DNA from: Chitinophaga pinensis
Lineage (GTDB): Bacteria; Bacteroidota; Bacteroidia; Flavobacteriales_D; Crocinitomicaceae
DNA length: 64,000 bases
Direction of reading: 5' to 3'
Assembly (NCBI GenBank): GCA_945902745.1
Contig: CAMDNE010000002.1
Span: 62,001-126,000, forward strand
This document shows positions 1 to 64,000 of the stretch, one piece after another. A program made the position numbers and the translations under genes. Within the stretch, counting starts at the first letter, position 1, and every line of letters begins with the position of its first letter. Under the pieces are notes generated by a model, which ran no database searches, was not told where the DNA came from, and saw only the letters and a program-made list of their open reading frames with translations.

Positions 1-723
1 TTGACCAATTCCAGCTTCAATCATCTGAATAGATGTCCAGCCATGATCATAAGCTAACCCACCGTCAAACCAGCTGTTTGCGTCATCTTGACCACTTATA
101 GCGAATGACATTCCTGCAAATTGATTTGAGCTATAATTCACACAATAAACAGGTAGGGTAGAACACAATGTAGTAACACTGCTTCCTACAATTCCCCCAG
201 GGTAGCATGGGTCTATATTTGGAAGATTGACATATCCAAAAACTCCTTCATTTCTTACATCTGGTGAACTGATGTTCCATGAAGCATATTGTTGGTCATA
301 CATCATGGTTGCTATACCTTCTAAGGATAACAAATCACTGTAATTTCCTGTTAGTTTTGCGTAATAAGCACCTAAGGCCGAGTTGTTCTCGTACCTTCCA
401 ATTCTAGGACAACTAACCGAATAAGATTCAATAACAGGGGAGTGGTTGGAATTCCAAATACTTGCAACGTTCGCAAGTGTTGGTTGAGTAAGATTTCCTA
501 TTGTTCTGTTGTAAGCACTCTGTGGGCAGCCAAGACTTGTTCCTCTTGTGTTTTTACCGATGGAAATGGCATTCTCAGCATCAATAATGGATCCATACCT
601 CATTTGTTGTACGATGTTGTTTTCATCTGACATTGATCCGTATTCATTGCCACATGGCACAACACTTTGCGCATGAATAATGTTAGAAGTAGAAATTAAA
701 AATAAAAGAAAAAATTTATTCAT
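1..723 (-). CDS. Secreted protein of unknown function, N-terminal part (cut by window edge)
   Basis: The frame opens with ATG at 723 and stays open for 241 codons to base 1, so only the N-terminal part is visible. The first 20 or so residues form a signal peptide (hydrophobic core, probable cut after HAQ). The mature part has several Cys residues in short motifs (VPCGNEYG, GCPQS, SCPRIG, PCYPGG, LCSTLPVYC) and is rich in Asn, Ser, Tyr and Gly, as in many exported Bacteroidota proteins. I recognise no catalytic motif. It starts 12 nt after the stop of the M28 peptidase gene, so both probably share a transcript. It may be a T9SS cargo, but the C-terminus that would show this lies outside the window. 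Confidence 0.75.
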   Translation of the reverse strand, partial: MNKFFLLFLISTSNIIHAQSVVPCGNEYGSMSDENNIVQQMRYGSIIDAENAISIGKNTRGTSLGCPQSAYNRTIGNLTQPTLANVASIWNSNHSPVIESYSVSCPRIGRYENNSALGAYYAKLTGNYSDLLSLEGIATMMYDQQYASWNISSPDVRNEGVFGYVNLPNIDPCYPGGIVGSSVTTLCSTLPVYCVNYSSNQFAGMSFAISGQDDANSWFDGGLAYDHGWTSIQMIEAGIGQ

Positions 724-735
724 TAACTAAAAATA

Positions 736-1647
736 CTATATTCCTAGGAGTGTAACAAGAGCAGCGTCAATTACTTTTGCCATTTTAGAAATGTCTAATG
801 TTTCCATGACATCTGTAACTTGATGGTAGTTCTTATTTCTGTAAAAAGCTTTATCCGTTAGCATTAAGGCACTGAATCCAAAATTCCAGTAATTAAGGTG
901 GTCAGAAAAGTCAATTCCAGGCAAAGCTTTTGGTCCGTTAAACTTTTTGATTGGTAGGAGTTTTGTCTTTTTATAATCACCCGAAAATTTTCGAGCAAAT
1001 TTTCCTTTACTAAATTTATTCACCAAGGTTATATAATTACCGCGACTACCGTAAAATAATTTCAATAAACCAATAGGGTAGTCTTGAGTTCTTTTTTCTT
1101 CTTTGAAAAAACCAATCATCTCTAAAGAAATCATTCCGTAAACTTCAGTTTTGGTGTCTTTAAGTGATTTTGCATGGACATAGCTCCCCATATTTTCCGT
1201 TCTGAAAAATGGAGGTTCTTCCAATGTGTATGCAACAAGATCAATTTGGTGATTTAATTTCTTTCCTTTTAATTGACGAGCTATTTCTAATAAGCCAACA
1301 ACTCCACTTGCATTATCATCTGCTCCTTCTTGAGCACCGCATGCATCATAATGCTCTCCTACAATAATTCTATCTTTATTTTTTGTTCCAAAAGAGCAAA
1401 TTACATTTTTGTAAGTCAATCCATTTACTTGATATTCTTGAAAATAGACCGTATCAGCATATTTTTTAAAATCGTTTGAAATGTAATCAGCTGTTTTGTT
1501 CAATAAATCCACATTTAGGAAATGCCGAAATCCTTTTGTCTTAGTTATTTCTGTTAAATGTCTTACCATCAAATTGGTGTCTGACGATTGCGCAGAATAG
1601 TTAAAAACTAAAATAAAAAGTAATAGTATTGAAAGAAGAATTCTCAC
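736..1647 (-). CDS. M28 family zinc aminopeptidase, exported
   Basis: A 303-residue exported peptidase of the M28 type. The first 19-20 residues are a signal peptide ending YSAQ. Expected metal ligands are visible: His99 in GEHYD, Asp in GADDNASG (about 110-111), the EE pair near 143 in YTLEEPPFF, and His275 in NYHQVTD near the C-terminus. The DDNASG block is the family signature. It likely removes N-terminal amino acids from peptides in the periplasm or outside the cell. It starts 4 nt after the CvfB-like gene stops and is followed closely by the secreted protein at the window edge. The precise specificity cannot be read from sequence. Confidence 0.88.
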   Translation of the reverse strand: MRILLSILLLFILVFNYSAQSSDTNLMVRHLTEITKTKGFRHFLNVDLLNKTADYISNDFKKYADTVYFQEYQVNGLTYKNVICSFGTKNKDRIIVGEHYDACGAQEGADDNASGVVGLLEIARQLKGKKLNHQIDLVAYTLEEPPFFRTENMGSYVHAKSLKDTKTEVYGMISLEMIGFFKEEKRTQDYPIGLLKLFYGSRGNYITLVNKFSKGKFARKFSGDYKKTKLLPIKKFNGPKALPGIDFSDHLNYWNFGFSALMLTDKAFYRNKNYHQVTDVMETLDISKMAKVIDAALVTLLGI

Positions 1648-1651
1648 TGAA

Positions 1652-2476
1652 TTAAACTATTTCAATTGAACCATCATTGATTTTAATTGCGCGGGCTTTA
1701 TATAATTTGCCGATTGATTGTTTGAATAATTTCTTACTCATTCCAATTTGTTCGCGAATGTCATCTGGATCACTTTTGTCTGACAAATAAAGAATTTTTC
1801 TTTCCTTCAATAGTTCTAAGAGTCCTTCAGCTGCTTCATCAAATTTTTCAAAGCCTTCTTTGGTAAAACGAACATCAACTTTTCCGTCTTCACGAATATT
1901 GTAAATATAGCCTTTATCGTAAGAACCACGTCGTACTAATTTGCTGACATCATTTCGATAAATTATCCCAGAATATTTATCATCTACAATAACTTTTATC
2001 CCTAAATCTGTTGTGTCTCCAATTAAAATATCAACTTCCTGATTTAATATTTCCTCATCAGTACATTCTTTCATGTAACGATTTACTTTAGTTGAAGCAA
2101 AAAGTCGATCTGTTAAAGTGTCTAATTGTAAGGTGACAAGATAGTATTTACTATCTTCCATCAGTTGATTTTGCTCCTTAAAAGGAACCATTAAATCTTT
2201 TTCAAGTCCCCAATCTAAGAAAGCTCCAAATGCAGTGACTTCAATAACTTTCAAAAAAGCAAAGCCGTCAATTGTAATTAAAGGAGTTTCTGTAGTTGCG
2301 ACAATTCTATCTTCAGAATCTTTGTATAAAAAGACGTTAATAATATCGCCTTCTTTCATGTCATCTGTTACATACTTTCCAGGAAGAAGTACGTCATTAC
2401 CTTCTTCGTCTCCAAGATAAGCTCCAGGTGCGGTAAATCGAAGAATTGTTAAATCATTATATTGTCCAATAGTCAT
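1652..2476 (-). CDS. CvfB/YitL-like S1-domain RNA-binding protein
   Basis: A 274-residue cytoplasmic protein with the CvfB family layout. There are tandem S1-like beta-barrel modules (roughly residues 1-60, 65-130 and 145-210; motifs such as GAYLGDEEGNDVLLP and TAFGAFLDWG) and a C-terminal winged-helix part (about 215-274, with IGMSKKLFKQSIGKL). CvfB proteins bind RNA and affect expression of virulence and stress genes in Firmicutes; the role in Bacteroidota is not established. It starts 3 nt after the universal stress gene stops, so the two are probably cotranscribed. Confidence 0.85.
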   Translation of the reverse strand: MTIGQYNDLTILRFTAPGAYLGDEEGNDVLLPGKYVTDDMKEGDIINVFLYKDSEDRIVATTETPLITIDGFAFLKVIEVTAFGAFLDWGLEKDLMVPFKEQNQLMEDSKYYLVTLQLDTLTDRLFASTKVNRYMKECTDEEILNQEVDILIGDTTDLGIKVIVDDKYSGIIYRNDVSKLVRRGSYDKGYIYNIREDGKVDVRFTKEGFEKFDEAAEGLLELLKERKILYLSDKSDPDDIREQIGMSKKLFKQSIGKLYKARAIKINDGSIEIV

Positions 2477-2479
2477 CTG

Positions 2480-3286
2480 CTAAAAATAAAGTGCAGACGC
2501 TAGTTTTGAGTTAAGCACCATACACGGTAATTTCTGATCATTCGTAATCAGCGTTTGTGCAAAGGTATCAAATTGTGGTAATAAACTTTCAGAATGATAA
2601 GCAATAGCAATAAAATCTATTGATTTTTCTTTTGTGTATGACAATATTTTCTTTTGGTAAGAACCACCGCTTTTGATTAATTCGACATGACAATCAATAT
2701 TTCTATCATCGTATTGATTTTTAACTATCAAAACACGATTCTTCATTTGTTGACTCAATAATTCATCGTTGTGTTTTTCGCCTATAACATGGATTTTAGC
2801 TTTAAACATTGAGGCAATATCACCCGCAATATTGGTAACTTGTAAGCTTTCTTTTGTTAAATCGATTGGTACAACAATGTTTTTTATTTCATTTAAAGGC
2901 GTGTCCTTTTGAACAACTAAAAAAGGGGTGTCTGCGCCTGTTATAACTTTCATCGCATTACTTCCAAGTAAGCGTTGCATTCCACTAGAACCATGTGTTC
3001 CCATTATAACCAATTGAGCACCTTCCGATTTAGCTATTTTTCCTAAATCTTCGAAAATTGAACCAACACGCACTAATTTAGTAAGTTCAACTCCATAAGG
3101 TTTTTCGAACCGGTCAATAACAGCATCTAATCGATCAATTGCTTTTTGTCCTTCAGGTTTTGAGCTAGCTAAATGCAAAACAAGAATTTCTGCTTTTACA
3201 TTTTTAGCAAGATGCAGTGCATAACGAATTGCAGCATCACCAACTGGTGTGAAGTCATATGGAACTATATATAAATTCTGGCTCAT
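2480..3286 (-). CDS. Tandem universal stress protein (UspA family)
   Basis: 268 residues containing two UspA-like domains (about 1-140 and 145-268). The first carries the ATP-binding pattern G-x2-G-x9-G-S/T (GTHGSSG..LLGSNAM, about 96-112). The second lacks a clear version, so only one nucleotide site may work. Such tandem proteins respond to starvation, redox or oxygen stress. A TAnnTTTG -7 box lies just upstream (3303-3310 on this strand). It is the first gene of the run Usp, CvfB-like, M28 and secreted protein. Confidence 0.9.
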   Translation of the reverse strand: MSQNLYIVPYDFTPVGDAAIRYALHLAKNVKAEILVLHLASSKPEGQKAIDRLDAVIDRFEKPYGVELTKLVRVGSIFEDLGKIAKSEGAQLVIMGTHGSSGMQRLLGSNAMKVITGADTPFLVVQKDTPLNEIKNIVVPIDLTKESLQVTNIAGDIASMFKAKIHVIGEKHNDELLSQQMKNRVLIVKNQYDDRNIDCHVELIKSGGSYQKKILSYTKEKSIDFIAIAYHSESLLPQFDTFAQTLITNDQKLPCMVLNSKLASALYF

Positions 3287-3302
3287 AATATGGTAATTTT
3301 TT

Positions 3303-3310
3303 CAAAAATA
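3303..3310 (-). promoter_or_regulatory. -7 box of the universal stress protein promoter
   Basis: Read on the minus strand this is TATTTTTG, a perfect fit to the Bacteroidota -7 consensus TAnnTTTG. The expected start of transcription is about 6-7 nt downstream, leaving a leader of roughly 10 nt before the ATG at 3286. No clear -33 TTTG was found. Confidence 0.5.
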
Positions 3311-3390
3311 AGTAAAAAATAGTGTAGTTTTAAAATAAATCAACAAGAATGATTAAAACATACATCTCATTGATTATTAACCGAAAAACG

Positions 3391-4485
3391 TCATGATTTT
3401 CTTCTTCTTCTATGTTTGTCCTTTCCTAAAGTAGAATTCAGATTACTTGGATCCCTTTTGTCATGTTTAGATGCTTTTTTATCCAATTCGTTTTTCTGAG
3501 CAGCGGGGTTCTGAATATCTTTTTCAGGTGTTACAGCAATATGTTCACTGCCACCACCAGGAGCTTTTTCATCTGAAGGATTAATCCATTTATTTTTAAT
3601 TTCTTTTTTCTCTACTTTACCATTTCGTTCGTTCTGAACATAGACGTAAGAATTCGGATCATTTGCTTTATTGACACCAATTACATCTTCTTTTAACACC
3701 CATTTGTTGCCTTCTAATACAAACGCATCGTAAGATAAGTCAGGGACATAAAAAGAATAAAAACCCTTTAAATTAGGTGCCTCTGGGGAAAGATGATCAA
3801 AAATTATTCGATCATATTCTTCTTCGTACTTTAAAGACATCGTTGTTTTTTTAGAATGCTCGTAAAACATTCTTTTATAGGTCATTTCTTTTGTTTTGAA
3901 GAGTGGACTTCCCAATTTTGGAGCGTCTCCTGAAAAGTATAAAACATCAATTAATTTAATTGTACTCATTGAGCTATTGCCGTCCCAGCCAAGAAGCGTG
4001 TAAACCGTTTTCGACCCTTTATCAACAGGAATAATTTTATAGTAAAGTGCTCCGTACCAATTATCAGCTTCCAAAACACCATCAGGGCGAGGAGGGAGCA
4101 TGAAAGAATTGTCAATTAACTCACTGTATTCTACTTTTTTCTTTTTAGAATCAATGTGCAATAAGTAACAATAATATTTTTGTGTTTCGTCTTCTTGTTC
4201 GATGTTCCAATTAACAATGCGTAATTGACCATCTGGACTATCAATAAAACCAACTGATTTTAATTTACTGAAAGGGTATTTAAATGCGCCTTCTTGGTGA
4301 AGTGTTTCGAAAAGATATTCTTTGAAAATGAAATTGTTGTTTGATTTTTCGTCATCCGTTAATGAAGCCCTAAGGATTGCCAACAAATCAACCAATTTGT
4401 TTTCTCTAGTAACCAATGATGTGTCTGATAATGCAAACACATTCGCTGAAAAAAGGATAAAAATTGTGAGAATTAACTGTTTCAT
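3391..4485 (-). CDS. Exported protein of unknown function with basic C-terminal tail
   Basis: 364 residues. The first 18-19 residues are a signal peptide ending VFALS. The body is a mixed alpha/beta sequence with no motif I recognise; phrases such as LLGWDGNSSMSTIKLIDVLYF suggest a small beta-rich domain. The last 50 or so residues are low-complexity and very basic, ending KDKHRRRRKS, which could bind peptidoglycan, LPS or nucleic acid. It has its own promoter candidate at 4533-4540 and a 91-nt gap to rpe upstream, so it is probably a separate unit. The gene looks intact. Confidence 0.75.
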   Translation of the reverse strand: MKQLILTIFILFSANVFALSDTSLVTRENKLVDLLAILRASLTDDEKSNNNFIFKEYLFETLHQEGAFKYPFSKLKSVGFIDSPDGQLRIVNWNIEQEDETQKYYCYLLHIDSKKKKVEYSELIDNSFMLPPRPDGVLEADNWYGALYYKIIPVDKGSKTVYTLLGWDGNSSMSTIKLIDVLYFSGDAPKLGSPLFKTKEMTYKRMFYEHSKKTTMSLKYEEEYDRIIFDHLSPEAPNLKGFYSFYVPDLSYDAFVLEGNKWVLKEDVIGVNKANDPNSYVYVQNERNGKVEKKEIKNKWINPSDEKAPGGGSEHIAVTPEKDIQNPAAQKNELDKKASKHDKRDPSNLNSTLGKDKHRRRRKS

Positions 4486-4532
4486 ATAGAAGTTAACGGC
4501 AATTACATGTGTTTGTTACTTTCGTTCACTAA

Positions 4533-4540
4533 CAAATATA
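4533..4540 (-). promoter_or_regulatory. -7 box upstream of the exported unknown gene
   Basis: Minus-strand TATATTTG matches TAnnTTTG exactly. A TTTG (rc of 4567-4570) lies 26 nt upstream, somewhat farther than usual for the -33 element. The implied leader is about 40 nt. Confidence 0.5.
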
Positions 4541-4576
4541 AAAAATTAAAAAGGAAAAGTCTTTTTCAAAATTGAA

Positions 4577-5227
4577 TTAAAGACCTTTTAGCGCTGCAAT
4601 TGTTTGTGTTGGATTAGGCGAATTAAAGACAAAGCTACCAGCGACAAGTACATCGGCACCTGCTTCCACTAATTCTTTACCGGTTTCCATGTTGACACCA
4701 CCATCTACTTCAACAAGTGCACGTGAACCATGTCTGTGAATTAAATTTTTTGCTTGTTCAACTTTTAGAATAGCATTCTTGATAAATTTTTGCCCTCCAA
4801 AACCTGGATTCACTGACATGATCAATACAAGGTCTAAATCGGCAATAATATCTTGTAATAAATCTACTGGAGTATGCGGATTTAAAGCAACTCCAGCTTT
4901 CATTCCTGCTGCTTTTATTGCTTGCACAGTTCTATGTAAATGCGTGCAAGCTTCATAATGAACAGTTAAGATATCTGTTCCAGCATTTTTGAAATCTTCG
5001 ATATATTGATCTGGATTAGCAATCATTATATGAACATCTAACGGCTTCGTAGCGTGCTTTTTAATTGCACTAATTACAGGGAATCCAAATGAGATATTAG
5101 GAACAAAAACCCCGTCCATTACATCAATATGAAACCAATCAGCTGATGAAGCATTAATCATTTCAACATCACGTTGAATATTAGCAAAATCACATGATAA
5201 AACTGAAGGCGAAATTAGAACTCCCAT
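4577..5227 (-). CDS. rpe: Ribulose-phosphate 3-epimerase
   Basis: A (beta/alpha)8 enzyme interconverting ribulose 5-phosphate and xylulose 5-phosphate in the pentose phosphate pathway. Visible signatures are SPSVLSCDFANI at the N-terminus, WFHIDVMDGVFVPN (metal and catalytic residues), LIMSVNPGFGGQKF and VEVDGGVN. Length of 216 residues is normal for the family. An upstream ATG at 5248 would add the lysine run MSKKKKK, but that codon lies inside a perfect -7 box (5246-5253). I therefore choose the ATG at 5227, about 12 nt below the inferred transcription start. It sits 39 nt after the L,D-transpeptidase gene. Confidence 0.93.
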   Translation of the reverse strand: MGVLISPSVLSCDFANIQRDVEMINASSADWFHIDVMDGVFVPNISFGFPVISAIKKHATKPLDVHIMIANPDQYIEDFKNAGTDILTVHYEACTHLHRTVQAIKAAGMKAGVALNPHTPVDLLQDIIADLDLVLIMSVNPGFGGQKFIKNAILKVEQAKNLIHRHGSRALVEVDGGVNMETGKELVEAGADVLVAGSFVFNSPNPTQTIAALKGL

Positions 5228-5245
5228 TTTTTTCTTTTTTTTTGA

Positions 5246-5253
5246 CAAAATTA
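5246..5253 (-). promoter_or_regulatory. -7 box of the rpe promoter; decides the start codon
   Basis: Minus-strand TAATTTTG is a perfect TAnnTTTG. Transcription would begin near 5239, downstream of the ATG at 5248 and upstream of the ATG at 5227. This favours the shorter rpe protein. Confidence 0.5.
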
Positions 5254-5266
5254 AGAACTAAAACGG

Positions 5267-6850
5267 TTATTCTTTCATGATTTTCAAATATTCCTCATCT
5301 CTTTTGTAGATGTCTAAGTGGAAGATAAGTTTCTCTCTATCTGCAAAAACAGTGTTGTATTCCACATAAATTGGAATTGGTTTCTTAAGATGAATTACAA
5401 AATTCTTTGCCCTGCCGAGTAATGTATCTAATGAATCTCTGGTTAAATCATTGCGTTTACGACCAACAGAGTCATAATCTAAAATTACTTTTCCTAAATC
5501 GACTGGGTTTTCGCAGCGCATGCAACCATGAGAATAGGAACGAACATCCGTTTTGAAAAGAGATTTTGCAGGAGAATCGTGAACGTATACGCTGAATTCA
5601 TTGTGGAATTCGAATTTTATTATCCCTAAACTATTTTTAGGTCCAGGCTCTTGAATAACTTGATATGGAAAGGTTTCGTCTTTAATCCGCTTCCAATTTA
5701 CAGAATAAGGATCTATTTCAGTTTCACCTTTAAAAAGTTTATAATTATTTTTTGCGAAATACCCTGCACTTCTTTTGGCTGCTGGTAAAACTTCCTTACT
5801 TGCAATGGAGAATGGCACTTTCCAATAGGGGTAAACTACAATATCTCGGATTTTTGATTCAAGTTGAGGCGTTTGATTTTCAGTCTTCCCTATAACAATG
5901 TTGTGAATTTGTTTTAAACTATCATTCACGAAGAAACGCAATAAATACTCCGGGAGATTTATTCTTACGCATTTCGACGGGTAGACAATCGAAGTCCTTA
6001 ATTTATCCATTACAAAAGCAGCTCTCAATACTTTATCATAAGAACTTTCATTTAACGCCCAAGCAGTGTATTTACCAACTTTCCCATCTTTTTTGAGACC
6101 ATTATGTTCTTGAAACACCTTTAACGCTTCCACAAACGATAGGCTGTCTTTCAACGTTTCTTTCAAGTATCCTTTTGAAACAAGTGCCTTTGTCGCATTT
6201 GGAATTGCGTAAAGTGTATCTTCTTTATATGGTTTTACATCGAAGGTGCTTTTATCTAAAGGATAACTTTGACAAAAAACATATAACTTACTGGCAATGA
6301 ATTGATAGTTTGTGTCTGTTAAACGTTGTTTAAGAAAAATATCATCGTAAGATAATTCCTTACTCATCGCAAGTGTTGAATCAAAAGATTCGCCGGTTGC
6401 AAAATATTTTAAATTATATTTTTTCTCTTTTACATTTAAAAACCCCTTATTTAAATCATGAAGAATCATTGCGGTTTTTGCTGTTAGAATAATTTCTTCT
6501 TCAACCCAGTTCAGTTTTTTCTTTTCAGAAAATGATATTCTGTTTTCAGGTATTCCAAACCACATTGAATTGGATAATGTTTTCTTCAATTTAACACCTG
6601 AGTCTATTACCATAGAGTCATTGATCCAATGAGGTTTGAAAGATTGTTTCTCGTAATGCTCTTGAAGCCAGGTACTCTGTGAATCATTGAATCCTAGTGT
6701 TTTTAAATATGAATTTTCAAGCACCTTTTGGATTTTCTTCTCAATTGAAATGGATTCGTCTTTAAAAAATTCAATTGGCACTTCAGCAACACTGTCGGAA
6801 CAACTATTAAATAAGGAAATACTTACAATCAGAAAGATAAAATAGCGCAT
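5267..6850 (-). CDS. L,D-transpeptidase (YcbB-like) with peptidoglycan-binding domain, probable lipoprotein
   Basis: 527 residues. The N-terminus (MRYFIFLIVSISLFNSCSD) is a lipoprotein-type signal with Cys17. A peptidoglycan-binding-like domain lies around residues 220-270 (KVFQEHNGLKKDGKVGKYTAWAL), followed by a YkuD catalytic domain with YSHGCMRCENP; the nucleophile is Cys443. This matches the YcbB/LdtD architecture, which makes 3-3 cross-links in peptidoglycan. It is divergent from the rhomboid gene at 6915, and the two promoters face each other in 64 nt. Confidence 0.88.
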   Translation of the reverse strand: MRYFIFLIVSISLFNSCSDSVAEVPIEFFKDESISIEKKIQKVLENSYLKTLGFNDSQSTWLQEHYEKQSFKPHWINDSMVIDSGVKLKKTLSNSMWFGIPENRISFSEKKKLNWVEEEIILTAKTAMILHDLNKGFLNVKEKKYNLKYFATGESFDSTLAMSKELSYDDIFLKQRLTDTNYQFIASKLYVFCQSYPLDKSTFDVKPYKEDTLYAIPNATKALVSKGYLKETLKDSLSFVEALKVFQEHNGLKKDGKVGKYTAWALNESSYDKVLRAAFVMDKLRTSIVYPSKCVRINLPEYLLRFFVNDSLKQIHNIVIGKTENQTPQLESKIRDIVVYPYWKVPFSIASKEVLPAAKRSAGYFAKNNYKLFKGETEIDPYSVNWKRIKDETFPYQVIQEPGPKNSLGIIKFEFHNEFSVYVHDSPAKSLFKTDVRSYSHGCMRCENPVDLGKVILDYDSVGRKRNDLTRDSLDTLLGRAKNFVIHLKKPIPIYVEYNTVFADREKLIFHLDIYKRDEEYLKIMKE

Positions 6851-6870
6851 GAATAGTCAGTTGAATTAAT

Positions 6871-6878
6871 TACTTTTG
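6871..6878 (+). promoter_or_regulatory. -7 box of the rhomboid/aminotransferase/ywbE unit
   Basis: TACTTTTG matches TAnnTTTG. The start codon is 37 nt downstream. A minus-strand TATCTTGC (rc of 6891-6898) could serve the divergent L,D-transpeptidase gene, so the two promoters would overlap in one short spacer. Confidence 0.5.
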
Positions 6879-6914
6879 CTAAAGTTACATGCAAGATAAA
6901 ACTTATTTTCAAAT

Positions 6915-7532
6915 ATGACTTTTACTTTATTAACAATAATTATAATTGTAACAGTTATTGTTTCGCTTAATGCCTTTAAAGACAATGCGTTAATGGATAA
7001 ATTGATTTATTCACCTTATCGTAGCAAGCATAATCGTGAGTATTATAGAATGCTTGGGCATATTCTAATTCATGCTGATTCGACACATTTGATCTTCAAT
7101 ATGATGTCGCTTTATTTTTTGGGAAGTTTATTAGAGCAAGAATTCATGTTTCAATATGGCGGTTTAAATGGTGAGATTCACTTTTTAGTCTTATACATTT
7201 TGGGAGGTTTGTTTGCTACACTCATTCCATACATGCGCAATCAAGATAATCCAAATTACAGATCTTTAGGTGCTTCAGGTGCTGTTTCTGCAGTTATATT
7301 TGCTGCTATAATTTGGAATCCAACCATGGAGTTAGGTCTTTTGTTTATCCCAATTCCAATTCCAGCATACATTTTCGGGCCACTTTATTTGGCTTTTGAA
7401 TATTGGGCTGATAGACGAGGAAATACAGGAATTGCGCATGATGCCCATATTGGAGGTGCAATTTTTGGGATACTTTACGTTTTAATTATTAATATTGATA
7501 AAGGAAAAGATTTTTTCAGTATAATTTTTTGA
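6915..7532 (+). CDS. Rhomboid family intramembrane serine protease
   Basis: 205 residues with about six hydrophobic segments. The catalytic Ser121 sits in SLGASGAVSA and the catalytic His178 in AHDAHIGGAIFG. The HADSTHLIFNMMSL block in TM2 is the rhomboid H-x4-H-x3-N type signature. It cleaves transmembrane substrates inside the membrane; the substrates are unknown. It leads a probable three-gene unit with the class IV aminotransferase (8-nt gap) and ywbE. It is one of three rhomboid genes in the window (see 59130 and 59890). Confidence 0.9.
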   Translation: MTFTLLTIIIIVTVIVSLNAFKDNALMDKLIYSPYRSKHNREYYRMLGHILIHADSTHLIFNMMSLYFLGSLLEQEFMFQYGGLNGEIHFLVLYILGGLFATLIPYMRNQDNPNYRSLGASGAVSAVIFAAIIWNPTMELGLLFIPIPIPAYIFGPLYLAFEYWADRRGNTGIAHDAHIGGAIFGILYVLIINIDKGKDFFSIIF

Positions 7533-7540
7533 TATAAAAG

Positions 7541-8401
7541 ATGCTTTATATAAACAACAACGGCTCAGTGCTTACAAATGATGCTCCTACAATCCACGCT
7601 GGAAATAGAGGACATGTCTATGGTGATGGAGTATTTGAAAGTATTCGTATAATGAATGGCGTTCCATTAAACATGGAAAATCATGTTCGTCGTTTATTAG
7701 ATGGTGCCAAAGCAATAAAAATGCGCCCGGCAAGTTATTTTACTACTCATTTTTTTGAGGAAAAAATCATTGAGTTGTGTCAAAAATCGGAGATATTGGA
7801 AGGAGGAAGATGCCGAATTTCTTTGGATCGCGTTACAGGTGGTGCTTATAAACCGGAATCAAATGAAGCATCCTATTTTATTGAAGTTTACCATTATGAA
7901 ACGAATAATTTCGAGCTGAATTCAAAAGGTTTGGAAGTTGATCAATATACAGATATCAAAAAGCAAAGAAACTTTTTATCTAATTTCAAAACTAAAAGTG
8001 GGTTAATCTACGTTATGGCTGCAATTAATGCTACTGAACGTAAATTGGATGATGTGCTAATTGCGAATGATACTGGAGGAATTCTAGAAAGTTCTAGTTG
8101 CAATATTTTTGTTGTAAGTAACAGTGTACTTTATACTCCAGGATTAGAAGAAGGCTGTTTGGCAGGAACTATGCGCATGCAAATAATCAATTTGGCATTG
8201 AAAAATGGCATAAAGGTATATGAGTGTAATATTTTACCTCAAAATTTATTAGCGGCAGATGAAATCTTCTTTACGAATGCCATTCGCGGAGTAAATTGGG
8301 TGAGTGGATATCGCACAAAACGTTATTTCAATAACATGTCAAGAAGATTCGTTGCATTACTCAATGATCATTGGGAAAATCACTTTTCTGAACAAGTTTA
8401 A
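7541..8401 (+). CDS. Class IV PLP-dependent aminotransferase (IlvE or PabC type)
   Basis: 286 residues of fold-type IV PLP enzyme. The N-terminal GNRGHVYGDGVFESIRI, the PLP lysine in NFKTKSGLIYVMAA (about residue 146) and GGILESSSCNIFVV are family signatures. The family includes branched-chain aminotransferase, D-amino acid aminotransferase and aminodeoxychorismate lyase. The length and the motif VFESIRI are compatible with PabC-like lyase or a short IlvE-like enzyme, and I cannot separate them. It lies in the rhomboid-ywbE unit. Confidence 0.85.
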   Translation: MLYINNNGSVLTNDAPTIHAGNRGHVYGDGVFESIRIMNGVPLNMENHVRRLLDGAKAIKMRPASYFTTHFFEEKIIELCQKSEILEGGRCRISLDRVTGGAYKPESNEASYFIEVYHYETNNFELNSKGLEVDQYTDIKKQRNFLSNFKTKSGLIYVMAAINATERKLDDVLIANDTGGILESSSCNIFVVSNSVLYTPGLEEGCLAGTMRMQIINLALKNGIKVYECNILPQNLLAADEIFFTNAIRGVNWVSGYRTKRYFNNMSRRFVALLNDHWENHFSEQV

Positions 8402-8418
8402 CAGATTAGAACAGAATT

Positions 8419-8616
8419 ATGCCGATTAGTAGGAGGGTAGACGTGAAGCCAGGAATGTTAGTAGCAATTGTTTTAAAAGAAGATCAGCGCAGTGGAGAAT
8501 TGACCGAAGGAATTGTTCAAACCTTGCTCACGAATTCTAATTTTCATCCACATGGTATTAAAGTTAGATTGGAGGATGGTTCTGTTGGACGCGTTCAGGA
8601 AATTCTTGAAGATTGA
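8419..8616 (+). CDS. ywbE: YwbE family small protein
   Basis: 65 residues that closely follow the YwbE family: RRVDVKPGMLVAIVLKEDQRSGELTEG, then HPHGIKVRLEDGSVGRVQEI. It is a small beta-barrel-like protein found across Firmicutes and Bacteroidota with no firmly established function; the fold resembles RNA-binding or KOW-like modules. It is 17 nt after the aminotransferase gene and is probably the last gene of that unit. Confidence 0.85.
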   Translation: MPISRRVDVKPGMLVAIVLKEDQRSGELTEGIVQTLLTNSNFHPHGIKVRLEDGSVGRVQEILED

Positions 8617-8657
8617 ATTTTATAAGTCTCTTTGACTTCCAATCAAAATAAAAATCT

Positions 8658-8665
8658 TATCTTTG
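8658..8665 (+). promoter_or_regulatory. -7 box of the cold-shock gene promoter
   Basis: TATCTTTG matches TAnnTTTG, with a TTTG at 8631-8634 as possible -33 element (23-nt spacing, slightly long). It implies a start near 8672 and an untranslated leader of about 175 nt, far longer than for other genes here. Confidence 0.55.
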
Positions 8666-8671
8666 CCCAAG

Positions 8672-8847
8672 TTTCGGGGTGAATTCAGTAGTTGAATTTT
8701 CCACAGTATGACAAGTCATTGCGATAACTGGATCAATAATTCGGTAAAACAATATTAAAATTGTGCTTTCCAATCATTCATTTAGTGTCAAAATGCAGGT
8801 TTCAACTGTTTTTGAAACCTTATTAATCGTAATACCAATACAATCGA
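8672..8847 (+). promoter_or_regulatory. Long structured 5' leader of the cold-shock gene
   Basis: The inferred leader contains a perfect 9-bp hairpin: arms 8797-8805 (AGGTTTCAA) and 8812-8820 (TTGAAACCT) with a 6-nt loop, ending 27 nt before the start codon. A weaker stem around 8680-8705 pairs GTG-AATTC with GAATT-CAC across short bulges. Long folded leaders that control translation by temperature are known for cspA of E. coli; that this one works likewise is inference. Confidence 0.45.
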
Positions 8848-9306
8848 ATGGCAAAATCTCAAGAGACATTTAATAAAAAAGAAAAAGAAAAGAAACGTTT
8901 AAAAAAACGTCAAGATAAACTTGTTACAAAAGAAGAACGTAAGGCAAGTTCTCAAGGAGGTTCCTTGGAAAGTATGATGGCTTATGTTGATGAATTTGGT
9001 AATATCTCTGATACTCCGCCAGATCCAAATGTTGTTAAAAAGAAAATCAATGCAAGTAGTATTGAAATTGGAATTCCAAAAAGAAGTGATGAGCCTCAAG
9101 AAACGGGTCGCCAAGGAAAAGTTACTTATTTCAATGACTCAAAAGGTTATGGTTTCATCAAGGATTTGATGACTCAAGAAAATGTATTTGTACACGTTAA
9201 TGGGTTAACAGAAGAAATTGCTGAAAACGACATGGTTACTTTCGAAGTAGAACGCGGAATCAAAGGAATGAATGCAGTTCGGGTGAAGAAATTTAAACCT
9301 GAATAA
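8848..9306 (+). CDS. Cold-shock domain protein with basic N-terminal extension
   Basis: 152 residues. The C-terminal part (about 88-150) is a cold-shock domain with the RNP1-like KGYGFIKD and RNP2-like VFVHVNGL motifs, which bind single-stranded RNA/DNA. The first 40 residues are a highly charged, Lys/Glu-rich extension (KKEKEKKRLKKRQDK) predicted helical or coiled, and residues 40-85 are likely flexible. It likely acts as RNA chaperone or translation factor. It has its own promoter, a long leader and a strong terminator, so it appears monocistronic. Confidence 0.9.
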   Translation: MAKSQETFNKKEKEKKRLKKRQDKLVTKEERKASSQGGSLESMMAYVDEFGNISDTPPDPNVVKKKINASSIEIGIPKRSDEPQETGRQGKVTYFNDSKGYGFIKDLMTQENVFVHVNGLTEEIAENDMVTFEVERGIKGMNAVRVKKFKPE

Positions 9307-9326
9307 AAAATATTTATTTCAAAATG

Positions 9327-9351
9327 GGAGCTGATTAGCTCCTTTTTTTTT
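9327..9351 (+). terminator. Rho-independent terminator of the cold-shock gene
   Basis: Perfect 6-bp stem GGAGCT/AGCTCC with a GATT loop, followed by nine T residues, 20 nt after the stop codon. Confidence 0.85.
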
Positions 9352-9374
9352 GTTCAAAATTCAGGAGTCATAAA

Positions 9375-9390
9375 TGTAACTCATGTTACA
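9375..9390 (+). promoter_or_regulatory. Crp/Fnr-like operator upstream of DUF983 gene
   Basis: TGTAACTCATGTTACA: inverted 6-bp half-sites TGTAAC/GTTACA separated by 4 nt, the size and spacing of Crp/Fnr superfamily operators. Its centre (9382.5) is 29.5 nt before the first base of the -7 box, i.e. about -43 from the predicted start, the position used by class II activators. A near-identical site with the same geometry precedes the rhodanese gene (10774-10789). Confidence 0.65.
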
Positions 9391-9411
9391 CTTTTAAACG
9401 TTTCAAAGAGA

Positions 9412-9419
9412 TAATTTTG
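9412..9419 (+). promoter_or_regulatory. -7 box of the DUF983 gene
   Basis: TAATTTTG matches TAnnTTTG. Predicted start near 9426, six nt before the ATG at 9432. No -33 element is seen where the operator lies, as expected for an activator-dependent promoter. Confidence 0.55.
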
Positions 9420-9431
9420 TTAAAAACTCCA

Positions 9432-9800
9432 ATGAAAAAGGGAACGAAAATATATAGTATTTTAAACAATAAATGTCCACATTGTCACGAAGGAGATTTT
9501 TTTGAAGGATCCTTCTTTAAAGCGAAACCAAAAGAAACATGCGACGTTTGTGGGACTAAACTCACCAAAGAACCAGGATTTTATCAAGGTTCTTATTACG
9601 TTGTTTATGCTTTGAGTGTTGCTGTTTTTGTTACCGTTTGGTGCACAATAAGTTTGTTTTTTAAGAGTGTTAGTTTTAATGGTATGATAGCTGCAATTTT
9701 GATAAGTCTTTTAGCCACAGCGCCAATCAATTATCCGCTTTCGAAAATTATTTGGGCTAATTTTTTCTTCAAATATAAAGAGAATGGAATTAAATCATAA
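9432..9800 (+). CDS. DUF983 family membrane protein
   Basis: 122 residues from the ATG at 9432. A TTG at 9417 would add five residues but overlaps the -7 box. Two CxxC pairs (NKCPHCHEGDFF and ETCDVCGTKL) look like a small zinc ribbon, followed by two hydrophobic segments (about 55-80 and 85-105). This is the DUF983 pattern of Bacteroidota and Alphaproteobacteria, whose function is unknown though genes often occur near respiratory or cytochrome oxidase assembly genes. The operator at 9375-9390 suggests regulation by a Crp/Fnr-type protein. Confidence 0.85.
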   Translation: MKKGTKIYSILNNKCPHCHEGDFFEGSFFKAKPKETCDVCGTKLTKEPGFYQGSYYVVYALSVAVFVTVWCTISLFFKSVSFNGMIAAILISLLATAPINYPLSKIIWANFFFKYKENGIKS

Positions 9801-9859
9801 GGAATCTAATTTTAAAAGTATTGAAGCATATTTGTCCTATAATTAATATTATGTTAAAT

Positions 9860-9875
9860 AGTAACATGAGTAATT
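9860..9875 (+). promoter_or_regulatory. Degenerate third copy of the Crp/Fnr-like operator (doubtful)
   Basis: AGTAACATGAGTAATT matches the site at 10774-10789 at 13 of 16 positions, including the first 12, but the right half-site is damaged. It lies between two convergent genes and I find no -7 box at the 29.5-nt distance on either strand. It may be a weak or relic site. Confidence 0.25.
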
Positions 9876-9946
9876 CCTTGCTAAATTGTTTTTAACATCA
9901 CAACATTACTTCTACTTGCTTTTTTTGATTTATAAAATAAATTTTG

Positions 9947-10225
9947 CTAATCCTTCTTATCTGTCATTCTACCCACTGCGCAACTTACAAATGATTTTGC
10001 TTTTTGCATGATCGAATTTGGATCCGTATCAATTGGATAGCCTAGGCTGGCTAGTTTCTTTTCTACGATGTCAATTTGATTCTCATTGTTATATTCAAAT
10101 GTAACTGAATGAGACTCAATTTCTACTTTGACATTGGAAATTCCTTCTAATTTATTTAAAGCATTTGTAATCGTGTTTGCACATCCATCACACTTTAAGT
10201 TTTGCAAAATTTCTGTTTTTGTCAT
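9947..10225 (-). CDS. Heavy-metal-associated (HMA) domain protein
   Basis: 92 residues. The N-terminal 65 form an HMA ferredoxin-like domain with the metal-binding CxxC at Cys12-Asp-Gly-Cys15 (LKCDGCANTI), as in copper chaperones and mercuric-transport modules. The C-terminal 25 residues carry an extra Cys (SFVSCAVGRM). It lies downstream of the rhodanese gene on the same strand (97-nt gap) and could be cotranscribed from the operator-controlled promoter. Metal is most likely Cu(I), by family. Confidence 0.85.
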   Translation of the reverse strand: MTKTEILQNLKCDGCANTITNALNKLEGISNVKVEIESHSVTFEYNNENQIDIVEKKLASLGYPIDTDPNSIMQKAKSFVSCAVGRMTDKKD

Positions 10226-10322
10226 GATTCCAACTATTTATAATTTTCACTACTATAAGTTTCTGATTTTTCTAGCAAATTAAAACAGCTTTACTTATGT
10301 TAAATAGGTTGTTTGTAATCTA

Positions 10323-10721
10323 TTACCAATTTCCGTAACCGCCTTCTAAATCATAAACTTTCGTAAATCCCATTTCTTTCATCATCGCAGCAGCTTTTCC
10401 ACTTCTTCCTCCTGCTTGACAATATACTAATACAGGTTTAGTTTTATCTAATTTAGCAATATTCGTTTTGAAATTTGCACCATTAAAGTCTATGTTTTTA
10501 GCATTAGCGATATGACCTCCATTATACTCACCACTCGTCCGAACATCAATTAATTGTGCTTCTTTGTTCGTCATCAACGTTTTGAATTCTGATTTTGTCA
10601 CAACTTTGTTGACAGTTCCAGTTGACAGTTCCTTCTGATTTTTTGATTTAGCAGTTGTTTGTGCATCACTGCAAGAAATCATAGTAATTGATACAGCTAA
10701 TAAAATAATGTATTTTTTCAT
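10323..10721 (-). CDS. Exported rhodanese-like lipoprotein
   Basis: 132 residues from the ATG at 10721. A longer frame from 10781 would run through the operator and -7 box, so it is rejected. The N-terminus MKKYIILLAVSITMISCSDA is a lipoprotein signal with Cys17. The single rhodanese domain has the CH2A-like RTSGEYNGGHIANAKNID and active-site loop VYCQAGGRSG with its catalytic Cys. It likely handles sulfane sulfur or thiosulfate in the periplasm. The promoter carries the Crp/Fnr-like operator. Confidence 0.88.
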   Translation of the reverse strand: MKKYIILLAVSITMISCSDAQTTAKSKNQKELSTGTVNKVVTKSEFKTLMTNKEAQLIDVRTSGEYNGGHIANAKNIDFNGANFKTNIAKLDKTKPVLVYCQAGGRSGKAAAMMKEMGFTKVYDLEGGYGNW

Positions 10722-10744
10722 CGAATGAGTTTTAAATTTGGACT

Positions 10745-10752
10745 GCAAGGTA
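10745..10752 (-). promoter_or_regulatory. -7 box of the rhodanese gene
   Basis: Minus-strand TACCTTGC resembles TAnnTTTG (TAnnTTG variant). The predicted start is near 10738. Its first base is 29.5 nt from the centre of the operator at 10774-10789, identical to the DUF983 promoter. Confidence 0.45.
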
Positions 10753-10773
10753 CTTATTGTTTGAAAATCTTTG

Positions 10774-10789
10774 AGTAACATGAGTTACA
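10774..10789 (-). promoter_or_regulatory. Crp/Fnr-like operator upstream of rhodanese gene
   Basis: AGTAACATGAGTTACA on the plus strand equals the reverse complement of the DUF983 operator at 15 of 16 positions, including the asymmetric 4-nt spacer. It is also in the intergenic region of the divergent lipoprotein gene at 10870, whose own -7 box begins 63 nt from the operator centre. Confidence 0.65.
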
Positions 10790-10844
10790 TAAACAGATTA
10801 ATGATAAGAAATCACAATAGAATGCTGTATTCAGGGAAAAAAAT

Positions 10845-10852
10845 TACTTTTG
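10845..10852 (+). promoter_or_regulatory. -7 box of the lipoprotein/DUF4268 unit; decides the start codon
   Basis: TACTTTTG matches TAnnTTTG. The predicted start near 10859 excludes in-frame starts upstream of 10870. Confidence 0.55.
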
Positions 10853-10869
10853 TACAAAAGAAAAAACTA

Positions 10870-11769
10870 ATGTTAGACAAAATTTATTTTTTACCTATTT
10901 CCCTTCTACTTTTTCTAGTTTCTTGTGCAAGTAATGAAAATACTCAATACGAATTGCCAAAAACTGTCCAACTTAGCTCTTCCCCTCTATTTAATCCAAT
11001 ATTTATTGAAAACTTCATGGATGCTCCTATAAAAGTTGGCAATATTTGGAACGATTCGTTAATATCACTTTGTAGAATTAACAAAATTCAATTCGTATAT
11101 AAAGGAGAGAAAAATCCTGACAATATCGCTGAGACCTACATGAATCTTTTTAATCAACATGGGCAGATTCAAGAATATTCCTATTTCAATTTTGAACTTT
11201 CAACAACAGAATTCACTGAGATTATTTTTGGGTACAAAGAGAATAAATTGATTTCAATGAATACACCTATCTTCTTTGGACAAAAGAAAGATCAAAAGAT
11301 TTCAATTTCAGAAAGAAATGATTGTTTGATTCTTGTTAAAAACAAAATGGAAGCAGTTCAAGATTCAACATTTATTTATTCTAAAAATGGTCAAACTGTT
11401 CTAATTATTGAGAAGTTGGGAGATTTTATTTCTAAAATTAATTTCATTCTAGATGTTAAGAAACCAGTTGTATCCGTGAAGCATTGGATAAAACGTTTAA
11501 ATATTTCCGATGAGAAATTTTTGACAGCAGATAGAATAGTAACGTTTACAGAACATAATTTACCCCAAAAAGCCTATCATTTAACAGAAAATTTGGTGAA
11601 AGAATATTTATCCAGTGAATGGATTTATGAAAACAATAAAAAATTAATCGGCTACAAAAAGTATATTAATAATCAAATAGTTAAAGAATTTTCTTTTGAT
11701 TATTCTGAAGATAAAATTATGAGGTCCTTTACTTTTAATAAAAAGGTTTACGAAATCCAGTATAATTAA
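10870..11769 (+). CDS. Lipoprotein of unknown function
   Basis: 299 residues from the ATG at 10870. Earlier in-frame ATG codons from 10771 lie upstream of or inside the promoter, and the 10870 start gives a proper lipoprotein signal (LLLFLVSCAS, Cys18). The rest contains charged beta-strand-like stretches with no motif I know. The stop codon abuts the ATG of the DUF4268 gene, so the two are coupled. Confidence 0.72.
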   Translation: MLDKIYFLPISLLLFLVSCASNENTQYELPKTVQLSSSPLFNPIFIENFMDAPIKVGNIWNDSLISLCRINKIQFVYKGEKNPDNIAETYMNLFNQHGQIQEYSYFNFELSTTEFTEIIFGYKENKLISMNTPIFFGQKKDQKISISERNDCLILVKNKMEAVQDSTFIYSKNGQTVLIIEKLGDFISKINFILDVKKPVVSVKHWIKRLNISDEKFLTADRIVTFTEHNLPQKAYHLTENLVKEYLSSEWIYENNKKLIGYKKYINNQIVKEFSFDYSEDKIMRSFTFNKKVYEIQYN

Positions 11770-12234
11770 ATGCTATCTCGTGAACAACAAAAACAATTGA
11801 ATATTGAATTCTGGAATGAATTCAGGAAATTCATGAACCATTTTAAATCTTCTAATGGTAAACGAATTAATTGGCTTTCCTATCCTTCTGACGTGAAAAA
11901 TGTTTATATCCGGTTGCAAGCAGATGGAAAAGGAGCCAGATTATGCTTCGATATTCAACCCAAAGATGATGGTATTCGAGCTATTATTTGGGAGCAAATG
12001 ACCGAATTAAAAAAAGTCATGGAAAGTAATATGTCGCACGAAACAATTTGGTTGGAAAAAATGTGGAACGATGAAGGAAGATCATTTTCGAGAATTATGT
12101 GGCAACAAGAAGACGTAGATTTTTATTTAACAAAAGACAGAATAGTGATTTTTGAATTTCTTAAAAATCGTCTAGTTGAATTTGATGCTTTTTACCAAGA
12201 GTTTAAAGAAATTCTAATTTCACTAACAGATTAG
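11770..12234 (+). CDS. DUF4268 domain protein
   Basis: 154 residues. The pattern EFWNEFRKFM, then IRLQADGKGARLCFDI and WLEKMWNDEGRSFSRI, matches the DUF4268 family seen in Bacteroidota, whose fold resembles nuclease-like restriction domains elsewhere, although no catalytic residues are evident here. It is cytoplasmic. The start codon directly follows the stop of the lipoprotein gene. Function unknown. Confidence 0.75.
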   Translation: MLSREQQKQLNIEFWNEFRKFMNHFKSSNGKRINWLSYPSDVKNVYIRLQADGKGARLCFDIQPKDDGIRAIIWEQMTELKKVMESNMSHETIWLEKMWNDEGRSFSRIMWQQEDVDFYLTKDRIVIFEFLKNRLVEFDAFYQEFKEILISLTD

Positions 12235-12245
12235 ATTGGTTTCGC

Positions 12246-12253
12246 TATTTTTG
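12246..12253 (+). promoter_or_regulatory. -7 box of the T9SS cargo gene
   Basis: TATTTTTG matches TAnnTTTG; the ATG is 33 nt below it. It lies just past the DUF4268 stop, so the cargo gene has its own promoter. Confidence 0.5.
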
Positions 12254-12285
12254 TATAAAACGATAATCCGAATTAATAATTAAAC

Positions 12286-13080
12286 ATGAAAAAATTCATT
12301 TTTGTAATTTTATCAAACGTGTCGATCATTGGATTTGCTCAGACCGACATTTTTACTACAGATTTTCAAACTGGTATACCTATAAGTTACACTCTAATTG
12401 ATAATGATGGTTTAATTCCGGCTCCCCAGGTATCTGAATATACGACTGCTTGGATAACTGTTTTAGATCCTGAAAATTTAACCGATACGATAGCAGCTTC
12501 GACGTCATACTTCTCTCCAGCTGGAACAGCTAGTCGTTGGTTAATAACCGCACCTTTTTCGACAGGTAGCTACGGTAATTTTATTGAATGGAAAGCAAAA
12601 TCACAAGATGCCGCCGTCCCTGATGATTATCTAGTTCTCGTTTCCACAACAGACAATCAGATTTCTAGTTTTATAGATACTATCGGATATATTATTGAAG
12701 AAAATTTTGAATGGACAACTAGAACTGTCAATTTGAGCACTTATAATAATCAAGCTATTTACATCGCTTTTGTTAACGTAACTAATGATGGTTTTAAACT
12801 ATACATTGATGATATTCATGCTTGGAAAAATGATCCCGTTTCAGTAAATGAATTAAATCAAAATAACGTTGTTTCAATTTATCCGAATCCAACGAAAGGG
12901 ATGTTCTCAGTTGAAAGTGAGTATGAAATACAAAAGATCATTGTATCAAATTCCTTTGGTCAAATAGTTTTTACAACTGAACAAACAAAAATAGATTTAT
13001 CAAATTATTCGAATGGGATATATTTCTTGAAAATTGAAACTATGTCAGGTTCTGCAGTAAATAAGGTATTAAAAAACTAA
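12286..13080 (+). CDS. T9SS cargo with choice-of-anchor-J-like domain
   Basis: 264 residues: signal peptide (1-18, GFAQ), a beta-rich adhesin-like domain (about 20-185, with DFQTGIPISYTLIDNDG and LYIDDIHAW, as in cleaved-adhesin or choice-of-anchor J modules), and a C-terminal type A T9SS sorting domain (from about 195: VSIYPNPTKGMFSV ... YSNGIYFLKIET). It is therefore predicted to cross the outer membrane by the type IX system and be surface-attached or released. The stop overlaps that of the convergent minus-strand gene by 4 bp. Confidence 0.88.
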   Translation: MKKFIFVILSNVSIIGFAQTDIFTTDFQTGIPISYTLIDNDGLIPAPQVSEYTTAWITVLDPENLTDTIAASTSYFSPAGTASRWLITAPFSTGSYGNFIEWKAKSQDAAVPDDYLVLVSTTDNQISSFIDTIGYIIEENFEWTTRTVNLSTYNNQAIYIAFVNVTNDGFKLYIDDIHAWKNDPVSVNELNQNNVVSIYPNPTKGMFSVESEYEIQKIIVSNSFGQIVFTTEQTKIDLSNYSNGIYFLKIETMSGSAVNKVLKN

Positions 13081-13499
13081 ATTTCTGGAAAAGGAATTAA
13101 TACTAATTGGTATTTAATATCTGACTTTGATGTTGGACTCAAGATAATTTTATTTTCGGATTGAACTTTAATGTTGAATTCCCATTTTTCTTGAGTAAAA
13201 AATAAACTAATGAGATTTTCATCTGGATACAGAGAGTACTCCCCTCTTTTTCCATCAATATCACCAATTGTATTCATTGGCTGAAAGACACATTTTCCAT
13301 TTTGATAAAAGATGACCACATCCTTTTCAACGTTTATTCTTGGTGCAAAATTTTTATTTCCGGAATTCACTTCACTTATAATCCAAATTTTACTATTTGA
13401 GTCATTAAAAAGTGGTGCAAGACTTATTGGTCTTAGCTCTACTCCTCTTGAACAGCTAGATAATACTCCAATAAATAAAATTAAATAAAGGAATCTCAT
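13077..13499 (-). CDS. Small lipoprotein of unknown function
   Basis: 140 residues. The N-terminus MRFLYLILFIGVLSSCSRG is a good lipobox (LSSC, Cys16). The rest suggests a small beta-barrel or lipocalin-like fold (VVIFYQNGKCVFQPM, IILSPTSKSDIKYQL), but no family assignment is secure. Its ATG overlaps the stop of the preceding lipoprotein gene (TAATG), a sign of translational coupling. Confidence 0.72.
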   Translation of the reverse strand: MRFLYLILFIGVLSSCSRGVELRPISLAPLFNDSNSKIWIISEVNSGNKNFAPRINVEKDVVIFYQNGKCVFQPMNTIGDIDGKRGEYSLYPDENLISLFFTQEKWEFNIKVQSENKIILSPTSKSDIKYQLVLIPFPEI

Positions 13500-14149
13500 T
13501 ATAAGATCATTTCGTTTTTAACAAGTGTTTTATATATATCATTAGATACCGAATCTTTAAGTTCAGCTATTATTCGTTGTCTCCACGGACCATCTGAATC
13601 TGTGCCTTCAATAGTTTCAGTAGTCTGAAATTTATAGGATTTACCATTCCAAACAAAGATGCAATTGTAAAAGATTACATCACCTTCAACATTGTCATTG
13701 AAACGTAAAATTAAATCAGGATAATGCGTTTTTGATTTCCTTGTACCAATTAAATTAGCGATAAAAGTATTGACTTTCACTAATTCTCCTTTTTCACGAA
13801 CAAAGGTTATAAGACGTCTCAATTTAATTCCACCAACTTTTGATTTTATTTGTAATAAAAATGCATTTTCAACTGGAGCATCATCCCTCATTGGAAAAAT
13901 CTTAAAGAAACGTGGAGAACAGGCAGGCTTCATGTAATCTGACGTGTCTTTTTGAAATTCAGAACATATTTTCAATTCTTTCAACAATTCAATATGTTTT
14001 GAGTCGTCAAAAGAATCAGCATTAAATAAAGTTTCAATTCCTGTTATTTCGCCAGAATTATCAGTGATTGGTTTTTTAGTTGGTAATTCGTCATCCCCAG
14101 AACATCCAGAAAAAACAATTACAAGTATGAGATATATGATTTTTTTCAT
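13499..14149 (-). CDS. Lipoprotein of unknown function
   Basis: 216 residues with a lipoprotein signal (IVFSGCSGDDELPTKKP, Cys16) followed by an acidic/Lys/Pro linker. The mature part includes four Cys, two in ICSEFQKD and ACSPRFFKIFP. I recognise no family. It lies 29 nt after the HMG-CoA lyase gene and overlaps the next lipoprotein by one base, and so probably ends the pyrD-HMGL-lipoprotein run. Confidence 0.72.
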   Translation of the reverse strand: MKKIIYLILVIVFSGCSGDDELPTKKPITDNSGEITGIETLFNADSFDDSKHIELLKELKICSEFQKDTSDYMKPACSPRFFKIFPMRDDAPVENAFLLQIKSKVGGIKLRRLITFVREKGELVKVNTFIANLIGTRKSKTHYPDLILRFNDNVEGDVIFYNCIFVWNGKSYKFQTTETIEGTDSDGPWRQRIIAELKDSVSNDIYKTLVKNEMIL

Positions 14150-14178
14150 CTTTGAAATAAGAATTATATTTTAAAAAG

Positions 14179-15042
14179 TTACATTGGAAAAACTGAATTT
14201 GCTTCTAAATATGCTTTTTTAAACAAAGTAGGTTCTATTCCAGTGATTATTTCATTTTCATTAAACCAGTCCAACATGATTTCTGTAGGCATATTCCCTG
14301 TTAAATCATCTTTCGCCATGGGACATCCACCAAATCCTTTAATTGCACCATCAAACCTTCTACAACCTGCAGAATAAGCAGCATTGATTAATTCCTTTGC
14401 GCAATCCGGTTTCGTATGTAAATGAGCACCAAATTCAACTGATGGTAATTGAGGAATTAATAATGAGAACAAATCCTTTACTTGATCAGGTGTTGCAGAA
14501 CCAATTGTATCCGATACAGCTAGAATTTTTACCCCTAATTTTGTAAAAAGAATGTCACTCCATTTCTGAACAATCTCTGGATTCCACTCTTCATTATATG
14601 GATTTCCAAACCCCATTGATAAATATACTACGAGTTCTTTTCCCGATTTTACACATGTATTTTGCATTTGCTCAACAAGCGTTAGTGAATCTAATATAGT
14701 TGAATTCGTATTTCTTTTTTGAAATTCTTCTGAAACGGAAAATGGGTAACCTAAATAATTTATTTCTTCAAAAGATGTTGCTTCGGTTGCTCCTCGTTCA
14801 TTTGCTATAATAGCAAGAAGTTTCGTTGAATTGGTTAAATTCAATTTAGACAACACATCTGCAGTATCTCGCATTTGCGGGATTGCCTTCGGCGAAACAA
14901 AACTTCCAAAATCAATCGTGTCAAATCCGCAACTCAATAATGAATTGATGTAATGAGCTTTAATTTCTGTTGGAATGAAATCATGAAGTCCTTGCATCGC
15001 ATCACGCGGACATTCAATCAGTTTTAATTTCGAATTTAACAT
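14179..15042 (-). CDS. hmgL: Hydroxymethylglutaryl-CoA lyase
   Basis: 287 residues of TIM-barrel lyase that splits HMG-CoA into acetoacetate and acetyl-CoA in leucine breakdown. The N-terminal ECPRDAMQGLHDFIPT (metal Asp), the SDTIGSATP strand, AHLHTKP (metal His) and the family signature GFGGCPMAKDDLTGN (catalytic Cys) are all seen. The family usually has ECPRDG; here Ala replaces Gly. It is 12 nt after pyrD. Confidence 0.9.
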   Translation of the reverse strand: MLNSKLKLIECPRDAMQGLHDFIPTEIKAHYINSLLSCGFDTIDFGSFVSPKAIPQMRDTADVLSKLNLTNSTKLLAIIANERGATEATSFEEINYLGYPFSVSEEFQKRNTNSTILDSLTLVEQMQNTCVKSGKELVVYLSMGFGNPYNEEWNPEIVQKWSDILFTKLGVKILAVSDTIGSATPDQVKDLFSLLIPQLPSVEFGAHLHTKPDCAKELINAAYSAGCRRFDGAIKGFGGCPMAKDDLTGNMPTEIMLDWFNENEIITGIEPTLFKKAYLEANSVFPM

Positions 15043-15054
15043 AGTTAAATAAAA

Positions 15055-16089
15055 TTACGATTTTCTTTTAAGAATAGCTTTATTAATTCTCTTTACTAAT
15101 CCAGGTCCTTCGTAGATAAATCCAGTATATAATTGAATTAATTTTGCTCCTGCATCTAATTTTTCTAGAGCATCCTCTTCTGAATGAATTCCCCCTACTC
15201 CAATTATAGGGAATGAATTATTGGATTTTTGAGATAAATAGCGAATCACTTCAGTAGAACGATTTTTTAGCGGTTTTCCTGACAATCCTCCCATACCAAT
15301 TGTATTTAAAGATTCATCAGATGCAATAAGATTTTCTCTGCTTATTGTTGTATTAGTAGCGATTACTCCCGCAATTTTGACTTCGTCGACAATTTCAATA
15401 ATATCATCTAATTGTTCATTCGTTAAGTCAGGTGCGATTTTTAATAGTATTGGCTTTTGAACTTTTTTCAAATTATTCACTTTCATCAATTCTGAAAGTA
15501 ATTGTTTGAGCGGTTCCTTTTCTTGCAATTCTCTTAGGTTGGGTGTGTTTGGAGAAGAAACATTTACCACAAAATAATCAACATGATCAAAAAGCTCTTC
15601 AAATGCTATTAGGTAATCATTTACAGCATTCTCATTTGGAGTAATTTTATTTTTCCCAATATTTCCACCAATAATAATTTGTGTTTTTCGATTTTTTAGA
15701 TTGCGTATAACTTCGGTTAAACCACCATTATTAAATCCCATTCGATTAATAATCGCCTTATCTTTTTTCAGCCTGAATAAACGTGGTTTGTCATTTCCTG
15801 GTTGACTTTTTGGCGTTACCGTGCCTATTTCGATGAATCCAAAACCACAAGATGCTAATTCATTATACATAGATGCATTTTTATCAAACCCTGCAGCAAG
15901 TCCAACTGGATTAGGGAATTTAATCCCAAAAACTTCGGTTTCAAGTTGTTTATCCTCTATGCAAAATAATTTCTTCCAACACCATTTCATTCCTGGTATT
16001 TTCAATAAGAACCTTAAACTAAATGCCGTAAAGTAATGAACTTTTTCTGGATCAAAAAGAAATAGGAAGAAGCGAATTATTTTGTACAT
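15055..16089 (-). CDS. pyrD: Dihydroorotate dehydrogenase (quinone), class 2
   Basis: 344 residues from the ATG at 16089. It oxidises dihydroorotate to orotate in pyrimidine synthesis and passes electrons to quinone at the membrane. Class 2 traits are the amphipathic N-terminal helix ([20 protein letters not shown]) before the barrel, [19 protein letters not shown], the active-site [14 protein letters not shown] with Ser as base, and IGVGGIHS for FMN phosphate. An upstream ATG at 16137 lies within the terminator hairpin of the preceding gene and is rejected. Confidence 0.93.
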
Positions 16090-16116
16090 GTTTTTTTTGA
16101 TAAAGGTATAAATGCA

Positions 16117-16144
16117 AAACGAGGTGACAATAGCCACCTCGTTT
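16117..16144 (-). terminator. Terminator between DUF6089 gene and pyrD
   Basis: Perfect 10-bp stem AAACGAGGTG (16117-16126) / CACCTCGTTT (16135-16144) with an 8-nt loop. It lies 26 nt after the stop of the DUF6089 gene. The A/T-rich ends make it workable on both strands, although only the minus strand has a gene to end here. Confidence 0.75.
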
Positions 16145-16169
16145 CTTTCATTAACAATATTTTCAACAA

Positions 16170-17105
16170 TTAGAACTTATAACGTCCTTTACTCCACTTA
16201 TATCCTTTACGTTGTTTAGCATAATCTTTATAAGTAATATTTCTTTGTACAACAATATTAGCTGTGTAATACGCATCATTTTGTTTATCACCTCTTTGCT
16301 GACCTGGCGCGAACCAATTAGTGTTATTATTTGCAGGATTTGATAAATATTGTGCAGAAGCAGATCCTAATAAAGATGGATCGTAATATACACCGTGCAC
16401 GTCATCTATATAATCTGAAAAAGTTTTAATGTAAGAAACTTCTAAACCAAATCTCCACATACGACCTACTCCAAATCTCATCCCAATACCAAAAGGAATA
16501 GTTGCAGTAACAGGTAAAGTTTCTTTTGCTCCACCATCCATTCCTTGTCCTTCAGTGTTCAATGGGTCCAATGCCACCCAACCACCATTGTATTGTGCTT
16601 TCGGATTAAAATAACTTACACCAATACCAGTGAATAAATAAACTTGTTCGTTGTGATCTTTGAAACCTTTATGACCTGGCAAGCTATAACGTGCTCCAAA
16701 TTTTTCGTGAGCAAGAACGATACATTCAATTCTTTGTTGTAATTCAAAATACATTGATCTAAATGAAAGATTTCTACTTTCACGAATCACCTCATTTGTA
16801 AGTGCATCATCCCCTTTTAAACGACCAATATTCAACGTTGTTGTAGTAGCCCAATATGGATGAAAACGAAACCTATATCCAATCATTCCTCCGATACTCG
16901 TAGAAGGAAGGTCGATATCTTTTAATCGATAATCACTACCAATTTGATCTTTTCCTCCTAGATCTCCTGTGAATTGTGTGGCCCCAAAGCCAAACATGAT
17001 TTCTTTTTTATTCAGAGACCAGTTTCTTTGAGTATTAAAATTAGTGTGTTGGGCAAATGATACCGAACTTAATAATAGTAATAACAGTGTAAAAATATAT
17101 TTCAT
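16170..17105 (-). CDS. DUF6089-like outer membrane beta-barrel protein
   Basis: 311 residues. The signal peptide (1-18, VSFAQ) is followed by beta-barrel-type amphipathic strands: [67 protein letters not shown] and [13 protein letters not shown]. The order of these blocks follows DUF6089 proteins of Bacteroidota. It likely sits in the outer membrane; function unknown. The C-terminus (KGRYKF) is basic and ends in Phe, common for barrels. It lies beyond a terminator from the sigma gene unit and so has its own promoter. Confidence 0.75.
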
Positions 17106-17238
17106 ATAGTGTTTTTAAAATGACTTATACCATTATATAACGACACGAATTTATGAATAGTTTTTTGAATAAAAAAAAAAAACGTGAATAAATACTAATA
17201 TTCAATTGTTCAAAGAATTATGCATTGTTTTCCTAACC

Positions 17239-17280
17239 TTAAAATCCTGCTCAAACATACAGTTGTGAGCAGGATTTTAA
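17239..17280 (-). terminator. Strong terminator of the sigma-factor unit
   Basis: Perfect 15-bp stem TTAAAATCCTGCTCA (17239-17253) / TGAGCAGGATTTTAA (17266-17280) with a 12-nt loop; GC core flanked by A/T runs so it can act both ways. It lies 107 nt after the minus-strand ORF at 17387. The 281-nt gap 17106-17386 otherwise shows only a 12-A run near 17169 and the unlocated promoter of the DUF6089 gene. Confidence 0.8.
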
Positions 17281-17386
17281 AATTAAAACAGCCTTTATTT
17301 GACAAAATAAAATCATTCATTTCATGTCCATTTGACTAATGCGTTATCAATGATTTTTTTTTGCTATTAGTTTACATTGAAAAGGT

Positions 17387-17686
17387 TTAACTTTTCACAT
17401 TGTAATCTCTGTCAATCTTAATATTATTTTTTATTGTAGAAGCTATTTTTTGCTTATTGAATGTATTTGTTTCTTCATTTATCTCAGTTTTTGAATTCAT
17501 TTGATTATTAAACAATACCGCTATTGCCATTGAAGATAAACCGATAGCCCCATAAAACCAGGGGCTTTTGAAATCGGTCATCTTTGTATTTCTAGCTAGA
17601 TTCAAAATTGGTTTCAAATCCTGTCTCAACTCTATATATGTTGATGTAAGATTTTTTCTGTCCAAATTGATTTTTTTAATTTCCAT
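17387..17686 (-). CDS. Small single-pass membrane protein paired with ECF sigma factor
   Basis: 99 residues. The N-terminal half (1-41) is a charged, probably helical cytoplasmic part. A transmembrane segment follows (about 44-61, WFYGAIGLSSMAIAVLFN), then a 38-residue polar tail that would face the periplasm. It starts 3 nt after the sigma factor stop. The topology and position are typical of anti-sigma factors, but no zinc-binding HxxxCxxC motif is present, so that role is only a hypothesis. The frame is intact. Confidence 0.65.
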   Translation of the reverse strand: MEIKKINLDRKNLTSTYIELRQDLKPILNLARNTKMTDFKSPWFYGAIGLSSMAIAVLFNNQMNSKTEINEETNTFNKQKIASTIKNNIKIDRDYNVKS

Positions 17687-17689
17687 AAA

Positions 17690-18262
17690 TTATTGTTTTG
17701 GATTTATTAACTGTTTCAGTTTTTCAATTGCACGAAAAGCTTTTACTTTCGCATTATTTTCTGTTATTTCCAATATCTCTCCTATTTCTCTAAAGGATCG
17801 CTTTTCAAAGAAACGCATCTCAATTAATTGCATGTCTTTTTCTTTCATTTTAGCGAGAGAATTAAATAGTCTTTTCTTCTTCTCTTCTGAATGGTCATCG
17901 TCAATTTCTTCAATGATTTCATACAGATGAAAACTTTCAATATTCACGGTTCTTTCAGCTTTTCTATCACGAAATGCTTGATATAATTCACTTTTAGCAA
18001 TTCGATACAACCAAGAAGAAAAGGGAACTCCTCGATATTCGTATTTGCCAATATTATTCAAGGCTTTCATAAAAACCTGTGAGGTTATATCAAAAGCCAA
18101 TTCTTCGTCATCCATCCGTTGATAGATATAGCGAAATATTTGCTCATGATACTTTTTGTACAGCGGCCCGAAACTTTCCGGATCCTTCTGTGCACGACGT
18201 ATCCAACTCAACTCCTCTTCCAGTCTTTGGTTGGTGTGGTGATACAATGGGTTCACTGTCAT
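17690..18262 (-). CDS. ECF-type RNA polymerase sigma factor
   Basis: 190 residues with the ECF layout: sigma2 (about 22-95; FGPLYKKYHEQIFRYIYQRM, DITSQVFMKALNNI and FSSWLYRIAKSELYQAFRDRK) and sigma4 (about 125-185; MQLIEMRFFEKRSFREIGEIL and ENNAKVKAFRAIEKLK as helix-turn-helix). It recruits polymerase to a specific promoter set. The downstream small membrane gene may regulate it. Upstream at 18292-18354 there are three inverted repeats (see below), which may control expression. Confidence 0.88.
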   Translation of the reverse strand: MTVNPLYHHTNQRLEEELSWIRRAQKDPESFGPLYKKYHEQIFRYIYQRMDDEELAFDITSQVFMKALNNIGKYEYRGVPFSSWLYRIAKSELYQAFRDRKAERTVNIESFHLYEIIEEIDDDHSEEKKKRLFNSLAKMKEKDMQLIEMRFFEKRSFREIGEILEITENNAKVKAFRAIEKLKQLINPKQ

Positions 18263-18291
18263 AATTTTTGGTTTTATTTCTAGTTTGGTTT

Positions 18292-18354
18292 GTGAAGCTT
18301 GCAGACTTCACGTGGAGTAAAACGAATTCTTTTTAATTCGTTACACTTGTAACG
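18292..18354 (-). promoter_or_regulatory. Cluster of inverted repeats in the sigma-factor leader
   Basis: Three perfect inverted repeats in 63 bp: IR1 GTGAAG/CTTCAC (18292-18311), IR2 AACGAATT/AATTCGTT with CTTTTT between (18321-18342), IR3 CGTTACA/TGTAACG with 2 nt between (18339-18354). IR2 and IR3 share bases 18339-18342, so in RNA only one could pair at a time. IR3 alone could be a protein operator. No clear TAnnTTTG box was found nearby. The rest of the gap 18355-18468 shows nothing clear. Confidence 0.45.
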
Positions 18355-18468
18355 CAAATACCTTTCCGAATATTGTATGCACGCACATTAATATATTTGC
18401 AAATATTTATTGCCTCGCATAAAAAATGCTGGCACAATCAGAAAACTAGAAAAAACAGTGAATTGGTT

Positions 18469-19467
18469 TTACCGAAATTGAGACATGTAACTAGTATCGG
18501 TCAACGTTAAAAGAAATTCTTTTAGTTGCTTGATTTGAGTAGAATTCAAGTCAATTTTTTGTATAATTTTATTTTTATTTGGATGGTTTTTACCACCTGA
18601 TTGATAGTGTTTGATTACCTCTTCGATATTTTTCAAACTACCATCATGCATATAGGGAAATGTCAATTCTAAATTTCTTAAGGAAGGAACTTTAAATTTT
18701 CCAATATCATTTGAGTCATTAAAAATCCTAAAGCGACCTAAATCAGTCCCGTAATCTAAATACAAACCATTGTTTTCTGGTAAATAGGTTGTAAAGCTAG
18801 GTGCTGGATGACACTTTGTACAATACAAAACATCAGAAAATAAGTTCCATCCTGCAATTTCATTTTTAGTAATTGCTTTTTTATTTCCAGACATGTATTG
18901 ATCAAATCGAGAATTTTGTGAGATCAATGATCTTTCAAAAGCAGAGATACTTCGCGTCAATACAAACGCATCGAAATCACGGTTGAATATGCGCTTAGCT
19001 GATTCTTGGTATTCTTCGTTGGCTTTGAGTCTTTTTAACAAATCAAGCATATTCATATCCATTTCAACATGTTCTTGAATCGGAACAATAACTTGAAGCT
19101 CTAACGTCTTAATATATCCATCATACATTACAGTTGGTAAATATCCAGCATTTAAAATGGACGGAGCATTTCTTTGCGTCTTTCTGCCTTGAACACCATC
19201 GCTAAAGGATTTTTGATCTGAAAAAGCATATTGAGGCAAATGACATGTTGCGCAGGAAACCGTTCCGTCTGAAGATAATTGCTTATCGAAAAACAACTTT
19301 CTACCCAATTCAATCTTTTCTGCGGTTATTGGATTTCCTGTAGGAGAAATGACTTCCCCCATAGGTTGAATTGACTGAATAGTCGTTTTACATTGATATA
19401 AAAAAAGGGACAAAAAAAATGTCCCAGTAAAGATTATAATTGAATATGGATTTTGCAATTTCATCAC
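18469..19467 (-). CDS. MbnH/MauG-like di-heme cytochrome c peroxidase family protein
   Basis: 332 residues with a lipoprotein-like or signal N-terminus (LFLYQCK, Cys26). Two CxxCH heme sites: CATCH at 72-76 and CTKCH at 216-220. The block ELGRKLFFDKQLSSDGTVSCATCH and the end FPYMHDGSLKNIEEVIKHY are typical of the di-heme CcpA/MauG group. The overlap of 4 bp with the MbnP-like gene before it makes the MbnH reading likely: MbnH enzymes oxidise a tryptophan of MbnP to kynurenine. The periplasmic side is expected. Confidence 0.85.
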   Translation of the reverse strand: MMKLQNPYSIIIFTGTFFLSLFLYQCKTTIQSIQPMGEVISPTGNPITAEKIELGRKLFFDKQLSSDGTVSCATCHLPQYAFSDQKSFSDGVQGRKTQRNAPSILNAGYLPTVMYDGYIKTLELQVIVPIQEHVEMDMNMLDLLKRLKANEEYQESAKRIFNRDFDAFVLTRSISAFERSLISQNSRFDQYMSGNKKAITKNEIAGWNLFSDVLYCTKCHPAPSFTTYLPENNGLYLDYGTDLGRFRIFNDSNDIGKFKVPSLRNLELTFPYMHDGSLKNIEEVIKHYQSGGKNHPNKNKIIQKIDLNSTQIKQLKEFLLTLTDTSYMSQFR

Positions 19468-20450
19468 ATTGCTACCTTAATGGAATTTAAAGCATTCAAG
19501 TTTTTATCAAAAAAAGTGAAATTGTATATTCCATTTGAAATATTATCAAAAATAAAACATCCAGTTTCATCAGAAACAGATCCAAGTTTTATGATTTTTC
19601 CAGAAAGATCATTTAATTGAAATGATCCTACATTTTTAATGTTTTTCCAAGAAATCGACAGGGAAGAATTCACAGAAGAAAAAGTCATTGTCCCTACCCC
19701 AGATTCAGCATTTGATACTGCTGCATTTGCACCTTGGTTAAAAACAGATTCTGTAATAACATTATTCATTACATCAGCATTTTCATTAGCGGATCCATGA
19801 AGTACACCTACGGATTGTATTGCTATATCCTTTAACCACGTATCAACATTACAATTGATGTAAACATCAATTTGACTCAAATTTGTTTGGGTTTGAATAA
19901 CAGGCATTTGGTAAGGTAAGTAATTGGAATTGCCTAAATTGTGTAATTGAAAAAGGGCATCAGGAATCCCATCTGAATTGGAATCGGCTAAACCACCGAT
20001 TATCATATGAGCATAACCCGAAGTCCAACCCCAATACATCGATGGGTCTTGGAAGCCTAAAGGATGACCATGTGGGTAGACAGAAATATCAATTGCATCT
20101 AAACCATCCTGTGTATTTAGGTTAGCTGGTACACCAACAGCAAATTGAATTTGCTCAATGTTTGTGACATTCAGATACCCTAAATACAAAACAAAATTAG
20201 TTGGTTCAATTAAAAAAACTGTATCCGACAAATCTAAATCTTGACCACCATCATGAATTATATGTAATCCAGATAAGTAGTAATCAAAATACTCCAAATT
20301 AAAAACTATTCCATTGAGATTTGTCACGTCAGTACCAATAACTAAATCCGCACTAGCAACTTTAGGGGACAATGTAATAAACACATTTTGTTGGGAGTAT
20401 GAAAACGCTGCAAGCAACGTGAAAAATGATGTAATAATTAATTTAATCAC
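19464..20450 (-). CDS. MbnP-like copper-binding protein with probable T9SS C-terminal domain
   Basis: 328 residues. Signal peptide 1-20 (FSYSQ). The MbnP domain (about 22-235) shows FNLEYFDYYLSGLHI, HGHPLGFQ and MYWGWTSGYAHM with Trp140/Trp142; this MxWxWxxGY block carries the tryptophan that MbnH oxidises in methanotroph MbnP. Residues about 255-328 (SSLSISWKNIKNVGSFQLNDLSGKIIKL ... NISNGIYNFTFFDKNL) resemble a T9SS sorting domain. This would place a copper protein at the cell surface. It is 6 nt after the methyltransferase gene and overlaps the di-heme gene. Confidence 0.82.
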   Translation of the reverse strand: MIKLIITSFFTLLAAFSYSQQNVFITLSPKVASADLVIGTDVTNLNGIVFNLEYFDYYLSGLHIIHDGGQDLDLSDTVFLIEPTNFVLYLGYLNVTNIEQIQFAVGVPANLNTQDGLDAIDISVYPHGHPLGFQDPSMYWGWTSGYAHMIIGGLADSNSDGIPDALFQLHNLGNSNYLPYQMPVIQTQTNLSQIDVYINCNVDTWLKDIAIQSVGVLHGSANENADVMNNVITESVFNQGANAAVSNAESGVGTMTFSSVNSSLSISWKNIKNVGSFQLNDLSGKIIKLGSVSDETGCFIFDNISNGIYNFTFFDKNLNALNSIKVAM

Positions 20451-20456
20451 AGTTAT

Positions 20457-21230
20457 TTATTTTTTATGTACAATGTACAAAATTTCTTCTCTTTGCAATC
20501 GAAAACGAGTTATTTGTTTTTCGTCATAATTGGATTCCTTACTGAATTCTGTCACAGTAAACCCAGCTTTATCTAACCATTTTGGATAATCTAATCCAAA
20601 AAGTCTCACATGGTCTTTTTGCCAGTAATATTTCTCCCTTTCTTCAGGTGTAACAATGGATTTATCTTCCAGTGTTGTTTCTCTAGAAAAATCTTGAGGC
20701 ACTTGCATTATTCCCCAACCACCAGGTTTCATAACGCGATATAATTCACGCATACATTGCAAGGCATCATCGACATGTTCCATTACATGGTTGCAAAAAA
20801 CCACATCAAAACGATTGTCTTCTAATGGAATTTCATGTAAATCAAAATGCAAATCTGCTATTGGTGAAACTAAATCCCCTGTTAGATAATTTAAATTCTT
20901 TTGTTCCTTGAATCTTTTATGAAAACATTGTTCAGGAGCAATATGCAAAACATTCAATTTTTCTGCTGTAAAAAAATCGGAAGAATCTTTCAGATAAAGC
21001 CACATTAATCTGTGTCGTTCTAACGTTAAATCATAAGGACATAATACATTTTCTCTATGAGCTATATCTGAACCATAAGATAAAAATTTTGAAAATGATT
21101 TTTCACAAACAGGACATTCAACATTGTTGCCTTTAAATAAAAGAGGAGCAATCATCTTAAATGGATAACTCAACCGAATTAATAAAGGTCGTGGTAATTT
21201 GTTTAATAAAAATTTGTAAATCTTTTTCAT
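20457..21230 (-). CDS. SAM-dependent methyltransferase with Cys-rich N-terminal module
   Basis: 257 residues from the ATG at 21230. The start at 21266 lies upstream of the -7 box (21237-21244) and is rejected. A short N-terminal part has CPVC (about residue 38), then VLCPYDLTLERHRLMWLYL, as in a Bacteroidota family with a zinc-ribbon-like module. The class I Rossmann core follows: VLHIAPEQC, FDVVFCNHVMEHVDDALQ and MRELYRVMKPGGWG. The substrate is unknown. It heads an operon with MbnP and MbnH, yet a link to copper is not proven. Confidence 0.85.
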   Translation of the reverse strand: MKKIYKFLLNKLPRPLLIRLSYPFKMIAPLLFKGNNVECPVCEKSFSKFLSYGSDIAHRENVLCPYDLTLERHRLMWLYLKDSSDFFTAEKLNVLHIAPEQCFHKRFKEQKNLNYLTGDLVSPIADLHFDLHEIPLEDNRFDVVFCNHVMEHVDDALQCMRELYRVMKPGGWGIMQVPQDFSRETTLEDKSIVTPEEREKYYWQKDHVRLFGLDYPKWLDKAGFTVTEFSKESNYDEKQITRFRLQREEILYIVHKK

Positions 21231-21236
21231 AAACGA

Positions 21237-21244
21237 CAAATTTA
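21237..21244 (-). promoter_or_regulatory. -7 box of the methyltransferase-MbnP-MbnH operon
   Basis: Minus-strand TAAATTTG matches TAnnTTTG. The predicted start falls almost on the ATG at 21230, so the transcript would be leaderless or nearly so. Confidence 0.5.
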
Positions 21245-21321
21245 ATGAAAGAAAAAAGAATCTCAATTAGTTGAAGCAAGCAATATTAATTCTTTTATTT
21301 TTACACTCTAAATTACTTGCA

Positions 21322-23430
21322 ATGCGCAAAATTATAACTCTAGTTTTGATTACTCCTTTTTTTGCCAACACACAAGTTAAATCTACGAATTCTATGTCCA
21401 ATCAACCTGTTGCAAATAAAATCCCTAAGAATTTAATTTTACACAATCACACAAGAGTTGATGATTATTATTGGATGAATGATAGAGATTCACAATCTGT
21501 TTTAGATCATTTAGCCTTAGAGAACGAGAATTCAAAAAAATATTTCAGTTCTTTCGAAGGTCTTCAGAAAAATCTTTTGGATGAATTTAACAGTCGAATC
21601 AATCCTAATGACGTGAGTTCTCCTTTTAAAATGAACAATAAAACTTATCAAATTAGAAATGAAGCGGAGAAGGATTATGTGTTAGTTTATCAATTGGATG
21701 GAACAAAGGAACATTTGTTTCTAGATGAAAATGTCAGAGCAAAGGGAAAACCATTTTATGAATTAGCGGAATGGGCTCCTTCACCTAATAACGAATTGCT
21801 TGCCATAAGTGAAGATTTCATCGGAAGAAGAAAATATACAATTACAATTCGGGAAAACAAAAGCAATAAATTTTTAAAAGATCAAATTAAGGACACTGAC
21901 GGTTCTATAGTTTGGGCAAATGATAATAAAACGCTTTTCTACGTCAAAAAAGACACTCAGACGTTGAGAGAATTTCAAATTTTTAGACATGTTTTAGGAA
22001 CCGATTCAAAAAATGATGTGCTTGTTTATCAGGAAGATGACGAGAAGTTTGCTGTTTCAATCACAAAATCAATTACAGATAAATACATATTTATTTATAG
22101 CCACAGTTCTACTACTTCTGAAATGAGATTCATTGATTCAGATATTCCTTCAAGTGCTCCAATTGTTTTTCTTTCAAGGGATAAAGGTCATTTATACGAA
22201 GTGGATCATCATGAAAATGGATTTTATATCCTTTCAAATAAAGATGCTGAAAATAAACAATTATTATTTTCTCAATCACCTCCTGAGTCGATAAGTAATT
22301 GCAAAGTTGTTGTCGCTCATTCTTCAGAGACGTTGATTGAAAGTTTTTTACCTCTTAAAGATTTTTTAATCACAGAGATCAGAATAAATGGGTTAAGGAA
22401 GATTAATATTCTCAATTTAAAATCCAATAAAACTGAGACAATCTCTTTTGATGAAGAAACATATTTCACAGGTTTAAGTCTTAATGATAATTACGAAGCA
22501 AGTAATTTGTTTTTCAGTTATAATTCAATGACAACACCTTCATCTGTTTACAATTATAATTTAATTAATAACACCCGTGAATTGTGGTTCAGAAAAGAAT
22601 TATTGGATAAATCCTTTAATTCTGACAATTATGAATCTCAAAGAATATGGGCAATAGCAAATGATGGTTCGAAAATTCCCATTTCATTGGTATACAAAAA
22701 AGGGACAGATTTATCAAAAGCACCATGCCTACTCTACGGATATGGTTCATATGGTTATACTTTGCCAGATGTCTTTAGTGCGACTAGACTGAGTCTATTA
22801 GACCGAGGTTTTGTGTATGCGGTAGCTCATATTCGAGGAAGCAAATATATGGGAGAGCAATGGTACGAAAATGGTAAATTTCTAAAGAAGAAAAACACAT
22901 TTACTGATTTTATAAATGCTGCTGAATTCCTTGGCATGAAAGGTTATTGCGATAAAAATAAAATTTATGCTCAAGGAGGAAGTGCTGGAGGATTATTAAT
23001 GGGAGCAGTTACGAATATGGCGCCATACTTATGGAAAGGAGTGATTGCACAAGTGCCATTTGTCGATGTGGTTACAACAATGTTGGACGAGACAATTCCT
23101 TTAACTGTTGGAGAGTATGAGGAATGGGGAAATCCAAATGATGAAGAATATTACTATTACATGTTAAACTATTCCCCATATGACAATGTGAAAACGATGG
23201 ATTATCCTTCACTATATATTACGACAGGATATCATGATTCTCAAGTTCAATATTGGGAGCCAATGAAATGGGTTGCTAAAATTCGTGAAATGAGAACAAA
23301 TGACAATCCTTTGCTATTTGATTGCAATATGGAAGCAGGTCATGGCGGTGGGTCTGGAAGAACTCAGGAGAGAAAAGAAACAGCCAAAGAATATTCATTT
23401 ATTTTGCATTTAGAAGGCATTGAAAAATAA
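21322..23430 (+). CDS. S9A family oligopeptidase B-like serine peptidase, exported
   Basis: 702 residues from the ATG at 21322; the TTG at 21271 gives an unlikely N-terminus. Signal peptide about 1-17 (PFFANTQ). A seven-bladed propeller precedes the C-terminal hydrolase. The catalytic triad is Ser in YAQGGSAGGLLMG, Asp in YHDSQVQYWEP and His in AGHGGGSGR. The N-terminal HTRVDDYYWMNDR is a classic prolyl-oligopeptidase/oligopeptidase B motif. Oligopeptidase B cuts after Arg/Lys in short peptides; specificity here is inferred. Confidence 0.9.
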   Translation: MRKIITLVLITPFFANTQVKSTNSMSNQPVANKIPKNLILHNHTRVDDYYWMNDRDSQSVLDHLALENENSKKYFSSFEGLQKNLLDEFNSRINPNDVSSPFKMNNKTYQIRNEAEKDYVLVYQLDGTKEHLFLDENVRAKGKPFYELAEWAPSPNNELLAISEDFIGRRKYTITIRENKSNKFLKDQIKDTDGSIVWANDNKTLFYVKKDTQTLREFQIFRHVLGTDSKNDVLVYQEDDEKFAVSITKSITDKYIFIYSHSSTTSEMRFIDSDIPSSAPIVFLSRDKGHLYEVDHHENGFYILSNKDAENKQLLFSQSPPESISNCKVVVAHSSETLIESFLPLKDFLITEIRINGLRKINILNLKSNKTETISFDEETYFTGLSLNDNYEASNLFFSYNSMTTPSSVYNYNLINNTRELWFRKELLDKSFNSDNYESQRIWAIANDGSKIPISLVYKKGTDLSKAPCLLYGYGSYGYTLPDVFSATRLSLLDRGFVYAVAHIRGSKYMGEQWYENGKFLKKKNTFTDFINAAEFLGMKGYCDKNKIYAQGGSAGGLLMGAVTNMAPYLWKGVIAQVPFVDVVTTMLDETIPLTVGEYEEWGNPNDEEYYYYMLNYSPYDNVKTMDYPSLYITTGYHDSQVQYWEPMKWVAKIREMRTNDNPLLFDCNMEAGHGGGSGRTQERKETAKEYSFILHLEGIEK

Positions 23431-24421
23431 AATTATTCTTTGTTTTGGTTTTTTGCCATTTGGACTGCTCTGTCAAAATGACACTGTGCCTTATACGCTT
23501 TATAAAAATAAGGTAGTACTATATTCTGATATTGGGTATACCTCTGCCCCATTTTCAATGCACTATAATTATAATAATACTGTTGACAAACTAAAATACA
23601 AGAATAACTTCAGAACGATTTTAGGTTTTGGTATTTGTTATAAATGGTTTGCATTAAGAATTGGGATCCCATTACCAGGATATTTCAAGCCTGTTAGTAG
23701 TTTTGGAAAAACGATTCCACTAGATTTAGGATTTGACTTCACCATAAAAAAAACATTTTTTGATATTGATATTAGAAGCTATCGAGGCTATGCCATTCTA
23801 GATGCATACAAATGGAATGATACATTAAACAAGCTGCATCCAAATGATATTAAACCAAATATTAACACAGTAAGTTTCTCTGCTAATGTCTGGTATTTTC
23901 ATGATAAGAATTTTAAAATGTCTGCTTTAAAAGGAAAAACTGGTCATTACGAAAAAGAAGTGAAAACTTGGTACTTAAAAAATTCATTAAACATATTTGG
24001 AGTCGGAAATGGCACTGAATCAATAACTCCTTATACATTAATTGATTCAACGCAAACCAAAACATCTTCAAGTGTAATTTCATCAATTGATTTTGGTGTA
24101 ATTCCTGGGTATGCGTATGTTAATAAGTTGAAAAATTGGCAATTTTCTGCATTGTTTGGAGTTGGATTTGCGGTTCAAGCTAAATTTTATACAATCAATG
24201 AAATTTCTAGAGGATTTCTTGGTCTTGCTCCAAGGTATGATATCCGACTAATTGGAGGATATTCTGTCCCAAAGTTTTTTGTTTTTATTGTATCCGATTT
24301 CGATAATAAATCAATCCGATTCAATAACTTTAGTTACCGACAAACATTTTATTCTTTAAAGTTACTCGGAGGAATAAGATTGAATGATAAGAAAACTTCG
24401 AGAAAAAATAGAACACTTTAA
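23420..24421 (+). CDS. DUF4421-like outer membrane protein
   Basis: 333 residues. The start is a TTG at 23420, which overlaps the stop of the S9 gene by 11 bp and is needed to give the signal peptide (1-18, LPFGLLCQ). An AGAAGG run lies a few bases upstream as possible ribosome site. The body is a chain of amphipathic strands (FGICYKWFALRIGIPLPG, IDIRSYRGYAIL, VIPGYAYV, YDIRLIGGYSVPKFF), matching the DUF4421 barrel family. It likely resides in the outer membrane. The stop abuts the stop of the convergent gene. Confidence 0.78.
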   Translation: MKNKIILCFGFLPFGLLCQNDTVPYTLYKNKVVLYSDIGYTSAPFSMHYNYNNTVDKLKYKNNFRTILGFGICYKWFALRIGIPLPGYFKPVSSFGKTIPLDLGFDFTIKKTFFDIDIRSYRGYAILDAYKWNDTLNKLHPNDIKPNINTVSFSANVWYFHDKNFKMSALKGKTGHYEKEVKTWYLKNSLNIFGVGNGTESITPYTLIDSTQTKTSSSVISSIDFGVIPGYAYVNKLKNWQFSALFGVGFAVQAKFYTINEISRGFLGLAPRYDIRLIGGYSVPKFFVFIVSDFDNKSIRFNNFSYRQTFYSLKLLGGIRLNDKKTSRKNRTL

Positions 24422-24868
24422 TTATCTAATCAGTTCAGATTCAGACACTGGTAATATAAATTTCTCTCTCAAATCTTTTAACGTTTTCACCATTGGATTA
24501 AACATTTCATATTCTAAATGATTCGATAAATCTGAAAAATGAATTCTTTTGTATTCATCCTCTTTCTTGAGAAGGATCGACATTCTGTTAAAAAAGTCGA
24601 TATTCAATTCTTTTCCTAAGTCTTTAATAAAACGAACTGACGAATCAATTGAACATCCTGATGATTTCACCTTATTTTCATCTGCAACTATAACAATGAA
24701 AGAATGATGTAAAATAGTCGCATTAGCAAACAAATCTGTTCCGTGTGTTGCCCACTGTCTAATAAATTGATCTAAGTTGGTAGTAATAAAAACTTCTTCT
24801 TCATTTGTAAAAAAACGTGTTGAAGAATAAATCCACACTTGACTATTTTCAGGAAATGATTCGAACAT
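24422..24868 (-). CDS. Small conserved Bacteroidota protein (often misnamed ABC transporter ATPase)
   Basis: 148 residues from the ATG at 24868; the upstream ATG at 24889 overlaps the previous gene. Motifs such as FPENSQVWIYSSTRFFT, QWATHGTDLFA and SGCSIDSSVRFIKDLG recur in a widespread Bacteroidota family that databases often call an ABC transporter ATPase; there is no Walker motif, so that name is not supported. It ends the amidase-MlaD-Fe-S operon, 4 nt after the CCG protein gene. Function unknown. Confidence 0.8.
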   Translation of the reverse strand: MFESFPENSQVWIYSSTRFFTNEEEVFITTNLDQFIRQWATHGTDLFANATILHHSFIVIVADENKVKSSGCSIDSSVRFIKDLGKELNIDFFNRMSILLKKEDEYKRIHFSDLSNHLEYEMFNPMVKTLKDLREKFILPVSESELIR

Positions 24869-24872
24869 ATGT

Positions 24873-25661
24873 TTATAATTCAGCTGCATTTGCGATTAAT
24901 TCAGCAATATCTAAAACTTGAATTGAATTTTCTTTATTGAAGTTTTTAACACCGTCTGTCATCATCGTATTACAAAAAGGACAACCAGTAGCTATAATTT
25001 CTGCGTTTGTTTCAAGAGCATCTTCAGTTCTTTCAACGTTAATTTCTTTATTTCCTTTTTCAGCTTCCTTGAACATTTGTGCGCCACCGGCTCCACAGCA
25101 AAGCCCATTGGTCTTGCATCGTTTCATTTCGACCAGTTCAGCATCTAACTTTTCAATCAATTCTCTTGGAGCTTCATAAACGTCATTTGCACGGCCTAAA
25201 TAACATGGGTCATGAAAAGTAATTTTCTTACCCTTATAAATTCCACCGTCCTTTAAGCTCATTTTACCTGTATTAATAAGGTCTTGAATAAGTTGGGTAT
25301 GGTGAATTACTTCATATACTCCACCAAGTTCAGGGTATTCATTTTTCAACGTATTGAAGCAGTGAGGGCAAGCGGTTACAATTTTCTTTACTTCGTATCC
25401 ATTTAACACTTGGATATTCATCATTGCTTGCATTTGAAATGTGAATTCGTTTCCTGCTCGTTTTGCGGGATCTCCAGTACAACTCTCCTCAGTACCAAGT
25501 ACAGCAAATTTTACATTGCAATTATTTAGAATTTTCACTAATGCTTTCGTGATTTTCTTTGCACGGTCATCAAAACTGCCGGAACATCCAACCCAAAAAA
25601 GTACATCAGGTGTTTCTCCTTGAGCCATCATAGAGGCCATTGTAGGTACATTCAAACTCAT
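24873..25661 (-). CDS. CCG-domain Fe-S oxidoreductase subunit (HdrB/GlpC type)
   Basis: 262 residues. Two Cys-rich CCG domains: VGCSGSFDD ... TACPHCFNTLKNEYPE and FHDPCYLGRANDVYE ... GLCCGAGGAQMF ... GCPFCNTMM. Such domains bind a noncubane 4Fe-4S cluster in HdrB and similar subunits. It partners with the 4Fe-4S membrane protein two genes upstream (26086-27402), likely as an electron-transfer pair at the inner membrane. It starts 3 nt after the HAD-like gene. Confidence 0.88.
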   Translation of the reverse strand: MSLNVPTMASMMAQGETPDVLFWVGCSGSFDDRAKKITKALVKILNNCNVKFAVLGTEESCTGDPAKRAGNEFTFQMQAMMNIQVLNGYEVKKIVTACPHCFNTLKNEYPELGGVYEVIHHTQLIQDLINTGKMSLKDGGIYKGKKITFHDPCYLGRANDVYEAPRELIEKLDAELVEMKRCKTNGLCCGAGGAQMFKEAEKGNKEINVERTEDALETNAEIIATGCPFCNTMMTDGVKNFNKENSIQVLDIAELIANAAEL

Positions 25662-25664
25662 AAC

Positions 25665-26096
25665 TTATTTTTCAAAAACTTGAATACTAGCTTTCGTCTC
25701 GATTAAATCTGAAAACTTTCCTTCATAACGTGTTGCTCGAACAATGTGATTGTCAATCCAATGATAATTTCCACCTCTTGGTTTCCCCATCAATAGCCCA
25801 TGGTATTTGAAATCATGGTTTTTAAGCCATTCTTCAGTAACTTCTCTATGTTCTTCTAATCTTGAAGTGAAAAAAGTTATTATATGGCCTTCATTGTACC
25901 ATTTTGTAATTACCTCTAACGTATCCGGGTAAATCACCGCTGTTAACATTCTTTCTGGTTCTTCATTCGGGATATCATCGCAAATTGTTCCGTCGATATC
26001 AATTAGATAATTTTTAACGTCTTCAGGTAGAACGGGTGATAACGATTTTCCATTCTCAACCAGCCCTATTAATTCGGTTTGTTTCTTAGTCTTCAT
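25665..26096 (-). CDS. HAD-like phosphatase family protein
   Basis: 143 residues. The motif YLIDIDGTICDD (about 29-40) is HAD motif I with Asp nucleophile; FFTSRLEEHREVTEEWL fits motif II (Thr/Ser) and its following helix; WIDNHIVRATRYEG is near where motif III/IV residues lie. Databases sometimes name this family phosphoheptose isomerase, which the sequence does not support. It lies between the two Fe-S genes (11-bp overlap with the one before, 3-nt gap after), a conserved spot in related genomes from memory. Substrate unknown. Confidence 0.78.
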   Translation of the reverse strand: MKTKKQTELIGLVENGKSLSPVLPEDVKNYLIDIDGTICDDIPNEEPERMLTAVIYPDTLEVITKWYNEGHIITFFTSRLEEHREVTEEWLKNHDFKYHGLLMGKPRGGNYHWIDNHIVRATRYEGKFSDLIETKASIQVFEK

Positions 26097-27402
26097 TTGC
26101 CCAATTTAAACGGTCATTCGGTGAGAATTGCCATGGTGCACCATTGTTTTCAATATTCGTCAACATACCCGTAAGTTCGGTTGGCATTTTAGACTCTTCC
26201 ATAACTAAAAACCTTCTTAAATCTATAATTATGGATAATGGATCGATATTTACAGGACACTCCTGAACACATGCGTTACACGAAGTACATGCCCAAACTT
26301 CTTCCTCTGTAATATAATCCCCTAACAAGCTTTTTCCATCAGAAAAACCCTTACCATGTTTTCTGATATTATCACCAACTTCCGTTAAACGATCTCTCGT
26401 ATCCATCATTATTTTTCGTGGAGACAATTTTTTGCCTGTGATATTAGCAGGACAAGAAGACGTACATCTGCCGCATTCAGTGCATGTATAGGAATCAAGT
26501 AAATTTTTCCATGTAAGATCAGTGACATCTTTTGCTCCAAATCTTTGTGGTTCGGATGACGCATCTGCAGGTGCAGCATAAGGATCTGCTGCTGGGTCCA
26601 TCATTAATTTTACTTCAGCCGTAACTGACTCCATATTAGTAAGTTTGCCCTTTTTATTTAAATTAGAAAAATAGGTATTTGGGAACGCTAATAAGATGTG
26701 AAAATGCTTGGAGTAAGGAAGGTAATTAAGAAATAATAAAACCATAAAGAAATGTCCCCACCAACCAATATGTTCAATTACATGCAATGTTTCTATTGAA
26801 TTTATCTCGCCAAAAAACAGTGGACCGATAGCACTACTAATTGAAAAGCCATAACTTTCATTACCTTTTAATAATTGAGCTGCTTCGTCTGCTCCATTCA
26901 TTGTGAAAATGCATGATACTAAAACGATTTCCATTATTAAAATCAAATTAGCATCTTTTTTCGGCCAACCAGCCAATTCTTTCATGTTAAGTCTAGGAAG
27001 TTTTAATAAATTTCTTCTTGATAAAAATATCACCGTTGCAATAAGTGCCAAAACAGAAAGTATTTCTATGAAGCTAATCATGAACGTGTAAAAACCACCG
27101 AGCGATTCATGAAAAAAGCGATGCTTATTAAAGAACCCATCAATGATGATTTCAACTAACTCAATTTGAGTAATGATAAAAGCGACATAAAGAGCTAAAT
27201 GTAATAATGCAGGAATTGGACGAGAGAACATCTTTTTTTGCCCTAAAGCAACTAGTGCCATAGTCTTCCAACGTTCAGCCCTATTCCCTTTTCGATCAAC
27301 GTCTCTACCTAAAAGGACATTAGCACGGATTTTCAGAATATTATACGTGAAAAATCCAAATCCACCTATAAATAATAAGCCAAATAAAATACTTGAAATC
27401 AT
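26086..27402 (-). CDS. Membrane (Fe-S)-binding protein, HdrE/NarI-like plus ferredoxin domain
   Basis: 438 residues. The N-terminal half has about five transmembrane helices with His residues suited to bind b-type heme (LLHLALYVAFII, HESLGGFYTF, HVIEHIGWWGHFF). The C-terminal part has two 4Fe-4S motifs, CTECGRCTSSCP and CTSCNACVQECP. This HdrE/NarI-plus-HdrC build suits a quinone-linked electron carrier feeding the CCG protein. It starts 5 nt after mlaD stops. Confidence 0.88.
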   Translation of the reverse strand: MISSILFGLLFIGGFGFFTYNILKIRANVLLGRDVDRKGNRAERWKTMALVALGQKKMFSRPIPALLHLALYVAFIITQIELVEIIIDGFFNKHRFFHESLGGFYTFMISFIEILSVLALIATVIFLSRRNLLKLPRLNMKELAGWPKKDANLILIMEIVLVSCIFTMNGADEAAQLLKGNESYGFSISSAIGPLFFGEINSIETLHVIEHIGWWGHFFMVLLFLNYLPYSKHFHILLAFPNTYFSNLNKKGKLTNMESVTAEVKLMMDPAADPYAAPADASSEPQRFGAKDVTDLTWKNLLDSYTCTECGRCTSSCPANITGKKLSPRKIMMDTRDRLTEVGDNIRKHGKGFSDGKSLLGDYITEEEVWACTSCNACVQECPVNIDPLSIIIDLRRFLVMEESKMPTELTGMLTNIENNGAPWQFSPNDRLNWANED

Positions 27403-27407
27403 TTCTT

Positions 27408-28445
27408 TTAATTTGGGACAGAGTCCAATAATTGTCTTAATTGTTTTTCTTCACGACCCGTTAAAGGAACACCTTTCGTTTTTGCACCTAATAAAGAGAA
27501 ATGTATATATCTTTCAGGATGTAATTGCAAGTCATTGACAAGATTTTGAAGTTCCTTATTTGTATTAACTAATTCATTATACAAAGCTTCATCGCCCAAT
27601 AATTTGCCAAGAGTACCTTCACCTTTTTGAGCTTGATCCAAAACAGCATTCAGGTTTTTTAAGGTGGCTGATGCATTTCCAATAACAGATTTGAAATCTG
27701 CAGAAACTAGATCATCTGTAATTTTCTGAGCATTACCAAGAACAGCAGAAATTTGATCATTACTCTTTTTAAGATTTAGAGATATGCTTTCAACATTTGA
27801 TAATATTCTACCGAATTTAACTTTTTCTTCACCAACAAGTGATTCTACTTCACCCGCAACGTTTCCTAATTTATGAATAGCAATTTGCAATTCTTTCAAG
27901 CTTCCTTTTATTTCTGACGTTGCAGTTGTGTCCCAAAATGCTGATAATGAATTGACCATTTTATCAATTGAGCTTAACGCCGTTTGTACTTTTTGCACCA
28001 ATGGATCAGCATATGCTTTAACCTGAGTTGTAATATCTACTGTTACAACACCTTGCATTTTGTCCCCAGGTTTATAAAAACCTTTTGAAATATCAGGATT
28101 AAGAGAGAGTAATAAACCTTTATTGAACAAGTCGATTGAACCAGCTTCTAATTTCGAACCTCTCGGGATTTTAAAATTGTCTTCTTGAATATTAAAAGTA
28201 ATTAAAACTTTCTTAAGACTATCCTTGCTTTCGGTAAGATCTATACTTAAGACCTTCCCTACAACTACTCCATTTACCATTACTGAACCAGCAACTGGTA
28301 CACCGCCAGAATTGGGGAAATAAGCATAATAAACTTCATCTCCTCCTAAAAAGCTATTACCTTTCAAGAAGTTTACTCCTGCAATCAATAATCCAATCGC
28401 GGCAATGGTAATTACACCCGTTTTAATTTCTTTAGAGATCTTCAA
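27408..28445 (-). CDS. MlaD-family MCE protein (lipid transport)
   Basis: 345 residues. One N-terminal anchor helix (about 10-26, VITIAAIGLLIAGVNFL), then an MCE domain (about 36-115; YYAYFPNSGGVPVAGSVMVNGVVVGKV is typical), then a long helical region with repeated coiled-coil-like segments that ends in a polar tail. MCE proteins form hexameric rings that move phospholipids between inner and outer membranes. No MlaE/MlaF genes lie in this window. It follows the amidase gene by 4 nt. Confidence 0.88.
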   Translation of the reverse strand: MKISKEIKTGVITIAAIGLLIAGVNFLKGNSFLGGDEVYYAYFPNSGGVPVAGSVMVNGVVVGKVLSIDLTESKDSLKKVLITFNIQEDNFKIPRGSKLEAGSIDLFNKGLLLSLNPDISKGFYKPGDKMQGVVTVDITTQVKAYADPLVQKVQTALSSIDKMVNSLSAFWDTTATSEIKGSLKELQIAIHKLGNVAGEVESLVGEEKVKFGRILSNVESISLNLKKSNDQISAVLGNAQKITDDLVSADFKSVIGNASATLKNLNAVLDQAQKGEGTLGKLLGDEALYNELVNTNKELQNLVNDLQLHPERYIHFSLLGAKTKGVPLTGREEKQLRQLLDSVPN

Positions 28446-28449
28446 AACA

Positions 28450-29583
28450 TTAATTTTCTGCTAATTTAATAGCTTTTTCTAAATTAATACGTTCTCCGTT
28501 AAGAAAGGCAACAACAAAAGCATGTTGATAACCCATTTCTCTTAATTCGTTTTTGTATTTATTTGCACCTGCAAAATCCTTTTCGTATTCACCAAATGTA
28601 TATTTATAAAGGTTATCCTGCTTATACTCAAAGACTTTTAACCCTTTAAATTTTGCGGAAGTTGATGCGATTTTTGTTTCTGAAGTTTCAATTTGAACCC
28701 TGAACACAACCTTATCTTTATGATTGTTTTCTTCGATTGTATTAGAAACGACCTCTGAATTACCTGAAGTGGAATTTATTGTTTTAACATCAATTCCTTC
28801 CAATTCATTTTTATAACTTTCAAAAGCAGAAAACATGGAGGTTGCCATTTTCTTTTGTCCAGTTGTGTCGCCAAGAAATTTTTCTTCTGCAGGATTAGTC
28901 AAAAATCCAGTCTCAATCAAAACACTCGGCATCGTTGTTTTATACAACACTAAAAAGCCCGCTTGTTTAACCCCTCTATTGTATCTGTTTAATTTCGTGA
29001 ATTCCTTTTGAAGCTTGTCTGCAAATAGGATTGACTGATCTAAAAAAACGGATAATTGAATTTGTCTCGCAATAATTGCATCTGGAGACATGTCAAAGTC
29101 CTTATACTTCTCTCCTTTATCATCTTCAAGAAAAATGGTTGAATTTTCTCGCTCTGCAACCTTTTGTTGTGACTCTGTTCTGTGTAAACCTAAAACATAT
29201 GTTTCAGCGCCATAAGCAGAAGGACTAGCAGCATTAGCGTGTATGCAAATAAAAAGATCTGCTTTTGCTTTGTTTGCAATATTTGCGCGTTCATCCAATT
29301 CAACAAAAACATCTTTGTCACGTGTGTAAATCACTTTTATTCCTGGATATTTTTTCTTTATTTGATCACCCAACTTCAATGCGATTGAAAGACATACATT
29401 TTTCTCATTTGCAGAGGCCCCATGACAACCAGGGTCCTTGCCTCCATGCCCAGCATCAATAACTATTGTTTTGATAGTTGGCCGCTCGGTTACAGTCTTT
29501 TGTCCGTATGAATTTCTTCCGCCAAAGATGACTAGAAGCAATAAAATTAGATTGAATCTGTTATATGTCAATATTTTTTCCAT
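28450..29583 (-). CDS. N-acetylmuramoyl-L-alanine amidase (Amidase_3), exported
   Basis: 377 residues. Signal peptide about 1-27. The Amidase_3 domain (about 37-235) has the zinc motifs VIDAGHGGKDPG (His), a Glu in ASANEKNV, IHANAA (His) and VLIETGFLTN (catalytic Glu). A C-terminal module (about 295-370, VFRVQIETS ... YKYTFGEYEKDFAGANKYKNELREMGY) resembles a SPOR-like septal peptidoglycan-binding domain. It cleaves the amide bond in peptidoglycan during cell division. It heads the operon and is divergent from lptD, with its ATG overlapping a longer lptD frame. Confidence 0.9.
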   Translation of the reverse strand: MEKILTYNRFNLILLLLVIFGGRNSYGQKTVTERPTIKTIVIDAGHGGKDPGCHGASANEKNVCLSIALKLGDQIKKKYPGIKVIYTRDKDVFVELDERANIANKAKADLFICIHANAASPSAYGAETYVLGLHRTESQQKVAERENSTIFLEDDKGEKYKDFDMSPDAIIARQIQLSVFLDQSILFADKLQKEFTKLNRYNRGVKQAGFLVLYKTTMPSVLIETGFLTNPAEEKFLGDTTGQKKMATSMFSAFESYKNELEGIDVKTINSTSGNSEVVSNTIEENNHKDKVVFRVQIETSETKIASTSAKFKGLKVFEYKQDNLYKYTFGEYEKDFAGANKYKNELREMGYQHAFVVAFLNGERINLEKAIKLAEN

Positions 29584-29602
29584 TGCGAAGAGCTAATTTT
29601 AA

Positions 29603-29610
29603 TAGTTTTG
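29603..29610 (+). promoter_or_regulatory. -7 box of lptD; decides the start codon
   Basis: TAGTTTTG matches TAnnTTTG. The predicted start is about 5 nt before the ATG at 29622 and well below the upstream in-frame ATG at 29565. Confidence 0.5.
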
Positions 29611-29621
29611 CAGTCGAATTG

Positions 29622-32186
29622 ATGACTAAAAAACAAAATTACATTTCATTCTTGACCAAAAAACGTTCCATACTGATACTTATCTTCGGCTTATTGTTAA
29701 TAATGTTCGATACAACGGTTGGTTACGGTCAAACTAATCCTATCAAGGACACGTTGAGATTGAATGACGACTCATTTGAAGATATAATTTATTATAGTGC
29801 TAGAGATTCAATTTACACCGATTTAAAAAAGAAACAAGTTCATTTATTTGGAGATGCCAAAGTCAATAATGGTGAAATCAAAATGTCGGCAGGATACATT
29901 TTAATTGATTTGGATAAAAATGAAATTTTAGCGCAATACGCTTTTGATAAGGATAGTAATAAGGTTGAATTTCCTAAATTCACAGAAGGTTCGGAAGAAA
30001 TAAAAGCTTCAAGTATTCGGTATAATTTCACTACTGAAAAAGGATATATAGAGGAATTAGCGATTCAACAAGATGAAATGTATTTATATATGGGTGTTGC
30101 GAAAAGGCATCCAAATGATGAGATACATTTCAAAAATGGTCGCTTTACAACGTGTAATCTAGAAGAACCACATTATCATTTTCAACTTTCTAAAGCGGTA
30201 ATGATTCCTGAAGAGCGCATTGTAACAGGCCCAATGAATCTATGGATTAAAGGTGTTCCTACTCCACTTGGACTGCCATTTAGTGTTATTCCGCAGCAAA
30301 AAGAATGCACACACGGGATACTATTCCCAGAAGTAGTTCCTTTATCAATTTATGGTTTTGGGGTTCAAAATCTTGGGTATTATCTACCTATCAATGAACA
30401 CATGCAAACTTCTGTTTATGCAAATCTTTATTCTAGAGGAAGTTGGGGGTTGCGCAACAATCTTGAATATGCCAAAATATATGGTTATCGTGGAAATTTA
30501 GACTTAGGTTTCCAACAGTTTAAAAGTGGTTTTCCAGATAGTACAAAATCTAATAAATTGAGTGTCATTTGGATTCACAAAAAAGAATTAAAATCAAATC
30601 CATTTTGGAATTTTTCGGCTAACGTGAATTTTATTTCTGATAATAAATCAAAAAACAATTTAGATCCTTTAAACTCCCAATATTTTAATAATAGCTTCAA
30701 TTCTGACATGAACATCACTAGATCGTTTCCAGGCAAACCAGTTTCAATGGGAATGAAAATGTCAATCAGACAAAATTCGTTGACTAAAAATATGTCATTA
30801 ATTTCTCCTGTTGTCAACGTGAATGTTACGCGATTTTTTCCTTTTAAGAAGTTGATTCATGGAAGTAATGGCCTGCAACAGCTATTATCTCGAATGGGAA
30901 TGACTTATAATCTGGAAGGACAAAATAAATCCACTTTTCAGGACACCTTGCTTCGTGATAAAAATTTCAGTGAAATTGGATCTCAATTTTTCAATGGATT
31001 TAATCAAAATGTTGCCATTCAAACAACTACCTCTTTTTTAAAAAATACAGTGAAGTTTAATCCATCTATTTCCTACGCAAATAAAATAAATTTTCAGCAA
31101 GTTGATAAGCTATATGATGCAGTCAAAAATGAAACTGATACAGATACAATTCAAAAACCTGGAATGGCTCATGAACTTACTTTTAATGCGCAATTGACAA
31201 CAATGCTTTATAGCTATTACAAGTTTGTGGGAAAGAACAAACCATTACTCAGACATATCCTAACGTCTTCATTTGGATTTAGATACGTGCCGCAACTTAA
31301 TCAATTAGTAACGGCTAATGTTGGAGTGAATCAAGCATCTTTAACCTATTCTCCTTTTGAGAATAGCATCTATAGTACATACAACGGTAAAGGAGCAGCT
31401 CAATTAACTTTTGGATTTAATAATACGTTTGAATTGAAACGCAAATCAGATAAAGACACATTAACTGGATTTAAAAAAACACGTATAGTTGACATGTTAT
31501 CAATCAATGGAAATTATGATTTCATGAAGGATTCTATGAACCTATCAGATTTATCTTTAAACATGAGAATCAATCCTATTGAATGGTTGAATTTCGTGGC
31601 AACATCAGTTTTTAGTCCATACGGTTGGATTGACAGCACAGGAGCTACGATTTCTCAATTTGCTGTTAACACAAAAAACTCATTAGGAAGATTTTTACGA
31701 AATAATTTCACCACAACTTTAACGCTGACTTCTAAGAAAAGTCGAGAAGTTTTAAATGAAACGAAAGATTTAATTAATTCCAATTGGAATACCGATTTCA
31801 ATTACTACGCATTGCATCCCGAATATATTTTAAATTTCAATATTCCTTGGAAAATGTCATTTTCTCATGTTTATTCAATTGATGTAAATACGGATAAAAA
31901 AGCAACTAACTCTTCTACATTCAACCAATTGCAAACATTGGTTTTAAATGGCGATATCAGCTTCACAAAAAGATGGAAACTTGCGTCAACATTAAATTTT
32001 GACATGATTAATCCGCAAATTACAAATGCGCGCTTTACATTGTCGAGAAATATGCATTGCTGGGCTTTATCTTTCTATTGGACTCCAATCGGAGGAAACA
32101 AAAGTTTTCTTTTAAGCATAAGAAATACATCCTCAATGTTCCAGGATGCGAAAATTGATATCCGAAAGCCACCAGTTTTCTTGTAA
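29622..32186 (+). CDS. lptD: LptD-like LPS-assembly outer membrane protein
   Basis: 854 residues from the ATG at 29622. A signal-like hydrophobic stretch (residues 13-36) is followed by an OstA-like periplasmic beta-jellyroll (about 60-200; QVHLFGDAKVNNGEIKMSAGYILIDL) and a large C-terminal barrel (to the end, with many amphipathic strands). LptD inserts lipopolysaccharide into the outer leaflet. The upstream ATG at 29565 overlaps the amidase gene and precedes the promoter. Divergence of lptD from the amidase gene is common in Flavobacteriia, from memory. Confidence 0.85.
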   Translation: MTKKQNYISFLTKKRSILILIFGLLLIMFDTTVGYGQTNPIKDTLRLNDDSFEDIIYYSARDSIYTDLKKKQVHLFGDAKVNNGEIKMSAGYILIDLDKNEILAQYAFDKDSNKVEFPKFTEGSEEIKASSIRYNFTTEKGYIEELAIQQDEMYLYMGVAKRHPNDEIHFKNGRFTTCNLEEPHYHFQLSKAVMIPEERIVTGPMNLWIKGVPTPLGLPFSVIPQQKECTHGILFPEVVPLSIYGFGVQNLGYYLPINEHMQTSVYANLYSRGSWGLRNNLEYAKIYGYRGNLDLGFQQFKSGFPDSTKSNKLSVIWIHKKELKSNPFWNFSANVNFISDNKSKNNLDPLNSQYFNNSFNSDMNITRSFPGKPVSMGMKMSIRQNSLTKNMSLISPVVNVNVTRFFPFKKLIHGSNGLQQLLSRMGMTYNLEGQNKSTFQDTLLRDKNFSEIGSQFFNGFNQNVAIQTTTSFLKNTVKFNPSISYANKINFQQVDKLYDAVKNETDTDTIQKPGMAHELTFNAQLTTMLYSYYKFVGKNKPLLRHILTSSFGFRYVPQLNQLVTANVGVNQASLTYSPFENSIYSTYNGKGAAQLTFGFNNTFELKRKSDKDTLTGFKKTRIVDMLSINGNYDFMKDSMNLSDLSLNMRINPIEWLNFVATSVFSPYGWIDSTGATISQFAVNTKNSLGRFLRNNFTTTLTLTSKKSREVLNETKDLINSNWNTDFNYYALHPEYILNFNIPWKMSFSHVYSIDVNTDKKATNSSTFNQLQTLVLNGDISFTKRWKLASTLNFDMINPQITNARFTLSRNMHCWALSFYWTPIGGNKSFLLSIRNTSSMFQDAKIDIRKPPVFL

Positions 32187-32256
32187 CCCTTCCATTTCAT
32201 GACCAAAATCATATTTTAAAGCAACTTACATTACTTTAAAAAAAATTGACTTTCAC

Positions 32257-32264
32257 TAAATTTG
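32257..32264 (+). promoter_or_regulatory. -7 box of the MBL-rhodanese gene
   Basis: TAAATTTG matches TAnnTTTG, 26 nt before the ATG at 32290. Confidence 0.5.
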
Positions 32265-32289
32265 CTTTAATTCATTAAATGTTGAAGTC

Positions 32290-33702
32290 ATGAAAATTGA
32301 ACAAATTTATACCGGCTGTATTTCACATGCAGCATATTATATTGAATCAAAAGGCGAAGCGGCTATTTTTGACCCTTTACGTGAAGTTCAACCTTACATT
32401 GATCGTGCAATAAAAGACAATGCACATATCAAGTATGTGTTTGAAACACATTTTCATGCTGATTTTGTAAGTGGTCATTTAGACTTGGCTAAAAAAACTG
32501 GTTCTCAAATTGTTTACGGACCTACAGCTAAGCCAAATTTTGATGCAATTATAGCAACAGACAATCAATTGTTTAAAGTTGGGGATTACAATGTAAAAGT
32601 CATACATACTCCTGGTCACACAATGGAAAGTACGACATATATGCTCATTGATGAAAATGGAAAAGAGCATGCATTAATCACTGGTGACACATTGTTTATT
32701 GGTGATGTTGGTAGGCCTGATTTAGCTCAACATGTAATTGCTGAATTGACACAAGAAATGTTAGCTGAACATTTGTATGATTCGTTAAGAAATAAAATTA
32801 TGCCATTGAGTGATGACTTGATAATTTATCCTAATCATGGTGCAGGAAGTGCTTGTGGCAAAAAGATGAGTAAGGAAACAACAGATACTTTAGGGAATCA
32901 AAAAAGAACGAATTATGCATTACGTCCTGATATAACGAAAGCAGAATTTGTGAAAGAAGTTTTAACCGGCTTGACAAATCCTCCAGGGTATTTCCCGAAA
33001 AATGTGCTGATGAATATCCATGGATATGAAAGTTTAGATATTGTTATTGAACGAGCGAGTAATCCATTAAATCCTAATGATTTTGAATTAGTGGCAAATG
33101 AAACGGAAGCTTTGATTTTGGACACTCGGTCACCAGAGGAATTCTCAAAAGGATTTATTCCAAATAGCATTAATATTGGTTTAGATGGTAGTTTTGCAAA
33201 TTGGGTTGGAGAAATGATTTCTGATATAAAACAAGAAATACTGCTAATTGCTGAGCCAGGAAGGGAAAAAGAAGCTGTCATTCGCCTTTCACGTGTTGGA
33301 TATGATTATGCTGTTGGATATCTAGAAGGTGGTTTTGAAAGCTGGTTGAATAGCCATAAAGAAGTTGATGTTGTAAATAGAATTTCAGCAACAGAACTTG
33401 AGAAAATTTATGCTTCAGATCCAATTTTAATTGATGTTCGACGCAAAAGTGAATTTGAATCAGAACACGTAAAAGGTGCTATTAACATCCCATTAAATGA
33501 AATAAACCAACATTTATCTGAGGTACCAAAAGACACAATGTTCTATTTGTATTGCGCAGGAGGATATAGGAGTATGATTGCTGCTTCAATATTAAAAGCT
33601 CGAGGATGGGATAATTTTGTAGATGTGGAAGGTGGATTTTCTGATATTTCAGGAACAACTATTCCGAAAACAGAATATGTTTGTCCGACAACATTGCTTT
33701 AA
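32290..33702 (+). CDS. MBL-fold hydrolase fused to two rhodanese domains (persulfide dioxygenase-like)
   Basis: 470 residues: metallo-beta-lactamase domain (1-230) with THFHADFVSGH (His54, His56, Asp58), HTPGHTMES, TGDTLFIGDVGRPDL and YPNHGAG; rhodanese 1 (about 260-355), whose active-site loop reads IAEPGREKEA and lacks the Cys; rhodanese 2 (about 375-460) with catalytic Cys in FYLYCAGGYRS. The MBL part is close to the ETHE1 group, which oxidises glutathione persulfide; in a BshA organism the thiol could be bacillithiol. The first rhodanese is probably structural. Confidence 0.9.
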   Translation: MKIEQIYTGCISHAAYYIESKGEAAIFDPLREVQPYIDRAIKDNAHIKYVFETHFHADFVSGHLDLAKKTGSQIVYGPTAKPNFDAIIATDNQLFKVGDYNVKVIHTPGHTMESTTYMLIDENGKEHALITGDTLFIGDVGRPDLAQHVIAELTQEMLAEHLYDSLRNKIMPLSDDLIIYPNHGAGSACGKKMSKETTDTLGNQKRTNYALRPDITKAEFVKEVLTGLTNPPGYFPKNVLMNIHGYESLDIVIERASNPLNPNDFELVANETEALILDTRSPEEFSKGFIPNSINIGLDGSFANWVGEMISDIKQEILLIAEPGREKEAVIRLSRVGYDYAVGYLEGGFESWLNSHKEVDVVNRISATELEKIYASDPILIDVRRKSEFESEHVKGAINIPLNEINQHLSEVPKDTMFYLYCAGGYRSMIAASILKARGWDNFVDVEGGFSDISGTTIPKTEYVCPTTLL

Positions 33703-33722
33703 AAATAGATAGTAACCGCATT

Positions 33723-33749
33723 AGGCATTCAGTATTGAATGCCTTTTTT
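33723..33749 (+). terminator. Terminator of the MBL-rhodanese gene
   Basis: Perfect 9-bp stem AGGCATTCA/TGAATGCCT with a GTAT loop, followed by T residues, 20 nt after the stop codon. Confidence 0.85.
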
Positions 33750-33812
33750 GTTTTAAGAAGTGTTTGAAATCCTAATTCTTTTACTTTCTTTGTTTAATCT
33801 AAAATTAAATTT

Positions 33813-34391
33813 GTGCTCGACCTTTCATTTAAGAATAACAAACAACCTCAGGTTGGAAATATTTTAATTTCTGACCCGTTTTTGGATGAAGATTTTTTCA
33901 GAAGATCAGTCATTCTCTTGTGTGATCATAATGATGACGGAACTTTCGGGTTTGTATTGAACAATTATCTTGATGTTGATTTACATGAGGTCGACGAAAG
34001 TTTCCCTGACAATCATGCGCGCATAAGTGTTGGTGGACCAGTTGAAACGCAAAGTTTATTTTATATTCATTCATTAGGAAACGTTATTGAAGGAAGTATT
34101 CCAATTAACGATGAGCTATTTTTCGGTGGAGAATATGAACAAATACAAGAACTTTTATTATTAGAACCATCCAACAATTCTAAAATTCGTTTTTTCTTGG
34201 GTTATTCAGGTTGGGGTAAAAACCAATTGAAAGGAGAGTTGAAAGAAAACTCTTGGATTGTAGCGAATAACATTGAAACACAGGACATATTGAACACTCA
34301 AAATGATTTATTCTGGAACTTTTGCCTAGAAAAACAAGGAGAACGTTTTAAAACAATTGCAAAATTCCCACTAAACCCAAATGAAAATTGA
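33813..34391 (+). CDS. YqgE/AlgH family protein
   Basis: 192 residues with the YqgE/AlgH signatures GNILISDPFLDEDFFRRSVILLCDHNDDGTFGFVLN and ISVGGPVETQSLFYIHS. Function unknown; in Pseudomonas AlgH affects alginate expression. The GTG at 33813 is the only usable start, since no ATG occurs before the conserved domain. A TAAATTTG at 33806-33813 overlaps this GTG and would start transcription inside the gene, so it is probably chance or the true start is different. Confidence 0.85.
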   Translation: MLDLSFKNNKQPQVGNILISDPFLDEDFFRRSVILLCDHNDDGTFGFVLNNYLDVDLHEVDESFPDNHARISVGGPVETQSLFYIHSLGNVIEGSIPINDELFFGGEYEQIQELLLLEPSNNSKIRFFLGYSGWGKNQLKGELKENSWIVANNIETQDILNTQNDLFWNFCLEKQGERFKTIAKFPLNPNEN

Positions 34392-34433
34392 ATTTACTTT
34401 ATAGAAGTAATGAGTTGATGTGTTTAAAACTTG

Positions 34434-34468
34434 TAATTCGTAACTCGCAACTCGTAACTATTAATTCA
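34434..34468 (+). repeat. Degenerate heptamer tandem repeat (TAACTCG type)
   Basis: Five 7-bp units in a row: TAATTCG, TAACTCG, CAACTCG, TAACTAT, TAATTCA, in the gap between yqgE and rarA. Similar units (AACTCAT, AACTCCT, CACTCCT) occur at 53916-53943. Confidence 0.6.
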
Positions 34469-34479
34469 ATTAACAAGCT

Positions 34480-34487
34480 TATCTTTG
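34480..34487 (+). promoter_or_regulatory. -7 box of rarA
   Basis: TATCTTTG matches TAnnTTTG, 25 nt before the ATG at 34513. Confidence 0.55.
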
Positions 34488-34512
34488 AATTCTAATATTA
34501 ATTACTAAAACA

Positions 34513-35793
34513 ATGTCATTCCTTGCACCTTTAGCAGAACGTATGCGTCCAAAAAAACTGGATGAATATATTGGGCAGGAACATTTGTTAAAAAATGGGG
34601 CTTCTCTAAGACGAACACTGGATTCTGGTTTGATTCCGTCCATGATTTTTTGGGGTCCACCTGGTGTTGGAAAAACGACTTTGGCGCAACTTATTGCACT
34701 TGAATTAAAACGTCCAATTCATACGTTGTCAGCTATTTCTTCTGGCGTGAAAGACGTTCGAGAAATCATCAATCGCGTTGAACAAGGAGGAATGTTTCAA
34801 CAAAAAGGAACCATTTTGTTCATTGATGAAATTCACCGGTTTTCGAAATCACAACAAGATTCACTTTTAGGTGCAGTTGAAAAAGGTTTAATTACATTAA
34901 TTGGTGCTACAACTGAAAATCCTTCTTTTGAAGTTATTTCGGCTTTATTGTCACGTTGTCAGGTTTACACCTTGACTTCTCATACAAAACAAGATTTACT
35001 CAATCTGCTTGAAAGAGCTATACGTGAAGATATCGTTCTGAAAGAGAAAAATATCATACTAGAAGAAACAACTGCACTTTTAACAATATCGGGGGGAGAT
35101 GCTCGAAAATTGTTAAACGTTTTTGAAATCATAATCGGAACTTTTAAAAGTGATAAAATAATTAAAATCACAGATGAAATTGTTCAAGAATCAGCGCAGC
35201 AAAGCCTTGCTATGTATGACAAAGATGGCGAACAACATTATGATATTATTTCTGCATTTATAAAATCAATTAGAGGAAGTGACCCAAATGCTGCTATATA
35301 CTGGCTAGCCCGAATGGTTGAAGGAGGAGAAGACCCTAAATTTATCGCAAGAAGGTTAATCATTTCTGCAGCAGAAGACATAGGATTAGCAAATACGAAT
35401 GCGCTTTTGATTGCCAACAATTGTTTTCAAGCAGTTGAAACTGTTGGTTTTCCTGAAGCACGAATTATATTGGCACAATGTACGATCTATCTCGCATCTT
35501 CACCGAAAGGAAACGGTGCATATATGGCAATTAATCGTGCACAAGAAGAGGTTCGTAAGAGCGGGAATCTCGGTGTTCCTTTACCATTAAGAAATGCTCC
35601 TACAGCATTAATGAAAGAGTTAGGATACGGTAAAAATTACTTATACTCGCATGATTATCCAGGCAATTTTATTCAACAAGAATTTCTACCTGAAGAAATT
35701 AAAGGAACAGCTTTCTTTGGAGCTGGAAGCACTAAAAAAGAGCAAGAATTGGAGGAGCTTATTCATAAATTATGGGGTGATAAATACAAATAG
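34513..35793 (+). CDS. rarA: Replication-associated recombination protein A (MgsA/RarA) AAA+ ATPase
   Basis: 426 residues. Walker A GPPGVGKTT (about 48-56), Walker B ILFIDEIHRF (101-110), the sensor-1 region LIGATTENPSFE, and the C-terminal MgsA domain (KSIRGSDPNAAIYWLARMVEGGEDPKFIARRL). This clamp-loader relative acts at stalled replication forks. It starts the run rarA, acyltransferase, BNR, HD, ROK and GH92; the next ATG follows the stop codon directly. Confidence 0.93.
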   Translation: MSFLAPLAERMRPKKLDEYIGQEHLLKNGASLRRTLDSGLIPSMIFWGPPGVGKTTLAQLIALELKRPIHTLSAISSGVKDVREIINRVEQGGMFQQKGTILFIDEIHRFSKSQQDSLLGAVEKGLITLIGATTENPSFEVISALLSRCQVYTLTSHTKQDLLNLLERAIREDIVLKEKNIILEETTALLTISGGDARKLLNVFEIIIGTFKSDKIIKITDEIVQESAQQSLAMYDKDGEQHYDIISAFIKSIRGSDPNAAIYWLARMVEGGEDPKFIARRLIISAAEDIGLANTNALLIANNCFQAVETVGFPEARIILAQCTIYLASSPKGNGAYMAINRAQEEVRKSGNLGVPLPLRNAPTALMKELGYGKNYLYSHDYPGNFIQQEFLPEEIKGTAFFGAGSTKKEQELEELIHKLWGDKYK

Positions 35794-36720
35794 ATGATGG
35801 CGAAATTTGCATATTACGTTTTGGTCCTGCCTCTCTCCTATTTGCCCTTGAGTGTTTTATACATTTTTACAGATTTTTTCTTCCTCATTTTAATCACGGT
35901 TTTCCCTTATCGAAAAAAAGTTATCGAAGAAAATTTAAAACGTTCATTCCCAAATAAATCCACGAAAGAAATAAAAGAGTTAAAACGGCAATTTTACCTT
36001 CATTTTTGTGACCTATTAGCAGAAGGAATCAAGAACTTATCGATTTCAAAAAAAGAGTTGTCTCGTCGATTTAAAGTGAAGAATCCTGAAATAATGGATG
36101 ATTTATTTTCTCAAAACAAAAGTGTAATTCTTGTTTCCGGCCATTATAATAATTGGGAATGGTTGATTACCTCTCAAAGTTTTCTTTTTAAGCACCAAGC
36201 CATGGGAATTGGAATGCCTATGACCAGTAAGTTTTGGGATAAAAAAATCAATGAGCGTCGCATGCGTTATGGAATGAAGGTTATTCATGCGAAAAATTTC
36301 AAGGATGAAATTCAAAAGAATAGTGATCATCCAATTGCAATTTTAACCTTAGCAGATCAATCACCGGGTGATTCAACAAAAGCATATTGGACAAAGTTTT
36401 TGAATCAAGAATCGGCTATACTCTTTGGGGTAGAACAAATGGCTCATACGTATGATTTTGCTGTTGTATTTTTTGTGACTAGAAAAGTGAAACGTGGCTA
36501 TTATGAAATGGACCTTAAATTGATAACTGATAACCCAAGAAAGCTAGAATGGGGTGAAATTACAGAAAAACATATACATTTATTAGAAACGGAAATTTTG
36601 GCTAAACCAGAAAATTGGATCTGGTCGCACAAACGTTGGAAAAGAGAAATTCCATCAAATCTCGAATTATTAAAAAAAGAACAACATGCCAAATTTAATG
36701 AGCGTTTTAAAAGTAATTAG
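35794..36720 (+). CDS. LpxL/HtrB-type lysophospholipid (lipid A) acyltransferase
   Basis: 308 residues. One hydrophobic N-terminal anchor (about 5-36), then the acyltransferase core with the HxxxxE motif His117-YNNW-Glu122, the block AILTLADQSPGD and ENWIWSHKRWKRE near the end. This is the HtrB/LpxL group that adds acyl chains to lipid A. The first codon lies one base after the rarA stop. The last 35 bp overlap the next gene in another frame. Confidence 0.88.
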   Translation: MMAKFAYYVLVLPLSYLPLSVLYIFTDFFFLILITVFPYRKKVIEENLKRSFPNKSTKEIKELKRQFYLHFCDLLAEGIKNLSISKKELSRRFKVKNPEIMDDLFSQNKSVILVSGHYNNWEWLITSQSFLFKHQAMGIGMPMTSKFWDKKINERRMRYGMKVIHAKNFKDEIQKNSDHPIAILTLADQSPGDSTKAYWTKFLNQESAILFGVEQMAHTYDFAVVFFVTRKVKRGYYEMDLKLITDNPRKLEWGEITEKHIHLLETEILAKPENWIWSHKRWKREIPSNLELLKKEQHAKFNERFKSN

Positions 36721-37723
36721 CCTCTTGTTGTTTTTTTCAGGTGTTTATTCACAAGAAAACAAATACACACGTAAAAATAAAACCGCGAAAATTATTCAAT
36801 ATACTGCAGATAAATGCTATTCAAGAAGTATTATATATAAAGATGGATGCATTTATACGGGGAACTCAAATGGTTCTTTATACGCAACAAAATTAAAAAA
36901 TGGATTATCCAAAAACCTTCTAAAGAATAAGAAATTCGAAGAAATGAGAGATATTGAATTTTCTGAAAATTTTCTTTTTGGAATGCAAAGTGGAACTTTT
37001 GGTTTATTAGCAAAAGTTGACACTTCAAAATTCATTGAATTCGTTTCTCCTGCTTCAAGTATGTGGATAGGGACTTTTTTAGATGGAATGGATTTTTATG
37101 GTAATACAGGCTTCATTATGGGGGACCCAAAAGATGGTTTTTTCTCCTTATTTAGAAGTGATAATGGAGGAAACAGTTGGATTCCATGCGAAGGGAAAGT
37201 TGAAAGTTATGAGGGTGAGGCTGGATTTGCTGCTAGTGGAACAACTGTGCATGTTATGAATGATAGTACCTTCATATTTGTTTCAGGAGGTAAAAAAAGC
37301 AGGTTTTTCAAAACAACTGATAAAGGAAAAACATGGAAAATAACTTCAATTCCATATATGACAAGTGAATCAAGTGGTGCATTTTCAATTTGTATGATTT
37401 CAGATCAAATTGGTGTCATTGTAGGAGGTGATTATGCAAATCCTGATTTGTGCCTAAATACTTGTTTTTACACCGATGATGGCGGGGAATTTTGGATGAA
37501 TGCTGAAGAACAAACAAGAGGATATCGATCATGTGTTATTGAGGTAAATGGCGTTTTTTATGCTTGTGGAACTAGTGGAATAGATTATTCAATCGATTTT
37601 GGCGTATCATGGAAATCCTTTGCGAATGGAAATTACTTTTCTTTGTGTACCGATAATCAATCTTTGTACGCAACAATTCCAAATGGGAGTTTTCAGATTT
37701 TTGATTTAATAAAGCTCAAATAA
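36698..37723 (+). CDS. BNR/YCF48-like exported beta-propeller protein
   Basis: 341 residues from the ATG at 36698; an ATG at 36686 adds only MPNL and both overlap the acyltransferase gene, by 23 or 35 bp. Signal peptide (LLLFFSGVYSQ). Blade-like motifs GNSGGNS-type: RSDNGGNSWIPCEGK, TTDKGKTWKITS, TDDGGEFWMN and SIDFGVSWKSF are BNR/YCF48-type repeats, which build a propeller. It is probably periplasmic or surface-bound; the ligand is unknown. It is embedded in the rarA run. Confidence 0.82.
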   Translation: MSVLKVISLLLFFSGVYSQENKYTRKNKTAKIIQYTADKCYSRSIIYKDGCIYTGNSNGSLYATKLKNGLSKNLLKNKKFEEMRDIEFSENFLFGMQSGTFGLLAKVDTSKFIEFVSPASSMWIGTFLDGMDFYGNTGFIMGDPKDGFFSLFRSDNGGNSWIPCEGKVESYEGEAGFAASGTTVHVMNDSTFIFVSGGKKSRFFKTTDKGKTWKITSIPYMTSESSGAFSICMISDQIGVIVGGDYANPDLCLNTCFYTDDGGEFWMNAEEQTRGYRSCVIEVNGVFYACGTSGIDYSIDFGVSWKSFANGNYFSLCTDNQSLYATIPNGSFQIFDLIKLK

Positions 37724-37725
37724 TT

Positions 37726-38376
37726 ATGTCGGAATTAGTTCAAAAAATAAAAAAACATGTTCAAGATGTTTTCAAACATGATGCAACTGGGCACGATTGG
37801 TTCCATATTGAACGTGTCTATAAAATGGCGGTTCATCTGCAATTAATAGAAGGTGGTGACTTGGAATTAATTGAGCTAGCGGCACTTTTACATGATATTT
37901 CTGATCATAAAATGAACGGTGGGATTTTAAATGCTGGCGGAAATGTAGCTTACGAACTACTTATGGATTATGGTTGTTCTGAGATTAAAGCACAAAATGT
38001 AAAAGAAATAGTTGATGGTGTTTCATACAAAGGTGCAAATGTGGAAGATAACATGAAAAGTATTGAAGGGAAAATCGTTCAGGATGCTGACAGACTAGAT
38101 GCAATTGGGGCAATCGGTATCGCTAGAGCTTTTGCATTTGGAGGCAACAAAAACAGACCGATGTATCTGCCAGACTCACATCCAGAATTACATGATAGTT
38201 TTGAATCTTATGCTAATTCAAAAAGTCATACAGTGAATCATTTTTACGAAAAATTATTACTTTTAAAAAATCGATTGAACACGAAAAGCGCATTAAAAAT
38301 TGGACAAGAACGACATAATTTCATGGAGAACTATCTGCAACAATTTTATAATGAATGGGATACAATAATTGAATAA
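37726..38376 (+). CDS. HD-domain phosphohydrolase
   Basis: 216 residues. The metal-binding HD layout is His27 (WFHIERV), His56-Asp57 (LLHDISDHK) and an Asp near 120 (VQDADRLDAIGAIG). This resembles the YfbR/YedJ-like group of small HD hydrolases that act on nucleotides. It starts 2 nt after the BNR gene and its end is 5 nt before the ROK start. Confidence 0.88.
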   Translation: MSELVQKIKKHVQDVFKHDATGHDWFHIERVYKMAVHLQLIEGGDLELIELAALLHDISDHKMNGGILNAGGNVAYELLMDYGCSEIKAQNVKEIVDGVSYKGANVEDNMKSIEGKIVQDADRLDAIGAIGIARAFAFGGNKNRPMYLPDSHPELHDSFESYANSKSHTVNHFYEKLLLLKNRLNTKSALKIGQERHNFMENYLQQFYNEWDTIIE

Positions 38377-38380
38377 ACAT

Positions 38381-39328
38381 ATGACAGATCATTACGCTCT
38401 TGGTATAGATATAGGTGGAACATCAACCGAATTTGGATTAGTAAATAAGGATGGAGATGTTTTATATGAAAAAGATTTTCCAACTAAAGATTTTCCAGAA
38501 CCAGGATTATTAATAGATGCTATTTATGCCGATTTAGAAAAAGGTGGGTATTTGAATCTTATTCTAGGAATTGGAATTGGTGCTCCTAATGGAAACTATT
38601 TCACTGGAAATATTGAATATGCTCCCAATTTAATTTGGAAAGGAATTATTCCTTTGTCACAACTTTTTGAGGATAAATTCCATAAACCTACCTTGTTGAC
38701 AAACGACGCCAACGCAGCTGCAATGGGCGAAATGATTTTTGGAAACGCTCGCGATTTAAAAGATTTTGTAACAATAACTTTGGGTACAGGAGTTGGAAGT
38801 GGGGTGATTGTGAATGGTGATCTCGTATACGGACATGACGGTTTCGCTGGTGAATATGGGCATATTCGAGTTATTCCTAATGGACGTTTATGTGGATGTA
38901 CCAGAAAAGGTTGCTTGGAAACCTATTGTTCATCTACTGGCGTCGTAAGAAGTATAACAGAGCTTGATTCTGAAAATAAACTATTTTCGATATTAAAAAC
39001 AATAGAGCAGCCAACGGCAAAAGATGTGTTCGAATTAGCTGATAAAGGAGATCTTTTCGCACAAGAAATAGTTGATTATACTGCACAAATTCTTGGTTCT
39101 GCGTTAGCTGATTACGCATGTTTTTCAAGTCCAAAAGCATATGTATTATTTGGAGGTATTGCACAACACAAAGGTGATTTTGCTCATAAAGTTAAATTGG
39201 CTTTAGAAGAGAATATTCTAATTATCTATAAAGACAAGATAGATATTCGAATTTCATCCTTACATGATAAGAATGCTGCTGTACTTGGCACTGCCGCTCA
39301 TTTATTTTGGAACACTTTAAAAAAATAA
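38381..39328 (+). CDS. ROK family sugar kinase
   Basis: 315 residues from the ATG at 38381; the TTG at 38369 overlaps the HD stop codon. Phosphate-1 motif ALGIDIGGTSTEFGLV, the ROK region LTNDANAAAMGEMIFG and GVGSGVIVNGDLVYGHDGFAGEYGHI, and the zinc motif CGCTRKGCLETYCS are present. This points to a glucokinase/N-acetylmannosamine or N-acetylglucosamine kinase type. The neighbouring GH92 gene suggests it takes mannose-derived or amino sugars. Confidence 0.9.
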   Translation: MTDHYALGIDIGGTSTEFGLVNKDGDVLYEKDFPTKDFPEPGLLIDAIYADLEKGGYLNLILGIGIGAPNGNYFTGNIEYAPNLIWKGIIPLSQLFEDKFHKPTLLTNDANAAAMGEMIFGNARDLKDFVTITLGTGVGSGVIVNGDLVYGHDGFAGEYGHIRVIPNGRLCGCTRKGCLETYCSSTGVVRSITELDSENKLFSILKTIEQPTAKDVFELADKGDLFAQEIVDYTAQILGSALADYACFSSPKAYVLFGGIAQHKGDFAHKVKLALEENILIIYKDKIDIRISSLHDKNAAVLGTAAHLFWNTLKK

Positions 39329-39329
39329 C

Positions 39330-42300
39330 ATGTTTAAAATAAGTTCACTCGGCGTTTTTGTTTTATTGAATCTCAGTTCATTTGCTCAAAACAAAAGTGT
39401 AACTGCATTAAAGGAAAGCCAAACAACAAGAAAAAAATACGTAGACGTAGAAACTAAGAAATCGTCTAATTCTTCTGAAAAAACAGCTTATATTTCTTAT
39501 GTCAATCCGTTTATTGGCACTGGTGGGCATGGACATACATACCCAGGTGCTTCTGCCCCATTTGGAATGATGCAATTGAGTCCTGACACACGATATGACG
39601 GATGGGATGGTTGCTCTGGCTATCATTATTCCGATTCAATTATTTATGGTTTTAGTCATACCCACCTTAGTGGAACGGGAGTTCCTGATTATTGTGACTT
39701 GTTAATTGTACCTCAAAGTGGCACACCGAAAACAATACCTGGGTATTTGAACAAAAAAGGATATGGATCTTCGTTTTCTCATTCGGATGAAACAGCATCA
39801 CCAGGTTATTATGAAGTAAATTTAATTGATCAAAAAATACTTGCCCGATTAACAGTATCTGAAAGAGCTGGAATGCACGAGTATACTTTTCTAAATAAAA
39901 AAGGTAAAAAGTTCATTTTAATCGACTTAGATCATCGGGATAAATTGCTGGGTTATTATTTAAATATAATCGACAAAAAAACCATCTCAGGATCTCGTAT
40001 TTCTCAAGCATGGGCAAACAACCAACATTTTTATTTCTATTTGGAGACTTCAATTCCATATCAAAAAGCAAAATATTTTATTAAAAAGGGTCAACATAAA
40101 TTATTGCTAACATTTCCTGAAACGACAGAACAAATTCTCATTAAAGTTGGTATGTCTGCTGTAGATGAAAATGGAGCTCAACAAAATTTAGAAAAAGAAA
40201 TTCCACATTGGAACTTTGAATTATTAAAGTCTCTAACAGAAAAAAAGTGGAATGAGGAATTGAGCCTTATCAAAGTTGAAAAAGAATCAGATCAAAATGT
40301 GATTACAAACTTCTACACTGCTTTATACCACGCGTTTCTTCAGCCAAATGTATTTAGTGATATTGATGGTCGTTACAGAGGAAGAGACAACGAAATTCAT
40401 ACTATTACAAATAATATTCCTCAATATACGGTCTTCTCGCTTTGGGACACATATCGTGCAGCAAATCCACTTTACACGATTATTCAACCAAAACGTACAA
40501 ATGAATTTATTCATACATTTTTAAGGCAATTTGATCAAGGTGGAGATTTACCTGTTTGGGAATTAGCAGGGAATGAAACAGATTGTATGATTGGATATCA
40601 TAGCGCTTCTGTTATTGCTGATGCTTACAGTAAAAATATTCGTGGATTTGATTCTGATAAAGCATTAAAGGCAATGATGTTCACGTCTAAAATAGATGAA
40701 CTTGGGAAGAAACAATTCCGCGAAAATGGTTTTATAAGTTCTGGAGACGAACCAGAATCTGTTTCTAAAACCTTGGAATATGCCTATAATGATTTTTGCA
40801 TCGCTAACATGGCGACAGATATGGGTAGAATGACTATTTATACTGAATATTATAATAGCAGTTTAAACTTTATTAATTTATTTGATCCTCAATCAAAATT
40901 CATGCGTGCTCGAAGAGATGGTATGTGGTATTCTCCTTTTGAACCGTCGGAAGTTAACTTCAATTATACTGAAGCAAACAGTTGGCAATATTCACTTTAT
41001 GCGCCTCATGCTATAGACTTATTAGGTGAGATGATTGGGGGAAAAGATTCGTTAGAACATTGGTTGGACCGTTTATTTACAACTGAATCTCAATTATCAG
41101 GCAGAGATCAAGCAGATATCACAGGGTTAATAGGTCAATATGCTCATGGGAATGAACCTTCTCATCACATGGCTTATTTATACAATTACACAAATGCGCA
41201 GTATAAAACAGCAGAATATGTTGATCAAATTCTTACCACTTTGTACTCAAACAATCCTGATGGCTTGTCAGGAAATGAAGATTGCGGTCAAATGTCTGCC
41301 TGGTATGTTATGAGCGCAATGGGATTGTATCAAATCGCACCAGGTAATGCTTGGTACGATTTCGGTCGACCTTTATTAGATGAAGTAACAATTCAATTAG
41401 AAAACGATAAAATATTCAAAATTAAAGCTTTAAATAATTCAAAAGATAATAAATACATTCAAACAATCACTTTAAACGGCAAAGATTGGACGTCAAATGC
41501 TATTCACCATTCCTCTATAATTGCTGGAGGAGAATTGATTTTTGTAATGGGACCTAAGCCAAGTTCAAAGAAATTTTATAACGCAGTAAGCCCTGTTACA
41601 AAAGAAATTGTACAGAATTTCAGGTTTACTCCTTCCCCATTTTTCATTGTTGAAAACAGAATTTTCGATGATTCAATACAAGTTGAAATTGGTCATCAAA
41701 AAATAATCAATTGGGAGGAAATAAAAATTGAATACCGCTATTTCAATGATACGACGAAAACGTTTACTTACAAAACGCCCTTTACAATCAATGCTACTTC
41801 AGCAATTGAAGCGAGACAAGTTTCATCAATTGGACCAAGAGATATCAATACTATGCCCGGTATTTCTGTAAATTATAGTCCTTGGGTAAAAGCAAATTAT
41901 ATCAAACGTGACAAAAGTGTTACATTAAATTTAAAAAGCACTTATGCCAATCAATATGCTGCTTCTGGACCAAACACGCTGATTGATGGCGTTTTTGGGA
42001 CAAAGGAATTCAGAACAGGAGATTGGCAAGGATTTGATAACCAAGATCTAATTTCAGAAATCACCTTCGAAAAGCCTCGATTATTATCTGAAATCGGTAT
42101 TTCTTGTCTTCAAGATATGAAATCGTGGATCTTTTTTCCCTCTTCTATTTTAATTGAAGTTTCTTATGACGGTGTAACATTTGAAAAACTTCCTTTAATA
42201 GAAACAAATTCAACGATAACTTCTAATGCCTCAAGCAATCAATATATCCCCTCTTTTTCATCTTATGTGGGACCGATGAACAAAGAATTCTTTGTGAAGA

Positions 42301-42425
42301 CAAATTCAGCAAAACTTGTTTCAGCTATTCGGGTTACTGCCAGAAATTTCGGGAAATGTCCAGATTGGCATTTAGGTGCAGGGAATACAACATGGTTATT
42401 CGCTGACGAATTGATTTTTCGCTAA
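39330..42425 (+). CDS. GH92 family alpha-mannosidase with C-terminal carbohydrate-binding-like domain
   Basis: 1031 residues. Signal peptide 1-20 (LSSFAQ). The GH92 pattern is clear: NPFIGTGGHGHTYPGASAPFGM, YGFSHTHLSGTGVPDY, FSLWDTYRAANPLY, LPVWELAGNETDCMIGYHS, YAHGNEPSHHMAYLYNY and GNEDCGQMSAWYVMSA. These Ca-dependent enzymes release mannose from N-glycans. Residues about 870-1031 look like a discoidin/F5_8-type C-terminal domain (NQYAASGPNTLIDGVFG, WQGFDNQDL). It starts 1 nt after the ROK gene. Confidence 0.92.
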   Translation: MFKISSLGVFVLLNLSSFAQNKSVTALKESQTTRKKYVDVETKKSSNSSEKTAYISYVNPFIGTGGHGHTYPGASAPFGMMQLSPDTRYDGWDGCSGYHYSDSIIYGFSHTHLSGTGVPDYCDLLIVPQSGTPKTIPGYLNKKGYGSSFSHSDETASPGYYEVNLIDQKILARLTVSERAGMHEYTFLNKKGKKFILIDLDHRDKLLGYYLNIIDKKTISGSRISQAWANNQHFYFYLETSIPYQKAKYFIKKGQHKLLLTFPETTEQILIKVGMSAVDENGAQQNLEKEIPHWNFELLKSLTEKKWNEELSLIKVEKESDQNVITNFYTALYHAFLQPNVFSDIDGRYRGRDNEIHTITNNIPQYTVFSLWDTYRAANPLYTIIQPKRTNEFIHTFLRQFDQGGDLPVWELAGNETDCMIGYHSASVIADAYSKNIRGFDSDKALKAMMFTSKIDELGKKQFRENGFISSGDEPESVSKTLEYAYNDFCIANMATDMGRMTIYTEYYNSSLNFINLFDPQSKFMRARRDGMWYSPFEPSEVNFNYTEANSWQYSLYAPHAIDLLGEMIGGKDSLEHWLDRLFTTESQLSGRDQADITGLIGQYAHGNEPSHHMAYLYNYTNAQYKTAEYVDQILTTLYSNNPDGLSGNEDCGQMSAWYVMSAMGLYQIAPGNAWYDFGRPLLDEVTIQLENDKIFKIKALNNSKDNKYIQTITLNGKDWTSNAIHHSSIIAGGELIFVMGPKPSSKKFYNAVSPVTKEIVQNFRFTPSPFFIVENRIFDDSIQVEIGHQKIINWEEIKIEYRYFNDTTKTFTYKTPFTINATSAIEARQVSSIGPRDINTMPGISVNYSPWVKANYIKRDKSVTLNLKSTYANQYAASGPNTLIDGVFGTKEFRTGDWQGFDNQDLISEITFEKPRLLSEIGISCLQDMKSWIFFPSSILIEVSYDGVTFEKLPLIETNSTITSNASSNQYIPSFSSYVGPMNKEFFVKTNSAKLVSAIRVTARNFGKCPDWHLGAGNTTWLFADELIFR

Positions 42426-42514
42426 ACGGCAGGATTACCTCGTCCAATAGAGGTGTTAATTGTAAAATTCTTGGTATTTTTACCGCGCAAGTTTTTAAAC
42501 CAAAAGCAAATAAA

Positions 42515-44653
42515 ATGAAACAAATTAAAATTAGTTTAGTTGCCTTTTTAGTATTGTTAGGCTCTTTTGCCCGTGCTGACGAAGGAATGTGGTTTTTGAT
42601 GTTCATAGATCGTTTGAATCAACGTGACATGCAAAAATTAGGTCTTCAGCTTACAGCGGAAGAAATATATTCAATAAACAATCACTCTTTGAAGGATGCC
42701 GTTGTTCAATTCAATGGAGGTTGCACTGCTGAAGTATTGTCAAAAGAAGGATTATTGTTAACGAATCACCATTGTGGTTATGATGCAGTTGCTGAATTAT
42801 CAACAGCTGAGAACAATTATTTAAAAAATGGTTTTTGGGCGGCTTCTAAAAAAGAAGAATTAAAACCTCAAAGTCTTTTTGTACGTTTCTTCGTTAGAAT
42901 GGATGATGTGTCTAAAAGAATCTTAGGCAAACTTACTGCTACAATGACAGAAGCAGAAAGAGAAAAAGCAGTAAATCAAGAAATTGCTTTAATCGAAAAA
43001 GAAAACAATGAAGGAGGGAAATATACTGTTTCTGTTCGTTCATTTTTTCAAGGAAATGAATATTACTATTTCGTTTACCAAGACTTTAAAGATGTAAGAT
43101 TAGTCGGAGTTCCACCAGAAAGTATTGGTAAATTCGGAGGAGACACGGACAACTGGGAATGGCCTCGTCACACTGGAGATTTTTCTATGTTCCGTGTTTA
43201 TACTGATGCAAATGGAAATCCTGCTGAATATTCAGTAAACAATATCCCTATGAAGCCAAAACAACATTTAACGGTTAATATTGGTGGAGTTCAAGAAAAT
43301 GATTTCGCTATGATTTTGGGTTATCCTGGAAGAACAAATCGTTGGATGCCAGCCGGTGGAATTGAGCAAAATGTTAAGTTTTCTTATCCAGCATGGGTTG
43401 AAGGTTCAAAAACAGCAATGGATGAAATGAAAAAATATATGGATCAAAGTGATGCTTTGAACTTAATTTATGCTTCTAAGTATGCTGGTATTGCTAACTA
43501 TTGGAAAAACCGTCAAGGAATGATTGATGCGCTTTCTAAATTCGGAACTGCAAAATCTAAAGCTGCTCAAGAGGCAAAATTTGACAAATGGGCAAATAAA
43601 CCAGCAAATAAAGAAAAGTACGGGACAGTTGTTGCGAATATCAATACATTCTATGGTTTAACAAATGAAAAAGCACGTCACGATAATTATTTACAACAAT
43701 TATTAAGAACATCCTCTTACGGAACTATTTCAAGAACTTTAGGAAAACAACTTATTGCTTTTGCTGCAGCTGATGCTGTAACTCAAGCGCAAATGCGTCC
43801 TGAATTGGAAAGTGCAATTAAAGGATTCTTTTCAGAAGTTCATTTGCCTGCAGAAAAAGATATCTTAAGAACTGAATTAGCATTGTACGCTACTAAATCA
43901 ACGGGATACGCAATCGCTCCTTCTGTTGTTAAAATCAACGGTGAATATGAGAAGTATGTGAATTCACTTTTCTTATTGAGCATCTTTACATCTCAAGAGA
44001 AATTAATGGCATTTTTAGATTTACCATTAGAAGGGATGATTACAAATGACCCAATGTATGTTTTGTCGGATGATTTAATTGTTCACATTGGTAAAAAATC
44101 TGATGAAATCACGAAAGCTCAAAATGATTTCACTTCTTCATACCGTTTATTGGTTCAAGGATTAAGAGATTCTAAATTAGCACCTATTCAATATCCAGAC
44201 GCAAATTCTACAATGCGCTTGACTTATGGAAAAGTAAAATCGTTACCTGCAGATAAAAGAAGTGACGCTAAGGCTAACTATTACACTACAATGGATGGTT
44301 TGATCAAGAAATATAAAGCAGGAGACGCTGAGTTTGATTTACCAACTAGAATGTTAGAATTACACAAAAAGAAAGATTATGGTCAGTATGCTGATGCAAA
44401 AGGATACATGCCAGTTTGTTTCTTGTCAGACAATGATATTACAGGTGGAAATTCTGGATCTCCAGTTTTAAATGGTAAAGGAGAATTAATCGGACTTGCT
44501 TTTGATGGAAATATTGAAGCGATGGCTGGTGATGTTATTTTTGACCCTAAATTACAACGAACAATCAATGTTGACATTCGTTATGTTCTTTGGGTTATTG
44601 ATAAATTTTCTGGAGCAAAACATATCGTTGATGAAATGGATCTTGTGAAATAA
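42515..44653 (+). CDS. S46 family dipeptidyl-peptidase, DPP7-like
   Basis: 712 residues. Signal peptide 1-21 (SFARA). The S46 triad is His86 (LTNHHCGYDAV), Asp in GGDTDNWEWPRHTGDFS and Ser647 (GGNSGSPVLNG). Eighteen residues after the Ser is Gly665 (AFDGN). From memory, the equivalent position is Gly in DPP7, which prefers hydrophobic P1, and Arg in DPP11, which prefers acidic P1, so DPP7 is inferred. It feeds on peptides in the periplasm. A hairpin terminator follows. Confidence 0.92.
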   Translation: MKQIKISLVAFLVLLGSFARADEGMWFLMFIDRLNQRDMQKLGLQLTAEEIYSINNHSLKDAVVQFNGGCTAEVLSKEGLLLTNHHCGYDAVAELSTAENNYLKNGFWAASKKEELKPQSLFVRFFVRMDDVSKRILGKLTATMTEAEREKAVNQEIALIEKENNEGGKYTVSVRSFFQGNEYYYFVYQDFKDVRLVGVPPESIGKFGGDTDNWEWPRHTGDFSMFRVYTDANGNPAEYSVNNIPMKPKQHLTVNIGGVQENDFAMILGYPGRTNRWMPAGGIEQNVKFSYPAWVEGSKTAMDEMKKYMDQSDALNLIYASKYAGIANYWKNRQGMIDALSKFGTAKSKAAQEAKFDKWANKPANKEKYGTVVANINTFYGLTNEKARHDNYLQQLLRTSSYGTISRTLGKQLIAFAAADAVTQAQMRPELESAIKGFFSEVHLPAEKDILRTELALYATKSTGYAIAPSVVKINGEYEKYVNSLFLLSIFTSQEKLMAFLDLPLEGMITNDPMYVLSDDLIVHIGKKSDEITKAQNDFTSSYRLLVQGLRDSKLAPIQYPDANSTMRLTYGKVKSLPADKRSDAKANYYTTMDGLIKKYKAGDAEFDLPTRMLELHKKKDYGQYADAKGYMPVCFLSDNDITGGNSGSPVLNGKGELIGLAFDGNIEAMAGDVIFDPKLQRTINVDIRYVLWVIDKFSGAKHIVDEMDLVK

Positions 44654-44670
44654 ACAAGAAAAACTATCTA

Positions 44671-44704
44671 AAAAATCCTGTCAGTATTGGCAGGATTTTT
44701 TTTT
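44671..44704 (+). terminator. Terminator of the S46 peptidase gene
   Basis: AAAAATCCTGTC (44671-44682) pairs with GGCAGGATTTTT (44689-44700) with one G-U pair and a 6-nt loop, followed by a T run. Confidence 0.85.
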
Positions 44705-44909
44705 GGAATTATATGAAAAGGATTCTTAATGATCGAAATCTATTGATATCAAGACTCAGCTGTTATCGAAAGTATAACGAAAAATAATTCTAAAAAGTGA
44801 TTCATGTTAAAACAAAAAACATGGATTAATAACTTAAGCTTATACTCTACCTAACATTGAATTAACCTTTATGGAGTTAATTTGTAATAAGAAATTTAAC
44901 ACTTAGACT
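44705..44909. other. Gap after S46 gene, nothing firm
   Basis: A 24-codon frame begins at 44713 but has no homology I recognise. No promoter consensus or hairpin stands out. Confidence 0.4.
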
Positions 44910-45101
44910 ATGTTAGTTCAAACAGTTTCAAAAAGTACAACAGATTTATTATTCTACCTAGAAATGGGAAATCTTGTAGGAAGTGAAGGAAATGATCAAG
45001 AAGCAATTGATTATTATATCAAAGGTTTGCAGATTGCAAGAGAAATTGAAGACAAAGCAAGAGTTCAACAATTTTCAAATTTGATATTGACGTATTTATA
45101 G
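44910..45101 (+). CDS. Small protein with one TPR-like repeat
   Basis: 63 residues. Positions 14-56 read LEMGNLVGSEGNDQEAIDYYIKGLQIAREIEDKARV, close to one TPR unit plus part of the next. In-frame stops lie just upstream of the ATG, so it is not the tail of a larger frame. I see no clear promoter or ribosome site. It could be a real small scaffold protein or the relic of a larger TPR gene. It lies in the gene-poor stretch between 44654 and 45786. Confidence 0.45.
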   Translation: MLVQTVSKSTTDLLFYLEMGNLVGSEGNDQEAIDYYIKGLQIAREIEDKARVQQFSNLILTYL

Positions 45102-45170
45102 AATTTTCGAAAAGAAATTAAGTGAAGTTTGAAAGATACAATAGACTTCAACTTTTTCATAATTCGCGAA

Positions 45171-45194
45171 TTCGCGAATTCGCAATATATCGAA
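45171..45194 (+). repeat. Dispersed 24-bp repeat, copy 1
   Basis: Starts TTCGCGAATTCGC and ends ATATCGAA. It equals the reverse complement of 57092-57115 at 23 of 24 positions. It is preceded by a further AATTCGCGAA unit. Confidence 0.7.
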
Positions 45195-45270
45195 CCTTAT
45201 TTTATTTAATGAAGGCTCATACTGTTTTTCATTTTTAAAACACTCAATATAGCAACTTCGCTTTATTACG

Positions 45271-45293
45271 TAGAATGTATGATTTCATTGAGT
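45271..45293 (+). repeat. Imperfect 23-bp direct repeat, unit 1
   Basis: TAGAATGTATGATTTC... matches 45414-45436 at 21 of 23 positions, 143 bp apart. Confidence 0.6.
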
Positions 45294-45413
45294 AAAAGAG
45301 CAAATTCTTCTTATAATTCGACTATTGGAAATCATTTTTCAATATAGTTCTAAATCGTAACAAATCAAAAAGTAGTCAAGTCACATTAAATATTTAAACT
45401 TCTAAATATTTAG

Positions 45414-45436
45414 TAGAATGTCTGATTTTATTGAGT
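45414..45436 (+). repeat. Imperfect 23-bp direct repeat, unit 2
   Basis: TAGAATGTCTGATTTT...; pair of 45271-45293. An AAATATTTA.../TAAATATTTA element lies just before it. Confidence 0.6.
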
Positions 45437-45494
45437 TGCAGACCTTTCAAAAAAAAATCAAACTTAATACTTCTCACAAACTACTTCAACAAAA

Positions 45495-45520
45495 AAACCG
45501 ACTCATTCACGAATCGGTTT
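45495..45520 (-). terminator. Terminator hairpin after the 49-codon ORF
   Basis: AAACCGACTC (45495-45504) pairs with GAATCGGTTT (45511-45520) with one mismatch. On the minus strand it lies 19 nt after the stop of the small ORF at 45539-45688 and is followed by a T run (rc of AAAAAAA at 45491-45497). Confidence 0.7.
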
Positions 45521-45538
45521 CTCTTTAAGACTTTGTTC

Positions 45539-45688
45539 TTAATTTAAGTGGATTAGAACTTTTTCCATTTTAATTTTTTTCACCTCTAAAGCTTTACTGT
45601 AATTCAAAATTGCATTGAGCGTTTTGATTGAGGGACCGAATTTAATCTCTTCGGAAGGAGCGATCATTTCTGGGTATTTTTTCAACAT
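45539..45688 (-). CDS. Small conserved-looking protein of 49 residues
   Basis: A complete frame from ATG at 45688 to TAA at 45539, reading MLKKYPEMIAPSEEIKFGPS then about 29 more residues that include LNAILNYSKALEV and end in VLIHLN. The ILNYSKAL block and PS near the start resemble very short Bacteroidota proteins I have seen annotated only as hypothetical. It has plausible codon use and a hairpin terminator just downstream, and lies between the VWA gene and the terminator on the same strand. I give no function. Confidence 0.6.
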   Translation of the reverse strand: MLKKYPEMIAPSEEIKFGPSIKTLNAILNYSKALEVKKIKMEKVLIHLN

Positions 45689-45786
45689 AGGCGAAGCGTT
45701 TGTTTTTGAATGATACTAATTAAACGCAACTTGTTTTTATTTAGTATATCAGCCTGAAAATAAATTGGTTTTGTGTGAATTTTAGT

Positions 45787-47868
45787 TTAATATGACCCAA
45801 ACCATCTTCTTAAGAACCATTCCGTTGTAATTAAAAACAACAATAAAAAGAACAAGATTTTGTAATCAATTAAATCATTAAAAGAAGCATCTTTATAGGA
45901 TACAGAAGTTATATCCGTTCTTTTTTTAATTGAATCAATGGTTTTCTTGTAATTCTTCAATAAGTCAAAGCTTCCATTTGTTTTACTCGAAATCTGATTT
46001 AAAAGTGCATGATTTGCATAGGTGTCTAAACTTTCAATTGCAATATCTTCAACAACAAAGACACCTGTTTTCTTTGTTGTTTTACCGTTATAAGTTGCCG
46101 ATGCAGTCCAGTTATATTTTCCAGGATTCATTTTTCCTAAAGACAATTTATAGAAATCTCCAGCAACAGCGAATTGAAAATTGGATTTCTGGTTTTTATC
46201 ATCTATTAATGTCAAATTGATTTTAGGCTTGGTAATGGCTTCCATCGCATCGTTATAAAATGTGGCGTTAAGAATGACATCTTCATCTTTCGTAAACCTC
46301 TTTGGAAAAGCAACATGCAATGCCGATTTGTTTTGTTTTACCAATAAATATTGAGTCGTTTTTTGTATCAATTCGGTGAACGCATCAAATGTTCCAGTTC
46401 GAACAAAATCGTTTACTTTCCATTTCCAAATTCCTTCACCATAAAGAACACCATATTTCAAGTTGCCTCTTTTGTTGAAAAATAACAAGGGATCTTTCTT
46501 TTTGATTCCGCCTAATCGTTGAAAAACAGCTATTTCTGCACCTCCTGAAATTCTAACTTCACCAAACTTTGTTTTTAACGGCGGGAAATACTCAAAAGAT
46601 TTTCTTAATGCATCTGAAATTTCAAATTGTTGAAAACCATCATTTACAACTCCTTGAATTTCATCTGTTTGATTTCCTGCTCCGACTGTCAGCCCAATGT
46701 TTAGTTTTTGTATTACTGAACTCGACGTATTTGGACCAATGCAATACAACATTGATATATTTTGAGCCGTCAACAAAGAATTGATTACTGCATCATACCC
46801 AATTCCTGGTTCGTGCCAAATTACCAAATCAACTTTCTTTAAGTCCCTATCCCAATCTTTTAGTAAAACAGCTTTTACTTCCAAATTCTCATCTTGTTCA
46901 ATTACTTGCTTCAACGCTGATAAATCAGGATGTGGAGCACCTGCAAGGATCAAAACCTTACTTCTCGAATCAATAACTTCGATATAAAAAATTCGTTTGT
47001 TGTTTTTATAATTGAATTCATTTGCTTCTTGCGTAACATTTACTGTATAGGTTTGAAAACCAATTTTATCAGCATCAAGTAAAAAAATAACATGCTCAAA
47101 ATCTCTTTTACCGTCTTTGTAACTGATTTTTTGTGATGCCACAACTTTTCCATTGGATGAAATACTAACAGTTGAGCTCCCTTTCCCCATTTTAATTGCT
47201 TCAACGTCAACTTCAACAGGGAATTTATTCTTAAAAAATGTCACTTCATTCGCAGCAACATTTTTAATATAATGATCTCTTTTCTGAACAGTATCACCAA
47301 CACCTAATGTAAAAACAGGAGTTAAATTAATTTTCTCCGCAGCATAAACAGGATTATTACCAGTATTAAAATTACCGTCAGAAACAAATATGATTCCTCC
47401 TACATTACGGTTATAATAGTCAATATTTATCTTCTCGAAACCGGCAGATAAGTTTGAAAGCGCATCTCTAAATAAATCCTTCCTACCATATTGAACGCTT
47501 GAACCAACAGTCATTTCAATCATCTCATAATCCTCACCAAGATCTTCCATCAAACTTTTTTGCAATCCCTCAATCAAAGTTGCAACTTGACTGCTGTCTT
47601 TGTAATTCTTAAGTGAACTGGATTTATCAACTAAGGTGATGATAATTGGTTTTTCTACTCTGTAATCAACAACCTCGAAGATTAAACCGATTAATAAAAC
47701 ACCAATAATAAATAAAATTCCTGTTCGTAAGCTTTTGAAAAGGATCTGCCATTTTTTAGACAATTCTTTCATCCAATTTGAGTTGGCGTAAAACCAAACA
47801 GCCAAGAAGACACTGATAACCGCCCAAGGGATTAACCAAAAAATAGATATGTCTGATGCTAACCTCAT
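45787..47868 (-). CDS. Membrane protein with von Willebrand A-type domain
   Basis: 693 residues. Two N-terminal transmembrane helices (about 8-27 and 47-66), a VWA domain (about 72-205) with a MIDAS motif LVDKSSS (Asp81) and GGIIFVSDGNFNTG, then a long beta-rich periplasmic part (about 215-660) and a C-terminal transmembrane helix (about 668-686). This resembles the membrane-bound BatA/BatB-like or related VWA proteins of Bacteroidota. It probably works in the periplasm. A 49-codon ORF lies 98 nt downstream. Confidence 0.82.
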   Translation of the reverse strand: MRLASDISIFWLIPWAVISVFLAVWFYANSNWMKELSKKWQILFKSLRTGILFIIGVLLIGLIFEVVDYRVEKPIIITLVDKSSSLKNYKDSSQVATLIEGLQKSLMEDLGEDYEMIEMTVGSSVQYGRKDLFRDALSNLSAGFEKINIDYYNRNVGGIIFVSDGNFNTGNNPVYAAEKINLTPVFTLGVGDTVQKRDHYIKNVAANEVTFFKNKFPVEVDVEAIKMGKGSSTVSISSNGKVVASQKISYKDGKRDFEHVIFLLDADKIGFQTYTVNVTQEANEFNYKNNKRIFYIEVIDSRSKVLILAGAPHPDLSALKQVIEQDENLEVKAVLLKDWDRDLKKVDLVIWHEPGIGYDAVINSLLTAQNISMLYCIGPNTSSSVIQKLNIGLTVGAGNQTDEIQGVVNDGFQQFEISDALRKSFEYFPPLKTKFGEVRISGGAEIAVFQRLGGIKKKDPLLFFNKRGNLKYGVLYGEGIWKWKVNDFVRTGTFDAFTELIQKTTQYLLVKQNKSALHVAFPKRFTKDEDVILNATFYNDAMEAITKPKINLTLIDDKNQKSNFQFAVAGDFYKLSLGKMNPGKYNWTASATYNGKTTKKTGVFVVEDIAIESLDTYANHALLNQISSKTNGSFDLLKNYKKTIDSIKKRTDITSVSYKDASFNDLIDYKILFFLLLFLITTEWFLRRWFGSY

Positions 47869-47948
47869 AAATGGATTCCCGAATTTACAAAACTCTAAGC
47901 AATCTAAGCCTTTAGAAATGAAAAGGGATTAAAATATTTTTTTGATTA

Positions 47949-48893
47949 TTATTTTTTCTCTTTGAAATTCATCATTTTATATGAAATTCCTAATCCCAAA
48001 ACGGATTTAAATTGTGTTCGTGGACCTATATTTCCTTTAGCGTCACGGATATCAATATCATCATCATAAATAAGCATCCAATTCAAAGACGCTGAGAACC
48101 AAGAATTTACTTTGAAATTAAAAATAGCTTCCATATTCACATCAATGTTCTCAGGAGTACTCAAGTAATTGCTAAACAATTCTAATTTTGATTTCAAATC
48201 GATATTCTTTGCTAAAGTCATATTGTATTTCACTTTAATATATGCTCCAAATTCTCCCCGTAGTCGCTTTCCTTCGGTTAAAACATTTCCTAGGTTGTCA
48301 TAAGTTGCTCCATCTACACCAAATGAACCTGAATTTGCTAAAACTTGATCGTTAACAATCGTTAGCTTCATAGCCAAGGGAGATGTAAATATGGAGAAAT
48401 TATCACTTTTAATATAATCTATACCAATTGCACCATTTACATAACCTGGAGCCAGAAAAGTTGAAACACGAATTGAATCGTTTGGATAGGAAAATCCATC
48501 TAACATTTGTGTTTTAAAACCACCTAAAATTGAAAAGTAATAATGCTCTTTTAATTTATAACCTAAATTGGTAGCCAAATCAATTCTGTCATCCGTTTTC
48601 TGAAGTCCTTCAGTTGATTGTTGATCAATATATTTCAAACCACCTAATGCGATACTTAAATCATTTGCCCATTTCAAATTATTTTTATCAAATAACGAAC
48701 TCGCGGAAATTGAGCCAAGAACTGAAACATTATTCCTGCCTCCCGCATTCCAATTCACAAATGAAGTTTGTGTACCATTCAAACCATAGATGGCTTTTAA
48801 TTTCCAATGTTTCACATGAGCAGTGTCGATAGAATCTTGAGAATATCCTGTGAACGAGATAAATAGAATTGTAAAAATTGATAATAATTTCAT
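47949..48893 (-). CDS. DUF3078 family outer membrane protein
   Basis: 314 residues. Signal peptide 1-18 (FTGYSQ). The sequence is a series of amphipathic strands: GLNGTQTSFVNWNAGGRNNVS is the DUF3078 hallmark (NQxxFxNWxxGGxN), then DDRIDLATNLGYKL, YFSILGGFKTQMLDG, FSIFTSPLAMKLTIV and AYIKVKYN. It likely is an outer membrane barrel. The gene runs into the VWA gene (80-nt gap). Its role is unknown, though it often occurs near lipid or fatty acid genes in Bacteroidota. Confidence 0.83.
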   Translation of the reverse strand: MKLLSIFTILFISFTGYSQDSIDTAHVKHWKLKAIYGLNGTQTSFVNWNAGGRNNVSVLGSISASSLFDKNNLKWANDLSIALGGLKYIDQQSTEGLQKTDDRIDLATNLGYKLKEHYYFSILGGFKTQMLDGFSYPNDSIRVSTFLAPGYVNGAIGIDYIKSDNFSIFTSPLAMKLTIVNDQVLANSGSFGVDGATYDNLGNVLTEGKRLRGEFGAYIKVKYNMTLAKNIDLKSKLELFSNYLSTPENIDVNMEAIFNFKVNSWFSASLNWMLIYDDDIDIRDAKGNIGPRTQFKSVLGLGISYKMMNFKEKK

Positions 48894-49017
48894 GTTTCGG
48901 TTTTTAAAGTCGTAAAATTGCGAATAATTTTAGTAATTCCATGTAATTTCAATCGCAAATTGAACTGTATATACCGAATGTTTTTAGTAAATTCGTCACG
49001 TTTTAAAACTAGATAAA

Positions 49018-50196
49018 ATGTCAAAAGAAGTTTATATAATAGCTGCTGTTAGAACACCTATAGGTTCTTTTATGGGTGGCTTATCTACAGTTTCTGCAAC
49101 TGCTCTTGGTTCAGCTGCGATTAAAGGAGCTTTAGAAAAGGGAAATGTGAAAAGTGAATTGATTGAAGAGGTTTTCATGGGAAATGTTCTTCAAGCTGGC
49201 GTTGGACAAGCTCCTGCTCGTCAAGCTGCTTTAGGTGCTGGTTTAGGACAAAATGTTCCTTGTACGACAGTAAATAAAGTGTGTGCTTCTGGAATGAAAG
49301 CAATTATGTTTGGTGCTCAGTCAATTATTGCTGGTGACAATCATATTGTTGTTGCTGGTGGAATGGAAAGCATGTCACAAGTTCCTCATTATTTGGACGG
49401 ACGTAATGGCGTTAAGTTTGGAAATATTGGAATGTTAGACGGAATCACAAAAGATGGTTTATTAGACGTTTACAGCAATGTTCCTATGGGAAATTGTGCT
49501 GAATTATGTGCTAAGGAGCATAACATCACAAGAGAAGACCAAGATAATTTTGCTGTTAACTCATATACACGTTCTTCAGAAGCATGGAAGTCTGGAAAAT
49601 TTACAAATGAAGTTATTCCAGTTGCTGTTCCTCAAAGAAAAGGTGATCCAATTATCATTTCAGAGGATGAAGAATACAAAAATGTTTTCTTGGATAAAAT
49701 CCCAAGTTTACGTCCAGCATTTGACAAAGAAGGAACAATCACAGCTGCCAATGCTTCAACATTAAACGATGGTGCTTCTGCAGTTATTCTTGCTTCAAAA
49801 GAAGCAGTTGAAAAATACGGATTGAAACCAATTGCAAAAATCGTTAGTTATGCAGATGCTGCTCATGCGCCAGAATGGTTCACAACAGCGCCTTCATTAG
49901 CGATTCCAAAAGCATTAGACAAAGCAGGTTTAACAACAGCTGACGTTGATTATTGGGAATTAAACGAAGCGTTTGCAGTTGTTGGAATTGCAAACACAAA
50001 AATCTTAGGATTAGACCCTGCAAAAGTTGATGTGAACGGTGGAGCTGTTTCACTGGGTCACCCACTTGGAAATTCAGGTTCTAGAGTAATTGTTACATTG
50101 ATCAATGTTTTGAAACAAAACGGCGGCAAAATTGGTGGTGCAGCAATCTGCAACGGTGGCGGTGGCGCTTCAGCTATGATTATTGAGAATATTTAA
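49018..50196 (+). CDS. Acetyl-CoA acetyltransferase (thiolase)
   Basis: 392 residues. Active-site Cys89 in NKVCASGMKAI, the His in GGAVSLGHPLGNSGSR and a second Cys in AAICNGGGGAS are the thiolase triad. It condenses or cleaves acetyl-CoA units in fatty acid/ketone metabolism. Together with the HMG-CoA lyase it could serve acetoacetate turnover. It is divergent from the DUF3078 gene and followed by its own terminator. Confidence 0.93.
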   Translation: MSKEVYIIAAVRTPIGSFMGGLSTVSATALGSAAIKGALEKGNVKSELIEEVFMGNVLQAGVGQAPARQAALGAGLGQNVPCTTVNKVCASGMKAIMFGAQSIIAGDNHIVVAGGMESMSQVPHYLDGRNGVKFGNIGMLDGITKDGLLDVYSNVPMGNCAELCAKEHNITREDQDNFAVNSYTRSSEAWKSGKFTNEVIPVAVPQRKGDPIIISEDEEYKNVFLDKIPSLRPAFDKEGTITAANASTLNDGASAVILASKEAVEKYGLKPIAKIVSYADAAHAPEWFTTAPSLAIPKALDKAGLTTADVDYWELNEAFAVVGIANTKILGLDPAKVDVNGGAVSLGHPLGNSGSRVIVTLINVLKQNGGKIGGAAICNGGGGASAMIIENI

Positions 50197-50216
50197 GAAT
50201 TAAATACTATTTTGAA

Positions 50217-50247
50217 AACGCTTCTGGAAACAGTGGCGTTTTTTTTT
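50217..50247 (+). terminator. Terminator of the thiolase gene
   Basis: AACGCTTCTG (50217-50226) / CAGTGGCGTT (50231-50240) with a GAAA tetraloop, one mismatch and one G-U pair, then a T run. Confidence 0.8.
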
Positions 50248-50307
50248 ACATCAAAAAGATGCTTTAACAAATCACACCACGAAGTAGTAGTAAAGATAAA
50301 AATTCAC

Positions 50308-50315
50308 TAATTTTG
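50308..50315 (+). promoter_or_regulatory. -7 box of the acyltransferase gene
   Basis: TAATTTTG matches TAnnTTTG, 27 nt before the ATG at 50342. Confidence 0.5.
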
Positions 50316-50341
50316 TATACCACAAAAATAAAAAGTAACAC

Positions 50342-51505
50342 ATGAATTTTTTCAAATTAGACCAAGGTCATAACCGTGTTTTTGGATTGGATTTATTGCG
50401 ATTCATTGCGATAATTATGGTACTGATTGGACATAGTTTGATCTTTGTTCCGCAAGAATATAAAGTCAAGGTATATGGATTTTTATTGGATGGTGTTTCT
50501 ATATTTTTTGTGCTAAGCGGCTTCTTGATTGGTGGGATTTTAATCAAACAATTAGAAAAATCAAAACCTAATTATGCTGGGTTACTTGAATTCTGGAAAA
50601 GAAGGTGGTTACGAACATTACCAGCATACCTTGTTGTATTGTTATTTCTATTGATTTATACAGCGATCGTTTTGCCAAATAACCTTCCGAGCGACTGGTA
50701 TAAGTTCTTTTTCTTTCTTCAAAACTTCTTTGCTGAACGTCCTGGTTTCTTTGCAGAAGCATGGAGTTTAAGTATCGAGGAATGGTTTTACTTAACAGTT
50801 CCATTCATCTTGTTTACAGTTCTTTACTTCACAAAGTCACCGGTAAAATGGACTGTTTTAATCGTATCAATTCTTGTCGTAATTGCGATAACCTATTTCC
50901 GAGTTTATTTATACCATGCTTACAATTTTTCAGGAAAAGAAGCAGATATTGAAGCTTTTAAAAATTACATGCAATTGAACATTGAATATTCAGTTGTTCC
51001 TAGATTAGATTCAATTATGTACGGTGTGATCGCTTCATTTATTGCGTTTTATTATCCAAAAATTTGGCAAAACAAATTCAACATTTTATTATTTATAATT
51101 GGAATCGGAATTCTATATTACACGAAATATAACATGGGAAAAAGCTACCTTATTTATGCTGCTGTATGGGTTTCTTCCTTGAAATCACTTGGTGTATTTT
51201 TGATGTTACCTTTCCTGTCAAATCTTAAAAGTGGAGGAAGAATCACCTCTTTCATCACCTATTTCAGCTTGATTTCCTATTCACTTTATCTAGTAAACCT
51301 AAATGTTGTTGTTAATGTGATTATTAAAAACACAATCAACGGAACTTTTAGCGGTAAATATGTTCAAAACGATTATTGGTATGTCGATTATATCCTTTTC
51401 TGGGTATTTACAATTGCAATTTCGCATACGATGTATAAATTAGTAGAAGTTCCTTTCATTAAATTGAGAGAACGGAAGAATATTTTGAAGAAGTCAGAAA
51501 ACTAG
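50342..51505 (+). CDS. Acyltransferase 3 (OafA/YrhL) family membrane protein
   Basis: 387 residues with about ten hydrophobic segments. N-terminal RVFGLDLLRFIAIIMVLIGHSL has the catalytic RxxxxxR-like and His motif of acyltransferase 3; FVLSGFLIGGILIKQ, FWKRRWLRTLPAY and EAWSLSIEEWFYL are family blocks. Such proteins O-acetylate sugars in LPS, peptidoglycan or exopolysaccharide. The next gene, a CE2-like esterase 17 nt downstream, could remove such groups, so the pair may set acetylation. Confidence 0.9.
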   Translation: MNFFKLDQGHNRVFGLDLLRFIAIIMVLIGHSLIFVPQEYKVKVYGFLLDGVSIFFVLSGFLIGGILIKQLEKSKPNYAGLLEFWKRRWLRTLPAYLVVLLFLLIYTAIVLPNNLPSDWYKFFFFLQNFFAERPGFFAEAWSLSIEEWFYLTVPFILFTVLYFTKSPVKWTVLIVSILVVIAITYFRVYLYHAYNFSGKEADIEAFKNYMQLNIEYSVVPRLDSIMYGVIASFIAFYYPKIWQNKFNILLFIIGIGILYYTKYNMGKSYLIYAAVWVSSLKSLGVFLMLPFLSNLKSGGRITSFITYFSLISYSLYLVNLNVVVNVIIKNTINGTFSGKYVQNDYWYVDYILFWVFTIAISHTMYKLVEVPFIKLRERKNILKKSEN

Positions 51506-51530
51506 TTTCGAAACAACTAATATGAGCGCT

Positions 51531-52622
51531 ATGAAAAATCTCGTATTTCTAATTTTAATAGTGATTCTATCCGCTTGTTCAGCAACATTTGACAAGCAAA
51601 AACGAGGAAGCTCCATTTTTAATGGTGGAGATGATCGTATTTCATTTCAGGGAAGATTTGGTTTTGAAGACAGCTTACATCCAATTTTCTGGGCTCCTGG
51701 CTCCTATTTAGAATTGAAATTCGAAGGAACTTTTTGTGAAATCAACCTTGAAGATCAAGTGAAATATGGTAATCACCATAATTACATTGAAATTGTTCTA
51801 GATAATCAGCAACCTCGAAGAATTCAATTAAAGGAACAATATAATAAGGTGCTTATTGGTAAATACCTGAAAGACACTATTCATACTGTGTTGGTTTGTA
51901 AAAATACTGAAAGTGCAATAGGGTATTTACGGTTAGAAAGCATTCGTTGTAAGAACCTCATTCCAATCGAAAAAAAGTTTAAACCGGTTTTTGAATTTAT
52001 TGGTAACTCCATTACGTGCGGAAATGGAATGGATGACAGTGAAATCAAATGCAAACAAGGAAAATGGTTTGATCAACACAATGCTTACATGAGTTATGGA
52101 GCTTTGATTTCAAGAAGGTTTGATGCAAACTGGCGATTAAGCGCTGTCTCAGGAATTGGTTTGACACGAAACTGCTGTGGACTAGAAAATACAATGCCTG
52201 AAGTGTATGATCGAATAGCATTTAAAATGACGAGTGAAAAGTGGAATTTCTCCACGCAGCAACCTAAAGTAGTATGCGTTACCCTTGGTCAAAATGATGG
52301 AATGCAAAAAGAAGAAATCTACATTTCCACTTATTTGAAATTTCTAAAAACTTTAAGAACCTATTATCCAAAAGCCAAGATTATTTGCTGTTCGAGTCCC
52401 ATGGCGAACAAACGACTCAAAAAACACTTAGAGAAATGCATTTCAGAAGTCATTCAAAAAGTGAACGCTGCTGGAGATTCAAATGTTTATTCGTATTTCT
52501 ATCGTCAGCGATATAAAGGCGGTTGTGACAATCATCCAACGATGGAAGAACATCAAATGATGGCAAATGAATTAGGTGATTTTATTGGAGGTATTTTGGG
52601 TGAGAATATAGTAAGCAAGTAA
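51531..52622 (+). CDS. CE2-like SGNH esterase lipoprotein with variant block I
   Basis: 363 residues from the ATG at 51531; the ATG at 51522 is also possible and adds three residues. Lipoprotein signal (VILSACSATF). N-terminal jelly-roll-like part (about 20-150; GGDDRISFQGRFGFED, WAPGSYLELKFEGT), then an SGNH domain with FIGNSITCGNG, LGQNDG and DNHPTMEEHQ. This fits carbohydrate esterase family 2. The normal GDS nucleophile block reads GNS here, with Ser kept. It likely deacetylates sugars at the envelope. Confidence 0.85.
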   Translation: MKNLVFLILIVILSACSATFDKQKRGSSIFNGGDDRISFQGRFGFEDSLHPIFWAPGSYLELKFEGTFCEINLEDQVKYGNHHNYIEIVLDNQQPRRIQLKEQYNKVLIGKYLKDTIHTVLVCKNTESAIGYLRLESIRCKNLIPIEKKFKPVFEFIGNSITCGNGMDDSEIKCKQGKWFDQHNAYMSYGALISRRFDANWRLSAVSGIGLTRNCCGLENTMPEVYDRIAFKMTSEKWNFSTQQPKVVCVTLGQNDGMQKEEIYISTYLKFLKTLRTYYPKAKIICCSSPMANKRLKKHLEKCISEVIQKVNAAGDSNVYSYFYRQRYKGGCDNHPTMEEHQMMANELGDFIGGILGENIVSK

Positions 52623-52626
52623 AAAC

Positions 52627-53757
52627 TCACTTTCCTTCGCCCACCAAATCAAAATAAATTTTCTCATATAATGGTAAAATCTTTGCCAAATCAAAATCAT
52701 GCGCTCTATCGACTGCTTTGTGCTTGAACAAATTTAACGTTTCTTCATCCTTGAATATTTTCAAAGCATTATTCGCCATATCTTCAACATCACCTACATT
52801 TGAAAGGAAACCTGTTTCACCATGCACATTTACTTCTGGAATCCCACCTGTATTCGATGAGATAACAGGAACGCCAACAGCCATTGCTTCTAATGCAGCC
52901 AAACCAAAACTTTCTGTTTCAGACGGTAACAAGAATAAATCCGATATCTCAAGAACATGCGCCGTATCACTTACATTTCCTAAAAATAATACTTTGCCAC
53001 ACAAGTCCAATTCACGCACTAATCGTTCTAAATAAGAACGTTCAGGGCCATCACCAGCAAGTATAAGTTTAGATGGGATTTTTTTGTTTACAAGGGCAAA
53101 AACCCTCACAACATCTTCTACTCTTTTAACTTTTCGGAAATTAGATACATGACATAAAATTCGTTCATTATCCAAAGCGTATTTTCTGCGTACTTCACTT
53201 GCTGCATTACTAGGCTTCAAATTTGGAGCAATAAAATTCGGTATTACATGAATTTCTCTTGTAGTATTGAAATGAGCATACGTATCATTTTTTAAGCTTT
53301 CTGAAACTGCAGTTACAGCATCTGATTGATTAATACAAAACGTAATTACAGGCTCAAAAGATGGATCTTTTCCAACCAACGTAATATCCGTACCATGAAG
53401 CGTCGTAATATAAGGAATATCGATTCCTTGAGATTTCAAAATCTGTTTAGCCATATATGCTGCAGATGCATGTGGAATAGCATAATGAACATGTAATAAA
53501 TCCAATTTCTCGTATTTAACAACATCCACCATTTTACTTGTTAATTCCGTTTCATATGGCTGGTATTCAAACAAAGGATAATCACTAATTGCTACTTCAT
53601 GATAAAAAATATTTTCACGAAAACTGCCTAAACGAACTGGCTGTGAATACGTAATAAAATGAACTTGGTGTCCTTTTTTCGCCAACGCCTTTCCTAATTC
53701 TGTTCCTACAACTCCACTTCCTCCAAATGTTGGGTATAATACTATTCCTATTTTCAT
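52627..53757 (-). CDS. bshA: N-acetyl-alpha-D-glucosaminyl L-malate synthase (BshA)
   Basis: 376 residues from the ATG at 53757; an upstream ATG at 53793 adds a Lys-rich stretch and is unlikely. N-terminal KIGIVLYPTFGGSGVVGTELG and HVHYAIPHASAAYMAKQ, HGTDITLVGKD, AGDGPERSYLERL and SETESFGLAALEAMAVGVPVI identify a GT4 enzyme of the BshA type. It makes GlcNAc-malate, first step of bacillithiol synthesis, which links to the thiol-handling MBL-rhodanese protein. It ends 4 nt from the convergent esterase. Confidence 0.92.
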   Translation of the reverse strand: MKIGIVLYPTFGGSGVVGTELGKALAKKGHQVHFITYSQPVRLGSFRENIFYHEVAISDYPLFEYQPYETELTSKMVDVVKYEKLDLLHVHYAIPHASAAYMAKQILKSQGIDIPYITTLHGTDITLVGKDPSFEPVITFCINQSDAVTAVSESLKNDTYAHFNTTREIHVIPNFIAPNLKPSNAASEVRRKYALDNERILCHVSNFRKVKRVEDVVRVFALVNKKIPSKLILAGDGPERSYLERLVRELDLCGKVLFLGNVSDTAHVLEISDLFLLPSETESFGLAALEAMAVGVPVISSNTGGIPEVNVHGETGFLSNVGDVEDMANNALKIFKDEETLNLFKHKAVDRAHDFDLAKILPLYEKIYFDLVGEGK

Positions 53758-53811
53758 CTTAATTTTAATCCTTTTAAACTTTATTTTAACCAAAAAGACA
53801 ACTTATTTTAA

Positions 53812-53838
53812 ACCACATAGACACATAGGTCACAAAGG
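53812..53838 (+). repeat. Tandem 9-bp repeat (three units)
   Basis: ACCACATAG, ACACATAGG, TCACAAAGG follow each other without gap; each shares CACATAG or CACAAAG. Confidence 0.6.
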
Positions 53839-53915
53839 AAAAAAATAAAAAACTCCATCTCGACAGTCGTTTATTTCGACAAGCTCAATACATCACGATG
53901 ATCGTTCATCACTTG

Positions 53916-53943
53916 AACTCATAACTCCTCACTCCTCACTTTC
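53916..53943 (+). repeat. Degenerate heptamer tandem repeat, second location
   Basis: AACTCAT, AACTCCT, CACTCCT, CACTTTC, four units. Resembles the TAACTCG tract at 34434-34468. Confidence 0.55.
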
Positions 53944-53960
53944 GATAGCAACTTATAACT

Positions 53961-56885
53961 TCACTTCGTTCGTGCTAAAACTGCTTCGTATATTACTTTT
54001 TGTATTTCCGTTCGTATGCTCATATCCCTAATTTTCCAATTGTCTTGATCTGGACAAACGCGATTGGATAAAAACACATAATTAATGTCATATTTCGGAT
54101 CCGACCAAACAAGCGTTCCAGTAAAACCTGAATGACCGAAACTCAATTGCGATGCACCGTCGTAACAAGGTCCACCACCACCAGGTGAAGGTCTATCAAA
54201 ACCTGCTCCTCGTCTGTTTCCTGCAAATTGAGCTTTTGTAAATTCCTCCACCACTTCAGGTTTAATGTAATTAACATTTCCATAGCGACCTTTGTTCAAA
54301 ATCAATTGCATTAAAGAAGCTAAATCTGTTGCATTGGAAAACAGTCCCGCATGTCCACCGATGCCTCCTAGCATTGCTGCGCCTGGGTCGTGAACATATC
54401 CGTGCACCAATTGCTTTCTAAAAACTTTATCATTTTCAGTCGGCACAATTCGATTAAGTGGATAATAATTTCGAGGTTGATAACGCATCGAACGCAATCC
54501 CATTGGTAAATAAAATTGCTGCATCAAATAATCTTGAAACGCTTGTCCAGTTTGTTTTTCAATGATTTTTTTAATGAAATAATAACCTAAATCTGAGTAT
54601 TCATATTTCTTCGCCCCCAAACTCGTTGCTAAAATCTGTTTGTAAATACTATCCGAGAATCCGTTTTTAATCCAAATATCTTGAGCCACTTGCGCATCAA
54701 ATCCTGCTTTTTGTGTTTTTGAATAAATCTCCATGTTTAATTCACCATTCTTAACTGTTCGCTTATAAAATGGTATCCATGCAGTTAGACCGGCTTGATG
54801 TGCCATCATGTCACGAATTAAAATTGATCCAAAGGAACCATTTCCTGTGACTTCAGGGATGTAATCTGATAGGTTTTTAGATAAGCTAAATTTATCATCC
54901 GTCTGTAATTTCATGATTCCAACAGTAGAACCTGCAATTTTCGAAACAGATGCAATATCGTACAAATCGGTATTACGCACAGAATCTTTGGATTCATATT
55001 GTTGTGTTCCAAAGCTTTTTCGATAAATAATTTTACCTTCAACAGCAACAACTATCTGACAGCCAGGAAAAGCACCTTTTTGAATTGCGTTTTCTGCTAT
55101 TTGATCAATTTCCTTTAATTTTAGAACACTAATACCCAATTCTTCAGGTTGAGAATATTTTAATCTTCCACCCCATTTCAACTGAATCCCATATTCTCTC
55201 GGAAATAAATCTGTCACAGTAATTGGCAGATTCCCAACCATCGGCACAGCGCCAAAAATCATTTGTCCAACAGTATTTTGAAGTAACGCATTATTCTCGT
55301 ATCCAACCATTACTGCATCAACAGTAGTTAAATCGGTGTTATTTTTCAGGACAAGTGGATTTCCGAAAACCACCAAAACTGTTTCTTTATTTGCTGGAAT
55401 ACTTGCAATGAAATTATTAAGATAATTCCCATAACCGAAATTATTAACTGGTCGAACTGTTCCAGAGTGCAAAGCAACAATGATAACGTCATATTGCCCA
55501 CTTAATTTTGAAAATTCCGTTATAGCTTCTCCAGCAGTAAAATATTGAAAGTGATCAACATCAGCAAATAAATCTAAAGATTCACGAAAAGATGTGGTGT
55601 GGATTCCAATTGAAACATGTGCGATTTTTTTATCCAGTCGTTTAAGTGGTATAATGTCTGAATCATTTTTCAAAACTGTAACGGCTTTCTCATACACTTC
55701 TTTCTTCGCTAAATCCATTTCTGTTTTACTGAATTCAGTTGCTTTTTTTGGTGCGACAACAAATTTATATTTCGCCTTTAGAATCTTAAGACAACGATCA
55801 TCAATTTCCGCTTTTGAAATTTGGCCTTTCTCAACTTTCGTTTTTATGGCGTTAATTGCTTCATTTACACTTTCAGGAAATAATAAAATATCGCAGCCTG
55901 CTTCAAATGCTTTAACTACAACTTCCGTTTTTCCATATTTATCAGCCACAGCCTTCATGTTTAAAGCATCGGAAATAATCAATCCTTGAAAGCCCATTTG
56001 TTTGATTAAATAATCACCAATAACTTTCTTAGACAAACTACTTGGTGTTCCTGAATTATCCAATGCTGGAACATTTAAATGTCCAACCATAACGGAAGAG
56101 GCTCCCACTCTAATTCCCTCTTGAAAAGGATAAAAGTTAATTGCTTCGATAGTTTTTAGTGATTCTGTAACGGTTGGTAACTCAAAATGAGAATCAGCAT
56201 CTGTATTACCGTGTCCAGGGAAATGCTTGATGCTTGTCATGACTCCATTTCCTTCCATTCCGCGTACAAATGCCTTCACATGATCAGCAACTTTTTTTGG
56301 ATTTTCTCCAAATGATCTAAAACCTATCACTGGATTCTTTGGATTGCTGTTCACGTCTGCAACTGGAGCGAAATTGATGTGAATTCCCATTTCTCGGCAT
56401 TCAAACGCCATCATGGAAGCAATTTTTTCTGACAATACAACATCATCCGCTGCGCCTATCGTATATGCAAAAGGAAAACGTTCGCCATCAAATAAACGCA
56501 TATTTGTTCCCCACTCTGCATCCATCCCAATTAACAAAGGAACTTTTGCAACGCTCTGAAAGCGTTTTATAGAAGAAACTAAATTTGCTTTTTCTCCTTG
56601 GAAGAAGATGATTCCGCCAACTTTTTCATTTGTCACAAGACTTTCTACTTCTTTCAAGTGCTTTTCGCCTTGATTTGAATAGGCAGAAACCATGAAAAAC
56701 TGACCGATTTTTTCTTCTAACGACAAGTTACTCAATTTTTCTGTTGCCCATTTGTCAGCATCAACGTCATTCTTAATTGCAAATTTAGCAGGAGCTTTGC
56801 CACTTTTAATAAGTGAGAAAACAAAAGGTGTTGAGCCAAAAATCAACAAAAAGAAAATGATTGAAAAATTGCGTTTTGAATTCAT
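53961..56885 (-). CDS. GH3 beta-N-acetylhexosaminidase fused to beta-lactamase-like serine hydrolase
   Basis: 974 residues. N-terminal membrane or signal segment (10-30). GH3 domain (about 45-390) with KHFPGHGNTDADSHFELP, the NagZ His-Asp dyad, and catalytic Asp in SDALNMKAV; a GH3 C-terminal-like part (390-590); a class C beta-lactamase-type domain (about 600-974) with SVSK (SxxK) and YSDLGY, then FGHSGFTG. NagZ releases GlcNAc from cell-wall anhydro-muropeptides, so the fusion may recycle peptidoglycan; the role of the serine hydrolase is unknown. Confidence 0.9.
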   Translation of the reverse strand: MNSKRNFSIIFFLLIFGSTPFVFSLIKSGKAPAKFAIKNDVDADKWATEKLSNLSLEEKIGQFFMVSAYSNQGEKHLKEVESLVTNEKVGGIIFFQGEKANLVSSIKRFQSVAKVPLLIGMDAEWGTNMRLFDGERFPFAYTIGAADDVVLSEKIASMMAFECREMGIHINFAPVADVNSNPKNPVIGFRSFGENPKKVADHVKAFVRGMEGNGVMTSIKHFPGHGNTDADSHFELPTVTESLKTIEAINFYPFQEGIRVGASSVMVGHLNVPALDNSGTPSSLSKKVIGDYLIKQMGFQGLIISDALNMKAVADKYGKTEVVVKAFEAGCDILLFPESVNEAINAIKTKVEKGQISKAEIDDRCLKILKAKYKFVVAPKKATEFSKTEMDLAKKEVYEKAVTVLKNDSDIIPLKRLDKKIAHVSIGIHTTSFRESLDLFADVDHFQYFTAGEAITEFSKLSGQYDVIIVALHSGTVRPVNNFGYGNYLNNFIASIPANKETVLVVFGNPLVLKNNTDLTTVDAVMVGYENNALLQNTVGQMIFGAVPMVGNLPITVTDLFPREYGIQLKWGGRLKYSQPEELGISVLKLKEIDQIAENAIQKGAFPGCQIVVAVEGKIIYRKSFGTQQYESKDSVRNTDLYDIASVSKIAGSTVGIMKLQTDDKFSLSKNLSDYIPEVTGNGSFGSILIRDMMAHQAGLTAWIPFYKRTVKNGELNMEIYSKTQKAGFDAQVAQDIWIKNGFSDSIYKQILATSLGAKKYEYSDLGYYFIKKIIEKQTGQAFQDYLMQQFYLPMGLRSMRYQPRNYYPLNRIVPTENDKVFRKQLVHGYVHDPGAAMLGGIGGHAGLFSNATDLASLMQLILNKGRYGNVNYIKPEVVEEFTKAQFAGNRRGAGFDRPSPGGGGPCYDGASQLSFGHSGFTGTLVWSDPKYDINYVFLSNRVCPDQDNWKIRDMSIRTEIQKVIYEAVLARTK

Positions 56886-57091
56886 ACTACGAAAATAAGG
56901 ACAAGCATTTGATTTGAGTAGTTTGAGGGTGTTTTTATTTTATAAGCTCAAAGGTAAGCTTGTTTAAAACAGTATTAATAATGTTACTCGTTTTTAGACA
57001 TTTTGCGATTGCGAAGCAGAGCCGAAGGTAATTCGCTGACATTAAAAAATTAAACCGCTACAATTTTTATCTTGAAATTATAGAAATGGTG

Positions 57092-57115
57092 TTCGACATA
57101 TTGCGAATTCGCGAA
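57092..57115 (-). repeat. Dispersed 24-bp repeat, copy 2 (inverted)
   Basis: Reverse complement matches 45171-45194 at 23 of 24 positions. Intergenic, 12 kb away and in opposite orientation. Confidence 0.7.
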
Positions 57116-57202
57116 CTTTGAAACGTAAATGTGACCATTTGTCAGTTTTTGTTGAGTGGAACAATAATTGACAACAAGCTGACGAAAACGAGATAAAAAA
57201 CT

Positions 57203-57210
57203 TATTTTTG
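57203..57210 (+). promoter_or_regulatory. -7 box of the mutL unit
   Basis: TATTTTTG matches TAnnTTTG. The predicted start near 57217 leaves a leader of about 90 nt to mutL, which would include the 27-codon ORF. Confidence 0.5.
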
Positions 57211-57227
57211 TTAAAGAGGAGAACAGC

Positions 57228-57311
57228 ATGTTATTGACAATTAATTACATTTTCACACTTTCAAACAGGTCTATAAGACCAATAAATTCAACGTTAAGTT
57301 TTGTTTTATGA
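57228..57311 (+). CDS. Leader ORF coupled to mutL (27 codons, speculative)
   Basis: ATG at 57228 follows AAAGAGGAG, the best Shine-Dalgarno-like sequence I noticed in the window, at 7-nt spacing. It reads MLLTINYIFTLSNR... and its TGA overlaps the mutL ATG (ATGA). This is the form of a translationally coupled leader peptide. Bacteroidota use weak Shine-Dalgarno signals, so the match may be chance. Confidence 0.3.
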   Translation: MLLTINYIFTLSNRSIRPINSTLSFVL

Positions 57312-59128
57312 GCGATGTAATCAAATTACTTCCTGATCATATTGCCAATCAAATTGCTGCCGGTGAGGTTATCCAACGACCTGCATCTGTTGTGAAGGAG
57401 ATGGTCGAAAATGCAATTGATGCTGGCGCTTTCAAAGTTCAGGTTATCATTAAAGATGCTGGAAAAACATTGATTCAAATTATTGACAATGGTTCCGGAA
57501 TGACTGAAAATGATGCTGTGATGTCGTTTGAGCGTCACGCAACAAGTAAAGTTCGCAAAGCGGAAGACTTATTCGCTTTGACAACCAAAGGATTTAGAGG
57601 AGAAGCATTAGCTTCCATTGCTGCAATTGCCCACGTTGTTCTTAAAACACGGAAAGAAGAAACGGAAACTGGGGTTTCAATTGAAATTGAAGGAAGTAAA
57701 ATCAAGAAAAAAGAAGCGTGTGTTTGTCCGGTAGGAACATCTTTTGAAGTGAAAAATCTTTTTTACAATGTTCCAGCTCGTCGAAATTTTCTTAAATCCG
57801 ACAATGTTGAATTCAATCATATAATTGATGAATTTGAACGTATAGCGCTTGCTCATCCTGATATTGCTTTTAGTTTGCATCACAACGACAATGAAATTTA
57901 CAACCTACATTCTGCTGTATTAAGGAAAAGAATCGTTGATATATTAGGAAGAAATTCGAATGATAAATTGGTTCCAATTGAAGAATCAACGGATATTGTA
58001 AAAATAACAGGTTATGTTGGCAAGCCTGAATTCGCCAAGAAAACAAGAGGTGAACAATTTTTGTTTGTCAATAATCGATTTTTTAAAGATTCATTTTTCA
58101 GTCATTCGTTATCAAAAGCTTTTGATGGCTTGATTCAGCAAAAAATGTTTCCTTCCTTCTTTTTATATCTTGATATTGACCCAAAAAAGATTGACGTGAA
58201 CGTACATCCTACGAAAACGGAAATCAAATTTGAAGAAGATAAATTGATTTATTCCATTATTCTCAGCAGTGTGCGTCAAGCACTTGGGAAATACAATATT
58301 GCTCCAACATTGGACTTTAACCGTGAAACAAGTTTTGACATCCCTTATGAGATGCACTCAAAGCCTGCCGTTGAACCAACAATTCACGTCAATAAAAACT
58401 ATAATCCTTTTCAAAGTTCACCTGCAAAAACAGGCAATTCATTTACAGCTGCAATAAAAGCAGAGGGATTTGGGTCAAACGAAGCTTCACCAAAAGATTG
58501 GCAAAGCTTTTATAAAATTGAAGAAGAAGAATCTGAACCTGAGGTTGTTGAATTAAATCTTGAGATAAATAATCAACTCACGAAGAACTTCTTAATTCGT
58601 GGGAAGTATATTTTGACCAACTGCAAATCCGGAATTTTGGTGATTGATTGTCAACGCGCATTTGAACGTATTGTTTATGATGAGTTAATTAACAAATTCA
58701 TTTCCAATCCAATAAGTTCTCAGAAATTACTTTTTCCTTTAGAACGGGAATTCTCAAGCAATGAAAAAAATGAATGGATTAACAACCAAGTAATGCTTGA
58801 ACGATTAGGTTTTTACGGCGAATTTCAAGACTTAAACTTGTCACTTTCAGCAATTCCTGCGGTTTTACAAGAAGAAAGTATACATGATTGTATTAACTTA
58901 ATTTTGGAGAGTATTGCGTATCAAGAGATTGGCAAAGGAGAAATAGCACATGTTATTGTACAATCTATTGCTTCAGCTTCTGGTAAAAGAAAATCCGCAA
59001 TGCAAAACAATGAAGCAGCGGAAGCACTCGTGGAACAGCTATTTCAGTGTCCCGAGCATTCTTTTACTCCAAGAGGAAAAAAAATAATTCAAACATTGAC
59101 GATTGAAGAAATCGCACTAAAATTTTAA
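57308..59128 (+). CDS. mutL: DNA mismatch repair protein MutL
   Basis: 606 residues. N-terminal GHKL ATPase: ENAIDAGA, IIDNGSGM and TKGFRGEALASIAAI; then the linker (about 335-415) and the C-terminal dimerisation domain. The usual endonuclease block DQHxxxERxxYE reads DCQRAFERIVYDE here, so metal-binding His and one Glu are lost. It likely has no nicking activity, unlike many Bacteroidota MutL proteins. It begins an operon with two rhomboids and an EEP family gene, with gaps of 1 nt or overlap. Confidence 0.93.
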   Translation: MSDVIKLLPDHIANQIAAGEVIQRPASVVKEMVENAIDAGAFKVQVIIKDAGKTLIQIIDNGSGMTENDAVMSFERHATSKVRKAEDLFALTTKGFRGEALASIAAIAHVVLKTRKEETETGVSIEIEGSKIKKKEACVCPVGTSFEVKNLFYNVPARRNFLKSDNVEFNHIIDEFERIALAHPDIAFSLHHNDNEIYNLHSAVLRKRIVDILGRNSNDKLVPIEESTDIVKITGYVGKPEFAKKTRGEQFLFVNNRFFKDSFFSHSLSKAFDGLIQQKMFPSFFLYLDIDPKKIDVNVHPTKTEIKFEEDKLIYSIILSSVRQALGKYNIAPTLDFNRETSFDIPYEMHSKPAVEPTIHVNKNYNPFQSSPAKTGNSFTAAIKAEGFGSNEASPKDWQSFYKIEEEESEPEVVELNLEINNQLTKNFLIRGKYILTNCKSGILVIDCQRAFERIVYDELINKFISNPISSQKLLFPLEREFSSNEKNEWINNQVMLERLGFYGEFQDLNLSLSAIPAVLQEESIHDCINLILESIAYQEIGKGEIAHVIVQSIASASGKRKSAMQNNEAAEALVEQLFQCPEHSFTPRGKKIIQTLTIEEIALKF

Positions 59129-59129
59129 T

Positions 59130-59888
59130 ATGTTCTCATTTTTAAATAACATTCCGCAAGTAACAAAGAATCTTTTATTGATTAATGTGATGCTCTATAT
59201 CGTATCACTTGTATTAGCGAATAAAGGGATTGATGTAGGTCAATACTTAGGTGCTCATTATTTCAACTCAGCTTTATTTCAGCCATACCAAGTTATAACG
59301 CACATGTTCATGCACAGTCTTACCGATTTTATGCACATCTTATTCAACATGTTGTTATTGGTGATGTTTGGTTCACATTTAGAGCGATTATGGGGAGCAA
59401 AACGCTTTTTCATCTTCTATATGGCATCAGGATTGGGTGCGTTTTTTCTTTATAATTCAATAGGAGTTTGGGAATTGATGGAACTTAAAAAATCAATCGT
59501 TGCAATGGGATATGATTTGGATACTTTGAATCATAAGATTGTAAACAATTATTTATCTGAAATAACGTTTAGTAATGAGCGTCAAGGAGAAATTATTCAA
59601 CGATATTATGATCTAACAACGAGTAACATGGTCGGAGCTTCAGGTGCTTTGTTTGGAGTACTTGCTGGTTTTGCAGTACTATTCCCAAACACAGAATTAA
59701 TGTTGTTGTTTCCGCCAATTCCGATTAAAGCTAAATTTTTGATAGGAGCCTATTTGCTTTTTGAAATATACAGCAGCATTAAGATGCAACACGACCAAAT
59801 TGCCCATTTAGCGCATGTTGGAGGTGCAATTGTTGGAATATCATTAGTGTTGATTTGGCGCAAAACTGATAAAAAGAATTTTTGGTAA
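59130..59888 (+). CDS. Rhomboid family intramembrane protease (large loop)
   Basis: 252 residues. Catalytic Ser171 in MVGASGALFG and His229 in AHLAHVGGAIVG. HMFMHSLTDFMHILFNMLLL is the TM2 signature. Between the second/third and the catalytic helices there is a 50-residue polar insert (about 114-166, KKSIVAMGYDL ... ERQGEIIQRYYDL), longer than in the other two rhomboids. It begins 1 nt after mutL. Confidence 0.9.
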   Translation: MFSFLNNIPQVTKNLLLINVMLYIVSLVLANKGIDVGQYLGAHYFNSALFQPYQVITHMFMHSLTDFMHILFNMLLLVMFGSHLERLWGAKRFFIFYMASGLGAFFLYNSIGVWELMELKKSIVAMGYDLDTLNHKIVNNYLSEITFSNERQGEIIQRYYDLTTSNMVGASGALFGVLAGFAVLFPNTELMLLFPPIPIKAKFLIGAYLLFEIYSSIKMQHDQIAHLAHVGGAIVGISLVLIWRKTDKKNFW

Positions 59889-59889
59889 T

Positions 59890-60819
59890 ATGCAAACTGA
59901 ACGAACTTTTATTGACGATTTAAAGCACCAGTATCAGCATGGTGGAATGACAATTCGATTGATTTTCATCAATTCTATAATCTTTTTAGCGCTTCAGATT
60001 TTGTTAGTGTTTGGTAGATTAATTGGTGGTAGTTTTGAATCATTAATAGCGTCTATTTTACCAAACATCTTCTCTTTAAACACTGATCTCGGTGAATTTA
60101 TTATTCATCCATGGGGAATAATTACAAGTATTTTTGCGCATTTCACGGTTTGGCACTTCTTAATGAACATGCTGTTTTTGTACTTCTCAGGAAAAATGTT
60201 CGAACAATTATTTGATCAAAAAAGATTGTTGTACACCTATATAGTTGGTGGAATTGCAGGCGGATTTTTAGAAATCCTAGCGCATTTAATCTTTCCAACC
60301 TTGCAAAACGAAAAGATTGTTGTTGTTGGAGCTTCAGGATCCGTTATGGCAATTTTTGCGGCTTTAGCGTTTCATAGGCCAAATTTACAAGTCAATTTGT
60401 TCGGTGTTTTTCCTGTTCGACTAATAATTTTAGCAGGCTTTTTTGTTTTGACAGATTTACTATCTTTAGGATTAAATGATGGGACAGCTCATTTTGCGCA
60501 TATTGGCGGAGTTATTATCGGGATGGTTTCTGTTCATAATTTATATAGTAGTTCAAATTTGATTAATCGTACGCAAATGATTGGTGATTCATTAATTCGT
60601 TTCTTTCGTAATCTCTTTAGTTCAAACAAAAAATTAAAGGTCAAAAAAGGCGGAGCAACAAGAGGTCCAAAGTTTAAAAGCGATGAAGATTACAACGCTG
60701 AAGCGAAGGAAAGACAAATAACAATTGATAAAATATTGGATAAAATTTCAAAATCAGGATACGATTCGTTGACAAAAACTGAAAAAGAAATTCTATTCAA
60801 CCAAAGTAAAAATGGGTAA
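59890..60819 (+). CDS. Rhomboid family intramembrane protease with cytoplasmic tail
   Basis: 309 residues. Catalytic Ser149 in VVGASGSVMA and His204 in AHFAHIGGVIIG. HPWGIITSIFAHFTVWHFLMNMLFL is the TM2 region. After the last helix (about 220) there is a 90-residue basic, charged tail (KKGGATRGPKFKSDEDYNAEAKERQ) absent in the others. It lies 1 nt after the previous rhomboid and overlaps the next gene by 8 bp. Confidence 0.9.
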   Translation: MQTERTFIDDLKHQYQHGGMTIRLIFINSIIFLALQILLVFGRLIGGSFESLIASILPNIFSLNTDLGEFIIHPWGIITSIFAHFTVWHFLMNMLFLYFSGKMFEQLFDQKRLLYTYIVGGIAGGFLEILAHLIFPTLQNEKIVVVGASGSVMAIFAALAFHRPNLQVNLFGVFPVRLIILAGFFVLTDLLSLGLNDGTAHFAHIGGVIIGMVSVHNLYSSSNLINRTQMIGDSLIRFFRNLFSSNKKLKVKKGGATRGPKFKSDEDYNAEAKERQITIDKILDKISKSGYDSLTKTEKEILFNQSKNG

Positions 60820-61945
60820 AATATTAAAGAAAATATTACGCTTTTCAACTTTATTGAAAGTGCTAACATTAATCTGCTTGTCCGGATTACTGTTGGCTTA
60901 TCTTACACCTTTTGTTCATCCAAATACATTTAAAATTCTACCGTTCTTTGGGTTAGCTTATCCGGTTATATTGTTTTGCACACTTTTATTGCTATTGATT
61001 TGGTCTTTAGCGAAATCAAAATGGGCATTAATTACTTTAGCGGTTCTTTTGATTGGAGGGAAATTACATTTCAGAATGATTGCCTTAGGTTCTAATGAAA
61101 CAGAGTTACCTTCTGAGGATAGAATTCTGAATATCATGAGTTATAATGTTCGCCTATTTGATCTGTACACCTCTGAAGAATCTGACCGATACACAAAACG
61201 AAATGCGATTTTTCAATATATTCAGGATAAAAACCCTGATATCATCTGTTTTCAGGAGTTCTATCATCAAGATAAACCAACAAAATTTTCGACAAGGGAC
61301 ACGCTCATATCGTTATTAGGAATTAAAGATTATCATGAACGTTACGCTCACAAGTTACGTGGAAGACAAAATTTTGGTGTAACGATTCTTTCAAAATACG
61401 AGTTAATTGCGAAGGGTGATGTGATGTTTTCTTCTCAAGGTGAAAACGATTTCAATTATTGCATTTATGTTGATATTGTTAAAAATCTAGACACGTTCAG
61501 AGTTTACAATGTCCACCTTCAGTCAATACGTCTTGAACAAGAAGATTATTCTGATTTTCAGGATGAAACAGGTGAAAAAGAAGAAAAATCTACTATTCGT
61601 TTGATGATTGATAAATTGCGGATTGCTTATCCGAAACGTGCAGAACAAGCAAGAACAGTTATGGAACATGTACTTACTTCCCCATACCCTACAATAGTTT
61701 GCGGTGATTTTAACGACACGCCAATGTCTTATGCTTATAATCAATTTAACAAATCTCTTACTGATGCATTTAGAAACTGCTCATCTGGAATTGGATCTAC
61801 ATATGTAGGAAAAGTTCCTGCTGGAAGAATAGATTATATCTTTCATACAGGAAATCTAAAATCGACACATTTCGAAATCCAAAAAGAAGCCTTTAGTGAT
61901 CACCGTGCTATTTCTTGTAAAATCTATAAGGATACGCTACTCTAG
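60812..61945 (+). CDS. Membrane-anchored endonuclease/exonuclease/phosphatase family protein
   Basis: 377 residues. Three N-terminal transmembrane helices (about 15-90), then an EEP domain with the DNase I-like motifs MSYNVRLFDL, ICFQEFYHQ, YNVHLQSIR, CGDFNDTPMSY and FSDHRAISCKI. The substrate could be DNA, lipid phosphates or a nucleotide. It overlaps the rhomboid gene and thus ends the mutL operon; the link to rhomboids is not understood. Confidence 0.88.
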   Translation: MGKILKKILRFSTLLKVLTLICLSGLLLAYLTPFVHPNTFKILPFFGLAYPVILFCTLLLLLIWSLAKSKWALITLAVLLIGGKLHFRMIALGSNETELPSEDRILNIMSYNVRLFDLYTSEESDRYTKRNAIFQYIQDKNPDIICFQEFYHQDKPTKFSTRDTLISLLGIKDYHERYAHKLRGRQNFGVTILSKYELIAKGDVMFSSQGENDFNYCIYVDIVKNLDTFRVYNVHLQSIRLEQEDYSDFQDETGEKEEKSTIRLMIDKLRIAYPKRAEQARTVMEHVLTSPYPTIVCGDFNDTPMSYAYNQFNKSLTDAFRNCSSGIGSTYVGKVPAGRIDYIFHTGNLKSTHFEIQKEAFSDHRAISCKIYKDTLL

Positions 61946-62000
61946 CAAATTTGATTAGCTAGAAAAGTCTAATTTTATCAATGTTATTTGACATTTATAT

Positions 62001-62008
62001 TATCTTTG
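62001..62008 (+). promoter_or_regulatory. -7 box of the lipoprotein gene; decides the start codon
   Basis: TATCTTTG matches TAnnTTTG. The ATG at 61981 would lie upstream, so the ATG at 62029 is used. Confidence 0.5.
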
Positions 62009-62028
62009 ATACAACTAAACGAAGAAGC

Positions 62029-62472
62029 ATGAAATTAATTTTAACCGCTCTATTATTACTTAGCATTGCAACACTTCAGTCTTGCGGTGAGAAAGGAGTA
62101 AACGATGAAACAGCAAAAGAAGAAAATACTGTTGTTTCTATAAATGGCGATTGGACGTTACACAAAGATGAAAAGAACGGAAAAAAACTAGATTATTCTG
62201 GTAAACCAACTGCTGTTACATTGACGTTAAAAGAAAATGGTTATTTCATCTTTTTTGATAAAATCACTAACGAAAAAATCAGTGATTCAGGAGTCGCTAA
62301 AATTCAAGAGCGTTACAAAGGTCAGTATGACTTGGATGGAAAAGAATTAAGCTTAAACCATTTTGTAAATGATTCACTTGTTTCAGAAAGCTACACAATA
62401 CAAAGCTTAACAGCCACTGAATTGATTCTGAAAAGCAATACAACAAAAAATATTCAACATTTTAAAAAATAA
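62029..62472 (+). CDS. Small lipoprotein, lipocalin-like
   Basis: 147 residues from the ATG at 62029. Lipoprotein signal LLSIATLQSCGEKG (Cys19). The mature part (NGDWTLHKDEKNGKKL, VTLTLKENGYFIFFDK, YKGQYDLDGKELSLNH) reads like the lipocalin-like DUF proteins of Bacteroidota. It may bind a small ligand. A hairpin terminator overlaps its stop codon. Confidence 0.78.
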   Translation: MKLILTALLLLSIATLQSCGEKGVNDETAKEENTVVSINGDWTLHKDEKNGKKLDYSGKPTAVTLTLKENGYFIFFDKITNEKISDSGVAKIQERYKGQYDLDGKELSLNHFVNDSLVSESYTIQSLTATELILKSNTTKNIQHFKK

Positions 62473-62492
62473 GAGGCTTGACCTCTTTTTTT
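62471..62492 (+). terminator. Terminator after the lipocalin-like lipoprotein
   Basis: AAGAGG (62471-62476) / CCTCTT (62482-62487) with a CTTGA loop and a T run. The stem starts within the stop codon TAA (62470-62472). Confidence 0.75.
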
Positions 62493-62500
62493 ATGCTTAT

Positions 62501-63118
62501 ATGTTAGTAGAGATAAACCCAAATAACATTGATTCAAGACTTATAAAACAAGCCGTTGAAGTTTTGAAAAAAGGTGGCGTAATCATTTTTCCAACCGATA
62601 CAGTATACAGTATGGGCTGTGATTTATTCAATAAAAAAGCACTGAATAACTTAGCTAAACTAAAGGATATCAAACTTAGTAAAGCGCAATTTTCGATTAT
62701 TTGTCATGATTTGAGTCATTTATCCGATTATGTAAAACAAATTGACCGACCTATTTTCAAGTTACTCAAACAATCATTACCTGGTCCTTTTACATTTATC
62801 ATGAATGCCACAAATGAGATTCCACGGTTATTTGATACGAATAGAAAAGAAATCGGAATTAGAATTCCCGATAATAATATCATATTAGAAATTGTAAGAG
62901 AATTAGGAAATCCAATTGCAACTACTTCTCTTCACAATCAAGAAGATGAAATCATGGATTATTTCACCGATCCTTATGCGATATACGAGCGTTATGACGA
63001 CGATGTTGAAATGATTATTGACGGAGGGTACGGAAATCTTGAAGCGTCTACAATAATCGATTGCACAGGTTCAGCCCCAGAAATAATTCGACAAGGAATT
63101 GGTAAATTAGACTTATGA
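62501..63118 (+). CDS. Sua5/YciO/YrdC family protein (threonylcarbamoyl-AMP synthase type)
   Basis: 205 residues. Motifs VIIFPTDTVYSMGCDLFN (family KxR..SPTDTVYG-like), LSKAQFSIICHDLS, LLKQSLPGPFTFIMNAT and IGIRIPDN mark the YrdC domain. TsaC-type enzymes make threonylcarbamoyl-AMP for tRNA t6A37; YciO relatives are less active. The sequence does not separate these. Its end overlaps the next start by 4 bp (ATGA). Confidence 0.88.
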   Translation: MLVEINPNNIDSRLIKQAVEVLKKGGVIIFPTDTVYSMGCDLFNKKALNNLAKLKDIKLSKAQFSIICHDLSHLSDYVKQIDRPIFKLLKQSLPGPFTFIMNATNEIPRLFDTNRKEIGIRIPDNNIILEIVRELGNPIATTSLHNQEDEIMDYFTDPYAIYERYDDDVEMIIDGGYGNLEASTIIDCTGSAPEIIRQGIGKLDL

Positions 63119-63675
63119 TCCTAATACTAAATTGCGGTAGTTCTAAAACTCAATACATCGAGGAAATTATCGATGAATTTAGTGACTTTAAGACACTTCC
63201 AGTCTTAGATTTCAAAGAAGAAGATTTAGAAAATTTTACAGGCGTTGTGATTACTGGTGCCCCGCTTTTAATTACAGAGCAAAATATGCTCCCATTCATT
63301 CAAAAATTAGCATGGATCAAAGAAACAACAATTCCAGTTTTAGGCATTTGTTTCGGTCATCAATTGATGGGTTTAGTTTTCGGTGCTTTTGGCTCAAGAA
63401 TGCGAGAAGATAGGGATTGGCAAACTATTGAAGTATTTGAAGACTGTCCCTTGTTTGATAAACTCCCAACAGAATTTGAAATGATGGAGGATCACTGCGA
63501 AACAATTTCTATTCCTCCAGGATTTAAGTTAGTAGGAACTTCTGATGCGTGTGTTAATGAAGCTATGCAACACGCTTCCCTCCCACTTTTTGGCGTTCAA
63601 TTTCACCCAGAGATCTCAGGGAATTTAGGTAGGGTGATATTTGATAATTTCGTGAATTATTGTTTACGGAGATAG
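63115..63675 (+). CDS. Class I glutamine amidotransferase domain protein
   Basis: 186 residues. Catalytic Cys79 in LGICFGHQLMG and the pair His164/Glu166 in GVQFHPEISGN, with MEDHCETI as in GuaA-type GATase domains. It resembles stand-alone GMP-synthase subunit A or a GATase relative; partner not visible. It overlaps the Sua5-like gene by 4 bp, so they are translationally coupled. Confidence 0.85.
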   Translation: MILILNCGSSKTQYIEEIIDEFSDFKTLPVLDFKEEDLENFTGVVITGAPLLITEQNMLPFIQKLAWIKETTIPVLGICFGHQLMGLVFGAFGSRMREDRDWQTIEVFEDCPLFDKLPTEFEMMEDHCETISIPPGFKLVGTSDACVNEAMQHASLPLFGVQFHPEISGNLGRVIFDNFVNYCLRR

Positions 63676-63678
63676 TTT

Positions 63679-64000
63679 TCAAAGACCAATTCCTCCATCC
63701 AGCCATTTTTTAAAATCATTCACCCTATCACGACTAACAATGCTAACTTCATCTTCGAGGTGGATTGCTTTAACTTTTAATCGGCTATTGAAATACGCAA
63801 CTGACTTCTGAATGGAGTTCATTGTAATCAAAACTTTACGATTGATTCTGAAAAACAAATTTGATTCAATCAAATTTTCTAATTGGTCGAGTGTGTAATC
63901 AATTGGATAACGTTTATTTAATTCGGTTACAAGCATAACAACGCCATCTTCAGCAATAAAATGAACAATATCCTCTGTTTTAACAGAAATGATATTGTCT
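63679..64000 (-). CDS. LytTR-domain response regulator, C-terminal part (cut by window edge)
   Basis: At least 107 residues. The frame is open from the window edge: DNIISVKTEDIVHFIAEDG then VVMLVTELNKRYPIDYTLDQ, FFRINRKVLITMNSIQ and EVSIVSRDRVNDFKKWLDG form a LytTR DNA-binding domain. The N-terminal receiver domain expected upstream lies outside. An internal ATG at 63936 is not the start. It is convergent with the amidotransferase gene. Confidence 0.85.
   Translation of the reverse strand, partial: DNIISVKTEDIVHFIAEDGVVMLVTELNKRYPIDYTLDQLENLIESNLFFRINRKVLITMNSIQKSVAYFNSRLKVKAIHLEDEVSIVSRDRVNDFKKWLDGGIGL

Follow-up and report, generated by a model that had tools for sequence, protein, structure and literature searches.

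The two operators in the 64-kb window (the whole stretch of DNA analysed) are conserved switch points for genes dealing with toxic sulfide and kindred sulfur compounds in Flavobacteria-like bacteria, and are most likely activated by a cysteine-bearing relative of Crp and Fnr (Table 1). We consider it probable that they are class II operators of a sulfide/sulfane-sulfur stress regulon, and that the protein encoded at C1:31964 is its thiol-based Crp/Fnr activator. A preliminary description of the window had proposed two matched operators with the same promoter geometry, and the sequence bears this out: 15 of 16 bases are identical between the sites, spacer included, and in both cases the -7 box begins 29.5 nt from the operator centre.

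Table 1. Features of the two promoters in the window, and the candidate regulator encoded elsewhere in the genome
Feature	Position	Strand	Details
Operator, DUF983 promoter	9375..9390	+	TGTAACTCATGTTACA; perfect palindrome, one of three in the genome
-7 box, DUF983 promoter	9412..9419	+	TAATTTTG; TAnnTTTG, 0 mismatches, gap 21
DUF983 protein, 122 aa, two CxxC pairs	9432..9800	+	Pfam PF06170, 23.6 bits (cut-off 22.6)
HMA (CopZ-like) protein, C-terminal KAKSFVSCAVG	9947..10225	-	Pfam PF00403, 3e-12
Rhodanese-like sulfurtransferase, 131 aa	10323..10718	-	Pfam PF00581, 2.4e-23
-7 box, rhodanese promoter	10745..10752	-	TACCTTGC; TAnnTTGY type, gap 21
Operator, rhodanese-HMA promoter	10774..10789	-	Plus-strand letters AGTAACATGAGTTACA, minus-strand reading TGTAACTCATGTTACT
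Crp/Fnr-family regulator candidate, 219 aa	C1:31964-32620		PF00027 and PF13545

The -7 box of the rhodanese promoter matched four of the six fixed positions of TAnnTTTG (two mismatches) and agrees with TAnnTTGY; this related box is known from Flavobacterium psychrophilum, in which the -7 box was mapped to -12 to -5 (excerpts of PMC9723704). Because the window boxes were taken to occupy this same span, the operator centre is predicted at -41.5, rather than at about -43 as first proposed, and the operator, computed from its distance to the box, would extend from -49 to -34. An operator near -41.5 at a fixed spacing is the arrangement of a class II promoter. Genome G037 keeps 14 of the 16 bases of the DUF983 operator, with a diverged spacer to a box that reads TAACTTTG; the rhodanese operator is identical there, conservation drops upstream of it, and its box reads TATCTTGC. 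The closest relative searched has kept the sites at both genes, and the family at large has kept the one at DUF983, which answers the doubt raised in the preliminary description that close relatives might lack them. The TCAT spacer common to the two window sites was rejected as a signal, as the spacer differs at sites in other genomes, where it is conserved only in being A/T-rich; the match is probably coincidental. A third candidate operator at 9860-9875 (AGTAACATGAGTAATT), located 3' of both genes, was also rejected; it departs from WGTRACN4GTYACW at two positions and differs in its second half in G037.

The genes behind these sites point to sulfur. The DUF983 protein is a membrane protein by family, and its homologues adjoin the regulator gene in many relatives, as rhodaneses also do in relatives. 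The rhodanese-like protein, whose start was set at 10718 for intergenic classification, has an N-terminus that looks lipoprotein-like by eye, and its gene is probably co-transcribed with the HMA gene. Shared control of the HMA gene, already thought probable in the preliminary description, gained support from the 80 regulator loci compared (the best 80 of 584 by similarity to the regulator): HMA homologues with a similar tail occurred in 11 of the 80, directly behind a rhodanese-like gene in five of those 11, and an operator stood directly before an HMA gene in one genome (L306). The commonest named neighbour clusters in the same best 80 of 584 loci were TauE (45), MBL-rhodanese (42) and rhodanese-like (19), with further clusters of DUF983 (17), cytochrome bd (13/12), HMA (11) and YeeE/YedE (9/7). 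Operators with boxes preceded genes for DUF983, rhodanese, MBL-rhodanese, TauE, YgaP-type, DUF6132 and cytochrome c proteins and for the regulator itself, in line with the small regulon envisaged earlier. Sulfide:quinone oxidoreductase (SQR) genes were found behind operators in two genomes, with weaker boxes; the SQR target matched human SQOR at 4.5e-107. In its sulfide and persulfide genes, the regulon has the content characteristic of a reactive-sulfur-species sensor. As far as they could be named, the 28 neighbour clusters most frequent in the best 80 of 584 loci included sulfur genes but no hybrid-cluster or NO-reductase gene, and the HcpR/DNR-type lead of the preliminary description gained no support.

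The candidate regulator combines a cNMP-binding domain (PF00027, 36.3 bits, cut-off 27.5) with a Crp-type helix-turn-helix (HTH; PF13545, 32.3 bits, cut-off 27) and hence belongs to the Crp/Fnr superfamily. Its structural model gave 3dv8 and CRP as best Foldseek matches, used for fold assignment alone, since superposition of the whole model gave an rmsd of at least 10 Å for most listed hits (4ev0: 5.0-5.2). The protein carries a conserved C-x5-CC motif (Cys86, Cys92, Cys93). Cys86 was present in all 29 sequences of one alignment (29 of 30 fetched family regulator loci, L049 being left out) and in all 55 of another (55 of the 80 named regulator loci among the best 80 of 584, our choice), Cys92 in 55 of 55 and Cys93 in at least 90%. 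These three were the only conserved cysteines in the two alignments, and no FNR-type N-terminal cysteine cluster was found among the 29 and 55 sequences. FNR proper is a [4Fe-4S] oxygen sensor with such an N-terminal cluster, whereas the conserved cysteines here lie in the effector-loop region of the cNMP domain, which we take to correspond to Crp's cAMP phosphate-binding cassette. This region reads GDTCAMTLxCC, presumably unlike the cassette signature of CRP proper, and the motif is compatible, as far as sequence can tell, with persulfide modification of its cysteines. The preliminary description had a redox-, NO- or metal-sensing regulator acting here; a candidate regulator has emerged, but the sequence gives no sign of sensing of the FNR, NO or metal type. 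Because the targets are largely sulfide/sulfane-sulfur genes and the likely regulator carries C-x5-CC, we shift the proposed signal to sulfur. The best match in both sequence and fold, the Eubacterium rectale Crp/Fnr-family protein 3dv8, also has a C-x5-C at the same place (DMCLLSASC), although it is 24% identical and lacks the second cysteine of the CC pair; we know of no regulon for it. In the source genome, no operator accompanies the gene for this candidate, nor does DUF983 adjoin it. A fusion of DUF983 and regulator genes was dropped as a general link, as it was found in one genome only (L064).

Genome comparison establishes the operator, its constant spacing to the box, its conservation, the genes behind it, the co-occurrence of the regulator and the conserved cysteines. 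From these we infer that a dimer of the C1:31964 protein binds WGTRAC-N4-GTYACW over -49 to -34, where it would replace the -33 element (its position being our assumption) and recruit RNA polymerase to the TAnnTTTG or TAnnTTGY promoter. The regulator would be switched when Cys86, Cys92 and Cys93 react with persulfide or polysulfide. Its putative targets in the source genome are rhodaneses, the HMA protein, DUF983, a YgaP-type membrane protein, DUF6132 and a fatty-acid-hydroxylase family protein, and in relatives may include TauE, MBL-rhodanese, YeeE/YedE, cytochromes and SQR. Class II activation by Escherichia coli CRP and FNR likewise involves a cNMP-binding fold, a Crp HTH and a 16-bp palindrome centred at -41.5, but the promoter box here is of the Bacteroidota type. 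A further comparison is with BigR/SqrR, CstR and FisR, the exact gene lists of whose regulons we in part assume. These also govern sulfide/persulfide genes via reactive cysteines (excerpts of PMC9774590 and PMC7315123), but are ArsR, CsoR or Fis-type proteins, whereas the regulator here is of the Crp/Fnr type. SqrR is a repressor and FisR an activator, and the same excerpts name no Crp/Fnr-type sensor among reactive-sulfur regulators. Set beside the regulator by description only, HcpR, PgRsp and CrpPg of Porphyromonas gingivalis are likewise Crp/Fnr proteins from Bacteroidota; HcpR and PgRsp are reported to bind heme and to answer nitrosative stress and redox change, respectively, and CrpPg binds DNA without ligand (excerpts of PMC12040651).

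The literature searched, which excluded bioRxiv and most subscription journals, gave no description of this regulator, nor of a dedicated sulfide-handling regulator in Bacteroidota, a phylum with a major part in the breakdown of organic matter in sediments, seas and guts. If the proposed mechanism is true, the Crp/Fnr superfamily would join the folds used in persulfide sensing. The operator and its fixed geometry provide a precise search rule, which would assign DUF983, DUF6132, CopZ-like, fatty-acid-hydroxylase family and kelch-like secreted proteins, all uncharacterised, to a single physiological process and opens the question of sensing to direct test. A broader reading, for and against which we see even chances, is that much of the Bacteroidota uses a Crp/Fnr master switch for sulfide and persulfide, with the cyclic-nucleotide pocket turned into a C-x5-CC sensor and class II activation at -41.5, and that DUF983, DUF6132, the HMA protein with KAKSFVSCA and a kelch-like secreted protein belong to sulfide physiology without having been recognised as such.

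The signal may, with clearly lower probability, be a different one (low oxygen, NO, a metal such as copper, or a small thiol, for instance glutathione), the cysteines then forming a metal or redox site. This possibility leaves the operators, the regulator and the sulfur regulon unchanged, and its likelihood overlaps with that of the preferred explanation. Cytochrome bd, cytochrome c and CopZ-like HMA genes in the regulator loci (best 80 of 584) would suit it, as would Vfr and PrfA, members of the same superfamily that respond to glutathione (cited in excerpts of PMC7315123). Nonetheless, TauE, MBL-rhodanese and rhodanese-like genes were the commonest neighbours, SQR genes lay behind operators in two genomes, and the nameable neighbour clusters of the best 80 of 584 loci included neither a copper exporter nor a gene for NO detoxification.

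The geometry of the sites bears on the mode of regulation. The best 80 of 584 regulator loci contained 76 palindromes, compared with two matches to a control palindrome (one composition-matched pattern chosen by us). An exact TAnnTTTG followed 43 of these 76 at a gap of 21 nt and occurred once each at gaps 3, 4, 27 and 31; the other 33 had no exact box at gap 21. Across 80 family genomes, we inspected all 57 exact palindromes (39 for a backward control; excess 18, summed by us). None of the 29 inside ORFs had a box with the operator geometry, whereas among the 28 intergenic ones a box with at most one mismatch stood at gap 21 in 17 (two of which face no ORF) and at gap 20 in two, and was absent from both gaps in nine. 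An operator with box near the regulator gene was missing in 9 of 20 phylum loci. Judged from these sequences, the fixed operator-box geometry is not due to chance, which upholds the earlier proposal that operators of the Crp/Fnr type occupy the class II position and removes the concern that the motif might occur at random without promoter geometry. It also makes improbable a repressor acting in the -33 region and released by sulfur stress, like BigR or SqrR. An operator at -49 to -34 would overlap a -33 element at its usual position and could block the polymerase, but a spacing exact to the base pair (at most one box at any gap other than 21 in those 80 loci) is that of class II activators, and repressors usually tolerate variable operator positions.

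A link between the sites and the C1:31964 family is supported by co-occurrence. A DUF983 match was present in 73 genomes, of which 50 were examined at one upstream region each, and the operator with its box was present in 37 of 43 genomes bearing the regulator (absent at the examined copy in six) and in 0 of 7 without it (Fisher p = 1.7e-5, which overstates independence because the genomes are related); shuffles preserving base composition only gave 12 in 3000. Nine of 80 family genomes lacked the regulator (no match at E of 1e-6 or below), and all seven of these with a DUF983 match were examined, although the absence may reflect assembly gaps, as completeness is 82-96% in five of them. Twenty neighbourhoods were picked from the regulator and DUF983 hit lists, and the DUF983 share among them is therefore biased. 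A different Crp/Fnr paralogue binding the window sites is still less likely than a repressor, even though four other PF13545 matches in the source genome exceed the cut-off and a fifth falls short of it. Candidates would be the FNR-like C1:25180, beside cytochrome cbb3 and HemN genes, or one of three genes at C20, beside molybdopterin and nitrate-type genes (neighbours named by eye). Genome G068 (82% complete), in which the regulator was not found, has an exact operator before an SQR-like gene (L190), as a paralogue would allow. However, the DUF983 site tracks the C1:31964 family, three of the seven genomes lacking the regulator (G010, G034 and G048) still give weak Crp-family matches, and TauE genes, like those for DUF983 and rhodaneses, adjoin the C1:31964-type gene in relatives.

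The palindrome alone proves nothing in the source genome, because its counts do not exceed those of the backward-pattern control, and palindrome counting by itself was dropped as evidence. Three palindromes were perfect, 29 places matched with one mismatch allowed (34 for the control), and WGTRACN4GTYACW had seven matches (control, eight). In the window, seven matches with up to two mismatches compared with 2.76 expected, and 1 of 100 shuffles reached seven. Chance palindromes near ordinary promoters would account for such genome counts, but carry a negligible probability given the position and sequence conserved in other genera and the lack of the geometry inside ORFs. Position, by contrast, is telling: six of the 29 places were intergenic, and in all six a box starting with TA followed the operator at a gap of exactly 21 nt, the mismatches to TAnnTTTG numbering 0, 0, 0, 1, 2 and 2. 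At C5:129713, an additional intergenic site that matches the looser WGTRACN4GTYACW had no box at gap 21.

The two operators of the window, their -7 boxes and the 29.5-nt distance from operator centre to box start proved on a sequence check to be as the preliminary description gave them, as did the identities of the genes behind them, with clear Pfam matches for the rhodanese and the HMA protein and a score barely over the cut-off for DUF983. Seven motif matches with up to two mismatches were found in the window (2.76 expected). Perfect palindromes occur at three places genome-wide (one window site, C4:91457 and C14:57803; C numbers denote contigs of this genome), and palindromes with up to one mismatch at 29 places versus 34 for a backward control, so that the palindrome by itself is uninformative in this genome. 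Position, in contrast, is informative: 23 of the 29 places lie within ORFs (C19:43957 barely), and behind each of the six intergenic operators a TA-initial box starts at a distance of exactly 21 nt (TAATTTTG, TACCTTGC, TAATATCG, TACTTTTG, TACATTTG and, on the two sides of the C4 site, TATTGTTG/TAATTTTC).

Intergenic operators with up to one mismatch in the window genome and the genes that they precede
Location	Strand	Gene(s) preceded
window 9375-9390	+	DUF983
window 10774-10789	-	rhodanese-HMA
C3:19358		YgaP-type membrane protein
C3:219835		DUF6132 and two rhodanese-like genes
C14		fatty-acid-hydroxylase family protein
C4		divergent pair: M28 peptidase / Por-secreted kelch-like protein

The looser form WGTRACN4GTYACW matched seven places in this genome (eight for the control), five of them intergenic, and one of these five, C5:129713, lacks a box at a gap of 21 nt between operator and box. 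There, AGTAACAATTGTTACT lies between divergent genes, one of them rbfA-like, and a TATCTTTG box on the minus side at gap 31 places the centre at about -51.5, possibly a class I site. A degenerate third copy at window positions 9860-9875 (AGTAACATGAGTAATT; AGTAACATAAGTGATT in the relative G037), which also has the ATGA spacer and lies 3' of both DUF983 and HMA, is probably no operator. Directly upstream of the DUF983 promoter, positions 8848-9306 encode an apparent cold-shock-domain protein, extended at its N-terminus by a long lysine-rich stretch.

The sigma-A box of F. psychrophilum, TAnnTTTG with the variant TAnnTTGY, spans -12 to -5 (accessible text of PMC9723704). Combined with the 29.5 nt to the box start, this would centre the operator at -41.5, covering -49 to -34. 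Textbook class II sites are centred at -41.5. The TAnnTTGY form is the one seen in the rhodanese box TACCTTGC, whose counterpart in G037, the closest among the genomes searched, is TATCTTGC.

The motif is also kept in relatives, at both window genes in G037 and at DUF983 across the family. In G037, the DUF983 operator is unchanged at 14 of its 16 positions and the box still reads TAAnTTTG, with a diverged spacer between the two; the rhodanese operator is identical, and conservation drops upstream of it. Of the 73 family genomes with a DUF983 match, 50 were surveyed upstream of the gene (one copy per genome), and operator plus box (up to two mismatches to WGTRACN4GTYACW and one to the box) preceded it in 37, at gap 21 in 34, 20 in two and 19 in one (shuffle control, 12/3,000).

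The same spacing recurred in the best 80 of 584 regulator-profile loci (Flavobacterium, Salegentibacter, Gillisia, Olleya, Aequorivita, Polaribacter, Crocinitomicaceae MAGs and others), which held 76 operator palindromes versus two for a composition-matched control. Exact TAnnTTTG occurred 43 times at gap 21, once each at gaps 3, 4, 27 and 31 and at no further gap within 44 nt; at gap 21, 33 of the 76 palindromes had no exact box. Inspection of all exact palindromes in 80 family genomes, drawn independently of the motif, gave 57 versus 39 for the backward control. None of the 29 within ORFs had a box, and the 28 intergenic ones had it at gap 21 in 17 cases (15 facing an ORF; loci L187 and L189 face none) and at gap 20 in two more. 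This surplus of 18 roughly equals the number showing the geometry.

One Crp/Fnr gene adjoins DUF983 homologues in relatives; its homologue in the window genome (C1:31964-32620) is located away from DUF983 and lacks an operator. A regulator match at E 1e-20 or better was obtained in 71 of 80 family genomes (none or weak in nine), and an operator preceded DUF983 in 37/43 genomes with the regulator versus 0/7 without (Fisher P = 1.7e-5, the genomes being related). Among the six exceptions, DUF983 in G003 and G025 may use an upstream promoter, since by gene coordinates it lies directly behind a rhodanese-like gene; the G059 copy does not adjoin the regulator, G011 has an operator with three mismatches and a perfect box, and G030 and G033 are without explanation. 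Against the link stands G068 (82% complete, no regulator found), where an SQR-like gene is preceded by an exact operator. Phylum-wide, 42 of 118 sampled genomes had the regulator at the same threshold. Twenty loci were fetched with 1.5 kb on each side and genes named by eye; 11 carried operator and box (up to one mismatch each) at gap 21 or 22, before MBL-, TauE-, DUF983- and YgaP-type genes, HMA and the regulator, among others, and nine, including that of the window genome, had none near the regulator.

Genes behind the 43 gap-21 sites of the best 80 loci encode TauE (21), MBL-rhodanese (6), cytochrome c lipoproteins (5), DUF983 (4), rhodanese-like proteins (2) and the regulator (1), with four unassigned. 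The 17 ORF-facing family sites with a box at gap 20-21 precede DUF983 (4), rhodanese-like (4), kelch-like secreted (3, one shared with an M28 peptidase), MBL-type, TauE-type, YgaP-type, DUF6132, fatty-acid hydroxylase and uncharacterised genes (one each). The kelch-like proteins carry GGRxDGLHxRQP and stand behind operator and gap-21 box in three genomes (L028:3811-5412, L164 and L180). SQR-like genes follow operators in L166 (4.5e-107 to human SQOR) and L190, with the gap unchanged and weaker boxes (two mismatches). Anywhere in the best 80 loci, the clusters were TauE (45), MBL-rhodanese (42), TPMT-like methyltransferase (23), rhodanese-like (19), DUF983 (17), cytochrome bd I/II (13/12), thioredoxin-like (12, named by WCGPC), HMA (11), cytochrome c (10 and 7), YeeE/YedE (9 and 7) and fatty-acid-hydroxylase family (7); unbroken same-strand runs of up to six genes behind the regulator held TauE in 43, MBL-rhodanese in 36 and HMA in 10. 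Persulfide dioxygenase is a likely, unproven name for the MBL-rhodanese protein, because its matches to the NCBIfam models Blh sulfur transferase/dioxygenase and GloB (top match) score far under the cut-offs. HMA homologues keep a tail resembling KAKSFVSCAxG, and five of 11 lie directly behind a rhodanese-like gene, 7-110 nt apart (97 nt in the window); in L306, an operator and one-mismatch box directly precede HMA. By eye, operator and gap-21 box also precede a SulP-type anion transporter-like gene (L304:2121, genome G166), possibly an additional regulon member.

The regulator comprises a cNMP-binding domain (match to residues 37-124) and a Crp HTH. All 29 aligned family sequences have C86, and C92/C93 are kept in at least 90% of them; across 55 named sequences, C86 and C92 never vary and C93 is kept in at least 90%. 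No other cysteine is conserved in either alignment, and an FNR-type N-terminal cluster is therefore absent. The three cysteines fall in GDTCAMTLxCC, within the cNMP-binding match, presumably the loop that holds the cAMP phosphate in Crp. An AlphaFold2 model of the L200 orthologue averaged a pLDDT of 86.1, with some of its lowest values in blocks 81-90 (72) and 91-100 (64), which would fit a flexible loop but does not prove one. Of the three cysteines, the best PDB match, 3dv8, carries the first two. Both alignments show strong conservation of the recognition-helix stretch SSRVVISRLLKQLE, in keeping with the constancy of the operator.

Comparison shows a conserved site of fixed geometry, a sulfur regulon and co-occurrence with one regulator whose cysteines are conserved. 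The C1:31964 protein would bind these sites and, because the class II spacing is fixed, would activate transcription. The signal may be persulfide or polysulfide acting on C86/C92/C93, by analogy with CstR, BigR and FisR, which use two or three cysteines each (accessible text of PMC9774590). Oxygen, copper, NO or a small thiol may be the signal instead, because genes for cytochrome bd and a CopZ-like protein are found in the regulator loci. The accessible text of the same article names CstR, SqrR, BigR, PigS, FisR, OxyR, LasR and OhrR as RSS sensors, and no Crp/Fnr protein. Available portions of other articles describe A. baumannii Crp as persulfidated without known effect (PMC7315123) and a Flavobacteriales MAG's own Crp/Fnr homologue as tentatively MalR, for carbon sensing (PMC8510549). 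No description of the regulator was found in the literature covered, bioRxiv and most subscription journals lying outside it.

In one genome (G031, on its contig C46), DUF983 and the regulator share a single 331-aa open frame (L064:1144-2139), which may be a true fusion, giving a membrane-tethered regulator, or may equally reflect a frameshift. The L200 regulator (7001-7657) weakly matches NCBIfam's model for the family 2B encapsulin shell, scoring 21 bits where the cut-off is 400; an encapsulin family is reportedly linked to sulfur metabolism in PMC8049743. Elsewhere in the window genome, by eye, three consecutive Crp-family genes stand beside molybdopterin-type and nitrate-transport-type genes (L024, C20:15000-34000), and an FNR-like gene at C1:25180 lies beside cytochrome cbb3 and HemN-type genes.
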